64,000 bases of DNA, taken from the NCBI RefSeq assembly GCF_002245655.1, contig NZ_NOIH01000002.1, positions 124,001-188,000 of the forward strand, read 5' to 3'. The notes below the pieces were generated by a model, which made no database searches, had not been told where the DNA came from, and saw only the letters and a program-made list of their open reading frames with translations. Made by a program: the position numbers and the translations under genes. Shown in pieces: positions 1-64,000 of this stretch; position 1 is the stretch's first letter; each line of letters opens with the position of its first letter. The stretch comes from Thauera propionica (GTDB lineage Bacteria > Pseudomonadota > Gammaproteobacteria > Burkholderiales > Rhodocyclaceae).

Positions 1-1
1 C

Positions 2-670
2 ACCAAGCCCGCGCACGAGCTGCCGCCGGATGCCCGGCTCGACGTGGTTCCGGACGACAGCGACCGCTTCGTCTCCCGCGGCGCGCTCAAGCTCGAAGGC
101 GCGCTCGCGCGCAGCGGCCTGGATGTGCGCGGCGCAGCCTGCCTCGACATCGGCCAGTCCACCGGCGGCTTCACCGACTGCCTGCTGCAGGCCGGCGCGA
201 CGAAGGTGGTCGGGGTCGAGGTCGGCCACGACCAGCTCCATCCGCGCCTGCGCAAGGATCACCGCTGCGTCACGCTCGAAGGCCTCAACGCCCGCCAGCT
301 CACCGCAGCGGATCTCGGCACGCACTGCCCGCCGCACGGGTTCGACCTGCTGGTGTGCGACGCCAGCTTCATCTCGCTCGCCCTGCTGCTGCCGCAATGG
401 GCTGCGCTGCTGTCAGCCAACGGCCATGTGCTGGCGCTGGTCAAGCCGCAGTTCGAAGTCGGCCCGCAAGGCCTGGGCAAGGGCGGCATCGTGCGCGACG
501 CCTCGCTGTACGCCGAGGTCGAAACCCGCCTGCGCGAAGCGGCCCACGCCGCCGGGCTGATCATCCTCGACTGGTTCGACTCGCCGATCACCGGCGGCGA
601 CGGCAACCGCGAGTTCTTCTTCCACGCCATCCGCACACCGGATGGCGACACCGATCCGGACACACCATGA
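2..670 (+). CDS. tlyA: TlyA family rRNA (cytidine-2'-O)-methyltransferase, 5' partial
   Basis: The reading frame is open from the left edge, so the start and the N-terminal S4 RNA-binding domain lie outside the window. What remains is the FtsJ-like Rossmann methyltransferase domain. It begins with SRGALKLEGAL, followed by the SAM-binding stretch DIGQSTGGFTDCLLQAG, and ends with the VKPQFEVGPQGLGKGGIVRD block typical of TlyA. TlyA proteins 2'-O-methylate cytidines in 16S and/or 23S rRNA. The stop overlaps the metF start (ATGA), so the two are translationally coupled. The family is clear; the exact rRNA target cannot be read from sequence. Confidence 0.9.
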   Translation, partial: TKPAHELPPDARLDVVPDDSDRFVSRGALKLEGALARSGLDVRGAACLDIGQSTGGFTDCLLQAGATKVVGVEVGHDQLHPRLRKDHRCVTLEGLNARQLTAADLGTHCPPHGFDLLVCDASFISLALLLPQWAALLSANGHVLALVKPQFEVGPQGLGKGGIVRDASLYAEVETRLREAAHAAGLIILDWFDSPITGGDGNREFFFHAIRTPDGDTDPDTP

Positions 671-1500
671 GCATCGACATCTCGATCGAGTTCTTCCCCC
701 CCAACACCGCGGAAGGCGCCGAGAAGCTGCGCGCCACACGCGACAAGCTGGCAGCGCTGAAGCCCGCCTTCTTCTCGGTGACCTACGGCGCCGGCGGCTC
801 CACCCGCGAGCGCACCTTCGCCACCGTCAAGGAGATCGCCGCCGCCGGCTACGAGGCCGCACCGCACCTGTCGTGCATCGGCTCCACCCGCGACAGCATC
901 CGCGAGATCCTGCAGGAATACGCCGACGCCGGCATCCGCCGCATCGTCGCGCTGCGCGGCGATCTGCCCTCGGGCGCCGGCGCCGCAGGCGAGTTCCGCT
1001 ATGCCAACGAGCTGGTCGAGTTCATCCGCGCCGAGACCGGCGATCGCTTCCTCATCGAGGTTGCCGCCTACCCGGAATGGCACCCCCAGGCCCGCAGCCC
1101 TAAGGACGACCTGCTCGCCTTCAAGCGCAAGGCCGAGGCCGGCGCCAACTCCGCGATCACGCAGTACTTCTACAACCTCGACGCCTACCTGTACTTCGTC
1201 GATGCGGTGCGAAAGCTGGGCGTCGACATCCCGATCGTGCCCGGCATCATGCCGATCGGCAGCTTCAGCAAGCTGGCACGCTTCTCCGACGCCTGCGGTG
1301 CCGAGATCCCGCGCTGGATGCGCAAGACCTTCGAGAGCTACGGCGACGATGCGGATGCGATCCGCGCCTTCGGCCTCGACGTCGTCACCCGCCTGTGCGA
1401 GAAGCTGATCGCCGAGGGCGCGCCCGGACTGCACTTCTACAGCATGAACATGGCTGGCCCCACGACCGAGATCTGCCGCCGACTCGGACTGCATAACTGA
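667..1500 (+). CDS. metF: 5,10-methylenetetrahydrofolate reductase
   Basis: A 277-residue FAD-dependent TIM-barrel enzyme that reduces 5,10-methylene-THF to 5-methyl-THF for methionine synthesis. Family signatures include the N-terminal SIDISIEFFPP, the VTYGAGGSTRERT block, the LRGD motif and PIVPGIMPI; the C-terminus closes with GLHFYSMNMAGPT. The ATG at 667 overlaps the tlyA stop by four bases and gives the usual MetF length. A longer in-frame extension upstream would run through tlyA and is rejected. Pairing with tlyA is common in betaproteobacteria, where S-adenosylhomocysteine hydrolase usually lies just upstream. Confidence 0.96.
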   Translation: MSIDISIEFFPPNTAEGAEKLRATRDKLAALKPAFFSVTYGAGGSTRERTFATVKEIAAAGYEAAPHLSCIGSTRDSIREILQEYADAGIRRIVALRGDLPSGAGAAGEFRYANELVEFIRAETGDRFLIEVAAYPEWHPQARSPKDDLLAFKRKAEAGANSAITQYFYNLDAYLYFVDAVRKLGVDIPIVPGIMPIGSFSKLARFSDACGAEIPRWMRKTFESYGDDADAIRAFGLDVVTRLCEKLIAEGAPGLHFYSMNMAGPTTEICRRLGLHN

Positions 1501-1506
1501 AGCCGC

Positions 1507-1536
1507 TCACGGTCGCAGTTCAGCCTGCGGCCGTGA
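1507..1536 (+). terminator. Hairpin after metF
   Basis: A 12-bp stem (1507-1518 with 1525-1536, one T:G wobble) with a 6-nt loop begins seven bases after the metF stop. It has no following T-tract, so it may be a 3'-end stabiliser or a factor-assisted stop rather than a full intrinsic terminator. Confidence 0.45.
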
Positions 1537-1651
1537 CCAATCGCACTCGGGCAGGCGGTCTTGCGGCATATGATACGGGGTGAATTTTCGCATCCGCACG
1601 GGCACCCGATGCCCCCGGACCCGGCCCGACATCCCGCAGACCCGTCCGCTC

Positions 1652-3676
1652 ATGACGCGACACGCTTCCGCTAACGCCCAGCCGCCCTGCGCACGCCCTG
1701 CCCGCGAGGCGCGCCATCGTGCAGTCACCTGCGCCCTGCTGATTGCCGGTCTGATCGGCACGACGGCCGCATCGGCCGCCGGTGAACTCACCGGCATGAG
1801 CCTCGAGGACCTGATGGCGGTCAACGTCGTCGGCGCCTCACGCTACGCGCAGACACAGCGGGAAGTCGCCGCAGCGGTCAGCGTCATCACCCGCGACGAG
1901 ATCAAGGCCTTCGGCTGGCGCACCATCGACGAGGCGCTCGCCAGCCTGCCCGGCATCTTCACGACCTACGACCGCCAGTATTCCTTTCTCGGCGTGCGGG
2001 GCTTCGGCACGCCGGGCGACTACACGACGCGGGTGCTGATCGCGATCAACGGCAACCGCTTCAACGAGCCCCTCTACGACGGTGGCCCGACCGGCCGCAC
2101 GCTGCCGCTCGACATGAGCCTGATCGAGCGCATCGAGTTCATTCCCGGCCCAGGCGGCGCCATCTACGGTCAGAACGCGATGCTGGGCGTGGTCAACATC
2201 GTCACGCGCACCGGCCAGACGGTCGATGGGAGCGAGGTGGCGGTGTCCTACCGCTGGCCGCAGGCCGAGCGCACGGCGCGCGCCACCTGGGGCAAGCTGC
2301 TCGACAACGACCTCGAGGTGCTCGTGTCGATGTCGGGCCTGGTGTCGCGCGGCGAGGATCATTTCTACGACTTCGGCGCTGCGGGCGTGCGCGGCACGGC
2401 GCGCGGCATGGACGGCGAACGCGACGCCGACTTCAACGCCTTGCTGAGCCGCGGCCCGTGGAAGCTGGAGTTCATGAGCGGTGACCGCCGCAAGGACGAC
2501 CCCACCGCGGCCTTCATGTCCGACCCGCTCAGGGACGGCCAGAAGCAGCGCGACCGCTACACTGGTGCCCAGCTCCAGTACCGCGACCAGATCGGCGACG
2601 ACCTGACGCTGTCGGCTCGCCTGTACGGCACGGACTACCGCTACGAAGGCCGTTTCTTCTACGACGGGGCGCCCTACGGCTACACGTCCGTCAGCGAACA
2701 GCGCGGCATCGAACTGCAGCTGATCTCGACCGCTTTCGCCGGTCACACGCTGTCCTTTGGCGCCGAGTACCGCAACGAAGGGCGCATCGACCAGTATGTC
2801 CACGACCTGACCTACCGCGCGAACGACACCGCGATCGAACGCGATGGCTACCGCGCGGGCCTCTACGTGCAGGACGAATGGCGCCTGAGCGACACACTGT
2901 CGAGCACCGCAGGCCTGCGCGTGGACCGCAACCGCGACGGCGACATCGAGCTGAGCCCCCGCCTGGGCCTGATCTGGGCCGCACGTCCCGACACCACGCT
3001 GAAGGCGCTACTGGGCCGCGCACACCGCGAACCGAACGCCTACGAACGCGACTACGAGGAAGACGGCACCCAGGCGGCCAACCCCAACCTCGACGGCGAG
3101 TCCATCGACACGGTCGAACTCGTCATTGACCATGCCGCAACCGATCAGCTGCACCTGCGTGCCGCGCTCTATCGCTGGCAGATCGAGGACATGATCCGCC
3201 TCGGCGAAGACCCGGTCAGTGGCCTGCCGCAGTTCCAGTCGGCCGGCCGGGCCCGCGCCAAGGGCATCGAGCTGTCGGCGAGCCAGAGCTGGCGCACGGG
3301 GGCGCGCCTGCGCACGAGCCTGGCTCTGCAGAAGCTCGACGCCGAATACGGCGACAAGGTCGAGAACTCGCCCGAAGTGCTCGCCAAGCTCAACTTCTCG
3401 ACGCCCATCCCGCACACCTCGCTGCGCCTCGGCTACGAACTGCGTCACGACGGCAGCCGCTACAACGGCGTCGGCGACAGGATTCCCGGATACTGGCTGT
3501 CGAACCTGCACCTCGTCGCCGAACGCTGGGCGAAGGGGCTCGAGGTCTCGCTCACCGTACTGAACCTGTTCGACCGCGAGTACGCGCATCCAAGCGCCAT
3601 CCCGCGCCTGAACTGGCAGCGCGACATCGAGCAGGACGGCCGCAGCGTGCGCCTCGGACTCGAGTACCGCTTCTGA
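1652..3676 (+). CDS. TonB-dependent outer-membrane receptor
   Basis: A 674-residue outer-membrane receptor. The chosen ATG gives a long basic n-region, a hydrophobic core and an Ala-rich cleavage site near residue 42. An in-frame GTG at 1580 only adds an unlikely extension. After the signal peptide come an EDLMAVNVVGASR segment, a plug domain (about residues 60-170, with AVSVITRDEIKAFGW and NGNRFNEPLYDGGP) and a beta-barrel ending in the terminal Phe (LGLEYRF) recognised by the BAM machinery. The substrate is unknown; the plug style is FepA/CirA/BtuB-like. It is followed five bases later by a YfiR-type protein and then a hybrid kinase, suggesting a sensing role as well as or instead of uptake. 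No cobalamin riboswitch or Fur-like box was recognised upstream. Confidence 0.88.
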   Translation: MTRHASANAQPPCARPAREARHRAVTCALLIAGLIGTTAASAAGELTGMSLEDLMAVNVVGASRYAQTQREVAAAVSVITRDEIKAFGWRTIDEALASLPGIFTTYDRQYSFLGVRGFGTPGDYTTRVLIAINGNRFNEPLYDGGPTGRTLPLDMSLIERIEFIPGPGGAIYGQNAMLGVVNIVTRTGQTVDGSEVAVSYRWPQAERTARATWGKLLDNDLEVLVSMSGLVSRGEDHFYDFGAAGVRGTARGMDGERDADFNALLSRGPWKLEFMSGDRRKDDPTAAFMSDPLRDGQKQRDRYTGAQLQYRDQIGDDLTLSARLYGTDYRYEGRFFYDGAPYGYTSVSEQRGIELQLISTAFAGHTLSFGAEYRNEGRIDQYVHDLTYRANDTAIERDGYRAGLYVQDEWRLSDTLSSTAGLRVDRNRDGDIELSPRLGLIWAARPDTTLKALLGRAHREPNAYERDYEEDGTQAANPNLDGESIDTVELVIDHAATDQLHLRAALYRWQIEDMIRLGEDPVSGLPQFQSAGRARAKGIELSASQSWRTGARLRTSLALQKLDAEYGDKVENSPEVLAKLNFSTPIPHTSLRLGYELRHDGSRYNGVGDRIPGYWLSNLHLVAERWAKGLEVSLTVLNLFDREYAHPSAIPRLNWQRDIEQDGRSVRLGLEYRF

Positions 3677-3680
3677 GGCC

Positions 3681-4250
3681 ATGATGCGTCTGTCCGCGCC
3701 TTCACGCCTCCGCTATGGCATGCGTACCTTGACGGTGCTCTTGTCGGGCTGCCTGCTCGCGGCGTTCTCGCTCGGTGCGATGCCGCGCGCGCACGCCGAC
3801 AGCGCGGAGGAGTACCGGCTGAAGGCGGCCTTCCTGTACAACTTCGCCAGCTTCACCGACTGGCCGGAGACGCTCGGCGACACGCTGGCCTTCTGTGTCT
3901 ATGGCGAAGACCCCTTCGGTGCCCATCTCGACGCGCTTGCCGGCACCGCGATCGGCAGCCGCCGTATCGCCGTGCATCGGGCACGCAGCGTCGAGGCGCT
4001 GCCGCGCTGCGACCTCGTCTATGTCAGTCCGGCCATGGTCGGCAACCTGCCGCGCCTGTTCGACGTGCTGGGCCGCAACGCCACCCTGGTCGTCACCGAC
4101 GCGCCAGGCAGCCTGCAGCACGGCGCCATGCTGAACATGAATACCGCCGCCGGCCGTGTCACCTTCTCGGCCAACCTTGCCGCCACCCGACGCCAGGGCC
4201 TGAACCTGAGCGCCAAGCTGCTGCGGCTGGCCACCGAGGTCGTGCAATGA
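3681..4250 (+). CDS. YfiR/DUF4154 family periplasmic protein
   Basis: 189 residues with a signal peptide ending near Ala-His-Ala (about residue 39), then the characteristic YfiR start [19 protein letters not shown], the [10 protein letters not shown] segment and a terminal [12 protein letters not shown]. YfiR of Pseudomonas is a periplasmic repressor of the diguanylate cyclase YfiN; the wider DUF4154 family is often found beside TonB receptors and sensor kinases, as here. I infer that it couples the receptor upstream to the kinase downstream. Two adjacent ATGs (3681, 3684) could both serve. The stop overlaps the kinase start (ATGA). Confidence 0.87.
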
Positions 4251-7015
4251 CCCCGCCCGCCCCGCAGACACCGGAGTCGCCGCTGCCGATCACGCTCGGC
4301 AAGCAGATGCGTCGCGCCAACCTGATCGCGCTCGGACTCGCGGTGGGGCTCGTCGCGTTCATCCTCATCATCGGCAACCTCGTCATCAGCGCCCTCGCCC
4401 TCGAGTCGAGCACGCGCACGATGGCGCGTGTGCTGGCCGACAACGCCGCAGCCAGCCTCATGTTCGACGACGCCGAATCGGCCCGCAGCGTCCTCGACAC
4501 GCTGCAGCAATCGCCCGACGTGCTGCACGCCGCCATCTTCGACAACGACCACGCCCTCGTCGCCGAGTACAGGCGGACCGGGCAGGCGGCGGATCAACGC
4601 CGTTTCACCCCCCTGCCCGCCGGGGAAACGGGCCGCTTCACGCTCTCCGCGCTGCGAGTCGCCAAGCCGATCACCCAGCAGGGCCGCACACTCGGCACGC
4701 TGCAACTCGACGTCCAGCTGCGGCCGATCTACCTGCAGGCCGCAAGCTACGCGGCCATCACGATCCTCGCCGCGCTGCTGGCGATGACGGTCGCGGCGAC
4801 GCTGCTGCGCCGCCTGAACCGCAGCATCCTGTGGCCGCTGGCCGGCCTCACCGCACAGATGGAGCGCGTGGCGCACGACGACTACGAGGCCCGCGCCGAG
4901 CGCAGCCACATCGTCGAGATCGACGCCCTGGCGCGCGGTTTCAACCGCATGCTCGAGCAGATCGCCGAACGCGACACCCGGCTTGCCCAGCACACCCAGG
5001 AACTGCAGCAGGCCAAGGACGCCGCCGAGGCGGCAAGCCTGGCCAAGAGCCACTTCCTGGCAACCATGAGCCACGAAATCCGCACGCCGATGAATGGCGT
5101 GCTCGGCATGACCGAGCTGCTGCTGGCCAGCCCGCTCGACCGGGAGCAGCGGCGCTTCGCCGAGGCGGTCGACAGCTCGGGTCGACACCTGCTGGGCATC
5201 ATCAACGACATCCTCGACTTCTCGAAGATCGAGTCCGGGCGGCTCGAGCTGGAACAGGTCGAGTTCGATCTCGGTGAGCTGCTCGAGGAGTGCGTGTCGA
5301 TGTTCACCCGACCGGCCGAGGAGAAACAGCTCGAGCTCGTCCTCGACCTGCCGGCCGACACCGCGCGCCGCGTGCGGGGCGACCCGTTCCGCATCCGTCA
5401 GGTCATCGCCAACCTGCTTAACAACGCGATCAAGTTCACCCTGCAGGGCGAGGTCGTGGTGCGAGCCCGACTGCTTGCGGAAACGCCCGCTGGCTGCCGC
5501 CTGAAGCTCCGTATCGAGGACACCGGCATCGGCATTCCGCAGCATGCCCAGCAGCGCATCTTCGAGCACTTCGCGCAGGTCGATGGCTCCACGACGCGCC
5601 GCTACGGAGGGACCGGACTCGGGCTCGCCATCTGCCGCCGCCTGGTCGAGCTCATGGACGGCCACATCGGCGTCGACAGCGAACCCGGCAAGGGCTCCTG
5701 TTTCTCGATCGAGCTCACCCTGCCGGCCGGCGCCAGCGCCAAGCCGACCGAGGCCGGTGAGCTTGCCGGCCTGCGTGTCCTGGTCGTGGACGACAATCGC
5801 ACGCAGCGCGAGGCACTCCGTGCGCAGTTGCAGGCCTGGCAGATGCTCGTCGAGTGCGCGGACGGCGGCGAACATGCGCTCGCGCCCCTGCGCCAAGCCG
5901 CTGCGGGCGGTACGCCGTTTGCCCTTGTGCTCATCGACCTGCAAATGCCCGGCATGGACGGCATGGCGCTGGCGCGCGAGATTCGCAGCCTGACGGCGTT
6001 GTCGGCAACGCCGCTGGTCATGATGCGCACCAGCCACGCCCGTGCCGAACTGCGCGAAGGCGGGCAGGCGCTCGCACTCACTTGGCTGCACAAGCCGGTA
6101 TTCCGCGCCGAACTGCGCCAGGCGCTGCTCGCCGCCCTGCACCCGCAGACAACCGTCGGAATGACGTCCGCTGCAGCCACCGAAGCCGCCGAGGCACCAT
6201 CGCCAGCAGCGCTGACGGGCCGGGTGCTGCTGGCCGAGGACAACCCGGTCAACCAGCATGTGGCACGGGCGATGCTGACGCGGCTGGGGCTGGAGGTGAC
6301 CGTCGTCGGCGACGGCCTGGCGGCGAGCGAGGCCGCTGCGCAGGACGCGTTCGACCTCATCCTGATGGATTGCCACATGCCGCGGATGGACGGTTACGAA
6401 GCCAGCGGCGCCATCCGCGAGCGCGAGGCGGGCAAACGCCGCATCCCCATCATCGCGCTGACGGCCAATGTGATGGAGGGCAACCGCGAGCGCTGCCTCG
6501 AGGCCGGCATGGACGATTACCTCGCCAAACCCTATTCACTCGACCAGCTCCGCGCGGCGCTGGCGCGCTGGATCGCGATCCCGGCAGACAAGGCCGACGA
6601 TGACGGCCCTCCGTCGGCGGCCCCTCCGCAGCCCGAAACCGCCCGCGACGCTGCATTGCCGGCCATCGATCGCGGGTTCCTCGCGCAGTTCCGCGAACTC
6701 GATCCGCAGGGCGGCATGAAGCTCGCGGGCCGGATCATCGGCATCTACCTCGGCTCCAGCCCCGAGCTGCTCGCCAACATCGAACACGCGCTGGCCAGCG
6801 GCGACGGAACCGCCGTCCACCGTGCAGCGCACAGCCTCAAGTCGAGCTCGGCCAACGTCGGCGCAATGACGCTCCACCAGCTGCTGATCGACCTCGAACG
6901 CGCCGGCAAGGACGGCCGACTGGAGGAAGCCCGAACCCTGTTCGCGCGCGCTCACGACGAGTACCGGCGCGCGACCGCCGAACTGCTGCCGCTGCAGGCC
7001 GAGCTGGCGCGATGA
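4247..7015 (+). CDS. Hybrid sensor histidine kinase, BarA-like, two receivers plus HPt
   Basis: 922 residues. The order is TM1 (about 25-50), a short periplasmic domain resembling CHASE8, TM2 (about 164-186), HAMP, a coiled coil, HisKA with His276 in [15 protein letters not shown], HATPase_c with DTGIGIP and GGTGLGLAI, a first receiver with Asp564 in [11 protein letters not shown], a second receiver with Asp708 in [14 protein letters not shown], and HPt with His862 in [14 protein letters not shown]. All phospho-acceptors for an internal relay are present. No DNA-binding output partner is adjacent; the next gene is a diguanylate cyclase with its own receiver, a plausible target. It is coupled to the YfiR gene by ATGA overlap. 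Confidence 0.92.
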
Positions 7016-7117
7016 GGAAGCCCAGCGCGCACATCCACCGCCCGCCCCCTCCTTCCGCCGTCCGGTTTAACATGCCGGCATCAAGTGCGGCATGTACCCA
7101 CGTCTGACGAAAGCCTC

Positions 7118-9034
7118 ATGCTCAAGAAACTGCAACACATCCCGCTGACCGGCGAGCTGCCGAGCCCGAAGGGCGTTGCGCTCGCAATCCTGGAGATGTG
7201 CCGCAAGGACGACACCACGATCACCGAGATCGCGCACATTGCGCAGACCGACCCGGCATTGGCGGGGCGGCTGATCCGCAATGCGAACGCGGCCAGCACC
7301 GGCGGCGGCCGGCCGATCGCCTCCGTCACCGACGCGATCATGCGCCTGGGCATGGGCACGGTGCGCAACCTGGCGATGGGCTTCTCGCTGATCGACCAGT
7401 ACCACTCCGGTCCCTGCGCGGGATTCGACTACGAGCGCTTCTGGTCGCACTCGCTGCTGGTGGCGCTGGCGATGCAGGAATTCAGCCAGATGACGGGCGC
7501 GGGCGCGGCCGAGGAGCTGTTCGCCTGCGGCCTGCTTTCGCAGATCGGACGGCTTGCGCTGGCGACCCTCTATCCGCAGGAGTACGCCACGCTGCTGAAG
7601 GAGGCGGACGCGGCGGACAGGCTGGCCGAACTCGAGCACGAACGCCTGCACACCGACCATAACGAACTGACGGCGGCACTGCTGTCCGACTGGGGCCTGC
7701 CGCTGGCGCTGATCGAGCCCATCTACCATCACGACGCGCCAGACAAGGCCCCGTTCACGCCCGGCTCGCGCCCGCACCAGCTGACCCAGCTGTTCTACCT
7801 CGCCAAGCGCATCGGCGACCTGGGCATTTCGCCGGACCCCGAGCGCAACCGGCACACGGCCGACCTGCTGCTGCTGGGCGGGAAGATCGGCCTCGACGCC
7901 GACCAGTTCGGCGCCCGCATCGACGGCATCGTGGCCGCCTGGCACGAATGGGGCGAACTGCTGAAGGTGCCGGCTTCGGCGCTGCCGAGCTTCAAGCAGA
8001 TGTGCGCCGGCCAGGCCCCGCGCCCGGAGGACAGCAACAGCCCGGCCGCGCTGCGCGTGCTGCTGGTGGATGACGATGCCACGATGCGCTGCATGCTCGA
8101 AGGCGTGCTGGGCGATTCGCTCGGCCACACCGTGCAATCGGCAAGCGGCGGCGAGGAGGCCCTGGCGATGGCGCTGCAGTTCATGCCGCAGATCGTCATC
8201 ACCGACTGGCTGATGCCCGGGATGAGCGGCATCGAGCTGTGCCGTGCCCTGCGCGCCACCGAATGGGGCCAGACGATCTACATCATCATGCTGACCGGCA
8301 TCGACACCCGCGAGGAGGTCACCGAGGCCTTCGAGGCCGGTGTGGACGATTTCCTCACCAAGCCGGTCGACCTGCGCTCCCTGCGCGCCCGCCTGCGTGC
8401 CGCCTGGCACTACGTGCAACTGCTCGAGGCCTGGGAGAAGGACCGCGCACAACTGCGCCAGTTTGCCGCCGAGCTTGCGATCAGCAACCGTCGCCTGTCG
8501 CATGCGGCAATGACCGACCAGCTCACCGGCCTGCCCAACCGCCGCGCCGGCATGAGCGAGCTAGACAAGGCGTGGAGTGCAAGCGGACGCTCGGCGCAGC
8601 CGATGGCGGCGCTGGTCATCGACGTCGACCATTTCAAGCGCATCAACGACAGCTACGGCCATGCCGTGGGCGACCAGGTGCTGCGCGAGGTGGCGCAGAC
8701 CCTACAGCATTCGGCGCGCCGCGACGACGTCGTCTGCCGCCTCGGCGGCGAAGAATTCCTGATGGTGTGCAACAACACCGACCTGCGCGCCGCGCTCGGC
8801 GCCGGCGAACGTCTGCGCAAGCTGGTGGAGGTGCTCGCGATCAAGGTCGGCGGGCACGAGATCCAGCTCTCGATCAGCGTCGGCATCGCCGCCCGCGACG
8901 CCTCGATGAAGGACGCGGACGAGCTGGTCAATGCCGCGGACCGGGCGCTCTACCGTGCCAAGGAAAGCGGCCGCAACCGCAGCTGCATCAGCCTGAAGGG
9001 ACAGCTGCGCTGCGGCCCCTGGCAGGCGGGCTGA
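7118..9034 (+). CDS. HDOD-receiver-GGDEF protein, putative diguanylate cyclase
   Basis: 638 residues from the ATG at 7118; an in-frame GTG at 7085 adds 11 residues and is an alternative. The order is an N-terminal HDOD domain (about 1-280, LKKLQHIPLTGELPSPKGVA), a receiver with Asp363 in VITDWLMPGMSG, a linker helix, and a C-terminal GGDEF domain whose active site reads GGEEF (543-547). An I-site (RRDD, 534-537) lies the canonical five residues before it, so the domain should make c-di-GMP and be product-inhibited. It lies about 100 bases downstream of the hybrid kinase and may receive phosphate from that relay; this is inference from position. Confidence 0.9.
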   Translation: MLKKLQHIPLTGELPSPKGVALAILEMCRKDDTTITEIAHIAQTDPALAGRLIRNANAASTGGGRPIASVTDAIMRLGMGTVRNLAMGFSLIDQYHSGPCAGFDYERFWSHSLLVALAMQEFSQMTGAGAAEELFACGLLSQIGRLALATLYPQEYATLLKEADAADRLAELEHERLHTDHNELTAALLSDWGLPLALIEPIYHHDAPDKAPFTPGSRPHQLTQLFYLAKRIGDLGISPDPERNRHTADLLLLGGKIGLDADQFGARIDGIVAAWHEWGELLKVPASALPSFKQMCAGQAPRPEDSNSPAALRVLLVDDDATMRCMLEGVLGDSLGHTVQSASGGEEALAMALQFMPQIVITDWLMPGMSGIELCRALRATEWGQTIYIIMLTGIDTREEVTEAFEAGVDDFLTKPVDLRSLRARLRAAWHYVQLLEAWEKDRAQLRQFAAELAISNRRLSHAAMTDQLTGLPNRRAGMSELDKAWSASGRSAQPMAALVIDVDHFKRINDSYGHAVGDQVLREVAQTLQHSARRDDVVCRLGGEEFLMVCNNTDLRAALGAGERLRKLVEVLAIKVGGHEIQLSISVGIAARDASMKDADELVNAADRALYRAKESGRNRSCISLKGQLRCGPWQAG

Positions 9035-9040
9035 GCGGCT

Positions 9041-10546
9041 TCAGCGCCGGCTGCTGCCACCGAGCAGCGAACCCAGGATGCCGCGCACGATCTGACGGCC
9101 GATGCTGCTGCCGATCGTGCGCGTCACCGTCTTGGCCGCGATCTGCACCAGCCCGTCACGCTGGCCGCCACGCGGGCCGGTGGATCCGAACAGGATTTCG
9201 TTGAGCCCGCCGCCCTGACCGGCCTTCGCGGATTCGGCGGCCTGCGACCCGGCGCGTGCCGCCGCACCCTCCGCCTGGGCACGCAGCATCTCATAGGCCG
9301 ACTCGCGGTCGACCACCTTCTCGTAGTGGCCATAGATGACCGAGCCGGCGATCGCTGCCCTTCGTTCGGCCTCGGTCAGCGGGCCGAGGCGCGAATCGGG
9401 CGCGATGACGAAGCAGCGCTCGGTGACCTGCGGCCGGCCCTTCTCGTCGAGGAAGGAGATCAGCGCCTCGCCCACGCCCAGTTCGGTGATCGCCGCCACC
9501 GCATCGAAGGCCGGGTTCGGGCGCATGGTGTCGGCCGCGGTCTTGACCGCCTTCTGGTCGCGCGGCGTGAACGCGCGCAGCGCGTGCTGCACGCGGTTGC
9601 CGAGCTGGCCGAGCACCGTCTCGGGCACGTCGAGCGGGTTCTGGGTGACGAAATACACGCCGACGCCCTTGGAGCGGATCAGGCGCACCACCTGCTCGAT
9701 CTTCTCGACCAGCGCCTTGGGCGCATCGTTGAACAGCAGGTGGGCCTCGTCGAAGAAGAACACCAGCTTGGGCTTGTCGGGGTCACCGACCTCGGGCAAC
9801 TGCTCGAACAGCTCGGACAGCATCCACAGCAGGAAGGTGGAGTAGAGCTTGGGCGAGTGGAAGAGCTTGTCGGCCGCCAGTACGTTGATCACGCCGCGGC
9901 CGTCGGCGTCGGTCTGCATCAGGTCGGCAATGTCGAGCATCGGCTCGCCGAAGAACACGTCGCCGCCCTGCTCTTCCAGCGCCAGCAGGTTGCGCTGGAT
10001 GGCGCCGATGGACGCGGTGGAGATATTGCCGTACTCGGTGGTGAAGCTCTTCGCGTTCTCGCCCACGTACTGCACCATCGCGCGCAGGTCCTTGAGGTCG
10101 AGCAGCAGCATGCCGTTGTCGTCGGCGATCTTGAACACCAGCGTCAGCACACCGGTCTGGGTGTCGTTGAGGTTGAGCAGGCGTGCGATCAGCAGCGGCC
10201 CCATGTCGGAGATGGTCGCCCGCACCGGGTGACCCTGCTCGCCGAACACGTCCCAGAACACCGCAGTGTTGGCACGCGGCGTGAACTCGGTGATACCGAT
10301 GGCGGCCAGGCGCTGCATCAGCTTGTCGGACTTGACGCCCGCGGCCCCGATGCCCGACAGGTCGCCCTTGATGTCGGCCACGAACACCGGCACGCCGATG
10401 GCTGCGAAGGACTCGGCGAGCTTTTGCAGGGTCACCGTCTTGCCCGTGCCGGTCGCCCCGGTGATCAGGCCGTGGCGGTTGGCCAGCCGCGGCAGCAGGT
10501 GGATCTCCTTGTCGGCGGTCTTGGCAATCAGCAGCGCTTCGGTCAT
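9041..10546 (-). CDS. DUF853/HerA-like P-loop ATPase (YjgR family)
   Basis: 501 residues starting [15 protein letters not shown]. Walker A is GATGTGKT near residue 31 and Walker B is [10 protein letters not shown]. The DUF853 landmarks include [19 protein letters not shown], the [20 protein letters not shown] block and an Ala/Gly-rich basic tail with [15 protein letters not shown]. The family is related to HerA/FtsK pumps, but its role is unknown. A NurA nuclease partner is not adjacent, so a HerA-NurA pair is not supported. Upstream in-frame sequence lacks family features, so the ATG at 10546 is preferred. It is convergent with the GGDEF gene, with six bases between them. Confidence 0.9.
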
Positions 10547-10583
10547 CGCATCCCCCGGGGTGGTCGTATTGCGCCCGAGTGTA

Positions 10584-11228
10584 TCAGGGCGCTCCGCAGC
10601 CCGCGATGCAGCTCGCGTAAGCCGATTCGCAATCGGCGCAGCGGCCTGCCGCGCAGCGCGCCTGGCAGCGGTAGAGCGGTGCGGCGCAGGCGCGCACGCA
10701 GGCATTCCAGCCCGGCTGGCCGGCCGCCGGTTCGCCATACAGCCCTCGGCCCGAACCGGACGGGCAGGCGTCGAGCGTGAAGCCGCGGCGCGGACCCGGC
10801 ACCCACGCCCATTCGTCCTCCGCCAGCTTCAGATCGGCTTCGAGGGCGGGCTGGGCGCCCGCCGCGAGCAGGCCGGACCGGCGCAGACTGTCGGCGGCCG
10901 CGCAGTCCGCCCGCCGCGCCTGGTCGGCATCGAGTTCGCCAAGCGCCGGATAGCCGAGGTTGATGCGTGCGCAAGCCTGCGCGAAAAGGAAGCTGCGGGT
11001 CACCGGCAGCAGCCGCGGCAGCGCGGCCGGGTTGTAGCGGATCACGGCCCGCCCCGCCTCGATGCCGGTGGCGACCACCGCAGGCAGCTGGTCGTCGCTC
11101 AGGGCCGGCACTGCCGCCCCTCGCGCATCCACGCAGCCACCGTAGATCGGCTCGCCCGCATCCGTGGCGCATACGCCTCCCGCCAGCAGCGCAAGCGCCA
11201 TCCCCACGATCCACATCGCTTTACGCAT
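10584..11228 (-). CDS. Cys-rich secreted protein, unknown function
   Basis: 214 residues with a signal peptide ([17 protein letters not shown]; cleavage near 20). The mature part is rich in cysteine, with a C-terminal cluster reading [19 protein letters not shown] and [16 protein letters not shown]. The pattern suggests several disulfides in the periplasm. I recognise no family. Composition matches the neighbours. It is divergent from yebC and shares a 134-base intergenic region with it. Confidence 0.7.
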
Positions 11229-11316
11229 CGTCCCTCCCGTCGAAATCCCTTGTCATTATCGCGGTTCGGCCGCATGTTCCGCGTCCCGCGCAGGTGCAGC
11301 CGACCTTCCCCGGGTT

Positions 11317-11322
11317 GTATAC
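11317..11322 (+). promoter_or_regulatory. Candidate -10 element for yebC
   Basis: TATACT lies 40 bases upstream of the yebC ATG in the divergent intergenic region. No good -35 hexamer sits at 17 bp. Weak but well placed. Confidence 0.35.
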
Positions 11323-11362
11323 TGCGCCACTTTCAACCGCTTACGGCAGTATCGAGGGTCAT

Positions 11363-12088
11363 ATGGCTGGTCATTCCAAGTGGGCCAATATTCAGCACCG
11401 CAAGGGGCGTCAGGACGAGAAGCGCGGCGCCGCGTTCTCCAAGCTGGCAAAGGAAATCACCGTCGCCGCCAAGATGGGCGGAGGTGACCCGGGCTTCAAC
11501 CCTCGACTGCGCCTGGCGGTGGACAAGGCCAAGGGCGTGAACATGCCCAAGGACAAGATCGACAACGCGATCAAGAAAGGCACCGGCGAACTCGAGGGCG
11601 TGAGCTACGAAGAGATCCGCTACGAAGGCTACGGCATCGGCGGCTCGGCGGTGATGGTCGACTGCCTCACCGACAACAAGACCCGCACCGTGGCCGACGT
11701 GCGCCATGCCTTCTCGAAGTACGGCGGCAACATGGGCACCGACGGCTGCGTGGCCTACCAGTTCAAGCACTGTGGCCAGTTGCTGTTCGCCCCCGGCACG
11801 AGCGAGGATGCACTGATGGAAGCCGCCCTCGAGGCGGGCGCCGAGGATGTCGTCACCAACGAGGACGGCTCGATCGAAGTCATCACCGGCCCGTGGGAAT
11901 TCACCACGGTGAAGGAAACGCTGGAGAAAGCCGGCTTCACCGCCGAGTTCGGCGAAGTGACGATGAAGCCGGAGAACGTCATCGAACTGGCCGGCGACGA
12001 CGCGGTGCGCATGCAGAAGCTGCTCGACGCCCTCGAAGGCCTGGACGACGTGCAGGAAGTCTATACCTCGGCGGAGTTCGACGAGTAA
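11363..12088 (+). CDS. yebC: YebC/PmpR family regulatory protein
   Basis: 241 residues starting [15 protein letters not shown], the invariant TACO1/YebC opening, with [16 protein letters not shown] and YEGYGIGG following. YebC homologues act as transcriptional regulators (PmpR) and as translation factors easing polyproline stalling. The length is normal for the family. It commonly sits beside ruvC; here an exporter and a YbjQ gene intervene. A strong terminator follows. Confidence 0.97.
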
Positions 12089-12117
12089 GCTGTCGCCACT
12101 CGTTCCGCATCCCCCGC

Positions 12118-12146
12118 AAAGCGGCGCCCGGCGCCGCTTTTGCTTT
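12118..12146 (+). terminator. Intrinsic terminator after yebC
   Basis: A GC-rich stem (AAAGCGGCG with CGCCGCTTT, loop CCCGG) is followed by TTTTGCTTTT, starting 29 bases after the yebC stop. Confidence 0.85.
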
Positions 12147-12164
12147 TCCGGCCCCCTTACCGAC

Positions 12165-13046
12165 ATGACGACCGCCTCCCTGTTCCAGCGTGTCACGCCC
12201 CTGCTCTTCGTGCTGCTGTGGAGCACAGGCTTCATCGGTGCCAAGTTCGGCCTGCCCTATGCCGAGCCGCTGACCTTCCTGAGCACCCGCTACGTGCTGG
12301 TGATCGCACTGATGACGCTGCTGGCGCTGGCGATGCGCGCACCCTGGCCTGCCAGCCCGCGCGAGGCCTTCCACATCGGCGTCACCGGGCTGCTGGTGCA
12401 TGCGCTGTACCTGGGCGGGGTGTTCATGTCCATCCATCGCGGGCTGCCGGCCGGCGTGTCGGCCCTGGTCGTGGGCATGCAGCCGCTGCTGACGGCTGCC
12501 GCCGCGGGCCTGTTGCTGGGCGAACGGGTATCGCGCTGGCAATGGCTGGGGCTGGCGATGGGCTTTGCCGGCGTCGGCCTGGTAGTGGGCAGCAAGGCCA
12601 CGATCGACGCGGCAGCCCTCGCCGAGCTCGGCCACATGCTGGCGCCGGCGCTGGCCGCGCTGGTCGGCATCACCGCCGGCACGCTGTACCAGAAGCGCTT
12701 CTGCCCGCGCTTCGACCTGCGCACCGGCTCGGTGGTGCAGTTCGTGCCCTCGCTGGCGGTCACCGCGCTGCTCGCCAGCCAGACCGAGACGATGGAGATC
12801 GCCTGGGACGGCGAATTCGTGTTCGCCCTGCTGTGGCTGGTGCTGGTGCTGTCGCTGGGGGCCATCAGCCTGCTCAACCTGCTGATCCGCAGCGGCAGTG
12901 CGGTGAATGTCGCCAGCCTGTTCTACCTCACGCCGCCCACCACGGCGCTGATCGCGTGGGCGATGTTCGGCGAGACCCTGAGCGCGCTCGCGCTCGCCGG
13001 CATGGCCATCGCCGTGGCCGGAGTCTGGCTGGCACGCAAGGGCTAG
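12165..13046 (+). CDS. EamA/DMT superfamily membrane transporter
   Basis: 293 residues, about ten hydrophobic segments in two EamA repeats. It opens with [26 protein letters not shown]; the second repeat has [26 protein letters not shown] with [16 protein letters not shown] exporters move metabolites or amino acids across the inner membrane; the substrate is not predictable. The start ATG lies just past the yebC terminator, so it probably has its own promoter. The next gene starts about 30 bases downstream. Confidence 0.9.
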
Positions 13047-13077
13047 AATGCACGCTCCACTTCACGGAGGGACCACC

Positions 13078-13395
13078 ATGCTGATGACCACCACCGCCAC
13101 GCTCGACGGCCGTCCCGTGCGCCAGTACCTCGGCGTCGTCAATGGCGAAGCCATCATCGGCGCCAACCTGTTCAAGGACATGTTCGCATCGATCCGCAAC
13201 GTCGTCGGCGGCCGCGCCGGCAGCTACGAGCGCACGCTGGCCGACGCACGCCGCATCGCCATGGAGGAGATGCAGGAAGAGGCGAAGAAGCTCGGCGCCA
13301 ACGCCGTGATCGGCATCGACGTCGACTACGAGGTGCTGGGCGCCGACAACGGCATGCTGATGGTGTGCGTCAGCGGTACTGCGGTGCAGGTTTGA
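13078..13395 (+). CDS. YbjQ/UPF0145 family protein
   Basis: 105 residues. The start is fixed by a strong ribosome-binding site (GGAGG, 13066-13070) seven bases before the ATG; an upstream in-frame ATG at 13048 lacks one. It carries the YbjQ features [27 protein letters not shown] and [11 protein letters not shown]. The family forms small pentameric oligomers with a suspected metal- or ligand-binding role, but function is unproven. Its stop overlaps the putative TTG start of ruvC. Confidence 0.92.
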
Positions 13396-13940
13396 GCACC
13401 GCCTCGCGCAACGTCGCCACGCGCATCCTCGGGCTGGACCCGGGGCTGCGCATCACCGGCTTCGGCCTGGTGGACCAGCTCGGCAGCCAGCTGCGCTACG
13501 TCGCCAGCGGTTGCATCAAGACCAGGGACGGCGAACTGCCCGGCCGCCTCAAGACCCTGCTCGATGGCGTGCGCGAGGTGATCGCCACCTACCAGCCCGA
13601 CGTGGTCGCGGTGGAGAAGGTGTTCGTCAACGTCAACCCGCAGTCCACCCTGCTGCTGGGCCAGGCACGCGGCGCGGTGATCTGCGGCGCGGTGTCCTGC
13701 GACCTGCCGGTTGCCGAATACACCGCGCTGCAGGTCAAGCAGTCGGTGGTGGGCTATGGCAAGGCCGCCAAGGAGCAGGTGCAGCACATGGTGCAGCGCC
13801 TGCTGACGCTCGACGCCAGCCCCAGCCCCGACGCCGCCGATGCGCTGGCCTGCGCCATCTGCCATGCGCACGGCTCGCAAGGCCTGGGCGGCCTCGCCGG
13901 GGTCGGCACGCGACGCCGCGCTGGCCGCATCCTGGCCTGA
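13392..13940 (+). CDS. ruvC: Holliday junction resolvase RuvC
   Basis: 182 residues from a TTG at 13392 that overlaps the preceding stop (TTGA). No ATG or GTG lies between there and the conserved [15 protein letters not shown]. The acidic catalytic residues Asp16, Glu75 (VAVEKVF), Asp147 and Asp150 (PDAADALA) are all present. RuvC cleaves Holliday junctions with RuvAB. In relatives ruvA and ruvB usually follow directly; here a tRNA block follows instead. The start codon is the only uncertain point. Confidence 0.95.
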
Positions 13941-13959
13941 AAAAATTCCGTTGCAGGTG

Positions 13960-13988
13960 TTGCGCTGCGGGAAAGTCATCGGTATCAT
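13960..13988 (+). promoter_or_regulatory. Sigma-70 promoter for the tRNA block
   Basis: TTGCGC (13960-13965) and TATCAT (13983-13988) are separated by exactly 17 bp and sit about 45 bases upstream of tRNA-Lys, between ruvC and the tRNAs. Confidence 0.6.
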
Positions 13989-14033
13989 TCGCGGCTCTTG
14001 ATCGACGGTAACGGCGATCAGCCGCAAGGCACC

Positions 14034-14109
<76 letters not shown>

Positions 14110-14119
14110 GATTAGATGA

Positions 14120-14148
14120 AAGGCCGATTCGCGAGGGTCGGCCTTTTT
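14120..14148 (+). terminator. Terminator-like hairpin between tRNA-Lys and tRNA-Thr
   Basis: The stem AAGGCCGA/TCGGCCTT with a 10-nt loop is followed by a short T-run, beginning 11 bases after the tRNA-Lys CCA. It may terminate a fraction of transcripts or separate the tRNAs for processing. Confidence 0.5.
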
Positions 14149-14175
14149 GCTCCCGAAGGTAGCAGGTTCGGGAGC
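14149..14175 (+). other. Second perfect stem-loop in the tRNA spacer
   Basis: The 9-bp perfect stem GCTCCCGAA/TTCGGGAGC with a 9-nt loop directly abuts the preceding hairpin and ends 12 bases before tRNA-Thr. It could be an RNase processing signal; function is inferred only. Confidence 0.45.
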
Positions 14176-14187
14176 AGGCAGGGGTCT

Positions 14188-14262
14188 GCCCATGTAGCTC
14201 AGTGGCAGAGCACTCCCTTGGTAAGGGAGAGGCCGGCAGTTCAATCCTGCCCATGGGCACCA
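14188..14262 (+). tRNA. tRNA-Thr (GGT)
   Basis: The acceptor GCCCATG pairs with CATGGGC, and the anticodon arm CTCCC-TTGGTAA-GGGAG gives GGT. CCA is encoded. Confidence 0.97.
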
Positions 14263-14290
14263 AGCGGGCCCTGCCGACATACGGTTTCAT

Positions 14291-14366
14291 GCGGGAATAG
14301 CTCAGTTGGTAGAGCGCAACCTTGCCAAGGTTGAGGTCGCGAGTTCGAGACTCGTTTCCCGCTCCA
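14291..14366 (+). tRNA. tRNA-Gly (GCC)
   Basis: The acceptor GCGGGAA pairs with TTCCCGC, and the anticodon arm CAACC-TTGCCAA-GGTTG gives GCC. CCA is encoded. Confidence 0.97.
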
Positions 14367-14401
14367 GTTTCACTGCTGTACGCCGCAAGGCATGCAGCCC
14401 C

Positions 14402-14478
14402 GGAGTGGTAGTTCAGTTGGTTAGAATACCGGCCTGTCACGCCGGGGGTCGCGGGTTCGAGCCCCGTCCACTCCGCCA
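14402..14478 (+). tRNA. tRNA-Asp (GTC)
   Basis: The acceptor GGAGTGG pairs with CCACTCC, and the anticodon arm CCGGC-CTGTCAC-GCCGG gives GTC. CCA is encoded. This is the last tRNA of the block. Confidence 0.97.
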
Positions 14479-14490
14479 CGCATCGCAAGC

Positions 14491-14526
14491 AAAACGCCAA
14501 TCCTTCGGGGTTGGCGTTTTGCTTTT
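14491..14526 (+). terminator. Intrinsic terminator of the tRNA block
   Basis: The stem AAAACGCCAATCC with GGGTTGGCGTTTT, loop TTCG and a following T-rich run lies 12 bases after tRNA-Asp. Confidence 0.85.
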
Positions 14527-14562
14527 GCGCGCCCGCCTGCGGCAGAAGCGATCCCCGGGCGT

Positions 14563-14587
14563 AAAAAAGCCAGCCGCGCGGGCTGGC
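14563..14587 (-). terminator. Intrinsic terminator of the phasin gene
   Basis: On the minus strand GCCAGCC and GGCTGGC form a 7-bp stem with a 5-nt loop followed by six T residues, 24 bases past the phasin stop. Confidence 0.85.
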
Positions 14588-14611
14588 CTTCCTGTCTTGC
14601 GGGCGAAACGA

Positions 14612-15193
14612 TCAGGCTGCGGTCTTGAGCAGCGAGACGGTCGCCGTCGTGCCCTTGCTGACCGCGTCGAAGGTGGCCGCTGCAGCCTGGTCGACGTTGG
14701 CCTGGGCCACTTCGGACACCTGCCGCACCAGCTGGGTCGCGCCTTCGTAGGCGGACGAAGCATTGACCACGGCGGTCTTCAGCGCAGTGACGGCAAGATC
14801 CGAACCCATAGGCGCATTGCGGTTCAGGCCTTCGAGGGTCACGATCACGCCCTGCAGCCACTGCGACATGCCGGCCTCGACCAGCTTCAGCAGTTCAGCC
14901 TGGGTCTGGCTGGCGACGCTGCCGACCGTCTTGGCATAGGCGAAGCTCTTCTGCAGCGCCGGAGTGATGGTGCCGAGCTGCAGCTCGATCAGTGCCTTGG
15001 GGTCGCGCGCGGCGAGCAGGGCCTGGCTTAGCGCGATGCCGTCGTCGAGCAGGGCGCGCGTGGTGTTCAGGTTCAGGGCGGTCAGGTGCTCGGCGGCCGA
15101 CATCAGGCTGTCGCCGGCGGCGGACAGGTCGGAGACGCGCGCTTCAGCGGTGGTCTTGAGGGAGGCGAGCATTTTCTCGGGCGAGGCGTTCAT
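14612..15193 (-). CDS. phaP: Phasin family protein (PHA granule-associated)
   Basis: 193 residues, all helical in character and Ala-rich, matching the betaproteobacterial phasin family: MNASPEKMLASLKTTAEAR at the start, then AQTQAELLKLVEAGM-like heptads and a C-terminal TFDAVSKGTTATVS. Phasins coat polyhydroxyalkanoate granules. The ATG at 15193 has a good ribosome-binding site (AAAGGAG, minus strand). A perfect palindrome of PhaR-operator type lies 53 bases upstream of the start and an intrinsic terminator follows, so this is a single-gene unit. No PHA synthase is in the window. Confidence 0.88.
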   Translation of the reverse strand: MNASPEKMLASLKTTAEARVSDLSAAGDSLMSAAEHLTALNLNTTRALLDDGIALSQALLAARDPKALIELQLGTITPALQKSFAYAKTVGSVASQTQAELLKLVEAGMSQWLQGVIVTLEGLNRNAPMGSDLAVTALKTAVVNASSAYEGATQLVRQVSEVAQANVDQAAAATFDAVSKGTTATVSLLKTAA

Positions 15194-15245
15194 GGTGTAC
15201 TCCTTTGCGTAGGTGACACCGAAGCAGTCCTGCGGTGTGGTTTTA

Positions 15246-15260
15246 TGTTGCACTGCAACA
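15246..15260. promoter_or_regulatory. Operator-like palindrome upstream of the phasin gene
   Basis: TGTTGCA-C-TGCAACA is a perfect 7-bp inverted repeat around one base, containing TGC-N3-GCA, the core reported for PhaR-type repressors that sense PHA granules. On the minus strand it lies between a TTGCGT (-35-like) and the start, so binding would block phasin transcription. Confidence 0.6.
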
Positions 15261-15302
15261 TGGATTTACGCAAGCGTTTTTTATGCGGGAATTTTCGAAA
15301 CC

Positions 15303-15986
15303 ATGACGCTGTCGGCGGATCAACTCGTACTTCTGGTAATGGCCTGGAGCGCGTACGCGGTACTGCATTCCGCGCTCGCATCGCTGACGGTCAAGCGCTG
15401 GGTCGCCGCGCGCTGGCCGCGCCGGGCGCATGGCTACCGGCTGGGCTTCAACCTGCTGGCGGTGCTGTTGCTGCTGCCCCCGCTGTGGCTGACCTTCGCC
15501 TGGCGCGGCTCCCTGCTGTGGAGCTGGGGTGGCGTGTGGGCCTGGGTGGCCAACGGGCTGGCGCTGGCGGCGGTGGCGGGCTTCCTGTGGTCGCTGCGCT
15601 ACTACGACATGGCGGTGTTCAGCGGCAGCGCACAGTGGCGCAAGGCGCACCGCGCGGCCGAAGACCCCGGCCGCCTGCGGCTGTCGCCGCTGCATCGCTA
15701 CGTCCGCCACCCCTGGTACAGCCTGGGCCTGGTGATCCTGTGGACGCGGAACATGGACGAGGCACGACTCGTGAGCACGCTGTGCATCACGCTGTACCTG
15801 TGGCTCGGTTCGCTGCTCGAGGAGCGCAAGCTGCTCGCCTTCCACGGCGAAGCCTACGCGGCGTACCGCCGACGCGTAGCCGGTCTGCTGCCCTGGCCAG
15901 GGCGCATCCTGGGCCGCGAGGAGGCACGCGACCTGGAGGCACGGACAGCGGATGCCGGAGCGACGCCGCCGCGGCCCCGCGACTGA
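15303..15986 (+). CDS. Isoprenylcysteine carboxyl methyltransferase-like membrane protein
   Basis: 227 residues with about five hydrophobic segments and the C-terminal signature of the ICMT/NnrU/PEMT-type membrane methyltransferases: SPLHRYVRHPWYSLGLVILW then LLEERKLLAFHGEAYAAYRRR. These bind SAM within the membrane; MddA, which methylates methanethiol, belongs to the same fold. The actual substrate is unknown. The start at 15303 follows the phasin operator region divergently. The C-terminus carries a variable charged tail. Confidence 0.8.
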   Translation: MTLSADQLVLLVMAWSAYAVLHSALASLTVKRWVAARWPRRAHGYRLGFNLLAVLLLLPPLWLTFAWRGSLLWSWGGVWAWVANGLALAAVAGFLWSLRYYDMAVFSGSAQWRKAHRAAEDPGRLRLSPLHRYVRHPWYSLGLVILWTRNMDEARLVSTLCITLYLWLGSLLEERKLLAFHGEAYAAYRRRVAGLLPWPGRILGREEARDLEARTADAGATPPRPRD

Positions 15987-15994
15987 AGCGCGCC

Positions 15995-16816
15995 TCAGTC
16001 GGCGGACACGTCGCCCGCGGCCGGTTCGCGCAGAGGCACCCCGGACCCTTCCTGGATGCGCGGCCGCGGCTCGATCTCCTGCGGCCAGGTCGTCCAGTCG
16101 GGGTCGGGCAGTTCGGCGAACACTCGCCGCAGGCTGGCACCCCACTGGCCGTGGATCATGTCGAAATAGGGGTTGTCCCAGTCGATGCTGACATGGCGGC
16201 TCACCTTGAGGCCATCGCGCTTGTAGATCAGCAGGTCGAGCGGCAGCCCGACCGACAGGTTGGAGCGGATCGTCGAATCCATCGAGATCAGCGCGCACTT
16301 GGCGGCCTCGTCGAGCGAGGTACGACTGCTGACCACGCGATCGAGGATCGGCTTGCCGTACTTGGACTCGCCGATCTGGAAATACGGCGTGTCGCTGGAG
16401 GCCTCGATGAAGTTGCCGGCGGCGTAGATGTTGAACAGCCTCGGCGGCTCGTCGGCGATCTGGCCACAGAGGATGAAGGAGGCGTTGAAGTCGACGCCGA
16501 ACTGCTGCAGGGCCTCGGCATCGCGCTGGTGCACGCGGCGGATCGTGTCACCGACCAGGCGCGCGCACTCGAACAGCGTCGGCGCGTTCCACAGGCTCTG
16601 GCGGTCCTGCACCGCCGCATGCTCGCGCAGGATGTTGATGACCGACTGCGTGATGGCGAGATTGCCGGCGCTCATCAGCACCAGCACGCGGTCGCCGGGG
16701 CGCTCGAACACCGTCATCTTGCGGAAGGTGTTGATGTGGTCCACGCCCGCGTTTGTACGCGAGTCGGACAGACAGACGAGCCCCTCGTCGAGGCACATCG
16801 CAACGCAGTAGGTCAT
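15995..16816 (-). CDS. Anbu proteasome-like peptidase
   Basis: 273 residues, starting MTYCVAMCLDEGLVCLSDSRT. This is the Anbu (ancestral beta-subunit) N-terminus, with Thr2 as the nucleophile after Met removal and the Asp of SDSRT following. KMTVFERPGDRVLVLMSAGNLA and the YGKPILDRV segment are also family-typical. Anbu assembles into open helical HslV-like rings; its substrate is unknown. It is the last gene of a minus-strand cluster encoding ATP-grasp, alpha-E and transglutaminase proteins, which suggests it processes peptide products or conjugates made by them. Confidence 0.93.
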   Translation of the reverse strand: MTYCVAMCLDEGLVCLSDSRTNAGVDHINTFRKMTVFERPGDRVLVLMSAGNLAITQSVINILREHAAVQDRQSLWNAPTLFECARLVGDTIRRVHQRDAEALQQFGVDFNASFILCGQIADEPPRLFNIYAAGNFIEASSDTPYFQIGESKYGKPILDRVVSSRTSLDEAAKCALISMDSTIRSNLSVGLPLDLLIYKRDGLKVSRHVSIDWDNPYFDMIHGQWGASLRRVFAELPDPDWTTWPQEIEPRPRIQEGSGVPLREPAAGDVSAD

Positions 16817-16889
16817 GCAGGCAATCCTGTCAGGTCATTGCTCGACGACGACGCCCGGCGGATCGGCGGGCGGCAGCGCCATGAAGCGT

Positions 16890-17837
16890 TCAGGCGGCGA
16901 CCGGAACGAGAAAGTTGTCGCCGATGCGGTCCCCCAGGCGGTTGATGCGCTCGAGGAAACGCTCCAGCCACGGGTGCAGGCCGGTGTCGAAGATGTCGTC
17001 CATACGGCCATAGTGCAGGGTCGCGTGCAGTTCGCCCGCCTGGCGTGCGGCCTCGGCCGAATGCAGGTTGGCGATCTGGCCGAGGATGTCGTTGACCGCG
17101 TCCACGCAGGAATGAAGCGAACGCGGCATGGCATCGTTGAGGATCAGCAGCTCGGCGACCTTGTACGGCGTGATGACGTCGCGATAGACATGGCGGTAGG
17201 TCTCGAAGGCCGAAACCGAGCGCAGCAGCGCCCCCCACTGGTAGTAGTCAGTGGTGCTGGTCGGGCTTTCGTTCTGCGGCAGCAGGCTGTGGTACTTCAC
17301 GTCGAGCAGGCGCGCGGTATTGTCGGCGCGCTCGAGGAAGGTGCCCAGGCGCACGAACTGGAAGGCGTCGTCGTGCAGCATGGTGCCGAAGGTGACGCCG
17401 CGCAGCAGGTGCGAGCGGAACTTCACCCACTCGAAGAACTCGCCCAGGTCGGTGGCCTGCAGCTTCTCCGGCGTCATGTCGCGGATCTCGAGCCAGGTGG
17501 CGTTGGTGGTTTCCCACATCTCCGCGGTGAGCGTGCCGCGCACCGCGTGCGCGTTCTCGCGCGCGGCGCGCAGGCAGTTCCACACGCTCGACAGGTTATT
17601 GCGGTCGAGTACGACGAACTCGATGACGTCGCGCGGCGTCAGCGGCCGCCCGGTGCGGGCGAAGGCCTCGGTCAGCTCGCTGATGGCGAGGATGGCCCCC
17701 CAGCCGTCGTCGTGGCTACCGTTGTTGCGCGGCAGCAGCGACATCCGGTAGGACACGTCCAGCATGCGCACGGTGTTCTCGGCACGCTCGGTGTAGCGTG
17801 CCATCCAGTACAGGTGGTCGGCGGTGCGGCTCAGCAT
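16890..17837 (-). CDS. Alpha-E domain protein (DUF403)
   Basis: 315 residues, almost entirely helical, opening MLSRTADHLYWMARYTERAEN, the alpha-E hallmark, with FLERADNTARLLDVKYH repeating the motif internally. The alpha-E domain is found only with circularly permuted ATP-grasp and transglutaminase partners and has been proposed to assist their peptide-ligase reaction. It lies 37 bases downstream of the ATP-grasp gene and 73 upstream of Anbu on the same strand. Confidence 0.93.
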   Translation of the reverse strand: MLSRTADHLYWMARYTERAENTVRMLDVSYRMSLLPRNNGSHDDGWGAILAISELTEAFARTGRPLTPRDVIEFVVLDRNNLSSVWNCLRAARENAHAVRGTLTAEMWETTNATWLEIRDMTPEKLQATDLGEFFEWVKFRSHLLRGVTFGTMLHDDAFQFVRLGTFLERADNTARLLDVKYHSLLPQNESPTSTTDYYQWGALLRSVSAFETYRHVYRDVITPYKVAELLILNDAMPRSLHSCVDAVNDILGQIANLHSAEAARQAGELHATLHYGRMDDIFDTGLHPWLERFLERINRLGDRIGDNFLVPVAA

Positions 17838-17874
17838 GATGATTCTCCCGGCGTGATTCGATGCGCGATCGGAT

Positions 17875-19323
17875 TCAATTGACGACCCAGGTGTCCTTGG
17901 TGCCCCCGCCCTGCGAGGAGTTGACCACCAGCGAGCCTTCCTTCATCGCCACGCGGGTCAGGCCGCCGGGCACCATGCGGATCTCCTTGCCCCCGGACAG
18001 CACGAAGGGGCGCAGGTCGATGTGGCGCGGTGCGATGCCGGCGTCGACGAAGGTCGGGCAGGTCGACAGGGACAGCGTGGGCTGGGCGATGTACTTCTCG
18101 GGCGCAGCGAGGATGCGCAGGCGGAAGTCCTCGATCTCGGCCCTGGTCGCGGCCGGGCCGACGAGCATGCCGTAGCCGCCGGCGCCATGAACTTCCTTCA
18201 CCACCAGCTCGGGCAGGTGGGCCAGCGTGTAGGCCAGGTCGTCCGGCTCGCGCAGCATGTAGGTCGGCACGTTGTTGAGGATGGGTTCCTCGCCGAGGTA
18301 GAAGCGCACCATCTCCGGCACGTAGGGGTAGATCGACTTGTCGTCGGCCACGCCGGTGCCGACCGCATTGGCCAGCGTCACCCGCCCGGCGCGGTAGGCG
18401 GACATCAGGCCCGGTACGCCCAGCATCGAGTCGGGGCGGAACACCTCCGGGTCGAGGAAGTCGTCGTCGAGACGGCGGTAGATCACGTCGACCCGGCGCG
18501 GGCCCTGGGTGGTGCGCATGTAGACCGTGTCGTCCTTGACGAACAGGTCCTGCCCCTCGACCAGCTCGACGCCCATCTGCTGGGCGAGGAAGCTGTGCTC
18601 GAAATAGGCACTGTTGAAGGCACCCGGCGTCAGCACCACCGCCGTCGGGTCGAGCACGCCGGCGGGCGCGACCGCACGCAGGGTCTCGAGCAGCAGATCG
18701 GGGTAGTGCTCAACCGGCTGCACGTTGTAGCGCGAGAACAGGTCAGGAAAGAGCCGCATCATCATCTTGCGGTTCTCGAGCAGGTAGCTCACGCCCGAGG
18801 GCACGCGCAGGTTGTCCTCCAGCACGTAATACTCGCCCTTGCCGTCGGCGCCCGCGGCACGCACCAGGTCGATGCCGGCGATCATCGCGTACAGGCCGCC
18901 CGGCACCTCGACGCCCTTCATCTCGGGGCGGAACTGGGCGTTGTTCAGCACCTGGTCGGCCGGCAGGCGGCCGGCGCGCAGGATCTCCTGGCCGTGGTAG
19001 ATGTCGGCGAGGAAGGCGTTGAGCGCCTTAACGCGCTGGCGCAGGCCGGCTTCCAGCGCCGTCCATTCGTCGCCCGGAATGATCCGGGGCAGCAGGTCGA
19101 ACGGGATCAGGCGCTCCTTCCCCCCTTCGGCGCCATACACGTTGAAGGTGATGCCGACGCGGTGGAAGGCGACATCGGCTTCACTGCGCTTGCGCTCGAT
19201 ACGCTCGCGCGGCGTATCGGCCAGCCAGTCGGCGTACGCGAGGTAGTGCGGACGGACCGAGCCGTCAGGGGCGTGCATCTCATCGTAGGGTTTCGCGGCG
19301 GTCATCTTGCTGTCTGCGGTCAT
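17875..19323 (-). CDS. Circularly permuted type-2 ATP-grasp protein
   Basis: 482 residues from the ATG at 19323, which has an AGGGAG ribosome-binding site; an upstream codon 24 bases further out is less likely. Family blocks: [75 protein letters not shown], and a C-terminal [14 protein letters not shown]. This class is predicted to activate a carboxylate as acyl-phosphate and join it to an amine or peptide. The gene begins the second half of the Anbu cluster behind its own sigma-54-like promoter. Confidence 0.93.
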
Positions 19324-19349
19324 GATTGGGCTCCCTTCGGGGGCCATTC

Positions 19350-19366
19350 AGCAGAAAGCGTGCCAA
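19350..19366 (-). promoter_or_regulatory. Sigma-54-type -24/-12 promoter for ATP-grasp/alpha-E/Anbu
   Basis: On the minus strand the sequence reads TTGGCACG-CTTT-CTGCT, matching TGGCACG-N4-TTGCW with one mismatch and keeping the strict GG-N10-GC spacing. The -12 GC is 28 bases upstream of the ATP-grasp ATG, leaving room for the leader and ribosome-binding site. Confidence 0.6.
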
Positions 19367-19433
19367 CCCCGCCAAGCACGCACGGATGCGGCTTCGCGAC
19401 GAGATGCACGGCCGCAACCGCGGCGGGCACTGC

Positions 19434-19477
19434 GGTGGTGCGCACCACCACGGCATCCGATGCATCAATGTGGTGCG
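19434..19477. promoter_or_regulatory. Tandem NtrC-like enhancer boxes
   Basis: Two 17-bp boxes of GCACC-N5-GGTGC type: CGCACC-ACCAC-GGCATC (19441-19457, imperfect) and TGCATC-AATGT-GGTGCG (19461-19477). Their centres are 20 bp apart, about 98 and 118 bases upstream of the -12 element. They overlap a perfect 16-bp palindrome at 19434-19449 and the 3' end of the transglutaminase gene. Confidence 0.45.
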
Positions 19478-20400
19478 CGAATGTCGTCGCATGCGGCCTC
19501 CACCGGCATCACCGTCACCGCCACCTCCGCCGCATGCCCGGCCCCTCCGAGGATGACACCGCGCAGCGGACACACGTCACCATAGTCACGTCCCCAGGCC
19601 AGCGTGATGTGGCCATCCCCCGGCTGCATGTCGTTGGTCGGATCGAACTCCACCCAGCCCACGCCAGGACACCACACGCCCACCCAGGCGTGCGAGGCGT
19701 CGGCACCGACCAGCCGCGCCTGCCCCGGCGGCGGCTCGGTCAGCAGGTAGCCCGATACATAGCGCGCCGCCAGCCCGAGCGAACGCAGGCAGGCGATCAT
19801 CAGCTGCGAGAAGTCCTGGCACACGCCGCGCCGCGCGGCGAAGACCTGGGCGACCGGCGTGGCGACGTCGGTCGCCGCAGGATCGAAGCGGAAGTCCGCG
19901 TGGATGCGCGCCGACAGCGCGGCGGCCGCCTCGAGCAGCGGACGCTCGGGCGTGAAGCACTGCAGGGCGTAGTCCGCGTAGCGCGCCGCCTCGGCACCGA
20001 GCGCCACGAAGGGCGAGGCGAAGCGGTACTGCCCGGCGTCGCGCGCCTCGGCCTGCAGCGGCGCATGGCCCGACAGGGCGTCGAGCAGGTAGTCGCGCGC
20101 CGCCTCCCACGGCAGGCTGGCGGCCGGGGCCGGCCAGTCCGGCGCCAGCACGCCAACGCGGCTTCGCGCCCGCACCGTCAACCGGTCGTGCGGGGCGTAA
20201 AGACTGAAGCAGCTCACCGGGTTGCCGAAGAAATCCGTCCGCTCGCGCCGCTGCGCCGGCGCCGGATCGATCTCCAGCACGTACGACACCAGCCGCTGGC
20301 GCAGGATTTCACGCGGCCGCAGGTGCGCGACCTGCTGCGACAGCAGCACCGGGCTGGTGTAGCGGTAGGTCGTGTCGTGAAGCAGCTCATAGAACTGCAT
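19465..20400 (-). CDS. Transglutaminase-like cysteine protease family protein
   Basis: 311 residues starting MQFYELLHDTTYRYTSPV, the bacterial transglutaminase N-terminal beta domain, followed by the core. The catalytic triad is visible: Cys194 in RRGVCQDFSQ, His in DASHAWVGVW and Asp in VEFDPTND. Such proteins are expected to cleave or transfer amide bonds. The start at 20400 lies 16 bases past the stop of the upstream ATP-grasp/alpha-E gene. A longer start further upstream would overlap that gene and adds nothing conserved. Confidence 0.92.
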   Translation of the reverse strand: MQFYELLHDTTYRYTSPVLLSQQVAHLRPREILRQRLVSYVLEIDPAPAQRRERTDFFGNPVSCFSLYAPHDRLTVRARSRVGVLAPDWPAPAASLPWEAARDYLLDALSGHAPLQAEARDAGQYRFASPFVALGAEAARYADYALQCFTPERPLLEAAAALSARIHADFRFDPAATDVATPVAQVFAARRGVCQDFSQLMIACLRSLGLAARYVSGYLLTEPPPGQARLVGADASHAWVGVWCPGVGWVEFDPTNDMQPGDGHITLAWGRDYGDVCPLRGVILGGAGHAAEVAVTVMPVEAACDDIRAPH

Positions 20401-20416
20401 CGCGTCGGCAGGCCGT

Positions 20417-23074
20417 TCAGCGGGAGGCCGTGGCATGGCTGCGCGCGTCCAGGTGGGTGAAGTAACGCTGCGAAATGGCGTCCGACAGCGCGTTGCCGGC
20501 AGACCAGATGCGCTGGAGCAGCCCGAAGACCGCGCCGCAGGCTGCGGCGTCGTGCGTCGCCTGGCCGTCGGCGGCAAGGCCGGCAAGGCAGTCGCAGTCC
20601 GTGACCGCGTCCAGCTCCCGCATCAGCGCCGCAAGGGGTTCGCCCAGCGCGGCGCCGTCGGGCAGGCGCGCCAGGTGGTCGATCAGTGAATCGAGCTGGT
20701 AACGCAGCGCGCGCGGATTGTCGCCGTCGAACATCACCAGTTCGGCCACCGGCCGCGGCGCCAGTCCGCGCGCATGGCGGCTGCGATAGCGGATCTCGCC
20801 GTCGGTCACGGCCAGCAGGGCCTCTAGGGCGCCGCGGTGCGGCACGGCCAGCAGCACCGCGAGCGCCGAGGCGAGGAACTGCAGGCGCTCGATGCGGCGG
20901 CCGATCGACAGGAAGCGCCAGCCGGCATCGCGCGGCATGCTCTCGATGACGAAACCCGACAGCGTCACCAACGACAGCAGCGATTCGTCGAGGCGGTGCA
21001 TCGCCTCGCCCAGGCCGGGCGCCTCGGTCACCGGCGTCGCAAACCCCGCCAGGCGGTTGTAGATGCGCCAGCTGTCGGGAGACAGGCGGTCGCGCAGTTG
21101 CGAGGCCAGCCGCAGCACCATGCGCAGGTTGGTGACGACGCTGCCGCTGCGCGCGTCGTCGAACAGGGCGCACGCCAGCACCTGCGCGGCAGCGCTGCCT
21201 TCGACCCTTTCGGTCCCCTCGCCGCCCTCCGTATCCTCGCCTGCCCGCGGCAGCACGCCGCAGCGCCGGCACAGCTCGGCCAGCGCAGCCACCGTGGGCG
21301 AATCCGCCTGCGCACCTGCCTCGCCGGCGGCCGGCCCGACGTGATCGAGCACGGCCAGCCCGCCGAGGCGGCCCAGCGTCTCGCGCCCCAGGCGCGCTGC
21401 GCCGTCGGCACGCTCGCTGTAGCGCCCGAGCCAGAAGAAGCTTTCCGCCACGCGGCTGGCCAGCCCCGGCGCGGCGAGGCTGCGCTCGCGCAGCGCGATC
21501 TGCCCCGGCACCGCGGGGCGCCGACTTGGCCCCGTCGCTGCGGCCGGGCCGCTGAGCACCCACGCATCCTTGCTGCCGCCCCCGTGCTGCATGGACACCA
21601 CACGCATGTCGGTCTCGGGCGCAACCCGCACCAGGCCGCCCGGCATCACGCGAAAACCGTCGGGGCCGACCGCCGCGAACACCCGCAGGCCGATGTTGCG
21701 CGCCACCAGGCCCGCGGCCGGTTCGTCCTCGGTCGCCAGCACCGGCGCCTGCGAAATGTTCACCATCTCCTGCGCGACGAATTCGAACGGGCGAGCGGCA
21801 ATGCGCGCGGCAAGGGCGTCGAGCTCCGCCGCCGGCAGGTCGCGACAGAACAGCGGACCGGCGCCCACGGTCGGGTAGGCCGGCTTCACCACCAGTTCCC
21901 GCAGGTGCTTCAGCGTGTAGTCGCAGGCCGCCTTCTCGCCGCACCACCAGGTCGCGACCGAAGGCATCTTCAGCTTCTGGCCGAGCAGGTGTTCGGCCAG
22001 GCGCGGCAGGTAGCCCAGCAGCGCACCGGTCTCGAGGATGCCGCTGCCCAGCGCATTGGCGACCGCAACCTGCCCGGCACGCACCGCCGCCACCAGTCCG
22101 GCCACCCCCAGCGCCGAATCGTCGCGCAGCTCGAGCGGGTCGCACCAGATGTCGTCGACGCGGCGCAGGATGACATGCACCCGGCGCAGGCCCTCGAGCG
22201 TGCGCAGGAAGACCTTCTCGTCGCGCACCGTCAGGTCCTGCCCCTCGACCAGCGGAAAGCCCATCTCGCGCGCCAGGAAGGCGTGCTCGAAATAGGTTTC
22301 GTTGTAAGGGCCGGGCGTCAGTACGACGATCAGCGGGGCGTCGCCGTCCTCGGTCCTGCCCTCGCCGCCCTTCTCCTCTGCACCGGCCTCCGGGGCCAGC
22401 GTCGCCAGCCCGTCGCGGAAGGTCTCGAAGAAGGGCACCAGCGGCTGAACGCCGGCGGCGCGATACAGCTCGGGCAGCGCCCGCGCCACCACGCCGCGGT
22501 TCTCCAGCGCGTAGCCGGCGCCGGAAGGGGCCTGGGTGCGGTCGGCCACCACCCACCAGCGGCCATCCGGCGAGCGCGCCAGGTCCACCGCGTACAAGTG
22601 CAGGAACAGGTCGCGCGGGGGCTTCGCCCCCACCAGCGGACGCAGGAATCCGCTGTGGCCGTAGATCAGCGCCGGCGGAATCAGGCCCTGCTGCAACAGG
22701 CTCTGCTCGCCGTAGAGGTCAGCGAGGATGCGGTTGAACAGCGTCGCGCGCTGCAGCACCGCCGCCTCGATCTGTGCCCATTCCGCCGCCGGCAGGATGT
22801 AGGGCAGCAGATCGAGCTCCCACGGCCGTTCGAAGCCGCGCGGATCGGCATACACGTTGTAGGTGATGCCGTTCTCGTGGATCTGCCGGCGCAGGGCCGT
22901 GCGCCGCGCCGCGGTCTCGGCCGCCGGCATCGCGGCCAGGCCGTGGAAGAAATCGCGCCAGTGCGGACGCAGCACCACCACACTGCCGATGCGCTGGCAC
23001 AGCTCGTCGTAGCGATCGGGCCGTGCAGCGTAGTCGGCGAGCAGCTGGGGCGGGCTGTGCGGCTGGACCTGCAT
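20417..23074 (-). CDS. ATP-grasp/alpha-E fusion protein
   Basis: 885 residues in two parts. Residues 1 to about 520 form a circularly permuted ATP-grasp domain (NGITYNVYADPRGFERPWEL, VVLTPGPYNETYFEHAFLAR, VHVILRRVDDIWCDP, HGGGSKDAWVLSG). Residues from about 545 form an alpha-E domain (LASRVAESFFWLGRYSERAD), with a second conserved half later (IESMPRDAGWRFLSIGRRIE). It is thus the fused counterpart of the separate ATP-grasp and alpha-E genes downstream. Six bases separate its start from the stop of the DUF2126 gene. Confidence 0.93.
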   Translation of the reverse strand: MQVQPHSPPQLLADYAARPDRYDELCQRIGSVVVLRPHWRDFFHGLAAMPAAETAARRTALRRQIHENGITYNVYADPRGFERPWELDLLPYILPAAEWAQIEAAVLQRATLFNRILADLYGEQSLLQQGLIPPALIYGHSGFLRPLVGAKPPRDLFLHLYAVDLARSPDGRWWVVADRTQAPSGAGYALENRGVVARALPELYRAAGVQPLVPFFETFRDGLATLAPEAGAEEKGGEGRTEDGDAPLIVVLTPGPYNETYFEHAFLAREMGFPLVEGQDLTVRDEKVFLRTLEGLRRVHVILRRVDDIWCDPLELRDDSALGVAGLVAAVRAGQVAVANALGSGILETGALLGYLPRLAEHLLGQKLKMPSVATWWCGEKAACDYTLKHLRELVVKPAYPTVGAGPLFCRDLPAAELDALAARIAARPFEFVAQEMVNISQAPVLATEDEPAAGLVARNIGLRVFAAVGPDGFRVMPGGLVRVAPETDMRVVSMQHGGGSKDAWVLSGPAAATGPSRRPAVPGQIALRERSLAAPGLASRVAESFFWLGRYSERADGAARLGRETLGRLGGLAVLDHVGPAAGEAGAQADSPTVAALAELCRRCGVLPRAGEDTEGGEGTERVEGSAAAQVLACALFDDARSGSVVTNLRMVLRLASQLRDRLSPDSWRIYNRLAGFATPVTEAPGLGEAMHRLDESLLSLVTLSGFVIESMPRDAGWRFLSIGRRIERLQFLASALAVLLAVPHRGALEALLAVTDGEIRYRSRHARGLAPRPVAELVMFDGDNPRALRYQLDSLIDHLARLPDGAALGEPLAALMRELDAVTDCDCLAGLAADGQATHDAAACGAVFGLLQRIWSAGNALSDAISQRYFTHLDARSHATASR

Positions 23075-23080
23075 GCTTCG

Positions 23081-26000
23081 TCAGCCCTGTCGACGCAGGT
23101 CGAGCGTGAACGGGAAGTCGGCGTTGCGCTCCGCCGCCGCCGGCGCGATCCGGCCCGGCGTATGGCCGGTGGTGGTGAAGCGCGCCAGGCGCCGGCCCTC
23201 GGCCTCGTACGGGTTCACCGGGTAGCTCTCGTAGTTGCGCCCGCCCGGATGCGCCACGTGGTACATGCAGCCGCCCATCGAGCGCTGCATCCAGCCATCG
23301 ACCAGATCGAACACCAGCGGCACATGCACGCCGATGGTCGGATGCAGGCAGGACGGCGGCTGCCAGGCGCGGTAGCGCACGCCGGCGACGAACTCGCCGA
23401 CCACGCCGGTCGGCTGCAGCGGCACGGCGCGGCCGTTGCAGCTCAGCACATGGCGGTCATCGTTCAGTCCCGACACCTTCACCTGCAGGCGCTCCACCGA
23501 GGAATCGACATAGCGTACCGTACCACCGGGCGCCCCCTCCTCGCCCATCACGTGCCAGGGCTCGAGCGCCATTCGCAGCTCGACCTGTACGCCGCGCGCG
23601 GCGAACTCGCCGTACTTCGGGAAGCGGAACTCGAAGTGCGGCGCGAACCAGTCGAACTCGATCGGATAGCCGGATTCGCGCAGCTCGGTGACGACGTCAC
23701 GGAAGTCCTCCGCCACCCAGTGCGGCAGCAGGAAGCGGTCGTGCAGTTCGGTGCCCCAGCGCCGCAGACGGCCGGGCGCATAGGGCTGCTGCCAGAAGCG
23801 CGCGATCAGCGCGCGCAGCAGCAGTTGCTGGGCGAGGCTCATGCGCGCATGCGGCGGCATCTCGAAGGCGCGCAGCTCGAGCAGGCCGAGCCGCCCGGTG
23901 GCGCTGTCCGGGCTGTAGAGCTTGTCGATGCAGAACTCGGCGCGGTGGGTATTGCCGCTGGCGTCGATCAGCAGGTTGCGCAGCAGGCGGTCGATGAGCC
24001 AGGGCGGCACGGCCTTGCCGACCTCGGGGAACTGCTGGAAGGCGACCTCCAGTTCGTGCACCGAGTCGTGGCGCGCCTCGTCCACCCGCGGCGCCTGCGA
24101 GGTCGGGCCGATGAACAGCCCGGAGAACAGATAGGACAGGCTGGGGTGGTTGTGCCAGTAGCTCACCAGGCTGCGCAGCAGGTCAGGCCGGCGCAGGAAG
24201 GGCGAATCGGCCGGCGTGGCACCGCCGAGCACGAAGTGGTTGCCGCCGCCGGTGCCGGTGTGGCGGCCGTCGAGCATGAACTTCTCGGTCGACAGCCGCG
24301 ACTGGTGGGCTTCCTCGTACAGGGTGGTGGTGCGCTCGACCAGTTCGTCCCAGCTTGCGGCAGGGTGGATGTTGACCTCGATCACGCCCGGATCGGGGGT
24401 GATGCGGAAGCTCGCCAGGCGCGGGTCGGACGGCGGCTCGTAGCCCTCCAGCACCACCGGCAGCTTGAACTCGACCGCGGTGTCCTCGATGGCAGTGACG
24501 ATCTCGAGGTAGTCCTCCAGCGCCACCGTCGGCGGCATGAAGAGGTAGAGCAGGCCGCCGCGCGGTTCGGCACACAGCGCGCTGCGGGTGATCCAGGCGG
24601 CGGACTCGAAGGGCGCCGGGCGGCGCGCCGGGTCGACACGTTCGTCGCGGCTCGCCAGCGCGGCCTCGGCGGCACCGGGAAGCGGCATGGCGGCCTCGCC
24701 CTGCACGCCATGGAAGCCGGCATGCTCGGCCCGGCCGGGCGTCCAGCCGCCGCCGTGGGCGGTAAAGCCAAGGCCACTGTCGGCGCCGACGGTCACCCCG
24801 GTCGGCCGCAGTTGCTGGCGCAGTTCGGCGTGGGCGGGCAGCGCAGGGAAGGCCTGGTTGGGGTCGGCGGCATGGATCCACGGGAAGTCGCCCCTGCCCA
24901 CCCAGGGCTGCGAATCCAGCGGCAGGCGGTAGCCGATCGGCGAATCGCCCGGGATCAGGTACAGGCGTTCGGCACGCAGGAACCACGGACCGCTCTGCCA
25001 GCGGCCGGCACCGCCGTGATTGCGCACGATCGGCAACACATGGCCGATGACCTGCTTCAGGCCCCGGTCGAAGACCTTGGTCAGGCGCGCGCGCTCGAGC
25101 GGATCGTCGACGCGCGAGTCGTGCGGGTCCACGTTGGTCGGCAGCCGGCGCTCGCGCCACAGGTAGTACCAGGCGTCCTCGAAGGCCGGCATCATCCACT
25201 GCGCATCCACGCCCAGGCGCTCGCCGACGCGGGCAAGGAAGCGCGCCGCCATGGCCTCGTCCACCGCGGTGTCCGAGAGTTCGCGCGCAAACAGCTCCGG
25301 ATCGCGCCAGATCGGTTCGCCGTCACGGCGCCAGTAGCAGTTCAGCGACCAGCGCGGCAGCTGCTCACCGGGGTACCACTTGCCCTGGCCGAAATGCAGC
25401 AGGCCCTGCGGTGCATAGTGATCCTTGAGGCGGAACATCAGGTCCTCGGCCAGCGTACGCTTGCTCGGCTTGCTGGCATCCCGGTTCTGCGGGTCGAGCG
25501 CGTCGCTGTTCCAGGCCGCGCCGTCGCGGTCGTCAAGCGACACGAAGGTCGGCTCACCCCCTTGCGTGAGGCGTACGTCACTGGCCGTCAGGTCGCCGTC
25601 GATACGGTGGCCCAGGGCCTCGATCGCGGCCCACTGTTCGTCGGTGTAGGGCTTGGTGACGCGCGGCGCCTCCCACACCCGCTCGACCTTCATGATGTGC
25701 TCGAACTCGCACTCGCATTCGTCGGTGAAGCCGGTGATCGGCGCCGCCGACGAGGGCTCGGGCGTGCACGCCACCGGGATGTGGCCCTCGCCGGCAAAGA
25801 GGCCCGAGGTCGGGTCGAGGCCGACCCAGCCCGCACCGGGCAGGTAGACCTCGCACCAGGCGTGCAGGTCGGTGAAGTCCACCTCGGTGCCGGACGGCCC
25901 GTCGAGCGACTTCACGTCGGGGGTGAGCTGGATCAGGTAGCCGGACACGAAGCGTGCCGCCAGCCCGAGGTGGCGCAGCAGCTGCACCAGCAGCCAGGCC

Positions 26001-26557
26001 GAGTCACGGCAGGACCCGCTCGCCAGCGTCAGCGTCTCCTCCGGCGTCTGCACGCCGGGTTCGAGCCGCACCAGGTAGCGGATGTCCTGCTGCAGGCGCT
26101 GGTTGAGCCCGACCAGGAAATCGACGCTGGCCTTCGGCTCGCGCGGGATGGATTCGAGGTAGTCGAGGAACTTCGGTCCGAGCGCATCGGCCGGCGCCTT
26201 CAGGCGATAGGGCGCCAGCTCCACGCTCAGACCCTCGTCGTAGGCGAAGGGAATCTTCTCCGCCGCTGGCTCGAGGAAGAAGTCGAAGGGGTTGATGACC
26301 GACATCTCGGCCACCAGATCCACCTCGATGCGCAGTTCGGTCGCCTTGTCCGGAAACACCAGCCGCGCCAGGTAATTGGACTGCGGGTCCTGCTGCCAGT
26401 TGATGAAATGCCCGGAGGGCTCGACCTTCAGCGAGTAGGCATGGATCGGTGTGCGGCAATGCGGCGCCGGACGCAGGCGCACGACCTGCGGCGACAGGCT
26501 GACCGGGCGGTCGTAGCGGTAGTGGGTGACGTGGTTCAGCTTGACGTGGATGGACAC
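23081..26557 (-). CDS. DUF2126 protein with N-terminal transglutaminase domain
   Basis: 1158 residues from a GTG at 26557 ([20 protein letters not shown]), chosen because the conserved transglutaminase N-domain begins there and GAGG lies just upstream; frame extension further out is unconserved. Transglutaminase core: Cys183 in SGSCRDSAW, His in [11 protein letters not shown], Asp in VGLDPTSG. The rest is the large DUF2126 region, with [22 protein letters not shown] and [12 protein letters not shown]. This is the first gene of the six-gene Anbu cluster. Confidence 0.94.
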
Positions 26558-26597
26558 GAAGGCCTCGCGATGCGCAGATGGGCAATGCCGTTCCGAC

Positions 26598-26615
26598 AGC
26601 AAGAAGCGTGCGCGG
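26598..26615 (-). promoter_or_regulatory. Sigma-54-like element upstream of the DUF2126 gene
   Basis: On the minus strand GCGCACG-CTTC-TTGCT keeps CACG-N4-TTGCT and the N10 spacing, but the -24 GG is CG, so it is weaker than the element at 19350. It shares 12 of 14 bases across GCACGCTTnnTGCT with that element and lies 42 bases before the GTG start. Confidence 0.4.
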
Positions 26616-26676
26616 ACGGCGATGCGCCCCCACCCTCGCTGCGGGTCCGTGGACACCGGCTCCACCCCCGCCAGCG

Positions 26677-26713
26677 CGCACCAGCCCGGCGCATCACGCA
26701 CCACCCCGGTGCG
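26677..26713. promoter_or_regulatory. Tandem NtrC-like boxes upstream of the DUF2126 gene
   Basis: CGCACC-ACCCC-GGTGCG (26697-26713) is a perfect 6-bp inverted repeat with the 5-base spacing of NtrC sites. CGCACC-AGCCC-GGCGCA (26677-26693) is an imperfect copy. Centres are 20 bp apart, about 86 and 106 bases upstream of the -12 element, the same geometry as at 19441-19477. Confidence 0.5.
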
Positions 26714-26853
26714 GCGTCGCCTCGCCGCACACATCAAGGAATGCCGCGCCGGGAACTGGCAGAATCGGGACAGCTCAGAAAACGGCTGGCCCGGAAACGA
26801 CACGGGGCAGCTTCGCGAACCCAGCCGGCGCCGTCTGCCGACGTTCCATCCCG

Positions 26854-27954
26854 ATGACCCGAACCGCGCCCGCCTCGCTGCCCCGCAACCTCGCCCTCGC
26901 CTACGCGCTGCTGATCGCCTACGCCTGCCTGCATCCGCTGACCGGCTGGCAGGCGAGCGGACTGCCGCTGTTCGACTACCTGCTCGCCCCCTGGCCGAAG
27001 TACTTCATCCTCGAGGACTTCATCTTCAACATCCTCGGCTACCTGCCCTTCGGCTTCCTCGCCGCCGCGGCGATGCCGGCCGGATGGCCCGCAGGGCGCG
27101 GCATCGTACTGGCCACCCTGCTCGCGGGCCTGCTCAGCCTCGGGCTCGAGACTGCGCAGAACCTGCTGCCCAGCCGCATCGCCAGCAACCTCGACCTGGG
27201 CGGCAACATCCTCGGCGCCCTGCTCGGCGCAATGCTGGGCGTGCGCTGGGGACAGGCGTGGTTCGGCGCACGCGGCATCTTTCACCGCTGGCGGACGGAA
27301 TGGATCATCGGCGGACGCACCGGCGAAGCCGGGCTCATCCTGCTCGGGCTGTGGCTGCTCGGCCAGCTCAGCGCCACCGACCTGCTGTTTTCCAGCGGCG
27401 ACCTGCGCAGCCTGCTGGGCATTGCCGCGCCGCTGCCCTTCCAGCCCGAACGCTTCATCGCCTTCGACACCGCGCTCACCGCGGCGTCGATCCTCGCCGT
27501 CGGGCTGTTCGCACGCTGCATGATGCGCGGGCGCAACCCGCTGCCGATCGTGCTGCTGCTGGCGCTGGGCGTCGGCGCCAAATCGCTGGCGACCGCCACC
27601 TTCTTCGAGCCCGGCGCGCCGCTGGCCTGGCTCACGCCGGGTGCCGAACGCGGCCTGGTGATCGGGGGCGCCGTGCTCACGCTGACGCTGCTGCTGCCAC
27701 GCCTGCTGCAGCACGCGCTGGCGGGCACCGCGCTGCTGGCCGCGACGGCGCTGGTCAACCTGATGCCGGAGAACCCCTACCTGGCCTACAACCAGCGCCT
27801 GGCCCAGTTCAGCAACATCCTCAACTTCCACGGCCTGACCGAACTCGTCGACAGCCTGTGGCCCTTCGTCGCGCTGGCCTACCTGTCGGCGCTCGGCCTG
27901 TGGCGCGGCGAACACCTGACCGCCCGGGCGGGGCACAGCACACGCGGCCTATAA
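26854..27954 (+). CDS. VanZ-like family membrane protein
   Basis: 366 residues with several hydrophobic segments. The N-terminal half carries the VanZ-like pattern: ALLIAYACLHPLTGW, FIFNILGYLPFGFLAA, and ETAQNLLPSRIASNLDLGGN followed by ILGALLGAMLG. VanZ-domain proteins are mostly of unknown function; the founding member gives low-level teicoplanin resistance. The C-terminal membrane half is not recognised. The ATG at 26854 is chosen because earlier in-frame sequence is unconserved. It is divergent from the DUF2126 gene; the 296-base gap holds that gene's regulatory elements. Confidence 0.82.
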   Translation: MTRTAPASLPRNLALAYALLIAYACLHPLTGWQASGLPLFDYLLAPWPKYFILEDFIFNILGYLPFGFLAAAAMPAGWPAGRGIVLATLLAGLLSLGLETAQNLLPSRIASNLDLGGNILGALLGAMLGVRWGQAWFGARGIFHRWRTEWIIGGRTGEAGLILLGLWLLGQLSATDLLFSSGDLRSLLGIAAPLPFQPERFIAFDTALTAASILAVGLFARCMMRGRNPLPIVLLLALGVGAKSLATATFFEPGAPLAWLTPGAERGLVIGGAVLTLTLLLPRLLQHALAGTALLAATALVNLMPENPYLAYNQRLAQFSNILNFHGLTELVDSLWPFVALAYLSALGLWRGEHLTARAGHSTRGL

Positions 27955-27955
27955 T
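27950..27955 (+). promoter_or_regulatory. Consensus -10 overlapping the VanZ-like stop
   Basis: TATAAT overlaps the stop of the VanZ-like gene and lies about 60 bases before the ferredoxin gene. No convincing -35 lies upstream. Confidence 0.35.
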
Positions 27956-28014
27956 CCGTCCTCCCTTGGTGCGCCGACCGGTGCACCCGAACCGCTGCGA
28001 GACACCGAGACACC

Positions 28015-28338
28015 ATGAGCTACTTCAAACACCACGTCTTCTTCTGCTGTAACCAGCGCGCCGCCGGCGAAACCTGCTGCAACGACCACCAGGCCAGCGA
28101 GCTGCAGACCTACGCCAAGGAGCGCACCGCCGCGCTCGGTCTGAAGGGCAAGGGCAGCGTGCGGGTGAACAAGGCCGGCTGCCTGGGCCGCTGCGACGAA
28201 GGCCCGGTGCTGGTCGTCTACCCGGACAACGTCTGGTACACCTACGTCGACAAGGAAGACATCGACGACATCATCGACAACCACCTGGTGCATGGCCGCG
28301 TCGTCGAGCGCCTGCGCCTGCCGGAGGACGCTGCATGA
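28015..28338 (+). CDS. Thioredoxin-fold (2Fe-2S) ferredoxin
   Basis: 107 residues. Cysteines at 11/12, 21/22, 56 and 60 (FFCCNQR, ETCCND, AGCLGRCDEGP) fit the C-x8-12-C...C-x3-C ligand pattern of the thioredoxin-like [2Fe-2S] ferredoxin family. The conserved VLVVYPDNVWYTYV strand follows. It is probably a small soluble electron carrier. Its stop overlaps the start of the hydrolase gene downstream (ATGA). Confidence 0.92.
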   Translation: MSYFKHHVFFCCNQRAAGETCCNDHQASELQTYAKERTAALGLKGKGSVRVNKAGCLGRCDEGPVLVVYPDNVWYTYVDKEDIDDIIDNHLVHGRVVERLRLPEDAA

Positions 28339-29000
28339 GCCGCCCGCTGCCCACCGAATCCGCCCTGCTGCGCGGCCCCGAAGGCCAGATCGAGGTGCTG
28401 ATCGACACCCCGGAGACGGTGCGCGGCATTGCGCTGGTGTGCCATCCGCACCCCCTGTTCGGCGGCGCCAACACTAACAAGGTGGCGCACACGCTGGCGC
28501 GCAGCTTCCGCGACCTGGGCTTCGCCGCGCTCCGGCCGAACTTCCGCGGCGTGGGCAAGAGCGAAGGCACGCACGACGAAGGCGTCGGCGAAACCGAGGA
28601 CATGCTGTCGGTGCTGAGCTGGGCGCAGTCGCGCTGGGGCAGCCTGCCGCTGGCGCTGGGCGGCTTCTCCTTCGGCAGCTACGTGCTGACGCGCGTCGCC
28701 AACCGCCTCGCCGACGGCATCGCGCCGCCGCGCCAGCTGATCCTGGTCGGCATGGCGGCCGGCGCGACCACCGGCAGCGGACGCCACTATGAGACGCCGA
28801 CAGCGCCGGCCAACATCCCGACCCTGGTCATCCACGGCGAGAACGACGAGACCGTGGCGCTGGCCAACGTGCTCGACTGGGCACGGCCGCAGGAGCTGCC
28901 CGTCACCGTGGTGCCCGGCGCCGACCACTTCTTCCACGGCAAGCTGCACGTGATCCGCGATGTGATCGCGCGCAACGTCAGCCGTGCCGACACGGCCTGA
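28335..29000 (+). CDS. Alpha/beta hydrolase (COG2945 type)
   Basis: 221 residues. VCHPHPLFGGANTNKV, RPNFRGVGKSEGTHDEG, the nucleophile elbow GGFSFGSYV, VIHGENDETV (acid) and a late His in GADHFFHGKL are all present. The family consists of small esterase-like hydrolases whose substrates are not established. It is translationally coupled to the ferredoxin gene. Confidence 0.88.
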   Translation: MSRPLPTESALLRGPEGQIEVLIDTPETVRGIALVCHPHPLFGGANTNKVAHTLARSFRDLGFAALRPNFRGVGKSEGTHDEGVGETEDMLSVLSWAQSRWGSLPLALGGFSFGSYVLTRVANRLADGIAPPRQLILVGMAAGATTGSGRHYETPTAPANIPTLVIHGENDETVALANVLDWARPQELPVTVVPGADHFFHGKLHVIRDVIARNVSRADTA

Positions 29001-29013
29001 GCGCGACGCTCAG
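28997..29013. terminator. Hairpin between convergent genes
   Basis: CTGAGCG-CGA-CGCTCAG, a perfect 7-bp stem, spans the stop codons of the convergent hydrolase and kinase genes. It lacks T-tracts, so it may be only a weak bidirectional stop. Confidence 0.35.
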
Positions 29014-31715
29014 TGCCTGAGGCGCGGCTCGCGCGCGACCAGCGCCTCGAGTTCGTGCGCGGCCTCATCCAGGGTGAAACCCTGGATGTGCGCGGTGAGC
29101 GGCGCGAGGGTCGCACCGAACAGGCCCTCCAGCGCTGCGCGGCAGCGGTCGAAAGCCTGCAGCGCCTCGATGTCGTCCTCGGCCAGCAGGCGGGCCAGCG
29201 TGGCGACCTGGACGCGCAGCGCGTCCCAGTCGATCGCCTCGACCGCCGACGGGGCAGCAAATGCGCCGGTCCGCGGCGCCGGCACGGCGGGCAGCCAGCG
29301 GCGTAGCGTTTCGTAGAGCATCTGCGGCTCGACCGGCTTGGGCAGGTGGGCGTTCATGCCGGCGGCCAGGCAGGCCTCGCGGTCTTCCTTGAAGATATTG
29401 GCGGTCATGCCGAGGATCGGCACGCTGCAAGCGCCTTCGGCACGCAGGCGGCGGGTCGCCTCGAGCCCGTCCATGACCGGCATCTGCACGTCCATCAGGA
29501 TCAGGTCGTAGCCGCCGCGGCCGGCCATTTCGACCGCCTCCTGGCCGTTGCCGGCGCAATCGACCTCCAGGCCGGTGCGGCGCAGCAAGGCCAGCGCCAC
29601 CTCGCGGTTGACCGCGTTGTCCTCGGCCAGCAGCACCCGCAGACCCTCGAAACGGCTCGATTCCGCGTCGTCCCGGCCTGCGCCGGGCCTGCGCCGGGCA
29701 GCGTCCGCACGACCGCCTCCCGCCAGCTCACCCACGGCTGCCAGCGGCACTTCGATCCAGAAGCAGCTCCCGACGCCGGGCGAGCTGCGCACGCCGATCT
29801 CACCGCCCATCAGGCGCGTCAGGCTGCGCGCGATCACCAGGCCAAGACCGGTGCCCTCGTGAGCCCGGGTAGTTGACGCATCGATCTGCTCGAAGGCCTG
29901 GAACAACCTTTCCTGCTGCTCGGGACGGATGCCGATGCCCGTGTCCTCGACCTCGAAACGCACCCACTGCGTCCCGTCGTCGTGCGGCACGGTGAGGCCG
30001 CGCAGCACGACGCGGCCTGCCTCGGTGAACTTGATCGCATTGCTGACGAACTTCTGCAGCACCTGACCGAGCCGCAAGGGGTCGCCGAGCAGGCGGCGCG
30101 GCAGGCGCTCGGTGTCGACCTCGAACGCGAGACGCTTGTGCGCCAAGAGGTCGCGCGCCTGCGCGGCGAGGTTGTCGATCACCGAATCGGGATCGAAATC
30201 CACCAGCTCGATGGACACCGCCCCGGCCTCGATGCGCGAAAAGTCGAGGATGTCGTTGATGATCGACAGCAACTGCATGGCCGTCGCGTGGATGGTGTCG
30301 AGCTGCGCGCGCTGCGCCTGCAGCGCCGGATCGCGGCGCAGCAGGTAGCTCAGGCCGATGATGGCGTTCATCGGCGTGCGGATCTCGTGGCTCATGTTGG
30401 CAAGGAAGGCGCTCTTGGCGCGGCTGGCCGATTCGGCCGCTGCCTTCGCCACGGTCAGCTCCGCGGTGCGCTCGCGCACCAGGTCCTCGAGTTCGTTCTG
30501 GTAGCGCAGCAGCTCGCGCCGCGCTTCCATGTGCTCGGTGATGTCGGTCCATACCGAGGACAGGTACTTGCGTCCGCCGATGTCGATGACCTTGATCGTG
30601 ACCCACACATGGCGCACCGAACCATCCTTGCGCCGGCGCTGGTTCTCGAACGACGCCGAGCCGGTGACGAGGATGTCTCGCAGGCGCGTGTCCACTTCGT
30701 GCCTGGACCAGTTGGCCTGCACATCGTAGAGACTGAGGCGAGCGAACTCCTCGCGCGAGTAGCCCAGCGAGGCGCAGGCCGCGTCATTGAATTCGGCAAA
30801 ATGCAGGGTCTCGACATCGACCAGCACGATGCCGCTGCTCGACTGGTCGACCAGCGAGCGGTAGATCTCCTCGCGCCGCGCGAGCGCCTGCGAAGCGACA
30901 CGCCGGGCCCGGATGACGTCACGGAAGGCGAGCACCGCCTCCGCCACATCCTGCAGCAGGCCATGACCGTGGTGTAAACGCTCGAGCCGGTCGAGCACCG
31001 GCGCCTCGGTGTCGGCCCCGGCCAGCGCGCCGAGCGAGTCCGTGATCGTGGCCATTCGCCAGTTGAGCCAGAACGCGCCGAGCAACCACAGCCCGGCGAC
31101 CAGCAGCATGCCGACGATGGTCAGCAGCGTGGCCTGCTCGACGTGATCCGTGAGGTTGTGCTCCAGCGCATGCAGGCCTTCCGCCGCGCTGCGCACCATT
31201 GCCGAGGACAGCAGCGCGCGATGATCGGCAAGTTCGGTGTGGAGCCGGTCAGCTTGGCGGATAAGATCCAGTACCCGCTCGGGCGCCGGCCGGGCATCCA
31301 GGGCCGGCACAAGAAAACGGCGATAGTCCTCGAAGCGAGCCTGTTCTTCGGCGAACTGGGCGGCGATGTGCGCCGGATGGCCCCGCTCGGCGGCGAAGGC
31401 AAGCAGACGCTGCATGTCGCGCAGTTCGCGCAACACCTCGGCACGCCGGATCGCTCGCGCCTCCTCGTCGACCGCCCCCTGTGCAACGTCGTGGATCAAC
31501 TCCCTCGCCTTGCGGTGCAGGAACAAGACGCCGTGACTGAATTCGACCACATCATCGACCCCGCCCAGCGCCTCCATCTGCGCCGACTGGATCACGCGCT
31601 GCTTGCGCTGCAGGTCGTCGAGCGCGCCAATGTTGAGCGCAGCCGCGGCACCGAGCACCAGCATGACCGGCAGCAGCAGATAGACCAGCAGCGGTATGCG
31701 GCGACGGGGCCTCAT
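29010..31715 (-). CDS. PAS-containing hybrid sensor histidine kinase
   Basis: 901 residues from the ATG at 31715; a GTG at 31727 is an alternative. The order is TM1 (VYLLLPVMLVLGAAAAL), a helical periplasmic domain of about 150 residues, TM2 (VGMLLVAGLWLLGAFWL), PAS (IVLVDVETLHFAEFNDAACA), HisKA with His in [15 protein letters not shown], HATPase_c (EDTGIGIRPEQQ, HEGTGLGLVI) and a receiver with Asp in LILMDVQMPVMDG. The C-terminal ~100 residues resemble an HPt position but lack the AH-x-LKG-type His motif. It is the last gene of a three-gene operon with two HD-GYP proteins. Confidence 0.9.
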   Translation of the reverse strand: MRPRRRIPLLVYLLLPVMLVLGAAAALNIGALDDLQRKQRVIQSAQMEALGGVDDVVEFSHGVLFLHRKARELIHDVAQGAVDEEARAIRRAEVLRELRDMQRLLAFAAERGHPAHIAAQFAEEQARFEDYRRFLVPALDARPAPERVLDLIRQADRLHTELADHRALLSSAMVRSAAEGLHALEHNLTDHVEQATLLTIVGMLLVAGLWLLGAFWLNWRMATITDSLGALAGADTEAPVLDRLERLHHGHGLLQDVAEAVLAFRDVIRARRVASQALARREEIYRSLVDQSSSGIVLVDVETLHFAEFNDAACASLGYSREEFARLSLYDVQANWSRHEVDTRLRDILVTGSASFENQRRRKDGSVRHVWVTIKVIDIGGRKYLSSVWTDITEHMEARRELLRYQNELEDLVRERTAELTVAKAAAESASRAKSAFLANMSHEIRTPMNAIIGLSYLLRRDPALQAQRAQLDTIHATAMQLLSIINDILDFSRIEAGAVSIELVDFDPDSVIDNLAAQARDLLAHKRLAFEVDTERLPRRLLGDPLRLGQVLQKFVSNAIKFTEAGRVVLRGLTVPHDDGTQWVRFEVEDTGIGIRPEQQERLFQAFEQIDASTTRAHEGTGLGLVIARSLTRLMGGEIGVRSSPGVGSCFWIEVPLAAVGELAGGGRADAARRRPGAGRDDAESSRFEGLRVLLAEDNAVNREVALALLRRTGLEVDCAGNGQEAVEMAGRGGYDLILMDVQMPVMDGLEATRRLRAEGACSVPILGMTANIFKEDREACLAAGMNAHLPKPVEPQMLYETLRRWLPAVPAPRTGAFAAPSAVEAIDWDALRVQVATLARLLAEDDIEALQAFDRCRAALEGLFGATLAPLTAHIQGFTLDEAAHELEALVAREPRLRH

Positions 31716-31733
31716 GATGTCTCGCACAAGGGC

Positions 31734-32870
31734 TCAGGCGTCATCAGCGTAGCGGACGGCGATCTCGGCGAAGCGATCCTTCAAATCAAGGAAGGCATCC
31801 ACCAGTTGCGGGTCGAAGTGCGAGCCGCGCCCATCGACGATCAGGGCCACGGCCTTTTCCAGCGGCCAGGGCGCCTTGTAGGGGCGCCGGCAGGTCAGCG
31901 CGTCGAACACGTCGGCCACCGCCATCAGCCGCGCTGCCAGGGGAATGGCGTCGCCGCGCAGGCCGTCGGGGTAGCCGCTGCCGTCCCAGCGTTCGTGGTG
32001 ATGGGTGGCGATGTCGCGCGCGACCTCGAGGAAGGTGAAGTCCTCCGGCGCAGGCAGGTCCGCATGCTCGACCCGCTCGCCCACCACCCGCTTCACCGCG
32101 TCCACGATCGCGTCGCCGCCGATGCGGGCATGCGTCTTCATGATCTCGAACTCGTCCGGCGTCAGCTTGCCCGGCTTGAGCAGGATGTGGTCGGGGATAC
32201 CGACCTTGCCGATGTCGTGCAGCGGCGCGGCCTTGGCGATGATCTGGCGAGCCTCCGGCGTGAGTGCGGCGGCGTAGTCGGGGTGCTCGCACAGATGCGC
32301 CATCAGCGTCTCGATGTAGGCGCGGGTACGGTGCAGATGGTTGCCGGTCTCGTTGTCGCGCACCTCGGCCAGCGCCGCCAGGCCGTAGAGCGTGACGTCC
32401 TTGATCAGTTCGTTGGTACGCATGCGGCGCGCGATCTCGGCCTCGAGCCAGTCGTTCTGGTCGCGCAGGCGGTCGCGCGCGTGCTTGAGCTCGAGCTGAC
32501 TGCGCACGCGGGCAAGCAGGATCGCGGGCTTGAGCGGCTTGGTGACGTAGTCCACCGCGCCGAGCGCCAGTCCGTGCTCCTCATCCTCATCCGCATTCAG
32601 CGCGGTGACGAAGATGACCGGGATGTCGGCGGTTGCAGGATTGGCCCTGAGGCGGCGCATGACTTCGTAGCCGTCCATCTCCGGCATCATCACGTCGAGC
32701 AGGATCAGGTCGGGACGCGGCGCGCTGTCGGCGACGGCGAGCGCGCGCGCGCCGGAGTTGGCGACGCGCACCTGGTAGGTGTCGCGCAGCAGGTCGCCGA
32801 CCACGCGCAGGTTCTCGGGCTTGTCGTCGACCACCAGGATGGTCGCGCGATCGGGGGCAAGCTCAGACAT
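31734..32870 (-). CDS. Response regulator with HD-GYP phosphodiesterase domain
   Basis: 378 residues: an N-terminal receiver (ILVVDDKPENLRVVGDLL, Asp in LILLDVMMPEMDGYEV, Lys in YVTKPLKP), a helical linker, then HD-GYP with HDIGKVGIPDHIL, THHHERWDGSGYPDGL and the ADVFDAL motif. The metal-binding and GYP residues are intact, so c-di-GMP hydrolysis is expected. The start overlaps the stop of the preceding gene by eight bases, and the kinase gene follows 18 bases downstream; the kinase is the likely phosphodonor. Confidence 0.94.
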   Translation of the reverse strand: MSELAPDRATILVVDDKPENLRVVGDLLRDTYQVRVANSGARALAVADSAPRPDLILLDVMMPEMDGYEVMRRLRANPATADIPVIFVTALNADEDEEHGLALGAVDYVTKPLKPAILLARVRSQLELKHARDRLRDQNDWLEAEIARRMRTNELIKDVTLYGLAALAEVRDNETGNHLHRTRAYIETLMAHLCEHPDYAAALTPEARQIIAKAAPLHDIGKVGIPDHILLKPGKLTPDEFEIMKTHARIGGDAIVDAVKRVVGERVEHADLPAPEDFTFLEVARDIATHHHERWDGSGYPDGLRGDAIPLAARLMAVADVFDALTCRRPYKAPWPLEKAVALIVDGRGSHFDPQLVDAFLDLKDRFAEIAVRYADDA

Positions 32871-34125
32871 GATCGGCTCCTTCGGACTGGACGTCGCGGC
32901 TCGCGCCCGGCCGCGCGGCGCGCATGGCCTCGTCGATGAAGGCCGACAGCGTGGCGAAAACCGTGCGGTCGATGCGGCCCTCGCCGGCGAGCTTCTGCAA
33001 GAAGGCCAGCGCCTCCTGCGCGCCCAGGCCGGCGCGGTAGGGACGATCCTGCACCATGGCCTGGAAGATGTCGGCCACGCGCAGGATGCGCGCCTCGATC
33101 GGCAAGGTGGCGGCATCGACGTGGAAGGGGTAGCCGCTGCCGCCGGGCTCCTCGTGGTGGTACGCCGCCCACGGCGCGATCTCCTCGAAGCCCTTGACGT
33201 TGCGCAGGATCTGGAAGGTCTCGAAGCTGTGGCTGTTGATGACGAGGCGCTCGGCCGGATCGAGCTTTCCAGGTTTGTCGAGGATCTCGTCGGGCACACG
33301 CAGCTTCCCCAGGTCGTGCAGCAGGGCGGCGATCTCGAGCTTGTCGACGTTGTCCGGCGCCACGCCGAGGCGCCGGGCCAGCAGGCAGGCGACGCCGGCC
33401 ACGCCCAGCGAGTGTTCGGCGGTGAAGGGACTCTTGGCATCGACGATGCGCGAGAAGATGCGTGCAAGCTCGCGCAGGCTGCCCGTCGGCGCATTGCCTT
33501 CGCCGGCCAGCGCCAGGCGATCCTGCAGCGCAGCCTGGATCGAGCGCGGCTCGAGCCTGAGCCAGAAGGCCTCACGCGCCGATGCCGTCAGGAAGGCGGC
33601 GACCAGCTCGGGCGCGAAGCGGCCACCGGCGTTGCGCGCGATCTCGTCGCGGATCTGGTGCATGTGCGGCAGCACGCCGTTGCTTGCATAGTGCGGCGCC
33701 GCCAGCGCATCGACCCGGTCGACGAGGAAGATCAGGTTGGCCGCCCGCGCCACTGCCGGGTCCAGCCCCTTGTCCTGCAGCTGGCTCCAGTGCGTGTGGT
33801 GATAGCGCACCGGCACGGCCATCGCCGCCAGCGGCGCGTAGTCCTTCAGCAAGGCGTAGCCGGTCTCGGCATGCTGCTGCGAGCCCGCCCAGTCGAACTG
33901 CTCGACCAGATTGCGATGGATCCCGGTCGAGGACACGCCGATGTCGTGCAGCATGCCGAGGTCGAACAGGAAATCCTGCTCCTGCCCGCCCAGGCCAAGC
34001 TCCGCCGCACACTCGGCCGCCATGATGCCGACGCGCTTGCCATGCGCGACATCGTCCACGCCGACCAGGTCGAGCGCATCGGACAGCGCGTAGATCACAC
34101 TGCGAAGGTCGGTGTGGATGCTCAT
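32863..34125 (-). CDS. Tandem HD / HD-GYP-like phosphohydrolase
   Basis: 420 residues with two HD modules. The N-terminal one has GMLHDIGVSSTG and VRYHHTHW; the C-terminal one has AALLHDLGKLRVPDEILDKP, AYHHEEPGGSGYPFH and ARILRVADIFQAM. The second retains HD and a GYP-type motif, so c-di-GMP or related phosphodiesterase activity is plausible; the first has lost the GYP. The ATG at 34125 starts MSIHTDLRSVIYALSDALDLVG. It is the first gene of the operon; the leader contains an AT-rich stretch (about 34150-34195) unlike the surrounding DNA. Confidence 0.85.
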   Translation of the reverse strand: MSIHTDLRSVIYALSDALDLVGVDDVAHGKRVGIMAAECAAELGLGGQEQDFLFDLGMLHDIGVSSTGIHRNLVEQFDWAGSQQHAETGYALLKDYAPLAAMAVPVRYHHTHWSQLQDKGLDPAVARAANLIFLVDRVDALAAPHYASNGVLPHMHQIRDEIARNAGGRFAPELVAAFLTASAREAFWLRLEPRSIQAALQDRLALAGEGNAPTGSLRELARIFSRIVDAKSPFTAEHSLGVAGVACLLARRLGVAPDNVDKLEIAALLHDLGKLRVPDEILDKPGKLDPAERLVINSHSFETFQILRNVKGFEEIAPWAAYHHEEPGGSGYPFHVDAATLPIEARILRVADIFQAMVQDRPYRAGLGAQEALAFLQKLAGEGRIDRTVFATLSAFIDEAMRAARPGASRDVQSEGADHV

Positions 34126-34271
34126 GGGCAGATCAGGCGGGTGATGACGATTCCCATTTTGCCGATTTTCCCGTTTTTCAGGGATTTTTGATCGAACTCT
34201 TGCGAACCCGATCACACTTTACTGCGATTTCCCCGGCGCCCTTTCGAGGGCCGAAGCATCGGCACAAACTC

Positions 34272-34280
34272 TGTGACAAT
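34272..34280 (+). promoter_or_regulatory. Candidate extended -10 for the GST gene
   Basis: TGTGACAAT (TG-N-GACAAT), preceded by ACTC, lies 77 bases upstream of the start. A near-identical element precedes cutA. Confidence 0.35.
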
Positions 34281-34356
34281 ACGGCCTGCACTGGCGGACG
34301 GCACCGCCGCAAACCTGCTGCGCCCACCAATCAGCCTTCACACGGAGACTCGCCCC

Positions 34357-34968
34357 ATGAAGCTGCTCGCCTCGCTCACCAGCCCCTACGCACGCAAGAT
34401 CCGCGTCGTGCTCGCGGAGAAGAAGCTGCCGTTCGAACTCGTCGTCGATTCGCCGTGGGAAGCGAACACGCGCGTGCCGACGCTCAATCCGCTCGGCAAG
34501 GTCCCGGTGCTGGTCGCGGACGATGGCGAGGCCTTCTTCGATTCGCCGGTGATCGTCGGCTATCTCGAAACCCTCGGCGCCGAACCCTGGCTGCTGCCGG
34601 CCGAGCCGCTCGCGTGCGTGCGCGCCCGCCAGGCCGAGGCCCTGGCCGACGGCATCACCGACGCCGCCGTCACCGCACTGCTGGAATCGCGCCGCCCGGA
34701 TGGCGAGCGCAGCGCGCGCGAGATCGAACGCCAGCACGACAAGATCGAACGCGGGCTGGTCGAACTCGAGGCGCGGGTCGGCAGCCGGCGCGGCTTTGAT
34801 GGCGCAACGCTGCAGATCGGCGATGTCGCCGCCGGCTGCGCACTCGGCTACCTCGACCTGCGCTTCCCGACGCTCGACTGGCGCGGCCGTCACCCCGCGC
34901 TGGCCACCTACGCCGCACGCCTGCTGGCACGACCGAGCTTCGTCGACACCACGCCGCCAGCGGGCTGA
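34357..34968 (+). CDS. Glutathione S-transferase family protein
   Basis: 203 residues with the thioredoxin-like N-domain (MKLLASLTSPYARKIRVVLAEKK; PTLNPLGKVPVLVADDG; SPVIVGYLE) and an all-helical C-domain (IGDVAAGCALGYLDLRFP). The N-terminal TSPYARK supplies the usual Ser/Cys-type glutathione-contact region, and the cis-Pro precedes VPVL. The substrate is unknown. The ATG at 34357 has GGAGA nine bases upstream. It is a single-gene unit divergent from the HD operon. Confidence 0.92.
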   Translation: MKLLASLTSPYARKIRVVLAEKKLPFELVVDSPWEANTRVPTLNPLGKVPVLVADDGEAFFDSPVIVGYLETLGAEPWLLPAEPLACVRARQAEALADGITDAAVTALLESRRPDGERSAREIERQHDKIERGLVELEARVGSRRGFDGATLQIGDVAAGCALGYLDLRFPTLDWRGRHPALATYAARLLARPSFVDTTPPAG

Positions 34969-35040
34969 GACCGGCCGTATCGGCTGCCCCCCCCGCGCGT
35001 CGCCCAATTGATTCGGCGCAGGTCAAACGGCGGGCGACTC

Positions 35041-35049
35041 TGGGACAAT
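35041..35049 (+). promoter_or_regulatory. Candidate extended -10 for cutA
   Basis: TGGGACAAT preceded by ACTC lies 26 bases before the cutA ATG and differs at one base from the element at 34272. Confidence 0.35.
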
Positions 35050-35074
35050 CGCGCTCTGTCTCCCGGAGACCGCC

Positions 35075-35401
35075 ATGGCCGATACGCTGCTTGTCCTGAC
35101 CAACCTGCCCGACCGCGACAGCGCGGACGCGATGGCCGCTGCGCTCATCGAGGCGCGGCTCGCCGCCTGCGTGAACATCCTCGCGCCCTGCACCTCGGTC
35201 TATCGCTGGCAAGGCGCGGTCGAGACCACGACGGAGGTGCCGCTGCTGATCAAGACCACCGCCGGGCGCTACCCTGCGCTCGAGGCTGCGATCCGCGCCC
35301 GCCACCCCTACGAACTTCCCGAGATCGTCGCGGTCCCTGTGGTGCTGGGCTTGCCTGGTTATCTCGACTGGGTCGCGCGCGAGGTCACCACGGATGCCTG
35401 A
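35075..35401 (+). CDS. cutA: Divalent-cation tolerance protein CutA
   Basis: 108 residues with the CutA1 features LVLTNLPDRDSADAMAAAL, RLAACVNILAPCTSVYRW and EVPLLIKTT, ending in HPYELPEIVAVPV. It forms a stable trimer with a ferredoxin-like fold; it is linked genetically to copper tolerance in E. coli, but its biochemical role is unsettled. It precedes dsbD, as in enterobacteria and many betaproteobacteria. Confidence 0.96.
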   Translation: MADTLLVLTNLPDRDSADAMAAALIEARLAACVNILAPCTSVYRWQGAVETTTEVPLLIKTTAGRYPALEAAIRARHPYELPEIVAVPVVLGLPGYLDWVAREVTTDA

Positions 35402-35435
35402 GCCCCGCCCTTCACTCCCCGCCACGAAGAACACG

Positions 35436-37280
35436 ATGCACCGCCTGCTGATCCTGCTTTCACTGCTCGCCAGCCTGCTGCTGCCGGGCCTGTCCCACGC
35501 CGACCCGATCGAACCCGAGAAGGCCTTCAAGCTGCGCGCCCAGGCACTGGATGCGCAGACGGTCGAGGTGGTCTTCGAAGTGGCCAAGGGCTACTACCTG
35601 TACGGCGACAAATTCCGCTTCGAGGCCGAGCCCGCCGACGTCAGCTTCGGCCCGGCGGAGAAGCCGGCGGGCAAGACGCACAAGGATGACTTCTTCGGCA
35701 ACGTGGAAACCCACCGCGGCGAGTTGCGCATCCTGCTGCCGGTGCAGGCGCCGGCGGGCGTGACGCGTTTCGAACTGATCGCGACCAGCCAGGGCTGCTG
35801 GGATGGCGGCATCTGCTATCCGCCGACGGCGCAGACCGCAGCGATCGACCTCACCGCGCCGCCGAAGAAGGCTGGCGGCGGCTTCCTCGACAAGGTCATG
35901 GGCGGGGGCTTTTCTGCGTCAGTGTCCAGCCCGGCCTCGCCCTCCGCGCCGGTCGCCGACGCCAGCCCGGAATCCGGCAGCGCCGTCTCCAGCGACGAAA
36001 CGGGCGACATCGCGCGCCTGCTGTCCGGCGCCAGCGTGCCGCTGATCCTGCTGAGCTTCTTCGGCTTCGGCCTGCTGCTGGCCTTCACCCCCTGCACCTT
36101 CCCGATGATCCCGATCCTGTCGGGCATCATCGTCGGCCAGGGCCACAAGGTCTCGCACATGCGCGCCTTCGTGCTGTCGCTGGCCTACGTGCTGGGCATG
36201 GCCGTCACCTACGCGCTGGCCGGCGTCGCGGCAGGGCTGTCGGGCACGATGCTGACCGCGGCGCTGCAGAACGTGTGGGTGCTGTCGGTATTCGCGCTCG
36301 TCTTCGTGCTGCTGTCGCTGTCGATGTTCGGCTTCTACGAGCTGCAGTTGCCGTCGTCCTTGCAGAGCAAGCTGGCCGACACCGCCAGCCACAACAAGGG
36401 CGGCAGCCTGGGCGGCGTGACCATGATGGGCGTGCTGTCGGCACTCATCGTCGGCCCCTGCGTGGCCGCGCCGCTGGCTGGCGCCCTGCTCTACATCGCC
36501 CAGACCGGCGATGCGGTGCTGGGCGGCTGGGCGCTGTTCGTGATGGCGCTGGGCATGGGCGCGCCACTGCTGGCGGTGGGCGTGGCCTCGCGCAGCCTGC
36601 TGCCCAAGGTCGGGCCGTGGATGGAAGGCGTCAAGAAAGCCTTCGGCGTGATGCTGCTGGCGGTCGCACTGTGGATGATCACGCCGGTGATCCCGCCGCT
36701 GGCGATGATGCTGGGCTGGGCGGCGCTGCTGCTGTTCTCGGCCATCTTCCTGCACGCCATCGATCCGCTGCCGCCGCAGGCCAAAGGCTGGCAGCGCTTC
36801 TGGAAGGGCGTCGGGGTCGTGCTGCTGCTTTCGGGCGCGGCGATCCTGGTCGGTGCGCTGGCCGGCTCGCGCGATCCGCTGCAGCCGCTGTCGATCCTGC
36901 GCGCCCAGGCCGCCGCACCGGTGAACGTGCCGCAGTTCGAGAAGGTGAATTCCGTCGCCGAGCTTGATGCGCGACTCGCCGCCACCGACCGCCCGGTGAT
37001 GCTCGACTTCTATGCCGACTGGTGCGTGTCCTGCAAGGAGATGGAGCGCTTCACCTTCAGCGACGCGCGCGTGGCCGAACGGATGGGGCAGATGCTGCTG
37101 CTCAAGGCCGACGTCACCGCCAACGAGGACGAACACAAGGCACTGCTCAAGCGCTTCGGCCTGTTCGGCCCGCCGGGCATCATCTTCTTCGACGCCGAGG
37201 GCCAGGAGCGCGAAGGGATGCGGGTCGTGGGCTTCATGAAGGCGGAGCCGTTCGCGACGGTGCTGGATCGGGCGCTCTGA
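35436..37280 (+). CDS. dsbD: Thiol:disulfide interchange protein DsbD
   Basis: 614 residues from the ATG at 35436, giving a clean signal peptide (LLILLSLLASLLLPGLSHA); an earlier ATG at 35394 would overlap cutA. N-terminal periplasmic domain with the redox pair CWDGGIC; eight-segment membrane domain with FTPCTFPMIP and VGPCVAAPLAG; C-terminal thioredoxin domain with WCVSCKEME. All six redox cysteines are present, so it can carry electrons from cytosolic thioredoxin to periplasmic partners such as DsbC and cytochrome c maturation proteins. Confidence 0.97.
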   Translation: MHRLLILLSLLASLLLPGLSHADPIEPEKAFKLRAQALDAQTVEVVFEVAKGYYLYGDKFRFEAEPADVSFGPAEKPAGKTHKDDFFGNVETHRGELRILLPVQAPAGVTRFELIATSQGCWDGGICYPPTAQTAAIDLTAPPKKAGGGFLDKVMGGGFSASVSSPASPSAPVADASPESGSAVSSDETGDIARLLSGASVPLILLSFFGFGLLLAFTPCTFPMIPILSGIIVGQGHKVSHMRAFVLSLAYVLGMAVTYALAGVAAGLSGTMLTAALQNVWVLSVFALVFVLLSLSMFGFYELQLPSSLQSKLADTASHNKGGSLGGVTMMGVLSALIVGPCVAAPLAGALLYIAQTGDAVLGGWALFVMALGMGAPLLAVGVASRSLLPKVGPWMEGVKKAFGVMLLAVALWMITPVIPPLAMMLGWAALLLFSAIFLHAIDPLPPQAKGWQRFWKGVGVVLLLSGAAILVGALAGSRDPLQPLSILRAQAAAPVNVPQFEKVNSVAELDARLAATDRPVMLDFYADWCVSCKEMERFTFSDARVAERMGQMLLLKADVTANEDEHKALLKRFGLFGPPGIIFFDAEGQEREGMRVVGFMKAEPFATVLDRAL

Positions 37281-37338
37281 GCGAGGGCGGGGTTTTTCCC
37301 CTACAATCCCGCCTTTCCCCTTTCGGTTCAAACCCTTC

Positions 37339-37953
37339 ATGTTCTCCGGCATCGTCGCGGCCGTCGGCCGCATCGAACATATCGAGCCGCTCGCGGATGG
37401 CATCCGCCTCACCGTCGACACCAACGGCCTCGACCTGTCCGACGTCATCGTCGGCGACAGCGTCGCGCACAGCGGCGTGTGCCTGACCGTGGTCGAGATG
37501 AACGGCCTCAGGCTCAAGTACGACGTCTCGCGCGAGACGCTGAACTGCACCGTGGGCCTCGACGCGGTGGGCAACGAGGTGAACCTGGAGAAGGCGCTGC
37601 GCCTGGCCGACCGCCTGGGCGGGCATCTGGTCACCGGCCACGTCGACGGCGTGGGCGAGGTCGTGAAGTTCGCCCCTGTGGGCGAGAGCCACGAGCTGGT
37701 GATCCGCGCCCCGGCAGCCATCGCCGGCTACATCGCGAAGAAGGGCTCGATCACCGTCAATGGCGTCAGCCTCACGGTGAATCGCGTCGAGGGCCGCGAC
37801 TTCTGGATCAACCTGATCCCGCACACCGTGGCGATGACCAACCTCAAGCACCTGCAGGCTGGCAGCAAGGTCAATCTCGAGATCGACCTCATCGCGCGCT
37901 ACGTCGAGCGCATGCTCGCCTGGCGCAGCGAGGAAGCGGCCGCGCAGGGCTGA
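37339..37953 (+). CDS. ribE: Riboflavin synthase, alpha chain
   Basis: 204 residues with two lumazine-binding repeats: MFSGIVAAVGRIE and NCTVGLDAVGNEVNLEKAL in the first, GHLVTGHVDGVGEV and GSITVNGVSLTVN in the second. It dismutates two 6,7-dimethyl-8-ribityllumazine molecules to riboflavin. It begins the ribE-ribBA-ribH-nusB run. The 58-base gap after dsbD holds a TACAAT that could be a -10 and is too short for an FMN riboswitch. Confidence 0.96.
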   Translation: MFSGIVAAVGRIEHIEPLADGIRLTVDTNGLDLSDVIVGDSVAHSGVCLTVVEMNGLRLKYDVSRETLNCTVGLDAVGNEVNLEKALRLADRLGGHLVTGHVDGVGEVVKFAPVGESHELVIRAPAAIAGYIAKKGSITVNGVSLTVNRVEGRDFWINLIPHTVAMTNLKHLQAGSKVNLEIDLIARYVERMLAWRSEEAAAQG

Positions 37954-38013
37954 ACCACGCACACCGCAACGGGTCGTCAGAACGCCCGCAAGAACATCGA
38001 CAAAGGACACAGC

Positions 38014-39102
38014 ATGAGCGCACTCGCGCCGATTACCGAGATCATCGCCGACATCAAGGCCGGCCGCATGGTCATCCTGGTGGACGAGGAAGACCGCGAG
38101 AACGAGGGCGACCTCGTGATGGCGGCCGAATTCGTCACGCCGGAAGCAATCAACTTCATGGCCAAGCACGGCCGCGGCCTGATCTGCCTGACGCTCACCG
38201 ACGAGCGCTGCCGCCAGCTCGGCCTGCAGCAGATGGTGCGCGACAACCGCACCCCGCACGGCACCGCTTTCACGGTGTCGATCGAGGCTGCCACCGGCGT
38301 CACCACCGGCATCTCAGCCCACGACCGCGCACGCACCGTGCAGGTGGCCGTCGGCCGCCACGCCAAGCCCGAGGACATCGTCACCCCCGGCCACATCTTC
38401 CCGCTCACCGCGCAGAAAGGCGGCGTGCTGATCCGCGCCGGCCACACCGAGGCCGGTTGCGATCTTTCACATCTCGCCGGGCTGGAGCCGGCCGCGGTGA
38501 TCTGCGAGATCCTCAAGGACGACGGCACCATGGCGCGCCTGCCCGATCTCATCGAGTTCGGCAAGGCGCACGGCCTCAAGATCGGCGCCATCCGCGACCT
38601 GATCGAATACCGCGCCGCCACCGAGCATCTGGTCGAGAAGGTCAGCGAGAAGGAGGTCGACACCGCGCACGGCCGCTTCACGCTGTCGGCCTTCGAGGAC
38701 AAGACCTCGGGCGACGTGCATTTCGCCCTGTCGCGGGGCGATATCGTGCCCGGGCGCGAGACCCTGGTGCGGGTGCATGAGCCGATCTCGGTGGTCGACT
38801 TCCTCGACCCGGCGAGCGGCCGCCACAGCTTCCCGGTGAACGACTCGCTGGCGACCCTTGCGGCGGCCGAAGCCGGCGTGATGGTGCTGCTCTACCGCCC
38901 GATGTCGGGCCGCGAGCTGCTCGCCAACCTCAACGGCACCCAGGACCGCCCGGTGAAGTGGGACGCGCGCCTGTTCGGCGTCGGCGCGCAGATCCTGCGC
39001 ACGCTGAACGTCGGCAAGATGCGTCTGCTCGCCAGTCCGCGCAAGATTCCGAGCATGACCGGCTTCGGGCTCGAAATCACCGGCTTCGTCGACAAGAACT
39101 GA
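38014..39102 (+). CDS. ribB: DHBP synthase with degenerate GTP cyclohydrolase II domain
   Basis: 362 residues. The N-terminal half is a complete 3,4-dihydroxy-2-butanone-4-phosphate synthase ([53 protein letters not shown]). The C-terminal half aligns in position with GTP cyclohydrolase II but has no Cys zinc ligands: the usual GD-x-FGSLRCDCG segment is replaced by [17 protein letters not shown], and it ends [13 protein letters not shown]. It is therefore best regarded as RibB with an inactive or regulatory domain (the RibBX type described in other proteobacteria). AAAGGA lies upstream of the ATG. Confidence 0.92.
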
Positions 39103-39121
39103 CCGAATCACAGAGAACCGC

Positions 39122-39625
39122 ATGCAACGCAACCAACCCGAAAACGCCCGCCAGGGCGCCCGCTACGACGGCATTGACGAGATCGACCCAAACTTCGCCG
39201 GTGCCGGTGTGCGCGTCGGCATCGTCATGGCGCGCTTCAACCTCGACATCTGCGAAGGCCTGCTGTCGGCCTGCACCGACGAGCTGCTGCAGCTCGGCGT
39301 CGCGCGCAGCGACATCCGCATCGTCACCGTGCCGGGCGCGCTGGAGATCCCGCTGGTGCTGCAGACCATGGCGAAGAGCGGCAAGTACGACGCACTGGTG
39401 GCGCTCGGCGCGGTGATCCGCGGCGAGACCTACCACTTCGAACTGGTCTCGAACGAGATGGGCGCGGGCGTGACCCGTGTCGGTCTCGACACCGGCCTGC
39501 CGATCGCCAACGGCGTGCTGACGACCGAAGATGACGACCAGGCGATCGCGCGCATGCGCGAGAAGGGCGCCGACTGCGCCCGCGCCGCCGTGGAAATGGC
39601 CAACCTGCTGAAGGTGGTGCGATGA
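39122..39625 (+). CDS. ribH: 6,7-dimethyl-8-ribityllumazine synthase
   Basis: 167 residues with [57 protein letters not shown] (catalytic His) and [11 protein letters not shown]. It condenses the RibB product with 5-amino-6-ribitylaminouracil. Its stop overlaps the nusB start, the classic ribH-nusB coupling. Confidence 0.97.
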
Positions 39626-40125
39626 GCGACATGGACAACACCAGCCCGGCGCCCGAAGGCGCCGGCACCCCCAACCCGACGAGCAAGATGGCACGCCGCC
39701 GCGCGCGCGAACTCGCGCTGCAGGGCGTCTACCAGTGGCTGCTGTCGGGCAACACGATGGCCACCGTGCAGCGCCACCTCGAATCGGAAAGCGAGAGCCT
39801 CGACAAGACCGACCGCGAGCTCTTCGTCAGCCTGCTGCGCGGCGCCATCGGCAGTGCCGACGAGTTGCGCGGCTGCTTCGAGCCGCTGCTGTCGCGTCCG
39901 GTGGTCGAGCTGTCGCCGATCGAGCACGCGATCCTGCTGCTGGGCACGCACGAGCTGCGCCACAACATCGACACGCCCTACCGCGTGGTGATCAACGAGG
40001 CCATCGAACTGGCGAAGGGCTACGGCGGCACCGACGGCCACAAGTTCGTCAACGGCGTGCTCGACAAGCTCGCCGCCCGCCTGCGCCCCGAGGAGGTCGC
40101 CGCGGCCCGTGCCGGCCGCAGCTGA
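39622..40125 (+). CDS. nusB: Transcription antitermination factor NusB
   Basis: 167 residues, helical, with [53 protein letters not shown] and the conserved [30 protein letters not shown]. It works with NusE on boxA RNA during rRNA transcription. It is the last gene of the riboflavin run; thiL, often next, is absent and a convergent lipoprotein gene follows. Confidence 0.97.
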
Positions 40126-40134
40126 ACCGCGCGC

Positions 40135-40809
40135 CTACTGTCGCGGCGCCGGAGTGGCGGTGCCGCGCACCAGCCGCACATTGACGTAGTCGGTGTGCGT
40201 GCCGATGCCAGTCGCGCCGTTGTAGAAGGACACGCCCCAGGCCGCGAAGCGGTAGCGCTCGTCCGGCGTCGCCGACCAGTACTTGTGCGCAGGCGCGTTC
40301 GGGAACACCGTGACGAGCAGCGTCGGGGCACGGAAACCGCCCTCGCAGCTCCCCGGCACGCCGTCGGGGTCCGGCGCCCGGCGCATGCCCGAACTGCAGT
40401 AGATCAGTCCCGCCAGTTCATCGCGGGTGGGCAGGCGCCAGTCGGCGTGGCCGGCAAAGACCATCTCCTCCCCCGCCTTCTGCGCCTTGTCCCAGCTCAT
40501 CAGCGTCGATTCGCCGGCGCACACGCCGCCCTGCCAGGCCTGGCCGACCGTGCAGCGCATCCAGGTCAGGCCGGTCGTCCCATCCACCGCCGTCCCATCC
40601 TCGCGCAGCTCGAAACGCGCGGTGAAGGTCTGCTCACGCTCATCCACACCCCGCAGCGCCTGCTGATGCGTCGCTTCGGCCGCAGCCAGCATCTCTGGCG
40701 AAACAAACCCGGGCGCGGTCGACGGTGCATCGGAACTACAGGCAGCGAGCAAGCCCGCGGCCAGCGCGGCAGTCAGGACGGAAAGACGGGAGTTCTGGAA
40801 CAGGGGCAT
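40135..40809 (-). CDS. DUF1566 (Lcl C-terminal-like) lipoprotein
   Basis: 224 residues from the ATG at 40809, which has GGAGAAG upstream. The signal peptide ends in a lipobox (GLLAACSS). The body shows the DUF1566 pattern: DGTTGLTWMRCTVGQ, AGHADWRLPTRDEL, then a Trp-Ser-Ala motif in HKYWSATPDE and final VNVRLVRG. This family of C-type-lectin-like domains is secreted or lipid-anchored with unknown ligands. Cysteine pairs suggest disulfides. It is convergent with nusB. Confidence 0.85.
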   Translation of the reverse strand: MPLFQNSRLSVLTAALAAGLLAACSSDAPSTAPGFVSPEMLAAAEATHQQALRGVDEREQTFTARFELREDGTAVDGTTGLTWMRCTVGQAWQGGVCAGESTLMSWDKAQKAGEEMVFAGHADWRLPTRDELAGLIYCSSGMRRAPDPDGVPGSCEGGFRAPTLLVTVFPNAPAHKYWSATPDERYRFAAWGVSFYNGATGIGTHTDYVNVRLVRGTATPAPRQ

Positions 40810-40924
40810 TGCTTCTCCATCGGCCGCCTCACGAGTGCGGGTGGCATTGGATTGGGGCGCACAGCGCCGGGCAGGCGATCGTACGCGGAATCGTGGCAAA
40901 GCGGGGCGGTGGAACGTCAAGGCA

Positions 40925-41911
40925 TCAGTTGCGTCGGGCCCGCATCACGACGCGGTCACCGGCCTTCAGCTCGAGCACACCGTTCGCAGTCAGGGCGAAA
41001 CCCTGGACACGCGCCGCCGCGGACATGAAGCGCTGCTCCTCGTCCATCAGCGCCGGCGCGCAGGCCATCCGCGTTGCCGCCAGCTGTGACAGGCGCAGGC
41101 CTTCGCCCGACAGCGCGTAACTGCCCGTATACCGGTTGCAGGCCGCGATGCCGGCGACCCGCCCGTCGACCGTGAAGGCCAGCGTCAAACGCGCCGGGTC
41201 CTGCACCCGGTTGCCGTCGATGTCGTTCACCTGCCAGGGCTCGCCTTGCAGCAGCGCTGCCGGGTCGCCACCGCAGCCCTTGAGCACGCGGTCCTGCCAA
41301 CGCACCTCGACCACCTTCGGATGCGGCATGCCGCTCATGCTGTCCTGGCAGAGACCGTCGATCACCAGCGCAACGAGTTCGCCACCGGCCGTAATGCCCT
41401 GGTAGCTGCGCTGTCCAGACGTATCGATGACGAGCGGCCCGGCCGCAAACGCGCGCAGTTCGCCGCCATCCGCAAGCAGTTCCATACCCTGCGCGCCGAT
41501 GTCCAGCCGCCAGCCCGGCTCATTACCAACCGCACGGAACAGCGGCTTCGCGCCCTCGATCCGGCACTCGGGCTGTTCCGCGCCGTCCAACCGCAGGCGC
41601 GCAGCGTTGCCCTTCACCCAGATCTCGGTGTCGTCCTCATCCACCGACACCATCCGCATGCCCGAGGCGGTGCGCTCCGGGCGCAGCGTCCAGTTGCGGC
41701 CGTCCACGCTGAGGGTCGCCAGCTCGCCGAAGTGGCGCAGGCTCGCGACGCGCTGGCCGCAGCGGAAGCTGACCGGCGGCTGCGGATCGAGTTCGAGCAC
41801 GGCAGCCCGACCCGCGGAAGGCGTCGAGGGGGCCGAAGAACCGAACAAGGAGCAGCCGGACAGCACGACGGCCGCAGTGCTCGGCAGGAGGCAACGGGAG
41901 ATCGAGGACAT
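40925..41911 (-). CDS. META/HslJ-domain lipoprotein with MliC-like and COG3650 parts
   Basis: 328 residues, lipobox VVLSGCSLFG. Three parts: an MliC-like segment (VSFRCGQRVASLRHFG, lysozyme-inhibitor style), a middle COG3650 segment (FRAVGNEPGWRLDI, SYQGITAGGELVALVI, CQDSMSGMPHPKVVEVRW) and a C-terminal META/HslJ domain (GEPWQVNDIDGN, RVAGIAACNRYTGSYALSG, MDEEQRFMSA). It is an envelope protein likely linked to stress or lysozyme resistance; the exact role is unknown. Confidence 0.86.
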   Translation of the reverse strand: MSSISRCLLPSTAAVVLSGCSLFGSSAPSTPSAGRAAVLELDPQPPVSFRCGQRVASLRHFGELATLSVDGRNWTLRPERTASGMRMVSVDEDDTEIWVKGNAARLRLDGAEQPECRIEGAKPLFRAVGNEPGWRLDIGAQGMELLADGGELRAFAAGPLVIDTSGQRSYQGITAGGELVALVIDGLCQDSMSGMPHPKVVEVRWQDRVLKGCGGDPAALLQGEPWQVNDIDGNRVQDPARLTLAFTVDGRVAGIAACNRYTGSYALSGEGLRLSQLAATRMACAPALMDEEQRFMSAAARVQGFALTANGVLELKAGDRVVMRARRN

Positions 41912-42036
41912 GGGGATCCGGGTGGAAAAACGTGTCCGCGCATTCTATCCGCTTCGCGTACCCGGACCCGCTGTCGCGGACAATGCTTACACCTGCCACC
42001 GCGTAGCGGTAAGCTCGAGCCAGGAGGAGAAGCCCC

Positions 42037-42378
42037 ATGCATGAGATGTCCCTGGCCGTAGGCGTGCGCAGCATCATCGAGGATGCGGCGGCTGCGAACG
42101 GCTTCGGCAGGGTCCGCCGCGTGATCCTCGAAATCGGCGAACTCGCGACCGTCGAGGTCGAGGCGCTGCGCTTTTGCCTCGACGTGGTGCTGCAGGACAC
42201 GCCGGCCGCAGGCGCTTCGATCGTGGTGGAGCCCATCGCGGGAGCCGGCTGGTGTCCGGTCTGCGCGACGGCGGCACCGATGCATGCGCGCTACGAGGCG
42301 TGCCCGCACTGCGGCAGTTATCAGCTCGACGTGACCGCCGGCGACGAAATGCGCGTCAAGGCGCTGGACGTGGACTGA
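42037..42378 (+). CDS. hypA: Hydrogenase nickel incorporation protein HypA
   Basis: 113 residues starting [18 protein letters not shown]: the MHE nickel site and the zinc finger CPVC...CPHC are intact. It delivers nickel to the hydrogenase large subunit together with HypB. A very strong ribosome-binding site (AGGAGGAG) precedes the ATG, and a GACAAT -10-like element lies about 55 bases upstream. It is the first gene of hypABFCDE. Confidence 0.96.
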
Positions 42379-42431
42379 ACGGGGCATCGGTTGCCGGGCG
42401 GCGGGCAAACCGAACGGAGGGAAGTGGAACC

Positions 42432-43388
42432 ATGTGTACGGTGTGTGGTTGCGGGACAGGAGAAACACGCATTGGCGCGCTCGGTGGCGGCAAGACGTCG
42501 GCGCGCCCGGGACCGGGCGCGACACGCGCCTGGCGACCACTCGCCGGCCCTGACACCACCGCCAGGCCAGACGCCGCGCCCCCGTCCGGGAGCGCATCCG
42601 CCACCACGGCAACGCGGATCGCTGCGGCTGGCGAGACAACCGCCCAGCCCGGCCATCACCACCTCGACTTCGGCACCGGCCCCGCGCGGGCGCACGCCCC
42701 CGGCCTGAGCCAGGGGCAGATGCTGAAGATCGAGCGCGACATCCTCGGCAAGAACAACGCCCGCGCCGCCGAGAACCGCGCCTGGCTGCGGGCGCGCGGC
42801 ATCTTCGCGCTCAACCTGGTCTCGAGCCCGGGCTCAGGCAAGACCTCGCTGCTGGTACGCACCCTGCAGGCGCTGGGCGGACGCGTGCCGGCCGCGGTGA
42901 TCGAGGGCGACCAGCAGACCGAGTTCGACGCCGAGCGCATCCGCGCCACCGGCGCACCCGCGCTGCAGATCAACACCGGCAAGGGCTGTCACCTCGATGC
43001 CGACATGGTCGCCCGTGCGCTGCCGCGCATGGCGCTCGCCGATGGCAGCCTGCTGCTGATCGAGAACGTCGGCAACCTGGTCTGCCCGGCGGCCTTCGAC
43101 CTCGGCGAAGCGCACAAGGTCGCGATCCTTTCGGTCACCGAGGGCGAGGACAAGCCGCTGAAGTACCCGGACATGTTCGCCGCCGCCGACCTGATGCTGC
43201 TCAACAAGGTGGACCTGCTGCCCTATCTCCGCTTCGATACCGCACGCGCCATCGACTACGCGCTGCGGGTGAATCCGCGGCTGCGCGTGATCCGCAGCTC
43301 GGCCACCAGCGGCGAAGGCATCGACGAATGGCTGGCGTGGATCGACGCCGGCCTGGCTGCCGCACACGCGTCGGCGCGACGGGCATGA
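42432..43388 (+). CDS. hypB: Hydrogenase nickel incorporation GTPase HypB
   Basis: 318 residues. The N-terminal [11 protein letters not shown] carries the CxxCGC high-affinity nickel motif. A low-complexity Pro/Ala/Thr linker with only a short His run (GHHH) replaces the long His-rich store of some relatives. The SIMIBI G-domain follows: [11 protein letters not shown] (P-loop), [35 protein letters not shown] and [10 protein letters not shown]. The ATG at 42432 is chosen for the N-terminal metal motif. Its stop overlaps hypF. Confidence 0.96.
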
Positions 43389-44680
43389 GCGGCCAGCCCG
43401 ATCCACAGCCGCGGCCGCCCCACAGCAACCCGGTCGTGACGCCGGCACCGGCCAGCGGCGGAGGCGAGTTGGCGCCAGGCCCGGAGATCCGCTTCACCGA
43501 AGGGCTCGCCGGCAACGGACACCCCCTGCCCATCCTTGCGCTCGGCGCCTGGTTCAAGCACGCGGCCTGCCTACTGGAACGCGATCGCGCGCGGTTCGGC
43601 CCCAATCTGGGCGACCTCGACAACGCCGACGCCTGCCGCGGCGTCGAGCCGGCTGCCGAAGCGCTGCTCGCGCAGGCGGATGGCCGCGTGCGCGCCGTTG
43701 CCCACGACCTCCACCCGGACTTCCACTCCACCCACGTCGCCGCCGCGCTCGCGGCGCGGCTGGGGGTGCCGGCGATCGGCGTGCAGCACCACCACGCCCA
43801 CGTCGCCGCGGTGCTTGCCGAGCACGCACGCTTCGATGCGCGCCCGGTGCTCGGCCTCGCGCTCGACGGCGTCGGTCTCGGCACCGACGGCGAAGCCTGG
43901 GGCGGCGAACTGCTGTGGGTCGCCGGCGCACACTTCGTGCGCCTCGGCCACCTGCGTCCGCTGCGCCTGCCAGGCGGCGACCGCGCCGCACGCGAACCCT
44001 GGCGCATGGCCGCCGCCCTGCTGCACGCCTGCGGCCGCGGCGACGAGATCGCGGGCCGCTTCGCCACTCAGCCGGCAGCAGCGATGCTCGGCCAGGTCCT
44101 CGCGCGCCCAGCCCTGTGCCCGGCCACCTCCAGCCTGGGTCGTCATTTCGATGCCGCGGCCGCCCTGCTCGGGCTGTGCGAAGTAATGCAGACGGAGGCC
44201 GAGGCCGCCATCGCCCTCGAACAGCTCGCCGCCCGCAGCACCGCGCCCGCCGTCTCGCCTGACGACTGGCGGATCGCGCAGGTGACGGTAACGCACGGGC
44301 CCGCGGATCCCTCATCCGAAGCCTCACCATCGATCGGCGCGCTGCCACCCGACGTCAGGCTGCAACTCGACCTGCACCCCCTGCTGCTGCGCCTCGCCGA
44401 CGAGCCCGATGCCGGGCGGGGCGCGGCCTGCTTCCACGCCGCGCTGGCCGCCGCACTGACCGAATGGGTCGCCACGGCACGCCGCCTCACGGGCTGCGAC
44501 ACGGTGGTGCTGTCCGGCGGTTGCCTGCACAATCGCCTGCTGTCCGCTGCACTGCACGCCAGCCTGCCGGCCCTGGGCTGCGAGGTGCTCGGCGCACGAC
44601 GCCTGTCGCCGGGCGACGCCGGCCTCGCGCTGGGCCAGGCCTGGGTCGCCCTGAACCAACTCGCTGCCAAGGAAACCTGA
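43385..44680 (+). CDS. hypF: Short HypF: carbamoyltransferase (Kae1-like) domain only
   Basis: 431 residues, about 40 percent shorter than full HypF (about 750). It carries the Kae1/HypF C-terminal region: [32 protein letters not shown], the metal-site [35 protein letters not shown] and [13 protein letters not shown]. The acylphosphatase, zinc-finger and YrdC-like domains are missing, not frameshifted: the ATG overlaps the hypB stop cleanly. A truncated HypF1 is known from Ralstonia eutropha. It needs a separate source of carbamoyl-adenylate. Confidence 0.9.
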
Positions 44681-44682
44681 AC

Positions 44683-44943
44683 ATGTGTCTCGCCCTTCCC
44701 GCCCGCATCGTCGAATTGCTCGACGGCGACCGTTGCCGCGTGGAGCTCGGCGGCGTGCGCAAGGAGATCTCGCTCGCGCTGATCGACGGTGCGGCCGTCG
44801 GCGACTACGTGATCGTGCACGTGGGCTACGCGCTCACGAAGCTTGACCCCGAGGAAGCCGCGCAGACGCTGGCGCTGTTCGCCGAGGCCGGGCTCGATCC
44901 GGCCACAGCCTTCGCGCAGGACGACACGGCCACACCGCAATGA
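44683..44943 (+). CDS. hypC: HypC/HybG/HupF family chaperone
   Basis: 86 residues starting [16 protein letters not shown], with the essential Cys2. It continues with [12 protein letters not shown] and [18 protein letters not shown]. It carries the Fe(CN)2CO unit with HypD and docks on the large-subunit precursor. The stop overlaps hypD by four bases. Confidence 0.96.
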
Positions 44944-46115
44944 AGTACGTCGACGAGTTCCGCGACCAGGCGCTTGCCGCCGGCCTGGCGCGCGCGATCG
45001 CGCACGAGGCCGGCACCGGCCGCGACTACGCCTTCATGGAGTTCTGCGGCGGCCACACCCACACCCTGTCGCGCTACGGCATCGCCGACCTGCTGCCGCC
45101 CACGCTGCGCATGATCCACGGCCCCGGCTGCCCGGTTTGCGTGCTGCCGATCGGCCGCGTGGACATGGCGATCCGGCTGGCGCTGTCGCGCCCCGGGGTC
45201 ATCCTGTGCACCTACGGCGACTGCCTGCGCGTGCCCGCGTCCGACGGCCTGTCGCTGCTGAAGGCGAAGGCGCTTGGTGCCGACGTGCGCATGGTGTATT
45301 CGGCCGCCGACGCGCTCGCACTGGCCCAGCGCGAACCCGGACGCGAGGTGGTGTTCTTCGCCATCGGCTTCGAGACCACCACGCCGCCCACCGCGCTGGT
45401 GCTGCGCCAGGCCGCGCAACAGGGTCTCGCCAACTTCAGCGTGATCTGCAACCACGTGCTGACACCTGCGGCGATCGCCGCCATCCTCGAGCCGCCCGGC
45501 GGCAACGCCCCGCAGGCGGTGCACATCGACGGCTTCATCGGACCGGCCCACGTGTCGACGATCATCGGCAGCCGGCCCTACGAGGCCTTCGCCGCGACCC
45601 ACGGCAAGCCGGTGGTCATCGCCGGCTTCGAGCCGCTTGACGTCATGCAGGCCATCCTGATGCTGCTGCGCCAGGTGAATACCGGCCGCGCCGAAGTGGA
45701 AAACGAATTCACCCGCGCCGTTACCCGTGACGGCAACCTCAAGGCCCAGGCTCTGGTCGCGGAAGTCTTCGAGCCGCGTGCTAGCTTCGAATGGCGCGGA
45801 CTGGGTACGCTGCCGGATTCGGCGCTGCGCATCCGTCCTGCCTTCGCGGCCTGGGATGCCGAAACGAAGTTCGGCCTCGACTACACGCCCGTGCCGGACA
45901 ACAAGGCCTGCGAATGCGGCGCCATCCTGCGCGGGGTGAAGGCCCCCATCGACTGCAAGCTGTTCGGCACCGTGTGCACGCCCGAGACGCCGATGGGTTC
46001 GTGCATGGTGTCCTCCGAGGGCGCCTGCGCCGCGCACTACAACTACGGGCGCTTTCGCGACGTGCCGGTGCAGGTCACCGACACAGCCGCGTCCCGGAAC
46101 CAGGAAACCGCATGA
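44940..46115 (+). CDS. hypD: Hydrogenase maturation protein HypD
   Basis: 391 residues. Conserved blocks [31 protein letters not shown] (redox CxxC), [14 protein letters not shown] and ICNHVLTP are present, along with the [4Fe-4S] cysteines in [29 protein letters not shown] and [10 protein letters not shown]. With HypC and HypE it assembles the Fe(CN)2CO cofactor. It overlaps hypC and hypE by ATGA. Confidence 0.97.
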
Positions 46116-47173
46116 GCACCGTGAAACCCGGCTACGCCCGCCCGCTGGACCTGCGCAAGGGTCGCGTCGACCTTGCCTTCGGCGCAGGCGGACGCGCAAT
46201 GGCGCAGCTTGTCACCGAACTGTTCGCGCGCGCCTTGGCCAACGACTACCTGGAACGCGGCGATGACGGCGCGGTGCTGCCTGCCCCGGGTCCGGGCGAG
46301 CGCCTGGTGATGTCGACCGACGGCCATGTGGTGAGCCCGTTGTTCTTCCCCGGCGGCAACATCGGCAGCCTGTCGGTGCATGGCACGGTGAACGACCTCG
46401 CGGTGATGGGCGCGCGCCCGCTGTATCTGGCAGCCGGCTTCATCCTGGAGGAAGGCTATCCACTCGCCGATCTCGCCCGCATCGTCGAATCGATGGCCGC
46501 CGCCGCGCGCGCGGCCGGCGTCCAGGTCGTCACCGGCGACACCAAGGTGGTCGAGCAGGGCAAGGGCGACGGCGTGTTCATCACCACCACCGGGATCGGC
46601 GCCCTGCCCGCCGGGCGCGACCCGGGCGGCGCACGGGCGCGGCCGGGCGACGTGGTGCTGGTGTCGGGACGCCTCGGCGAGCACGGCATGGCGATAATGG
46701 CGCAGCGCGAATCGCTCGCCTTCGATTCCGAGATCGTCTCCGACAGCGCGGCGCTGAACGGCCTGGTCGAGGCGCTGTACGCGGCCGCGCCTGCCGACGC
46801 GATCCGCGTGCTGCGCGACCCCACCCGCGGCGGCCTGGCGACCACGCTGAACGAGATCGCCGCGCAATCGGGGGTGGGCATGGAACTCGACGAGGTGGCG
46901 ATCCCGGTGTCGCCGCAGGTGCGGGCGGCCTGCGAGCTGCTGGGGCTCGATCCGCTCTATGTCGCCAACGAAGGCAAGCTGGTAGCGCTGTGCGCGCCCG
47001 AACACGCCGATGCCCTGCTCGCCGCAATGCGCGCCCATCCGCTCGGCAGCGAGGCGGCGCGCATCGGCATCATCACCGCCGACCCGCAGCATTTCGTGCA
47101 ATTGCGCACCGGCGTCGGCGGGCGGCGGATGGTGGATTGGCTCGCCGGCGAGCAACTCCCCCGGATCTGCTGA
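46112..47173 (+). CDS. hypE: Carbamoyl-dehydratase HypE
   Basis: 353 residues of PurM-like fold: FGAGGRAMAQLVTELF, VMSTDGHVVSPLFFPGGNIG, VHGTVNDLAVMGA, DPTRGGLATTLNEIA. It ends in QLPRIC, the PRIC tail whose Cys is carbamoylated by HypF and dehydrated to thiocyanate. It is the last of the overlapping hypA-E run; no hydrogenase subunit gene follows within the window. Confidence 0.97.
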   Translation: MSTVKPGYARPLDLRKGRVDLAFGAGGRAMAQLVTELFARALANDYLERGDDGAVLPAPGPGERLVMSTDGHVVSPLFFPGGNIGSLSVHGTVNDLAVMGARPLYLAAGFILEEGYPLADLARIVESMAAAARAAGVQVVTGDTKVVEQGKGDGVFITTTGIGALPAGRDPGGARARPGDVVLVSGRLGEHGMAIMAQRESLAFDSEIVSDSAALNGLVEALYAAAPADAIRVLRDPTRGGLATTLNEIAAQSGVGMELDEVAIPVSPQVRAACELLGLDPLYVANEGKLVALCAPEHADALLAAMRAHPLGSEAARIGIITADPQHFVQLRTGVGGRRMVDWLAGEQLPRIC

Positions 47174-47325
47174 AACGGGCGCGAGACCGGCGGCCCGGCC
47201 CGCCGTGGACGCCAGGTCCGTCGCGGCATCATGCCGCCTTACAACTCATTACCGCGCGATACACACAAGGGCGACGAGTCGGCCTATCGTTCGATCCGAG
47301 ACAGCAGGGAGGCTTGGACCGGGTG

Positions 47326-47345
47326 GCCGGGGCGATCGCCCCGGC
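47326..47345. promoter_or_regulatory. Perfect 20-bp palindrome upstream of the RD-rich lipoprotein
   Basis: GCCGGGGCGATCGCCCCGGC is perfectly self-complementary and ends 34 bases before the start codon of the next gene. It could be an operator or a leader hairpin. Nothing else was recognised in the 206 bases after hypE. Confidence 0.4.
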
Positions 47346-47379
47346 GCCCGCCTCCAGCCGACGTGCAAAGGACGATGCG

Positions 47380-48045
47380 ATGCGCTTTCCATTCCGACTG
47401 TGGCCCCTTGCCCTCGCCGCCGGCGCGGCACTGGGCGGATGCGCAGTCGTGCCCGCCGAACGCTACGAAGTCCGGGAACACCGCGACGTCTATTACGGCT
47501 ACGGCGACGAGACGGTGATCATCACCTCGACGCCGCGCGTGGAGTATCGCGGCTACCCGCCGGCGGTCGGCTACGTCTGGATCGACGGCTACTGGAACCG
47601 GGTCGGTGCGCGCCAGGTTTGGGTGCCCGGCTACTGGCGCCCGCCGCACGCGCATCCGCGACCGATTGTTCGCGATCGTGACCATGGCCGCGACGACGAT
47701 CGCAGGTCTCACTGGCGCGAAGAGCGCCGCAGTGATGACCGTGATCGTGCCCGCGAACGTGACCGCTCGCCATCCGGGTCGCGCGACAGCTTCAGCCGCG
47801 ATCGTGATCGCGACGCCGACGGCACACGACAACGCAGCGAGGTGCGCACGCCAGCATTGCTCGGCGCCTCGCGCAACCGCGGCGATGGCCCGGTCACGGC
47901 CGGCGAGCGCCGCGAACCGCGCGGTGAAAAGCGCGACGACCGACGCGACTCACCGCGCCTCATTCGGGATCGCGACCGCGACGATGACAGGCGGGACGCA
48001 AGACCTGACTGGCGCACGCAAATGCAGTCGATCCGCGCCGATTGA
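47380..48045 (+). CDS. YXWXXGYW-type lipoprotein with Arg/Asp-rich tail
   Basis: 221 residues, AAAGGA upstream of the ATG. Lipobox AALGGCAV, then a domain with two GYW motifs (GYVWIDGYWNRVGARQ and VWVPGYWRPP), as in short envelope proteins of Burkholderia-type betaproteobacteria. From about residue 95 to the end the protein is low-complexity and dominated by Arg and Asp with Ser (RDRDHGRDDDRR, SFSRDRDRDADG). The tail is probably disordered and multivalent. Function unknown. Confidence 0.75.
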   Translation: MRFPFRLWPLALAAGAALGGCAVVPAERYEVREHRDVYYGYGDETVIITSTPRVEYRGYPPAVGYVWIDGYWNRVGARQVWVPGYWRPPHAHPRPIVRDRDHGRDDDRRSHWREERRSDDRDRARERDRSPSGSRDSFSRDRDRDADGTRQRSEVRTPALLGASRNRGDGPVTAGERREPRGEKRDDRRDSPRLIRDRDRDDDRRDARPDWRTQMQSIRAD

Positions 48046-48181
48046 TCGCCCGTGCCGGGCGTCGGCGAGGTTGCTCAGTTGCCGCATCGCAGCGAGAATC
48101 ACGCCTTTGGTGCCGCCACCCGCGGTACCGCGTTCCGGCGTGCCCATCCTGCGCGCCTTCTTGACCCGCTCAGGCAAAACC

Positions 48182-48985
48182 ATGAAGAAACTTTCCTCGC
48201 TGCTGTTGCTCTCCCTCACCGCCTGCGTCCTGCTCACCGGCTGCGGCAAGAACGAAACCGCGCCGGCCACGCAAACCGCCGCCCCTGCGCCCGCGGCCCC
48301 CACGAAGATCGTCATCGGCCTCGACGACAACTTCCCGCCGATGGGTTTCCGCAACGAGAAGAACGAACTCGTCGGCTTCGACATCGACCTCGCCAAGGAA
48401 GCTGCCAAGCGCCTCGGCATCGAGGTCGAGTTCAAGCCGATCGACTGGAGCGCCAAGGAGGCCGAACTGAACGGCAAGCGTGTCGATGCGCTGTGGAACG
48501 GCCTCACCATCACCGAAGAGCGCCGGAAGAACATCGGCTTCACCACCGCCTACATGGAGAACCACCAGATCATCGTGGTGCCGGCCAACTCGGCGGTGAA
48601 GACCAAGGCCGACCTCGCCGACAAGGTCATCGGCATCCAGGACGGCAGCAGCGCGATCGACGCGGTGCAGAAGGACCCGATCGCGGCTTCCTTCAAGGAG
48701 CTGAAGAAGTTCGGCGACAACGTCACCGCGCTGATGGACCTGACCACCGGTCGCCTGGACGCCGTGGTGCTGGACGAAGTCGTGGGCCGCTACTACACCG
48801 CCAAGAAGCCCGGCGAGTATGTGGTGCTCGATGACCACTTCGGCACCGAGGAATACGGCGTTGGCACCCGCAAGGACGACACCGAGCTGCTGGCCAGGCT
48901 GCAGAAGGCGATGGACGACATGAAGGCCGACGGCAGCGCCGCACGCATCTCGACCGAGTGGTTCGGCAAGGACATCATCAAGTAA
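48182..48985 (+). CDS. Amino-acid ABC transporter substrate-binding lipoprotein
   Basis: 267 residues. Signal with lipobox VLLTGCGKN and a Pro/Ala linker, then a family-3 solute-binding fold: IVIGLDDNFPPMGFRNEKNE, GFDIDLAKEAAKRLGIEVEF, WNGLTITEERRKNIGFT and EEYGVGTRKDD. It captures polar amino acids for the permease and ATPase encoded downstream; the specific ligand is unknown. A perfect 12-bp palindrome (CGCGGTACCGCG, 48121-48132) lies in the leader. Confidence 0.92.
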   Translation: MKKLSSLLLLSLTACVLLTGCGKNETAPATQTAAPAPAAPTKIVIGLDDNFPPMGFRNEKNELVGFDIDLAKEAAKRLGIEVEFKPIDWSAKEAELNGKRVDALWNGLTITEERRKNIGFTTAYMENHQIIVVPANSAVKTKADLADKVIGIQDGSSAIDAVQKDPIAASFKELKKFGDNVTALMDLTTGRLDAVVLDEVVGRYYTAKKPGEYVVLDDHFGTEEYGVGTRKDDTELLARLQKAMDDMKADGSAARISTEWFGKDIIK

Positions 48986-49049
48986 GCCGCCCCGGAGTCG
49001 CGCAGGGCGTGCCCGATCCGGTACGCCTGCGCCCCTTCCTGACGCTGCA

Positions 49050-49077
49050 CGGCGCCTGACACGGCGCCGCATTTTTT
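49050..49077 (+). terminator. Intrinsic terminator between binding protein and permease
   Basis: CGGCGCC-TGACAC-GGCGCCG is followed by CA and six T residues, 65 bases after the binding-protein stop. It would let the binding protein be made in excess over the membrane and ATPase subunits. Confidence 0.8.
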
Positions 49078-49165
49078 GCCGGCGCCGCGATCGCCGCTTC
49101 CGGACTCGCGACCGGGCTCACCGCCCCGCCGGCTTCGCGCCCCGCGCACTTCCCGGAGTCCGCTC

Positions 49166-49816
49166 ATGGACTACATCCTCAGCATCCTCGGCCCGCTCGC
49201 CGAAGGCTCGCTGGTCACGCTCAAGCTCTTCTTCATCACGCTCGCGCTGGCGGTGCCGCTCGGCCTGGCGCTGGCGCTGATCCGCATCTCGCGCTTCACC
49301 GTCGCCAGTCAGGCGGTCAATGGCTACATCTGGCTGATGCGCGGCACACCGCTGATGCTGCAACTGCTGTTCATCTACTTTGCGCTGCCCTTCGTGCCGG
49401 TGATCGGCATTCGCCTGCCGGACTTCCCGGCAGCGATCGTGGCCTTCGCGCTGAACTACGCCGCCTATTTCGCCGAGATCTTCCGCGCCGGCATCCAGTC
49501 CATCGACCGCGGCCAGTACGAAGGCGCGAAGGTCCTGGGGTTCAGCTACAGCCAGACCATGCGCCGCATCGTGCTGCCGCAGGTGGTCAAGCGCATCCTG
49601 CCGCCAATGAGCAACGAGACCATCACCCTGGTCAAGGACACCTCGCTGATCTACGTGCTCGCGCTCAACGACCTGCTGCGCGCCGCGCGCGGCATCGTGC
49701 AGCGCGACTTCACGATCACCCCCTTCATCGTCGCCGCCGGCTTCTACCTGCTGATGACGCTGGTGCTGACCTGGCTGTTCCAGCGCCTGGAGAAACGCCA
49801 TGCCGTCTATGACTGA
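49166..49816 (+). CDS. Amino-acid ABC transporter permease
   Basis: 216 residues with about five membrane segments: MDYILSILGPLAEGSLVTLK, WLMRGTPLMLQLLFIYFALP, and the EAA loop GAKVLGFSYSQTMRRIVLPQ that docks the ATPase. HisM/GlnP family. The ATG at 49166 has CGGAG upstream; its 3' end overlaps the ATPase gene by 17 bases. Confidence 0.94.
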   Translation: MDYILSILGPLAEGSLVTLKLFFITLALAVPLGLALALIRISRFTVASQAVNGYIWLMRGTPLMLQLLFIYFALPFVPVIGIRLPDFPAAIVAFALNYAAYFAEIFRAGIQSIDRGQYEGAKVLGFSYSQTMRRIVLPQVVKRILPPMSNETITLVKDTSLIYVLALNDLLRAARGIVQRDFTITPFIVAAGFYLLMTLVLTWLFQRLEKRHAVYD

Positions 49817-50591
49817 GCCCGCAACGGTGAATGGGCCGATGATTCTCGCCGAAGGCATCCGCAAGCGCTTCGGCGCGCACGAGGTCCTCAAGGGCGTGTC
49901 GCTGACGCTCGCCAAGGGCGAGGTGGTGGCGGTGATCGGCCCCTCCGGCTCGGGCAAGAGCACCCTCCTGCGCTGCCTGAACCACCTCGAGACCATCGAC
50001 GCCGGACGGCTCGTCATCGAAGGCGACGTGCTCGCCGACAACGACGCCAGCGGCCACGCGCGCTACGTCGCCGACGCCGAGGTCCGCCGCATCTGCCGTC
50101 GCATGGGCATGGTGTTCCAGCACTTCAACCTGTTCCCGCACCTCACCGTGCTGCAGAACGTCATCGAGGCGCCGGTCACGGTGAAGGGACTGAAGCGCGA
50201 GGCGATCCTGCCCAAGGCGGAAGAACTGCTGAGGAAGGTGGGCCTGTACGACAAGCGAGATGCCTACCCGTCACGGCTGTCCGGCGGCCAGAAGCAGCGC
50301 GTGGCGATTGCGCGCGCGCTGGCGATGGAGCCGGACATCATGCTGTTCGACGAGCCTACCTCGGCGCTCGACCCGGAGCTGACCGGCGAGGTGCTGCGCA
50401 CCATGCGCCAGCTCGCCGACGAACACATGACCATGCTGGTGGTGACACACGAGATGGGTTTTGCGCGCGAAGTGGCGAGCCGGGTGGTGTTCATGGACGG
50501 CGGCGAGCTGATCGAGTCGCAGCCGGCGGCGGCGTTCTTCGCCAGCCCGCAGCATCCGCGCACGCGCGCCTTCCTTGACAGCATGCTCTGA
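49800..50591 (+). CDS. Amino-acid ABC transporter ATP-binding protein (GlnQ type)
   Basis: 263 residues. Walker A GPSGSGKST, Q-loop VFQHFNLFPHLT, signature LSGGQKQRVAIARAL, Walker B IMLFDEPTSALDPE and switch His in VVTHEMGFARE are all intact. It energises the permease encoded upstream. The start at 49800 overlaps the permease gene; a second in-frame ATG at 49809 would also do. Confidence 0.95.
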   Translation: MPSMTEPATVNGPMILAEGIRKRFGAHEVLKGVSLTLAKGEVVAVIGPSGSGKSTLLRCLNHLETIDAGRLVIEGDVLADNDASGHARYVADAEVRRICRRMGMVFQHFNLFPHLTVLQNVIEAPVTVKGLKREAILPKAEELLRKVGLYDKRDAYPSRLSGGQKQRVAIARALAMEPDIMLFDEPTSALDPELTGEVLRTMRQLADEHMTMLVVTHEMGFAREVASRVVFMDGGELIESQPAAAFFASPQHPRTRAFLDSML

Positions 50592-50622
50592 GGCCCGGGC
50601 GCGGCGCCGGTTTCGTCCACGG

Positions 50623-51498
50623 CTATGGACGCACCAGGACTCCCGACAGCCGCCCGGCCTCCTCGCCAAAGCACGCCACCAGCCAGTCCGCCGTTGCAGC
50701 CACTCGAGGCAAGGGGCGCGCATCCGGATGGATCAGCATCCAGAGTTCCCGGCTCAGAACCGGGTGCGGTCCGGACAGGCGGGCCAGGCGCGGGTCCGGG
50801 TCGGCGAGAAAACAGGGCAGCAGGCCCTGCCCGACGCCGTCCGCCACGGCCCTGGCCAGCCCGCGCACGCTGTTGGCACGCAGCCGGATACGGCCACTGC
50901 CGAGCATGGCCTTCAGGCGCCGCATCTCCGGCGTATGTGCCAGATCCTCGTTGTATGCCACCCAGTCGCCGGCACTGACCTGCAGGTCTCCGCGCGCCGC
51001 CCCATAGAGCGCGAAACCCACGTCCGCCAGCTTGCGGATCAGGAGGTCACCACTCGCAGGGCGCGCCAGGCGGATGGCGATGTCGGCCTCGCGGCGGGCG
51101 ACATTGAGGTTGTCGTTGCTGGCGACGAGATCCACGCAGAGTTCCGGGTGGCGGGTGTAGAGGCCGGGCAGGCGCGGCACCAGCCAGTCGCCAATGAAGG
51201 CGCCGACCGCGGTGATCCGCACCACGCCGCCGACCGCAGCGGCGCCGGCCTCGGCCAGGCGGCTGATCCCGGCCACGTCTTCCTCGATGCGCCCCACCCG
51301 CTCCAGCACCCGGCCACCGACCGCCGTGGGCCGCCACAGGCCGTCGTTGCGCTCGAACAGCGGCGTGCCCAGATCCTGCTCGAGTGTGCGCAGGCGGCGG
51401 GCGACGGTGGTCTGGTCCACGCCAAGCTGACGCGCAGCCGCGGCCAGCGTGCCCTCCCTGCCAAGCGTGACGAGAAAACGCAGATCGTCCCAGTTCAT
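50623..51498 (-). CDS. LysR-family transcriptional regulator
   Basis: 291 residues from the ATG at 51498. N-terminal winged helix (MNWDDLRFLVTLGREGTLAA, LGVDQTTVARRLRTLEQDLG, LFERND) and a C-terminal effector domain (ITAVGAFIGDWLVPRLPGLY). The LDQTT-type helix is the variant seen in AmpR/GcvA-side LysR proteins that lack the usual SQ. It is divergent from the isochorismatase-family gene, its likely target, across a 113-base region with two inverted repeats. Confidence 0.92.
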   Translation of the reverse strand: MNWDDLRFLVTLGREGTLAAAARQLGVDQTTVARRLRTLEQDLGTPLFERNDGLWRPTAVGGRVLERVGRIEEDVAGISRLAEAGAAAVGGVVRITAVGAFIGDWLVPRLPGLYTRHPELCVDLVASNDNLNVARREADIAIRLARPASGDLLIRKLADVGFALYGAARGDLQVSAGDWVAYNEDLAHTPEMRRLKAMLGSGRIRLRANSVRGLARAVADGVGQGLLPCFLADPDPRLARLSGPHPVLSRELWMLIHPDARPLPRVAATADWLVACFGEEAGRLSGVLVRP

Positions 51499-51509
51499 GT
51501 GCGCAGCGC

Positions 51510-51592
51510 CTGCAAATTTGCAGCAGCATAGCGCATCGCCGCACATTTACGCTGGCACACGGCGGGATGTAGTCTCATGGCACGTTCCATGA
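51510..51592. promoter_or_regulatory. Two inverted repeats in the LysR/hydrolase divergent region
   Basis: CTGCAAATTTGCAG (51510-51523) is a perfect 14-bp palindrome 12 bases before the LysR start, suited to autoregulation. TCATGG-CACGTT-CCATGA (51575-51592) is a 6-bp inverted repeat ending 20 bases before the hydrolase start. Confidence 0.5.
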
Positions 51593-51611
51593 CCTCGCGA
51601 GGATCCTGCCC

Positions 51612-52214
51612 ATGAGCACCGCATCGCCCACCCTGCGCCACTTGTCCGGCCTGCCTGTCGCACCGGCCCGCCTGTCCGAGTCCGCCCTGATCATCGTCGA
51701 CGCCCAGAACACCTACCGCAGTGGCGTCATGCAACTCACCGATGTGGAGCCGGCACTCGATGAATGCGCACGGCTGCTCGCCCGCGCCCGCGCGCTGAGG
51801 GTGCCGGTGGTGCACATCCAGCACGATGCCGGCCCCGGGTCGCCCTACGACCCAAAGGCCGAATGCGGCGCGATCGCCGACAAGGTGGCACCGGTCGTCG
51901 GCGAGCCGGTGGTGGTCAAGCATTATCCGAACTCCTTCGTCGGCACCGAACTCGACGGACATCTCAAGGCGGCGGGGGTGAAGAACCTCGTCATCGTGGG
52001 CTTCATGACCCACATGTGCATCAACTCCACCGCGCGCGGCGCCTTCAACCTCGGCTACGCGGTGACCGTCCCGGCCGCCGCTACGGCCACGCGCGCGCTG
52101 CCCGCGCCCGACGGCAGCGTCATCGAAGCGGCGACCCTGCAGTCCGCGGCACTGGCTGCACTCGCCGACCTGTTCGCGGTCGTGGTGGCCAACGGCGCAG
52201 CCATTCCGGACTGA
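51612..52214 (+). CDS. Isochorismatase-family cysteine hydrolase
   Basis: 200 residues with the catalytic triad of the family: Asp30 in ALIIVDAQNTY, Lys in VVVKHYPNSF and Cys136 in GFMTHMCINSTARGAF. The cis-peptide region precedes the Cys. Such enzymes hydrolyse amides or vinyl ethers (nicotinamidase, ureidoacrylate, isochorismate); the substrate here is unassigned. It is probably controlled by the divergent LysR regulator. Confidence 0.9.
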   Translation: MSTASPTLRHLSGLPVAPARLSESALIIVDAQNTYRSGVMQLTDVEPALDECARLLARARALRVPVVHIQHDAGPGSPYDPKAECGAIADKVAPVVGEPVVVKHYPNSFVGTELDGHLKAAGVKNLVIVGFMTHMCINSTARGAFNLGYAVTVPAAATATRALPAPDGSVIEAATLQSAALAALADLFAVVVANGAAIPD

Positions 52215-52242
52215 GCCGCGGCGGGTGAGACCGTAGACGGCC

Positions 52243-52280
52243 CACGGCCCCCGACAGCGGATGCGCTGAAGGGGGCCGTG
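52243..52280. terminator. Long hairpin between convergent genes
   Basis: A perfect 10-bp stem CACGGCCCCC/GGGGGCCGTG encloses an 18-nt loop that itself holds AGCG/CGCT. It sits between the convergent isochorismatase-like and RhlE genes. There is no T-tract, so it is a possible bidirectional stop. Confidence 0.45.
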
Positions 52281-52322
52281 ACGGTTCACGAGGCCGGCGA
52301 ACCGGCCGGCGTCAAGACTCGG

Positions 52323-53633
52323 TCAGCCGCGCGAGCGACGGTCGCCGTGGCTACGCTCGCTGCGCGACGGATGACCATCGCGATTGAAACCGCCACTGCT
52401 GCGACGCGCCTCTCCACCCGGACGCCCGTAGCCACCGCCGCTACCAAAGCGACGACCGCCGTTGCCGGCCGGACGCGGACCAGCCGGCTTGCGCGGCGAG
52501 GGCTCCATACCCGGGATGGTGTGCACTTCCAGACGACCGCCGGTGAAGCGTTCGATGGCGCGGATCAGGCCGGTTTCGCGCGGGCCGGACAGTGTGATCG
52601 CAACGCCGTCGCGACCGGCACGACCGGTGCGGCCGATGCGGTGCACGTAGTCCTCGGCCTGGCGCGGCGGGTCGAAGTTGATGACGTGGCTGATGCCGGC
52701 GACGTCGATGCCGCGCGCGGCAACATCGGTCGCCACCAGCACGCCGATGCGGCCCTGGCGCAGGCGGTCGAGCGTGCGGTTGCGCTGGGTCTGGTGCATG
52801 TCGCCGTGCAGCGCGGCCGCGGCAATGCCCTTCTCCTGCAGCGACAGCGACAGTTCGTCGGCGCTGCGCTTGGTGGCGGTGAACACCACCGCCTGGTTCA
52901 TCCCTTCCTCGCCGAGCAGGGCGTGCAGAAGGCGGCTCTTGTGGCCGAGGTCGTCGGCGAACATCAGGCGCTGCTCGATCTGGCCACGGTCTTCCTGGGC
53001 GACTTCGATCTCGATGCGCTGCGGGTCGCGTGTCATGCGGGTAGCCATGCTGCCCACCACGCCGTCGAGCGTGGCCGAGAACAGCAGGGTCTGGCGCTTG
53101 GCCGGGGTGGCGGCGACGATTGCGTCGATGTCTTCGGCGAAGCCCATGTCGAGCATGCGGTCGGCTTCGTCGAGGATCAGCACTTCGACGTCGGACAGCT
53201 TGACCTTGCGGCGGGTCAGGTGGTCGAGCAGGCGGCCCGGCGTGGCGACGACGACGTCGCACTGGCGCTGCAATTGCTTGATCTGGGCGAACATCGGCGC
53301 ACCGCCGACGAGGCAGGCGGTATTGAGCCAGCGCAGGGCCTTGCCGTAGGTCTGCACGGCCTTCTCGACCTGCAGCGCGAGTTCGCGGGTCGGCGTCAGC
53401 ACCAGCACGCGCGGGCCGCTGCCCTGGGCGGGACGGCGATCGATGATCTTGTGCAGCGCGGGCAGCGTGAAGGCGGCCGTCTTGCCGCTGCCGGTGTGGC
53501 TGGACACCAGCAGGTCGCGACCGGCGATGGCGGCGGGAATGGCCTGCATCTGCACCGGAGTCGGCGTGGTGTAGCCGGTCTGTTCAACGGCCTTGAGGAG
53601 TTCTGCGGCGAGGCCGAGGCTCTGGAAAGTCAT
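52323..53633 (-). CDS. rhlE: DEAD-box RNA helicase, RhlE type
   Basis: 436 residues. Motifs in order: Q-motif TPTPVQMQAIP, Walker A SHTGSGKTA, PTRELALQ, DEADRMLDMGF, FSATLD, then VLVATDVAARGIDV and HRIGRTGR. The tail is Gly/Arg/Ser-rich (RRFGSGGGYGRPGG) for RNA contact. RhlE helicases remodel RNA in ribosome assembly and decay, often at low temperature. AGGAAG precedes the ATG. The upstream 490 bases contain no gene and may hold a long leader. Confidence 0.93.
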   Translation of the reverse strand: MTFQSLGLAAELLKAVEQTGYTTPTPVQMQAIPAAIAGRDLLVSSHTGSGKTAAFTLPALHKIIDRRPAQGSGPRVLVLTPTRELALQVEKAVQTYGKALRWLNTACLVGGAPMFAQIKQLQRQCDVVVATPGRLLDHLTRRKVKLSDVEVLILDEADRMLDMGFAEDIDAIVAATPAKRQTLLFSATLDGVVGSMATRMTRDPQRIEIEVAQEDRGQIEQRLMFADDLGHKSRLLHALLGEEGMNQAVVFTATKRSADELSLSLQEKGIAAAALHGDMHQTQRNRTLDRLRQGRIGVLVATDVAARGIDVAGISHVINFDPPRQAEDYVHRIGRTGRAGRDGVAITLSGPRETGLIRAIERFTGGRLEVHTIPGMEPSPRKPAGPRPAGNGGRRFGSGGGYGRPGGEARRSSGGFNRDGHPSRSERSHGDRRSRG

Positions 53634-54061
53634 GTGATTCTTCCTGTGTCTTGCGCGCCGGCCTCGATCGATACGAGGGCCGGACGGGTTCGGGCCCTGG
53701 AATGGGCCTCAATGGCATCGCGCCGCACCGTACCGGATCATCCGGAACGGAAGCGGGATCGCAAGGGCGACAAACGCGCGATGGGCGTGGCTGGTCTCAT
53801 CGGCTTCATCGAAGCCGGGTAGACCGCGCATCGGCACCAACCGGTTGTCACGATGCCAGACGATCGGAAGAACGAATGGGGTTCGGCGGGAGGTCGGGGG
53901 CGATGGGGCTGTGGTTACAGTCCCTCGGGCCGGGTTGGCGGGCATCCTTGTCCGCGCCAAAAACCGCTATGGCCCTGCTGCTGCATTGCACAACGGCGTG
54001 AAGTATATCGGCTTTCGCTGCCGCTGTCGCCGGATTTTTGCGAAAAGTGCTTGACCGGAAA
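53634..54061. other. Non-coding stretch upstream of rhlE
   Basis: No convincing gene is seen here on either strand; the short open frames lack ribosome-binding sites and recognisable motifs. On the minus strand TATACT (54002-54007) is a good -10 match without a clear -35. It would give an rhlE leader of about 360 bases, reminiscent of cold-regulated helicase leaders. Otherwise nothing is recognised. Confidence 0.4.
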
Positions 54062-54096
54062 GAAAAAGCGGGCCGGCACACACGGCGCCGACCCGC
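54062..54096 (-). terminator. Intrinsic terminator of the HU gene
   Basis: A 10-bp stem on the minus strand (GCGGGTCGGC with GCCGGCCCGC, one wobble) is followed by TTTTTCTTT, starting 28 bases after the HU stop. Confidence 0.85.
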
Positions 54097-54123
54097 CCTG
54101 GAAGGGGTGTTGCCCCGTCCGAA

Positions 54124-54399
54124 TTACTTGTTGACCGCGGCCTTCAGCGTAGCGCCAGCGGTGAACTTGGGCACGCTCGACGCGGCGATCTCAATGGTGG
54201 CGCCGGTCTGCGGGTTGCGGCCGGTGCGGGCAGCGCGCTTCGAGACTTCGAACGAGCCGAAGCCGGTGAACGCAACCTTCTCGCCCTTGCCGAGCTGCTC
54301 GGCGATGATGTCGAGCACGGCGGACAGCGCGCGATCAGCCTGGGCGCGGGAAACGTCCATACGGTCAGCCAGGGCTTCGACGAATTCACCTTTGTTCAT
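54124..54399 (-). CDS. hupB: HU-family DNA-binding protein
   Basis: 91 residues, the standard HU length: MNKGEFVEALADRMDVSRAQ, GEKVAFTGFGSFEVSKRAAR, the DNA-binding arm with RTGRNPQTGATIEI, and PKFTAGATLKAAVNK at the end. It is a nucleoid protein that bends DNA. A good ribosome-binding site (GAGGAAA) and a -10 (TAGAAT) precede it, and a strong terminator follows, so it is monocistronic. Confidence 0.95.
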   Translation of the reverse strand: MNKGEFVEALADRMDVSRAQADRALSAVLDIIAEQLGKGEKVAFTGFGSFEVSKRAARTGRNPQTGATIEIAASSVPKFTAGATLKAAVNK

Positions 54400-54455
54400 G
54401 CTTTTCCTCGATTGGTGTGAGTGGAGTTTTCTGGGAAGTCCGATCTACGCGGCGG

Positions 54456-54461
54456 ATTCTA
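54456..54461 (-). promoter_or_regulatory. Candidate -10 for the HU gene
   Basis: TAGAAT on the minus strand, 57 bases upstream of the HU ATG. The -35 region is poor. Confidence 0.4.
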
Positions 54462-54630
54462 GCACCGTCGCGGCTTGTGGGGCATTTCGTAACACGCTGG
54501 CGTGACATGTGGCATAAAGTGCTGCCGATGGGCGGCCTCGGCCGCACGATGAAAGGCCGCGCGGGCTGCATGTGCGACCGACTTCCGCGCTATCCTTGCG
54601 CCACGAAGGAACCCGTGCCCGAGGGCCGCA

Positions 54631-55791
54631 ATGCAGCAGCAACCATCCGGCGACGACGAAGGCGTTGTCCGCATCACCGCACACCGCCGCGCCAACCGCA
54701 TCGTCAGGACGACGGTGGCCATACCCGGCTCGGCAGCCCAGAGTCGTCGGCTCGTCGGACTCGATCCGGCTGCGGCGGTCGACACGCTCGCCACCCTCGC
54801 CACGCACAGCCCGCGTGCGCATGCGCTGGCGCTCGGCCAGGCCTGTGCCGCCGCCCAGGGCAATGCCGCGCACGATCACGCCAAGCTCGTCGCCATCGAA
54901 CGCGAACTGGCTGCCGAGGCGGCCGACACGCATCTGCGGCGGCTCTTGATCGAATGGCCGCAGGCGCTGGGACATGACGCGCGCCATACCCGCTACAACG
55001 AATTCCACCGTCGCCTGACGACGAAGACCGACCCGGCCTCGTGCTTCGAGCTCGGCGGCGACGTACTCGACCTGGTGGCGCGCGAGATGCTCGCCGGCTT
55101 CTTCAACCGCATACGCATGCCGCACAACCTCGCCGAATTCATCGAGCGGGCGGACACCGGCAGCATCCTTGGTGCGGTGTTGCGCGACATGATCGAGCTC
55201 GGCCCATCGCAACCGAGCGCCGGACGTGGCGTCGCCATCCTCGGCACACAGACGGCTGCCGCCTGGGTGGCAACGATCGGGACCTGGCCGTCGGACGAAT
55301 TCGTCGCGCATCCGACCTTCGCCGGCGAGCCGGCGGAAACGGGCCCGCTGGCGCGGCACGCGGCCTCGCCGCTGGTACGACTGCTGCTTGACCGCGGCCA
55401 CCGGCTGTCGGCTCGCCTGTTCTCGAAGATCATCGACCTGGCCGACTGCGCCAGCCGCATGCGCTATCCGCTGACCGACGACGTCCCCCCATTGCTCGAT
55501 GCCTCGGCGGGTCCCGGCGTCGGCATGGCCCGCGTCAGCACGGCGCGTGGCGTGCTGCTGTGCTGGGTCAGGATGGAAGGGGGATGCATCGCCGACTGCC
55601 GCATCGTGCCGGCCGCAGCATGGAACTTTCATCCCGAGGGGGCATTCTGCCGCGAGGCCTGCAGCAGCATTGACGAAACCCCGGAGGCCGCACTGCGCCG
55701 CCTGTCGCTGCTGGCGCTGGCACTGGACCCCTCGGTGCCCTATCGCATCGAACTGGTCGAGGAGGCGGGCAAGAGCCGCAAGCGCGCCTGA
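54631..55791 (+). CDS. HoxV/HupK-like hydrogenase maturation scaffold
   Basis: 386 residues related to NiFe-hydrogenase large subunits but without the active-site cysteines. THSPRAHALALGQAC stands where RICGVC-x3-HALA would be, ARGVLLCWVRMEGGCIADCR and PAAAWNFHPEG correspond to the large-subunit C-domain, and LALDPSVPYRIELVEE replaces the terminal DPCxxCxxH. HoxV and HupK proteins hold the Fe(CN)2CO cofactor on its way to the large subunit, fitting the hyp genes 7.5 kb upstream. It stands alone, divergent from HU. Identification is by motif reading. Confidence 0.75.
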   Translation: MQQQPSGDDEGVVRITAHRRANRIVRTTVAIPGSAAQSRRLVGLDPAAAVDTLATLATHSPRAHALALGQACAAAQGNAAHDHAKLVAIERELAAEAADTHLRRLLIEWPQALGHDARHTRYNEFHRRLTTKTDPASCFELGGDVLDLVAREMLAGFFNRIRMPHNLAEFIERADTGSILGAVLRDMIELGPSQPSAGRGVAILGTQTAAAWVATIGTWPSDEFVAHPTFAGEPAETGPLARHAASPLVRLLLDRGHRLSARLFSKIIDLADCASRMRYPLTDDVPPLLDASAGPGVGMARVSTARGVLLCWVRMEGGCIADCRIVPAAAWNFHPEGAFCREACSSIDETPEAALRRLSLLALALDPSVPYRIELVEEAGKSRKRA

Positions 55792-55815
55792 ACGCAGCGC
55801 CGGCGACACGGAGAC

Positions 55816-56313
55816 TCAGGCGGCGACGCGGCGATAGGCGCCACCGAAGTACAGCAGGGGCAGACGTTCCTCGCGACCGAAATCGACCACTTCGCTGATG
55901 AATACGATGTGGTCGCCGCCGTCATGACGCACGGTGTTGCGGCACACGAAACGGGCGCAGCAGCCCTTGAGCAGCGGCACGCCGCCCTGTCCGGCGTCGA
56001 TCTCCAGCCCGGCGAACTTCTCGCCGTTGCGGCTGGCAAAACGTTGCGACAGGTCCATCTGGTCTTCGGCCAGCACATTGATCGCGTAGTATTCGCAGCC
56101 CTCGAACAGCGGCCGGCTCGGCAGGTCATTGGCCAGGCTCCACACGATCAGCGGCGGCTCGAGCGAAACCGAGTTGAACGAATTCACCGTCAGGCCGATC
56201 GGTTCGCCGGCCGGCGTGCGCGTGGTCACCACCGTGATGCCGGTCGCGAACATGCCGAGGGCGTTGCGGAAACGGCGGGAAAAGTCCTCGCCGGGGAGCG
56301 TCTGCTGGGTCAT
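55816..56313 (-). CDS. Flavin reductase family protein
   Basis: 165 residues from the ATG at 56313. Split-barrel flavin reductase: DFSRRFRNALGMFATGITVVTT, PIGLTVNSFNSVSLEPPLIVWSL, YYAINVLAEDQ and a terminal LLYFGGAYRRV. It is likely an NAD(P)H:FMN/FAD reductase serving as the small component of a two-component monooxygenase; the oxygenase is not adjacent. Confidence 0.9.
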   Translation of the reverse strand: MTQQTLPGEDFSRRFRNALGMFATGITVVTTRTPAGEPIGLTVNSFNSVSLEPPLIVWSLANDLPSRPLFEGCEYYAINVLAEDQMDLSQRFASRNGEKFAGLEIDAGQGGVPLLKGCCARFVCRNTVRHDGGDHIVFISEVVDFGREERLPLLYFGGAYRRVAA

Positions 56314-56443
56314 GGGGGTGTCGTGGCGGTGAGATCCGCGCCTGTAGTAATACGAACGAAGGCGCGGATTATGGCCGCCCATGGGACCGACGTCGAGGGT
56401 GGGCGCCCTGATTCATCACAAAAAACGCAGGAAAAACCGTGAC

Positions 56444-57511
56444 ATGAGAGATTTCGCCGACCGTCTGATCGCCTGGCAGCGCCACCATGGCCGCCATGAT
56501 CTGCCCTGGCAGGGCACGCGCGACCCGTACCGCATCTGGCTGTCCGAGATCATGCTGCAGCAGACCCAGGTCGACACGGTCATCCCCTACTACCAGCGCT
56601 TCCTCGCACACTTCCCGGATGTCGCCAGCCTCGCCGCCGCGCCGGTGGAGGACGTGATGGCGCTGTGGAGCGGCCTCGGCTACTACGCGCGCGCCCGCAA
56701 CCTGCACCGTGCGGCACGCACGATCATCGAGGCGCACGGCGGCGCCTTTCCGCGCAGCGCGGCGGAGATCGCCGGCTTGCCGGGCATCGGGCGCTCGACC
56801 GCCGCCGCCATTGCTGCCTTCGCCTATGGCGAGCGCGCCGCCATCCTCGACGGCAACGTCAAACGCGTGCTGTGCCGGGTGTTCGGCGTGGACGGTTTCA
56901 CTGGCGAGAAGGCGGTCGAGAGCCGGCTGTGGGCGCTGGCGGAGTCGCTGCTGCCCGAACGCGAGGTCGGGCGCTACATTCAGGCCCAGATGGACCTCGG
57001 CGCCACCCTGTGTACCCGCGGCAAGCCCGCCTGCGCGCGCTGCCCCTTTTCCGAGGACTGCGTCGCACGCCGGGAGAACCGCATTGCCGAGCTGCCAACG
57101 CCACGCCCGAAGAAGGTCGTGCCGCGCCGCCAGGCGCGCTTTGCGGTCATCACGCGCGAGGACCGGGTGCTGCTGGAGCGTCGGCCCCCGACCGGGATCT
57201 GGGGCGGACTCCTGGCCCTGCCCGAGATTCCGGACGAAGTGGCCGACGTGGGAGCCTGGACTGCCGAGCGTTTCGGGCTCGCCTGCGCGGCGCCGCAGCT
57301 GCTGGCCCCGCTGACGCACGCGTTCACCCATTTCGTGCTCGACATCGAGCCGATCCGACTGCACGCCACAGCAAATGCGGCACCGCACACGCTGGCCGAT
57401 GAACCCACGCTGCTGTGGCAGCCGCTTGCCAGCGCAGGCGATGCCGCGCTGCCCACGCCGGTGCGCCGCATCCTCGACGCCCTGCAAACCCCCGACCTGT
57501 TTTCGGACTGA
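56444..57511 (+). CDS. mutY: A/G-specific adenine glycosylase MutY
   Basis: 355 residues. Catalytic Glu in IWLSEIMLQQTQVDTV, helix-hairpin-helix GLPGIGRSTAAAIAAFA with Asp in AILDGNVKRVL, the [4Fe-4S] loop C-x6-C-x2-C-x5-C (CTRGKPACARCPFSEDC) and a C-terminal NUDIX-like 8-oxoG recognition domain. It removes adenine mispaired with 8-oxoguanine. The ATG at 56444 gives the usual N-terminus (MRDFADRLIAWQ). Confidence 0.96.
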   Translation: MRDFADRLIAWQRHHGRHDLPWQGTRDPYRIWLSEIMLQQTQVDTVIPYYQRFLAHFPDVASLAAAPVEDVMALWSGLGYYARARNLHRAARTIIEAHGGAFPRSAAEIAGLPGIGRSTAAAIAAFAYGERAAILDGNVKRVLCRVFGVDGFTGEKAVESRLWALAESLLPEREVGRYIQAQMDLGATLCTRGKPACARCPFSEDCVARRENRIAELPTPRPKKVVPRRQARFAVITREDRVLLERRPPTGIWGGLLALPEIPDEVADVGAWTAERFGLACAAPQLLAPLTHAFTHFVLDIEPIRLHATANAAPHTLADEPTLLWQPLASAGDAALPTPVRRILDALQTPDLFSD

Positions 57512-57518
57512 AACAGGC

Positions 57519-58130
57519 TCAGGCGAGCTTCGGCAGCAGCCCGTGCTCGCGCAGGAACTGCTGCAGGATCTCCAGCCGGCTGACCACGTCGTCGAGCTCG
57601 AGCAGGCGCTGCTTGGCTTCCAGCGGCACCGGCAGCAATTCGGCGTAGCGCGCACCGACCCAGCCCGCATCGTCGAAGCGGTGCGGCGGCGGCAGGCGGT
57701 CGCCGAGTTCGGCGACGATGGTCTGCAGCAGCGGCAGCAGATCGAGCTGGGCATTGGGCATCGGCTGCGGCGCGGGCTCGTCGAGCCAGCGCACTTCGCC
57801 CACCAGCAGGCCGTCACGTTCGACCTCATGATCAACGATGCGGAAGCGCCGGCCGCCGCGCGTCAGCAGGGTCAGCAGCCCCGCCTGCTCCATGTCCCAC
57901 TGCTCGATGTGCGCTTCGGTGCCCACCGGATGCGGCACGGCGGCCTCGCCGACCTCGTCGCCGGCGGCGATCAGACACACGCCGAACGGCGTGCCCTCCC
58001 TCATGCAGCGCGTGACCATGTCCATGTAGCGCGGCTCGAACACGCGCAGCGGCAGCACGCCCTCCGGGAACAGCACGGTCTTGAGCGGGAACAGCGGCAG
58101 GCGCGTCAGCAGGGTGGATGACTCACTCAT
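57519..58130 (-). CDS. Lon N-terminal (substrate-binding) domain protein
   Basis: 203 residues: LLTRLPLFPLKTVLFPEGVLP, LRVFEPRYMDMVTRCMREG, FGVCLIAAGDEVGE and GRRFRIVDHEVERDGLLVGEV. It is the PUA-like domain found at the N-terminus of Lon protease, here alone without ATPase or protease parts, as is common in proteobacteria. Role unknown. The start overlaps the ubiX stop by one base (TGATG). Confidence 0.92.
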   Translation of the reverse strand: MSESSTLLTRLPLFPLKTVLFPEGVLPLRVFEPRYMDMVTRCMREGTPFGVCLIAAGDEVGEAAVPHPVGTEAHIEQWDMEQAGLLTLLTRGGRRFRIVDHEVERDGLLVGEVRWLDEPAPQPMPNAQLDLLPLLQTIVAELGDRLPPPHRFDDAGWVGARYAELLPVPLEAKQRLLELDDVVSRLEILQQFLREHGLLPKLA

Positions 58131-58765
58131 CAATCTCGATTCCCAGGTTGCGCGGGGTCCTCGCCCCAGCGCGCCATCAATGCATGCGTGACGCCGAGTT
58201 GGTCGAGGATGCGTGCGACGACAAAGTCCACGAGATCCGCGACCGACTGCGGATGGTGATAGAAGCCCGGGTTGGGCGGCAGGATGCACACCCCGAGGCG
58301 AGCGAGCTTGAGCATGTTCTCGAGATGGATCGCCGAGTACGGTGTCTCGCGCGGCACCAGCACCAGCTTGCGTCCTTCCTTGATCACGACGTCGGCCGCG
58401 CGCTCGATGAGGTTCTGGCTCAAGCCACCGGCGATGGCCGCCAGCGTGGCCATGGTGCACGGGCACACCACCATCGCATCCGGCGGATTGGAGCCCGACG
58501 CCGGCGGCGCGAACCATTCCTCGCGGCCAAACACGCGCAACTGGCCCGGCACGGCGCCGAAGCGCGCCGACAGCTCGGCCTCGACCTCGGCCGGGCGCGC
58601 CGGCAGGTTCCAGTCCATCTCCTGCCGCGCGACGATCTGCGCCACCTGCGAATACAGCAGCCACACGCGATGTCCGGCCTGAAGCAGGCATTCGACCAGC
58701 CGCACCCCATAGGGCAGGCCGGACGCGCCGGTGAACGCGACGGTAATGGTACGTGGGGCGCTCAT
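58130..58765 (-). CDS. ubiX: Flavin prenyltransferase UbiX
   Basis: 211 residues: ITVAFTGASGLPYGVRLVECL, VVCPCTMATLAAIAGGLSQNLIERAADV, RKLVLVPRETPYSAIHLENML and PNPGFYHHPQS. It makes prenylated FMN for UbiD-type decarboxylases, used in ubiquinone synthesis. It is coupled to the Lon-domain gene downstream. Confidence 0.96.
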   Translation of the reverse strand: MSAPRTITVAFTGASGLPYGVRLVECLLQAGHRVWLLYSQVAQIVARQEMDWNLPARPAEVEAELSARFGAVPGQLRVFGREEWFAPPASGSNPPDAMVVCPCTMATLAAIAGGLSQNLIERAADVVIKEGRKLVLVPRETPYSAIHLENMLKLARLGVCILPPNPGFYHHPQSVADLVDFVVARILDQLGVTHALMARWGEDPAQPGNRD

Positions 58766-58800
58766 CGGCCTCCTTCAGCCAGGAATGACAGCGCGCAAAG

Positions 58801-59967
58801 TCAGCGCAGGTAGTCCGTGATCAGCTCCCAGCGCCCGTTGCGGATCTGTGCCAGACGCCCATGGCGGTTGCCGAGGTGGTCGTCGGCGCTGAAGCGGTAC
58901 GACGGGCTGCCGAAGTAATCACGGGTGAATTCGAGGCGTTCGAGGGTGCGCGCGAACGCCTCGGGCGTCAAGTCGCGACCGGTCGCCTCGGCGGTACGCA
59001 CGAACATGTCGGCCAGCGAGTAGCCCATCACGCTCCAGACGTTGGGCGCCGCACCGAAACGCGCGCGGTAGCGCTCGATCCAGTCGGCGAGCTGGCTGTT
59101 CGCGCCCTCGGCATAGGGGTGCGGCAGCACGCTGACGCCGTACAGGCCCTCGACTGCGTCACCGCCGAGTTCGTGCGTCTGGGCCGAATAGCCCGACGCC
59201 GTCACCAGCATATCGACCTTCCAGCCGATGCGCCTCGCCTCGGCCATCGCTGCCACGGTTTCGCGCACGACGGTGGCAAGCACGACCAGATCGCATTCGG
59301 CCGCACGCAGGCGTGCGACCTGGCTCGACAGGTCGGTGGCGCCGCGCTTGTAACCGGTGCGCTCGAACAGCGTCTGGCCGAGCCTCTCGAGGCCTGTCTC
59401 GACGCCCTTCATCACCTCGAGACCGTAGTCGTCGTCCTGGTACAGCAGGCAGGTGCGACGATAGCCGCCAGCCTGCACCATGTGCCGTGTCGCAGCCTCC
59501 ATGTAGTCCTGGTAGGGCGCGAAGTTCTGGAACTTGAGCGGGTGCAGCGGTTCGTAGGTCGCCTTGTGCGGCGAGAACGGGAACAGGTGCAGGCGCCCGG
59601 CCTCGAGTACCACCGGCATCGTCGCCATCACCACCGGCGTGCCCATCGTGGCGATGAAGGCAAAGGCTTTGTCGCGCTGCACCAGCTTGCGCGCCGCCAG
59701 CACGCCGCGCTTGGGATCGTAGCCCGCGTCCTCGACCGCCAGCCGCAACCTCCGACCATGCACCCCGCCGGCGGCATTGGCCTCGTCAAAGCGCATCAGC
59801 ATTCCGTCGCGCACCGGCGTGCCCAGCATCGCGATCGGCCCCGACAGGTCAGAGATGTGGCCGACGACGATCTCGCGCGCGCTGACGCCGGCGACATCGG
59901 CCGCATGAAGGGAGGTGCCGGCCAGAGCGGCAAACAGGGCAAGGGCGAGGCGACGCAAGCGTTTCAT
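58801..59967 (-). CDS. Branched-chain amino-acid-type ABC transporter substrate-binding protein
   Basis: 388 residues from the ATG at 59967, with an AGGAG site ten bases upstream. Signal peptide ending ASLHAAD-like (about residue 22), then a family-1 periplasmic fold (Peripla_BP_6): IVVGHISDLSGPIAMLG, RFDEANAAGGVHGRRLRL, EDAGYDPKRGVLAARKLVQ, and MGYSLADMFVRTAEATG. The ligand may be an amino acid, amide or aromatic acid. It follows livM by about 100 bases. Confidence 0.92.
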   Translation of the reverse strand: MKRLRRLALALFAALAGTSLHAADVAGVSAREIVVGHISDLSGPIAMLGTPVRDGMLMRFDEANAAGGVHGRRLRLAVEDAGYDPKRGVLAARKLVQRDKAFAFIATMGTPVVMATMPVVLEAGRLHLFPFSPHKATYEPLHPLKFQNFAPYQDYMEAATRHMVQAGGYRRTCLLYQDDDYGLEVMKGVETGLERLGQTLFERTGYKRGATDLSSQVARLRAAECDLVVLATVVRETVAAMAEARRIGWKVDMLVTASGYSAQTHELGGDAVEGLYGVSVLPHPYAEGANSQLADWIERYRARFGAAPNVWSVMGYSLADMFVRTAEATGRDLTPEAFARTLERLEFTRDYFGSPSYRFSADDHLGNRHGRLAQIRNGRWELITDYLR

Positions 59968-60067
59968 CGCGGAGGATCTCCTGGAGGAATACAAGGCGGC
60001 AGTCACGCCGCTTCACAGGGCTCGGATTGTCGAATGATCCAGAATTGCGAGCAAGCGGGTGCCGGCG

Positions 60068-61042
60068 TCATCCGCTGCGCGGGCCGCTGGCCAGCCCCTG
60101 CGGCCGCAGCAGGACGACCGCCACGATGATCGCGCCGAACAGCACCAGTTCCAGCCCCGCCGAGCGCGCCCAGTCGCCGGGCAGGGTGTCGCGCAGCACG
60201 GCGATCGCCTGCGGGATCGCCACCACCACCAGCGCGCCCCACACCGCACCGGACAGGCGCCGCGCGCCGCCGATGAACGCCAGCATCAGCAGCTCGAACG
60301 AGAACACGAGGCCGAACTGCTCGGGGCTGATGAAGCCGATCCAGTGCGCGTAAAGGCTGCCACCCAGTGCCGACAGGCTGCCGCCGACGATGAAGGCGCG
60401 CAGCTTGGCCGCGCCGGGCGCGATGCCGCAGGCATCGGCGGCAGCCTCGTCCTCGCGTACCGCACGCCACGCGCGCCCGAGACGCGAGCGAAGCAGGCGG
60501 GCAGCGAGCGCGAGCGCGATAAGCAGTACAACGATGCTGACCGCCGCCTGCGCCAGCGGCGTGTCGGCCTGCCAGCCCGCCAGGCCGAAGCCCGGCACCA
60601 TCAGGCCGGCCGCGCCGTGCGTCAGCGACTCCCAGCGCACCAGCGCCTCTTCGACGATCAGCGCGAAGGCGAGCGTACTCATGCCGAAGTACAGCCCGCC
60701 GAGTCGCCCCGCCGGCAGGCTCGCCAGCACGCCGCCCAGCGCACCGACGGTGGCCGCCAGCGGCAAGGCCAGCAGCGGCGCCACGCCGGCCTGCACCAGC
60801 AGGGTCTGGGCATAGGCCCCGAGCGCGACGAGCGCGCCCTGCCCGAGCACGATCTGCCCCGCCTGGCCGACGATGATGACCACCCCGAGACCCGCGATGG
60901 CGTAGGTCGCGACCAGCGTCGCCTGGCTGAAGGCGAAGTCGGCGCCGAGCCACCCCACCGCGAGCGCCAGCAGCAGCCCCCAGACGAAGGCTGCACGCAG
61001 CACGCGCAGCCCCTCCGGGGCCGCCACCGGCGTCGCGCTCAT
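60068..61042 (-). CDS. Branched-chain-type ABC transporter permease (LivM-like)
   Basis: 324 residues, about ten membrane segments. GLGVVIIVGQAGQIVLGQGALVALGAY is the typical LivM signature, followed by AWRAVREDEAAADACGI and a PQGLASG end. It forms the inner-membrane channel with the LivH-type protein; start and stop overlap by ATGA. No livG or livF ATPase gene is found in the window. Confidence 0.92.
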   Translation of the reverse strand: MSATPVAAPEGLRVLRAAFVWGLLLALAVGWLGADFAFSQATLVATYAIAGLGVVIIVGQAGQIVLGQGALVALGAYAQTLLVQAGVAPLLALPLAATVGALGGVLASLPAGRLGGLYFGMSTLAFALIVEEALVRWESLTHGAAGLMVPGFGLAGWQADTPLAQAAVSIVVLLIALALAARLLRSRLGRAWRAVREDEAAADACGIAPGAAKLRAFIVGGSLSALGGSLYAHWIGFISPEQFGLVFSFELLMLAFIGGARRLSGAVWGALVVVAIPQAIAVLRDTLPGDWARSAGLELVLFGAIIVAVVLLRPQGLASGPRSG

Positions 61043-61914
61043 CGCCCGCCCCCGCCCGCACGCCCCGCGGCCAAGCCCTGCGGGAACAGCAGCAGCGCGG
61101 CCATCAGCAGCACGTAGGGCACGACGTCCTTCGCCCCCTCCGGCAGCACCAGCCCTGCAAGCGCCTCGACCACGCCGAGAAACAGACCGCCGGCCAGCGC
61201 GCCCGGCAGGCTCGTGAGCCCGCCCAGCACCGCCGCCGGAAAGGCCTTAAGCGCGATCAAACCCATGTTGAGGTGCACGAAGGTGATCGGCGCCAGCAGC
61301 AGGCCGGCCACCGCCGCCAACCCCGCGCCGAGGGCCCAGGCCAGGGTGTGCATGCGCGCCACCGGCACGCCCATCAGCGCCGCGACGCGCGCATCCTCGG
61401 AGCAGGCGCGCAGCGCGAGGCCGGCGCGGGTATGCCGAAAGAACAGCGCGAGCAGCAACACCAGCACGACGGTGGCGAGCACGACCCACACATGGCTTGC
61501 TGCCAGCACCAGCGGGCCGATGCCGAGGGTGTCGGCCGCGAAGGGCAGGCGGTACATGTCCTGCGCCGCAGCCGGCACCGAGGCCACGCCGCCGCGCATC
61601 ATCATGCCGAGGCCGAAGGTCAGCAGCACCGCGACCAGATGCGGCTGGCCGATCGCACGCCGCAGCGCAACCCGTTCGAGCCCGGCGCCGAGCAAGGCCA
61701 CCGCCAGCACCGCGCCAACGGCCGCCAGTGCCAACGGCCAGCCCGCCGCGAGGTGCAGCGCCAGCCCGGCAAAGCCGCCCAGCATCAAAAGGTCGCCCTG
61801 CATGAAGCTGACCGTCTCGGTTGCCTTGAACACCAGCACGAAGGACAGCGCCACCAGGCCGTACACGCAGCCGATGGCGATTCCGCTGGAGAGGACCTGG
61901 AGGAAGGAAAGCAT
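61039..61914 (-). CDS. Branched-chain-type ABC transporter permease (LivH-like)
   Basis: 291 residues from the ATG at 61914, with an AAGGA-rich ribosome-binding site. LivH signatures: GIAIGCVYGLVALSFVLVFK, TETVSFMQGDLLMLGGF, GLALRACSEDARVAALMGV, ALKAFPAAVLGGLTSLPGAL and a C-terminal LLLFPQGLA. It is the first gene of the minus-strand livHM-binding-protein run. Confidence 0.92.
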   Translation of the reverse strand: MLSFLQVLSSGIAIGCVYGLVALSFVLVFKATETVSFMQGDLLMLGGFAGLALHLAAGWPLALAAVGAVLAVALLGAGLERVALRRAIGQPHLVAVLLTFGLGMMMRGGVASVPAAAQDMYRLPFAADTLGIGPLVLAASHVWVVLATVVLVLLLALFFRHTRAGLALRACSEDARVAALMGVPVARMHTLAWALGAGLAAVAGLLLAPITFVHLNMGLIALKAFPAAVLGGLTSLPGALAGGLFLGVVEALAGLVLPEGAKDVVPYVLLMAALLLFPQGLAAGRAGGGGR

Positions 61915-62001
61915 GGGGGCGAAGCATAGCAGCCGATCCGCCCCCTGCACCGCTGCCCGGCTGGTGCCGCGCAGCAGGCTGCCGTGATCACGCCGAACTG
62001 A

Positions 62002-62976
62002 TCACACCGAAGTCAGCGCCGCACTCGGCGGCAGGGCGCAGGCGGCACGGTACTCGCGCGCGAGGCGGGCCACCAGCTCGGCCGTGGTCGGCACATCGTG
62101 GATCGTCGCCACGCCGTGGCCCGCACTCCACACGTCGCGCCAGGCCTTGGCCTCCTCGGCGAGGTCGTGCAGCTTGCCCTTGCCGAAGCCGGCGGCCAGT
62201 TCCTCGCGCCGGTAGCCCGCACGCTCGAGGCTCTGCCACATGAAGTTGGCGTTGGTGCCGGAGATGGCATCGGTGTAGACGATGTCGGCCGGGACGCAGT
62301 CGACCACCATCTGCTTGTATTCCGGCTGGGCCATCGCCTCGCGGGTAGCGATGAAACGCGTGCCCATGTAGGCGAGGTCCGCCCCCAGCACTTCGACCGC
62401 GCGGATCGCCGCGCCGTCGGAGATCGCACCGGCCGCGACCAGCAGGCCGTCCCAGAACTCGCGGATCTCGCGCACCAGGCTGATGACGTTCTGCCCGCCC
62501 GCATGCCCGCCCGCGCCGCCAGCCACCGCGATAATGCCGTCGACGCCCGCCGCGATCGCCTTGCGCGCATGGTAGGCATGGACGACGTCGGACAACACCA
62601 GCCCCCCGTAGCCGTGCACCACCTTCACGACCTCGGCCGGATTCCCCAGGCTGGTGATCACGATCGGTACCTGGTGACGGACGAGGATCTCCAGGTCTTC
62701 CTGCAGCCGCACATTGGACGCATGCAGGATCAGGTTGACCCCGTGCGGCGCGCACGGCGCATCGGGATTGGCCGCGCGATGGGCAGCGAGTTCAGCATCG
62801 ATGCGCGTCAGCCACTCGTCGAGCTGCGCCGCCGGCCGGGCGTTCATGGCCGGGAAGGTGCCGGCGACACCGGCCTTGCAGGTTTCGATGACGAGGTCCG
62901 GGCCGGACACGAGGAACATCGGGGCGGCGATCGCCGGCACGCTGAAACGGCCGCGCAGGCTGGCGGGAAGGCTCAT
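62002..62976 (-). CDS. Nitronate monooxygenase / 2-nitropropane dioxygenase-like flavoenzyme
   Basis: 324 residues, FMN TIM barrel: VPAIAAPMFLVSGPDLVIETC, VPIVITSLGNPAEVVK, GVDGIIAVAGGAGGHAGGQN (phosphate binding), LVAAGAISDGAAIRAVEVLGADL and YMGTRFIATREAM. The family includes nitronate monooxygenases and FabK-type enoyl reductases; these two cannot be separated here. The ATG has AAGGAGA upstream. A sigma-70 promoter overlapped by a long palindrome lies 60-100 bases upstream. Confidence 0.88.
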   Translation of the reverse strand: MSLPASLRGRFSVPAIAAPMFLVSGPDLVIETCKAGVAGTFPAMNARPAAQLDEWLTRIDAELAAHRAANPDAPCAPHGVNLILHASNVRLQEDLEILVRHQVPIVITSLGNPAEVVKVVHGYGGLVLSDVVHAYHARKAIAAGVDGIIAVAGGAGGHAGGQNVISLVREIREFWDGLLVAAGAISDGAAIRAVEVLGADLAYMGTRFIATREAMAQPEYKQMVVDCVPADIVYTDAISGTNANFMWQSLERAGYRREELAAGFGKGKLHDLAEEAKAWRDVWSAGHGVATIHDVPTTAELVARLAREYRAACALPPSAALTSV

Positions 62977-63033
62977 GGGCTAGTCTCCTTGAATGGATCG
63001 GGACGCCTTCGCAGGGGCGTCTGCCGGACAGCG

Positions 63034-63075
63034 ACTCTAACATCGCCCCGGCAGGATTCAAACGATCGTTTAAAT
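63034..63075 (-). promoter_or_regulatory. Promoter with overlapping palindromic operator
   Basis: On the minus strand TTGAAT (63056-63061) and TAGAGT (63034-63039) have 16-bp spacing. The -35 lies inside a 20-bp palindrome (63056-63075) with a perfect AAACGATCGTTT core and one mismatched outer pair, a layout typical of TetR-type repression. Confidence 0.6.
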
Positions 63076-63115
63076 TTACGCACCCACCCCTGCGTCCCGA
63101 CCATCGGAAGGGGCT

Positions 63116-64000
63116 TCAGCCCAGGAAACGGTCGTAGACACCCTGGCGCCACAGCACGATCGCGATGACGACCACGATCAACAGGAACATCCAGGTGCCC
63201 CAGGGTGTTTCCTTCTCCGCATAGGGGTCTGCCATCGAACGCGAAGCTCCCGCCGGCAGGCTTGCCACACCGGTGAGCGCACTGCCGAATGGAATGTTGA
63301 TGCGGGCGCGGGTGTTCACCGCCCAGCCGTTGGCGTCGAGCAACGGCCCGAGGTTGCGCTGGCGCAGCTTGAGCCAGGCCAGCAGCATCGACGGTCCGGA
63401 AATGAGCAACATGACGCCGGCGATCACCAGCGGCATCTGCCAGCCGGGCAGCGACAGAAAGCCCGTCACGACCGCCGCCAGTGCAGTGCCCAGGGCGCCG
63501 AGCGCGAGGCCGATGGCGGCGAAGATGCCGGCGAACTTGGCGATGTCGAAGGCCTGGGGCGCGGGGGCTGGAGCGGGCGCGGGCGCTTCGACCTTGGCCC
63601 CGGCACCGGCCACGCCGGCCGCCGCCTTGTCCTCGACCGCCTTGTCGCGCGAAGCCGCGAACTTCTGAATCTGGTCGCCGATCATGCGGCCTACGCGCTT
63701 GTATGGCGACCAGAAGGCCTGGCGCACGCTGATCGGCGCTTCCACCACCTTGACCACGGCTGCGTTCCAGTCCCGCCCCCGGCGGTCATAGAACACGCCG
63801 TTGCGGCCCGGCACCATCATTTCGTCGGCATCGCCGCCGGTCATCGCCGCGACGATGGTGATCGGCGCCTCGCCTTCGCGCCTGCATTCGCAATACACGA
63901 GGTAGGCACCGGACAAGGGCGCCAGCGCGGCGTGGCGTCCCATGTCGGAAACGCGCAGGCACAACTCGCAGCTGCGCTGATCGAGGTAGAGCGTGCCCGC
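63116..64000 (-). CDS. Membrane protein of unknown function, 5' partial
   Basis: The frame is open to the right edge, so the start is missing; at least 294 residues are visible. Near the edge there is a CELC pair, then a soluble domain with YCECRREGEAPITIV and VFYDRRGRDWNAAVVKV. An Ala/Pro-rich linker follows (EAPAPAPAPAPQ), then two adjacent hydrophobic segments (GIFAAIGLALGALGTALAAV; PLVIAGVMLLISGPSMLLAW) and a final membrane helix (WMFLLIVVVIAIVLW). I recognise no family. The cysteines suggest a metal or redox site. Confidence 0.7.
   Translation of the reverse strand, partial: AGTLYLDQRSCELCLRVSDMGRHAALAPLSGAYLVYCECRREGEAPITIVAAMTGGDADEMMVPGRNGVFYDRRGRDWNAAVVKVVEAPISVRQAFWSPYKRVGRMIGDQIQKFAASRDKAVEDKAAAGVAGAGAKVEAPAPAPAPAPQAFDIAKFAGIFAAIGLALGALGTALAAVVTGFLSLPGWQMPLVIAGVMLLISGPSMLLAWLKLRQRNLGPLLDANGWAVNTRARINIPFGSALTGVASLPAGASRSMADPYAEKETPWGTWMFLLIVVVIAIVLWRQGVYDRFLG

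Follow-up and report, generated by a model that had tools for sequence, protein, structure and literature searches.

In Pseudomonas, the TetR-family regulator PsrA recognizes a box of the form C/GAAAC-N4-GTTTG/C, as given in two papers (PMC13104628, PMC5722320), and the PsrA box of the P. putida rpoS gene reads TTCAAACN4GTTTGAA (PMC13104628). In Ralstonia and Burkholderia, PsrA has shifted to fatty-acid biosynthesis and FadP is predicted for degradation, according to PMC5343134; the words Thauera, Azoarcus and Rhodocyclales are absent from the main text of that paper. SMLT2053 of Stenotrophomonas maltophilia binds fatty acids and represses a putative beta-oxidation operon (as described in PMC13104628).

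Here we analyze a palindrome in a 64,000-nucleotide stretch of Thauera propionica DNA (the window), upstream of a gene filed as a nitronate monooxygenase (NMO; Pfam NMO; 62002-62976, minus strand). We consider it very probable, from comparative sequence evidence, that this palindrome is the operator of a remotely encoded PsrA-type repressor that would cover the -35 element of the NMO promoter and be released by fatty acids. Set beside the systems described in print, the Thauera system is like that of Pseudomonas in its TetR-family regulator, its identical half-sites, and its sites at fadE-type genes and at the regulator's own promoter; unlike it, the Thauera regulator gene heads a fadE-thiolase-fadJ-like operon, and an NMO target is absent from the literature searched. 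With PsrA and FadP of Burkholderia and Ralstonia it shares TetR-family regulators of fatty-acid genes in betaproteobacteria, whereas the Thauera PsrA-like protein sits with degradation genes and PsrA of those genera is said to serve biosynthesis. SMLT2053 is likewise a PsrA-like TetR protein with the motif at its own promoter, but it belongs to a different bacterial class and has a different target set. A link of PsrA to nitronate monooxygenase was not found in the literature searched, in Thauera or elsewhere, although an earlier prediction may exist; papers pairing PsrA with Thauera concern, as listed, DMSO/polysulfide-reductase or metagenome topics. The kind of operator, a PsrA box, is known; what seems new is NMO as a target, along with a small regulon for fatty acids among Thauera and its kin.

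The palindrome and the NMO promoter

The palindrome ATTCAAACGATCGTTTAAAT (63056-63075, assigned to neither strand) occupies part of the 139 bp that separate the NMO start at 62976 from the stop of the upstream reading frame at 63116, both on the minus strand. The sequence-only reading had described a 20-base palindrome with a perfect core, and this is borne out: nine of ten arm positions pair in the 20-bp inverted repeat, the core AAACGATCGTTT (63060-63071) is a perfect 12-bp palindrome, and the site differs from TTCAAAC-N4-GTTTGAA at one position. The symmetry alone is unremarkable in the window, which holds 13 20-bp stretches with at least 9/10 positions paired, where 60 first-order Markov sequences average 9.1, and 50 perfect 12-bp palindromes, where they average 47.5; by itself symmetry proves nothing, because inverted repeats of such quality are not rare in a window of 69% G+C, and conservation is what counts. 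As an A/T-rich word the core is rare in such DNA: the window has one match at up to one mismatch (shuffle mean 0.04) and the 3.93-Mb genome a single exact copy. The window's copy is a slightly degenerate member of its motif, with TAAAC in one half; the half-site pattern (C/G)AAAC-N4-GTTT(G/C) is present at the promoter of the TetR gene and at one of the acyl-CoA dehydrogenase sites, both discussed below, and in most of the orthologous NMO promoters that bear a site.

A consensus promoter scan of 61500-64000 returned zero sigma-70-like sites, so that the earlier description of the palindrome as sitting on the only good promoter is not borne out by it, while its placement over the -35 is supported by the conserved position of the arm. 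An ungapped alignment on the palindrome of the promoters of 16 of the 18 site-bearing orthologues (L076 and L095 were left out) has little conserved beyond the palindrome itself and a TGcTA.AgT block that resembles an extended -10. The right arm falls at the expected -35, with its TTGA(A/C/T) (TTTA in L064) 16 bp ahead of TA(G/C)A(G/T)T in the same columns of all 16 aligned promoters. Block and arm together read as a promoter whose -35 would lie inside the operator. In the window this putative promoter, recognized through conservation, is TTGAAT (63056-63061, minus strand, the NMO-side arm), a 16-bp spacing and TGT-TAGAGT (63034-63042, minus strand), an overlap of palindrome and promoter elements that would be able to block polymerase.

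Conservation upstream of NMO orthologues

NMO relatives were drawn from a 61-genome set, of which 39 had a match at E 0.001, and from a second source of genome contigs with 79 loci. The 52 rows compared comprise the 14 same-genus genomes (own included) with an NMO match at ≥73% identity and 38 from the second source; its remaining loci, being records that match one of the 14, truncated near the gene or, for the most part, of lower identity, were left out. Each row was scored by its best match to TTCAAAC-N4-GTTTGAA within 300 bp upstream of NMO. The distribution is split: 18 of the 52 orthologues score 12-14 of 14, with the site starting 54-129 bp before NMO, and the remaining 34 reach at most 9/14, compared with a single Markov shuffle of the same regions out of 1560 that reaches 12/14. 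Their record titles place Thauera, Azoarcus, Parazoarcus, Pseudothauera, Rhodocyclaceae bins and a single Hydrogenophilus among the 18; one of them, L095, is a doubtful site. A scan of the wider loci with another pattern, in which rows with less than 100 bp upstream were dropped, gave no further site at ≥13/16 within 300 bp of the NMO start.

The palindrome stays with NMO where the neighborhood changes. In L004-L006 the window's upstream neighbor lies 0.4-0.5 kb farther off and the palindrome remains with NMO; in L004 a divergent 212-aa reading frame separates NMO from the displaced neighbor and the palindrome is kept. In Parazoarcus communis (L066), the operator before NMO is longer, forming a perfect palindrome of 30 bp, GATGAATTCAAACGATCGTTTGAATTCATC.

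Other copies in the genome

Searching the T. propionica genome with the 20-mer at up to 3 mismatches gives three places, against none for a reversed control: the promoters of NMO, of a TetR-family gene and of an acyl-CoA dehydrogenase gene. The 18-mer (14 fixed bases) at up to 2 mismatches gives 5 against 1, and the three with 0-1 mismatch are the same three places. The exact core is single, and searching with it was too strict to find a regulon; the other sites share TTCAAAC-N4-GTTTGAA around a different centre. Because of that difference in centre, it would be misleading to take a lack of other copies in the genome, as the sequence-only reading had proposed, as grounds for rejecting the idea. 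The suggested regulon gains support, at the level of predicted sites, from a further fatty-acid oxidation promoter in the set besides the TetR promoter.

At that further promoter, of what we call the second acyl-CoA dehydrogenase, the box starts 114 bp before the gene and a second, weaker box lies at -75; both are retained in two close orthologues. The two PsrA-type boxes (G000:C23 ~501975-502035; L039 / L216-L218) start 39 bp from each other; one covers a TTGACA -35, the other starts at the end of a possible TAAAAT -10, and this is possibly a double-operator promoter. Homologues at ~50% identity have no site at ≥12/16 and are assumed to represent another paralogue.

The strict regulon looks small, with three predicted promoters. 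The relaxed motif AAACGNNCGTTT at up to one mismatch is not enriched in the genome (35 against 47 in the control), SAAACNNNNGTTTS shows no clear excess there (3 against 2), and in other genomes the 18-mer at up to 2 mismatches gives little excess (e.g. 5 against 4 in G012 and 1 against 1 in G008). Weaker sites elsewhere are not visible by these searches, since the relaxed motifs have no clear excess. Among the five exact AAACGNNCGTTT places, two without the full TTC/GAA flanks were set aside as chance: C21:2809, shortly before the ATG of a frame that is presumably a Tn3-type transposase, and C55:235456, inside listed reading frames.

The PsrA-like regulator

The genome has six TetR_N matches, and a close copy of the palindrome stands at the promoter of only one, which is consistent with the TetR-type operator originally proposed and gives the remote regulator a candidate identity. 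This gene (G000:C23:246367-247044, minus strand) encodes a predicted PsrA-type repressor whose best PDB match is 2fbq (1.4e-40; the next is 5e-15), which we take to be P. aeruginosa PsrA, PA3006. The two proteins are identical at 82 of 209 aligned columns, including 42 of the first 60, and share the stretch NLAAVNYHFGSK without change; with 2fbq taken as PsrA, the candidate has a TetR_N helix-turn-helix with the PsrA recognition stretch. Its best NCBIfam model is also PsrA. Since its 163.3 bits fall below the cut-off of 300 for that model (NF053516, named for Vibrio), we call the regulator PsrA-type and not an NF053516 equivalog.

Downstream on the same strand follow a FadE-type dehydrogenase (1158.8 bits with NF007000 against a cut-off of 600, and 1113 with the E. 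coli FadE model, which requires 1300), a thiolase, a FadJ-like protein (503 bits, short of the cut-off of 869) and a thioesterase. The promoter of the regulator gene consists of TTGACA, 16 bp and TATGAT, and the box TTCAAACAAACGTTTGAA begins at the last base of TATGAT and ends 11 bp ahead of the ATG. Such a box, at ≥12/14 near the start, is found in 57 of 60 genes of the psrA group, own included, at identities down to 39%, a count taken without a shuffle control over the 60 loci fetched from 30 + 45 psrA matches. The regulator's own box, shared so widely, would suit autoregulation, and the sites at its fadE-thiolase-fadJ-like operon and at the two-box acyl-CoA dehydrogenase would place beta-oxidation genes under its control.

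Co-distribution of psrA and the NMO site

Fourteen same-genus genomes have a close NMO. The site is present in all 5 of them in which psrA is detected (E 1e-30) and in 1 of the 9 in which it is not. The assembly of that one genome, G023, has a completeness of 91% and a contamination of 8%. A 6369-bp contig breaks off within its fadE, on the side where psrA sits in the 7 psrA-bearing genomes compared; psrA may be missing only from the assembly. Three genomes (G011, G025 and G002) keep fadE but lack psrA, and the 1.4-1.5 kb upstream of their fadE hold no box; in G011 and G025 the NMO promoter retains the -10 but not the palindrome. In five other genomes of the genus (G001, G006, G013, G016 and G021), neither psrA at E 1e-30 nor a FadE-type match at E 1e-100 was found, and the whole psrA-fadE operon seems to be absent.

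Over the 52 rows, 17 have both site and psrA, 1 the site without psrA, 23 psrA without the site and 11 neither, with L099, which yielded nothing closer than a protein of 39% identity, counted as lacking psrA. The association is weak (Fisher p = 0.039, over related rows), and the site label changes 6 times on the NMO tree against a shuffled mean of 15.1; because the rows are related in this way, co-distribution is support and not proof. The NMO site is absent from 23 of the 40 psrA-bearing genomes, all 9 Zoogloea rows among them, and most of these genomes, the Zoogloea rows for example, lack liv genes next to NMO. In Azoarcus TTM-91 both the liv genes and psrA, the latter with a full box, are present, yet the NMO site has been lost. 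A separate case is G070 (Hydrogenophilus, L076), whose psrA match contains an in-frame TGA and whose NMO promoter retains the PsrA-type site.

Proposed mechanism and alternatives

The operator reading rests on a site that is conserved, lies on a conserved promoter, shares its motif with the promoter of the repressor gene itself and is co-distributed with the regulator within the genus. A PsrA-type dimer would bind both half-sites and cover the -35 of the NMO promoter, and so bound would presumably exclude RNA polymerase and repress NMO. If the dimer behaves like PsrA of Pseudomonas, it would be released by long-chain fatty acids or their derivatives, and NMO would be switched on jointly with the psrA-fadE-thiolase-fadJ-like operon and the second acyl-CoA dehydrogenase; livH, livM and the binding-protein gene are probably transcribed with it.

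The sign of control could be the opposite, with a PsrA-type protein activating the NMO promoter as PsrA does at Pseudomonas rpoS, and PMC13104628 does describe PsrA as both activator and repressor. We regard this as very unlikely, since the arm itself lies on the -35 at a fixed spacing, where a bound dimer should exclude polymerase, a similar layout of -35 and box recurs at the second acyl-CoA dehydrogenase promoter, and in L014 and L015, which lack psrA, the -10 persists with the site gone. Even less probable, in our judgment, is that the repressor acting here is not PsrA but another member of the TetR family, or some other dimeric protein, that recognizes a similar motif. The genome does have five further TetR_N matches, and the window copy departs from the strict Pseudomonas consensus in one half (TAAAC) and has the centre GATC, whereas AAAC and GAAC are commoner in psrA promoters; but no 18-mer match at up to 2 mismatches lies near any of those five, some psrA promoters have the same GATC or a GACC centre (L200, L205), and the NMO site is absent from eight of the nine same-genus genomes without psrA. 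That the palindrome arose by chance, or serves the upstream gene as a terminator or another RNA element, agrees with a symmetry no commoner than chance and can practically be dismissed, as the sequence is conserved across genera while the upstream neighbor changes and no terminator-like sites were found in 61500-64000.

The enzyme, its neighbors and implications

The NMO product scores 76.8 bits with Pfam NMO (cut-off 28) and 91.7 bits with the FabK model, short of its cut-off of 453. Among proteins of known structure, a profile of 15 family members is nearest to a FabK-type FMN enoyl-ACP reductase (2.4e-32), with a putative nitroalkane dioxygenase close behind (5.6e-32) and, lower, the 2-nitropropane dioxygenase 3bw2 (6.2e-20) and 2gjl/6e2a (~1e-17). 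The FabK-first ranking and the fatty-acid regulator together make an acyl-chain role worth testing.

Next to NMO, all on the minus strand, lie genes for a livH-type ABC permease (61039-61950), which keeps its order with NMO in relatives and is probably in the same operon, a livM-type ABC permease (60068-61042), an ABC-type periplasmic binding protein (58801-60006) and a UbiX-type flavin prenyltransferase (58130-58765), a conserved neighbor. Over 57519-62976 the order is NMO, livH, livM, periplasmic binding protein, ubiX and a LON-substrate-domain gene, and it is preserved in several Thauera, Azoarcus and Pseudothauera genomes. No ABC ATPase was recognized among the window reading frames given to Pfam.

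We put forward, as a speculation more likely wrong than right, that the "nitronate monooxygenase" and the liv-type transporter form a fatty-acid-induced module in Thauera, Azoarcus and kin, in which the enzyme, as a FabK-like FMN protein, acts on acyl thioesters or on unsaturated chains, and the transporter imports a carboxylate connected with lipid breakdown; if so, the annotations as nitronate and branched-chain amino acid functions would both be wrong. The distribution within one genus suggests that operator and regulator have been lost together, and the findings suggest that Thauera and its kin have a PsrA-type regulon that includes degradation genes, unlike the biosynthetic role given for PsrA of Burkholderia and Ralstonia in PMC5343134. 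They offer a physiological lead, fatty-acid breakdown, for an FMN enzyme family known mostly under the nitronate label, and the same lead for a liv-type transporter without an assigned substrate.
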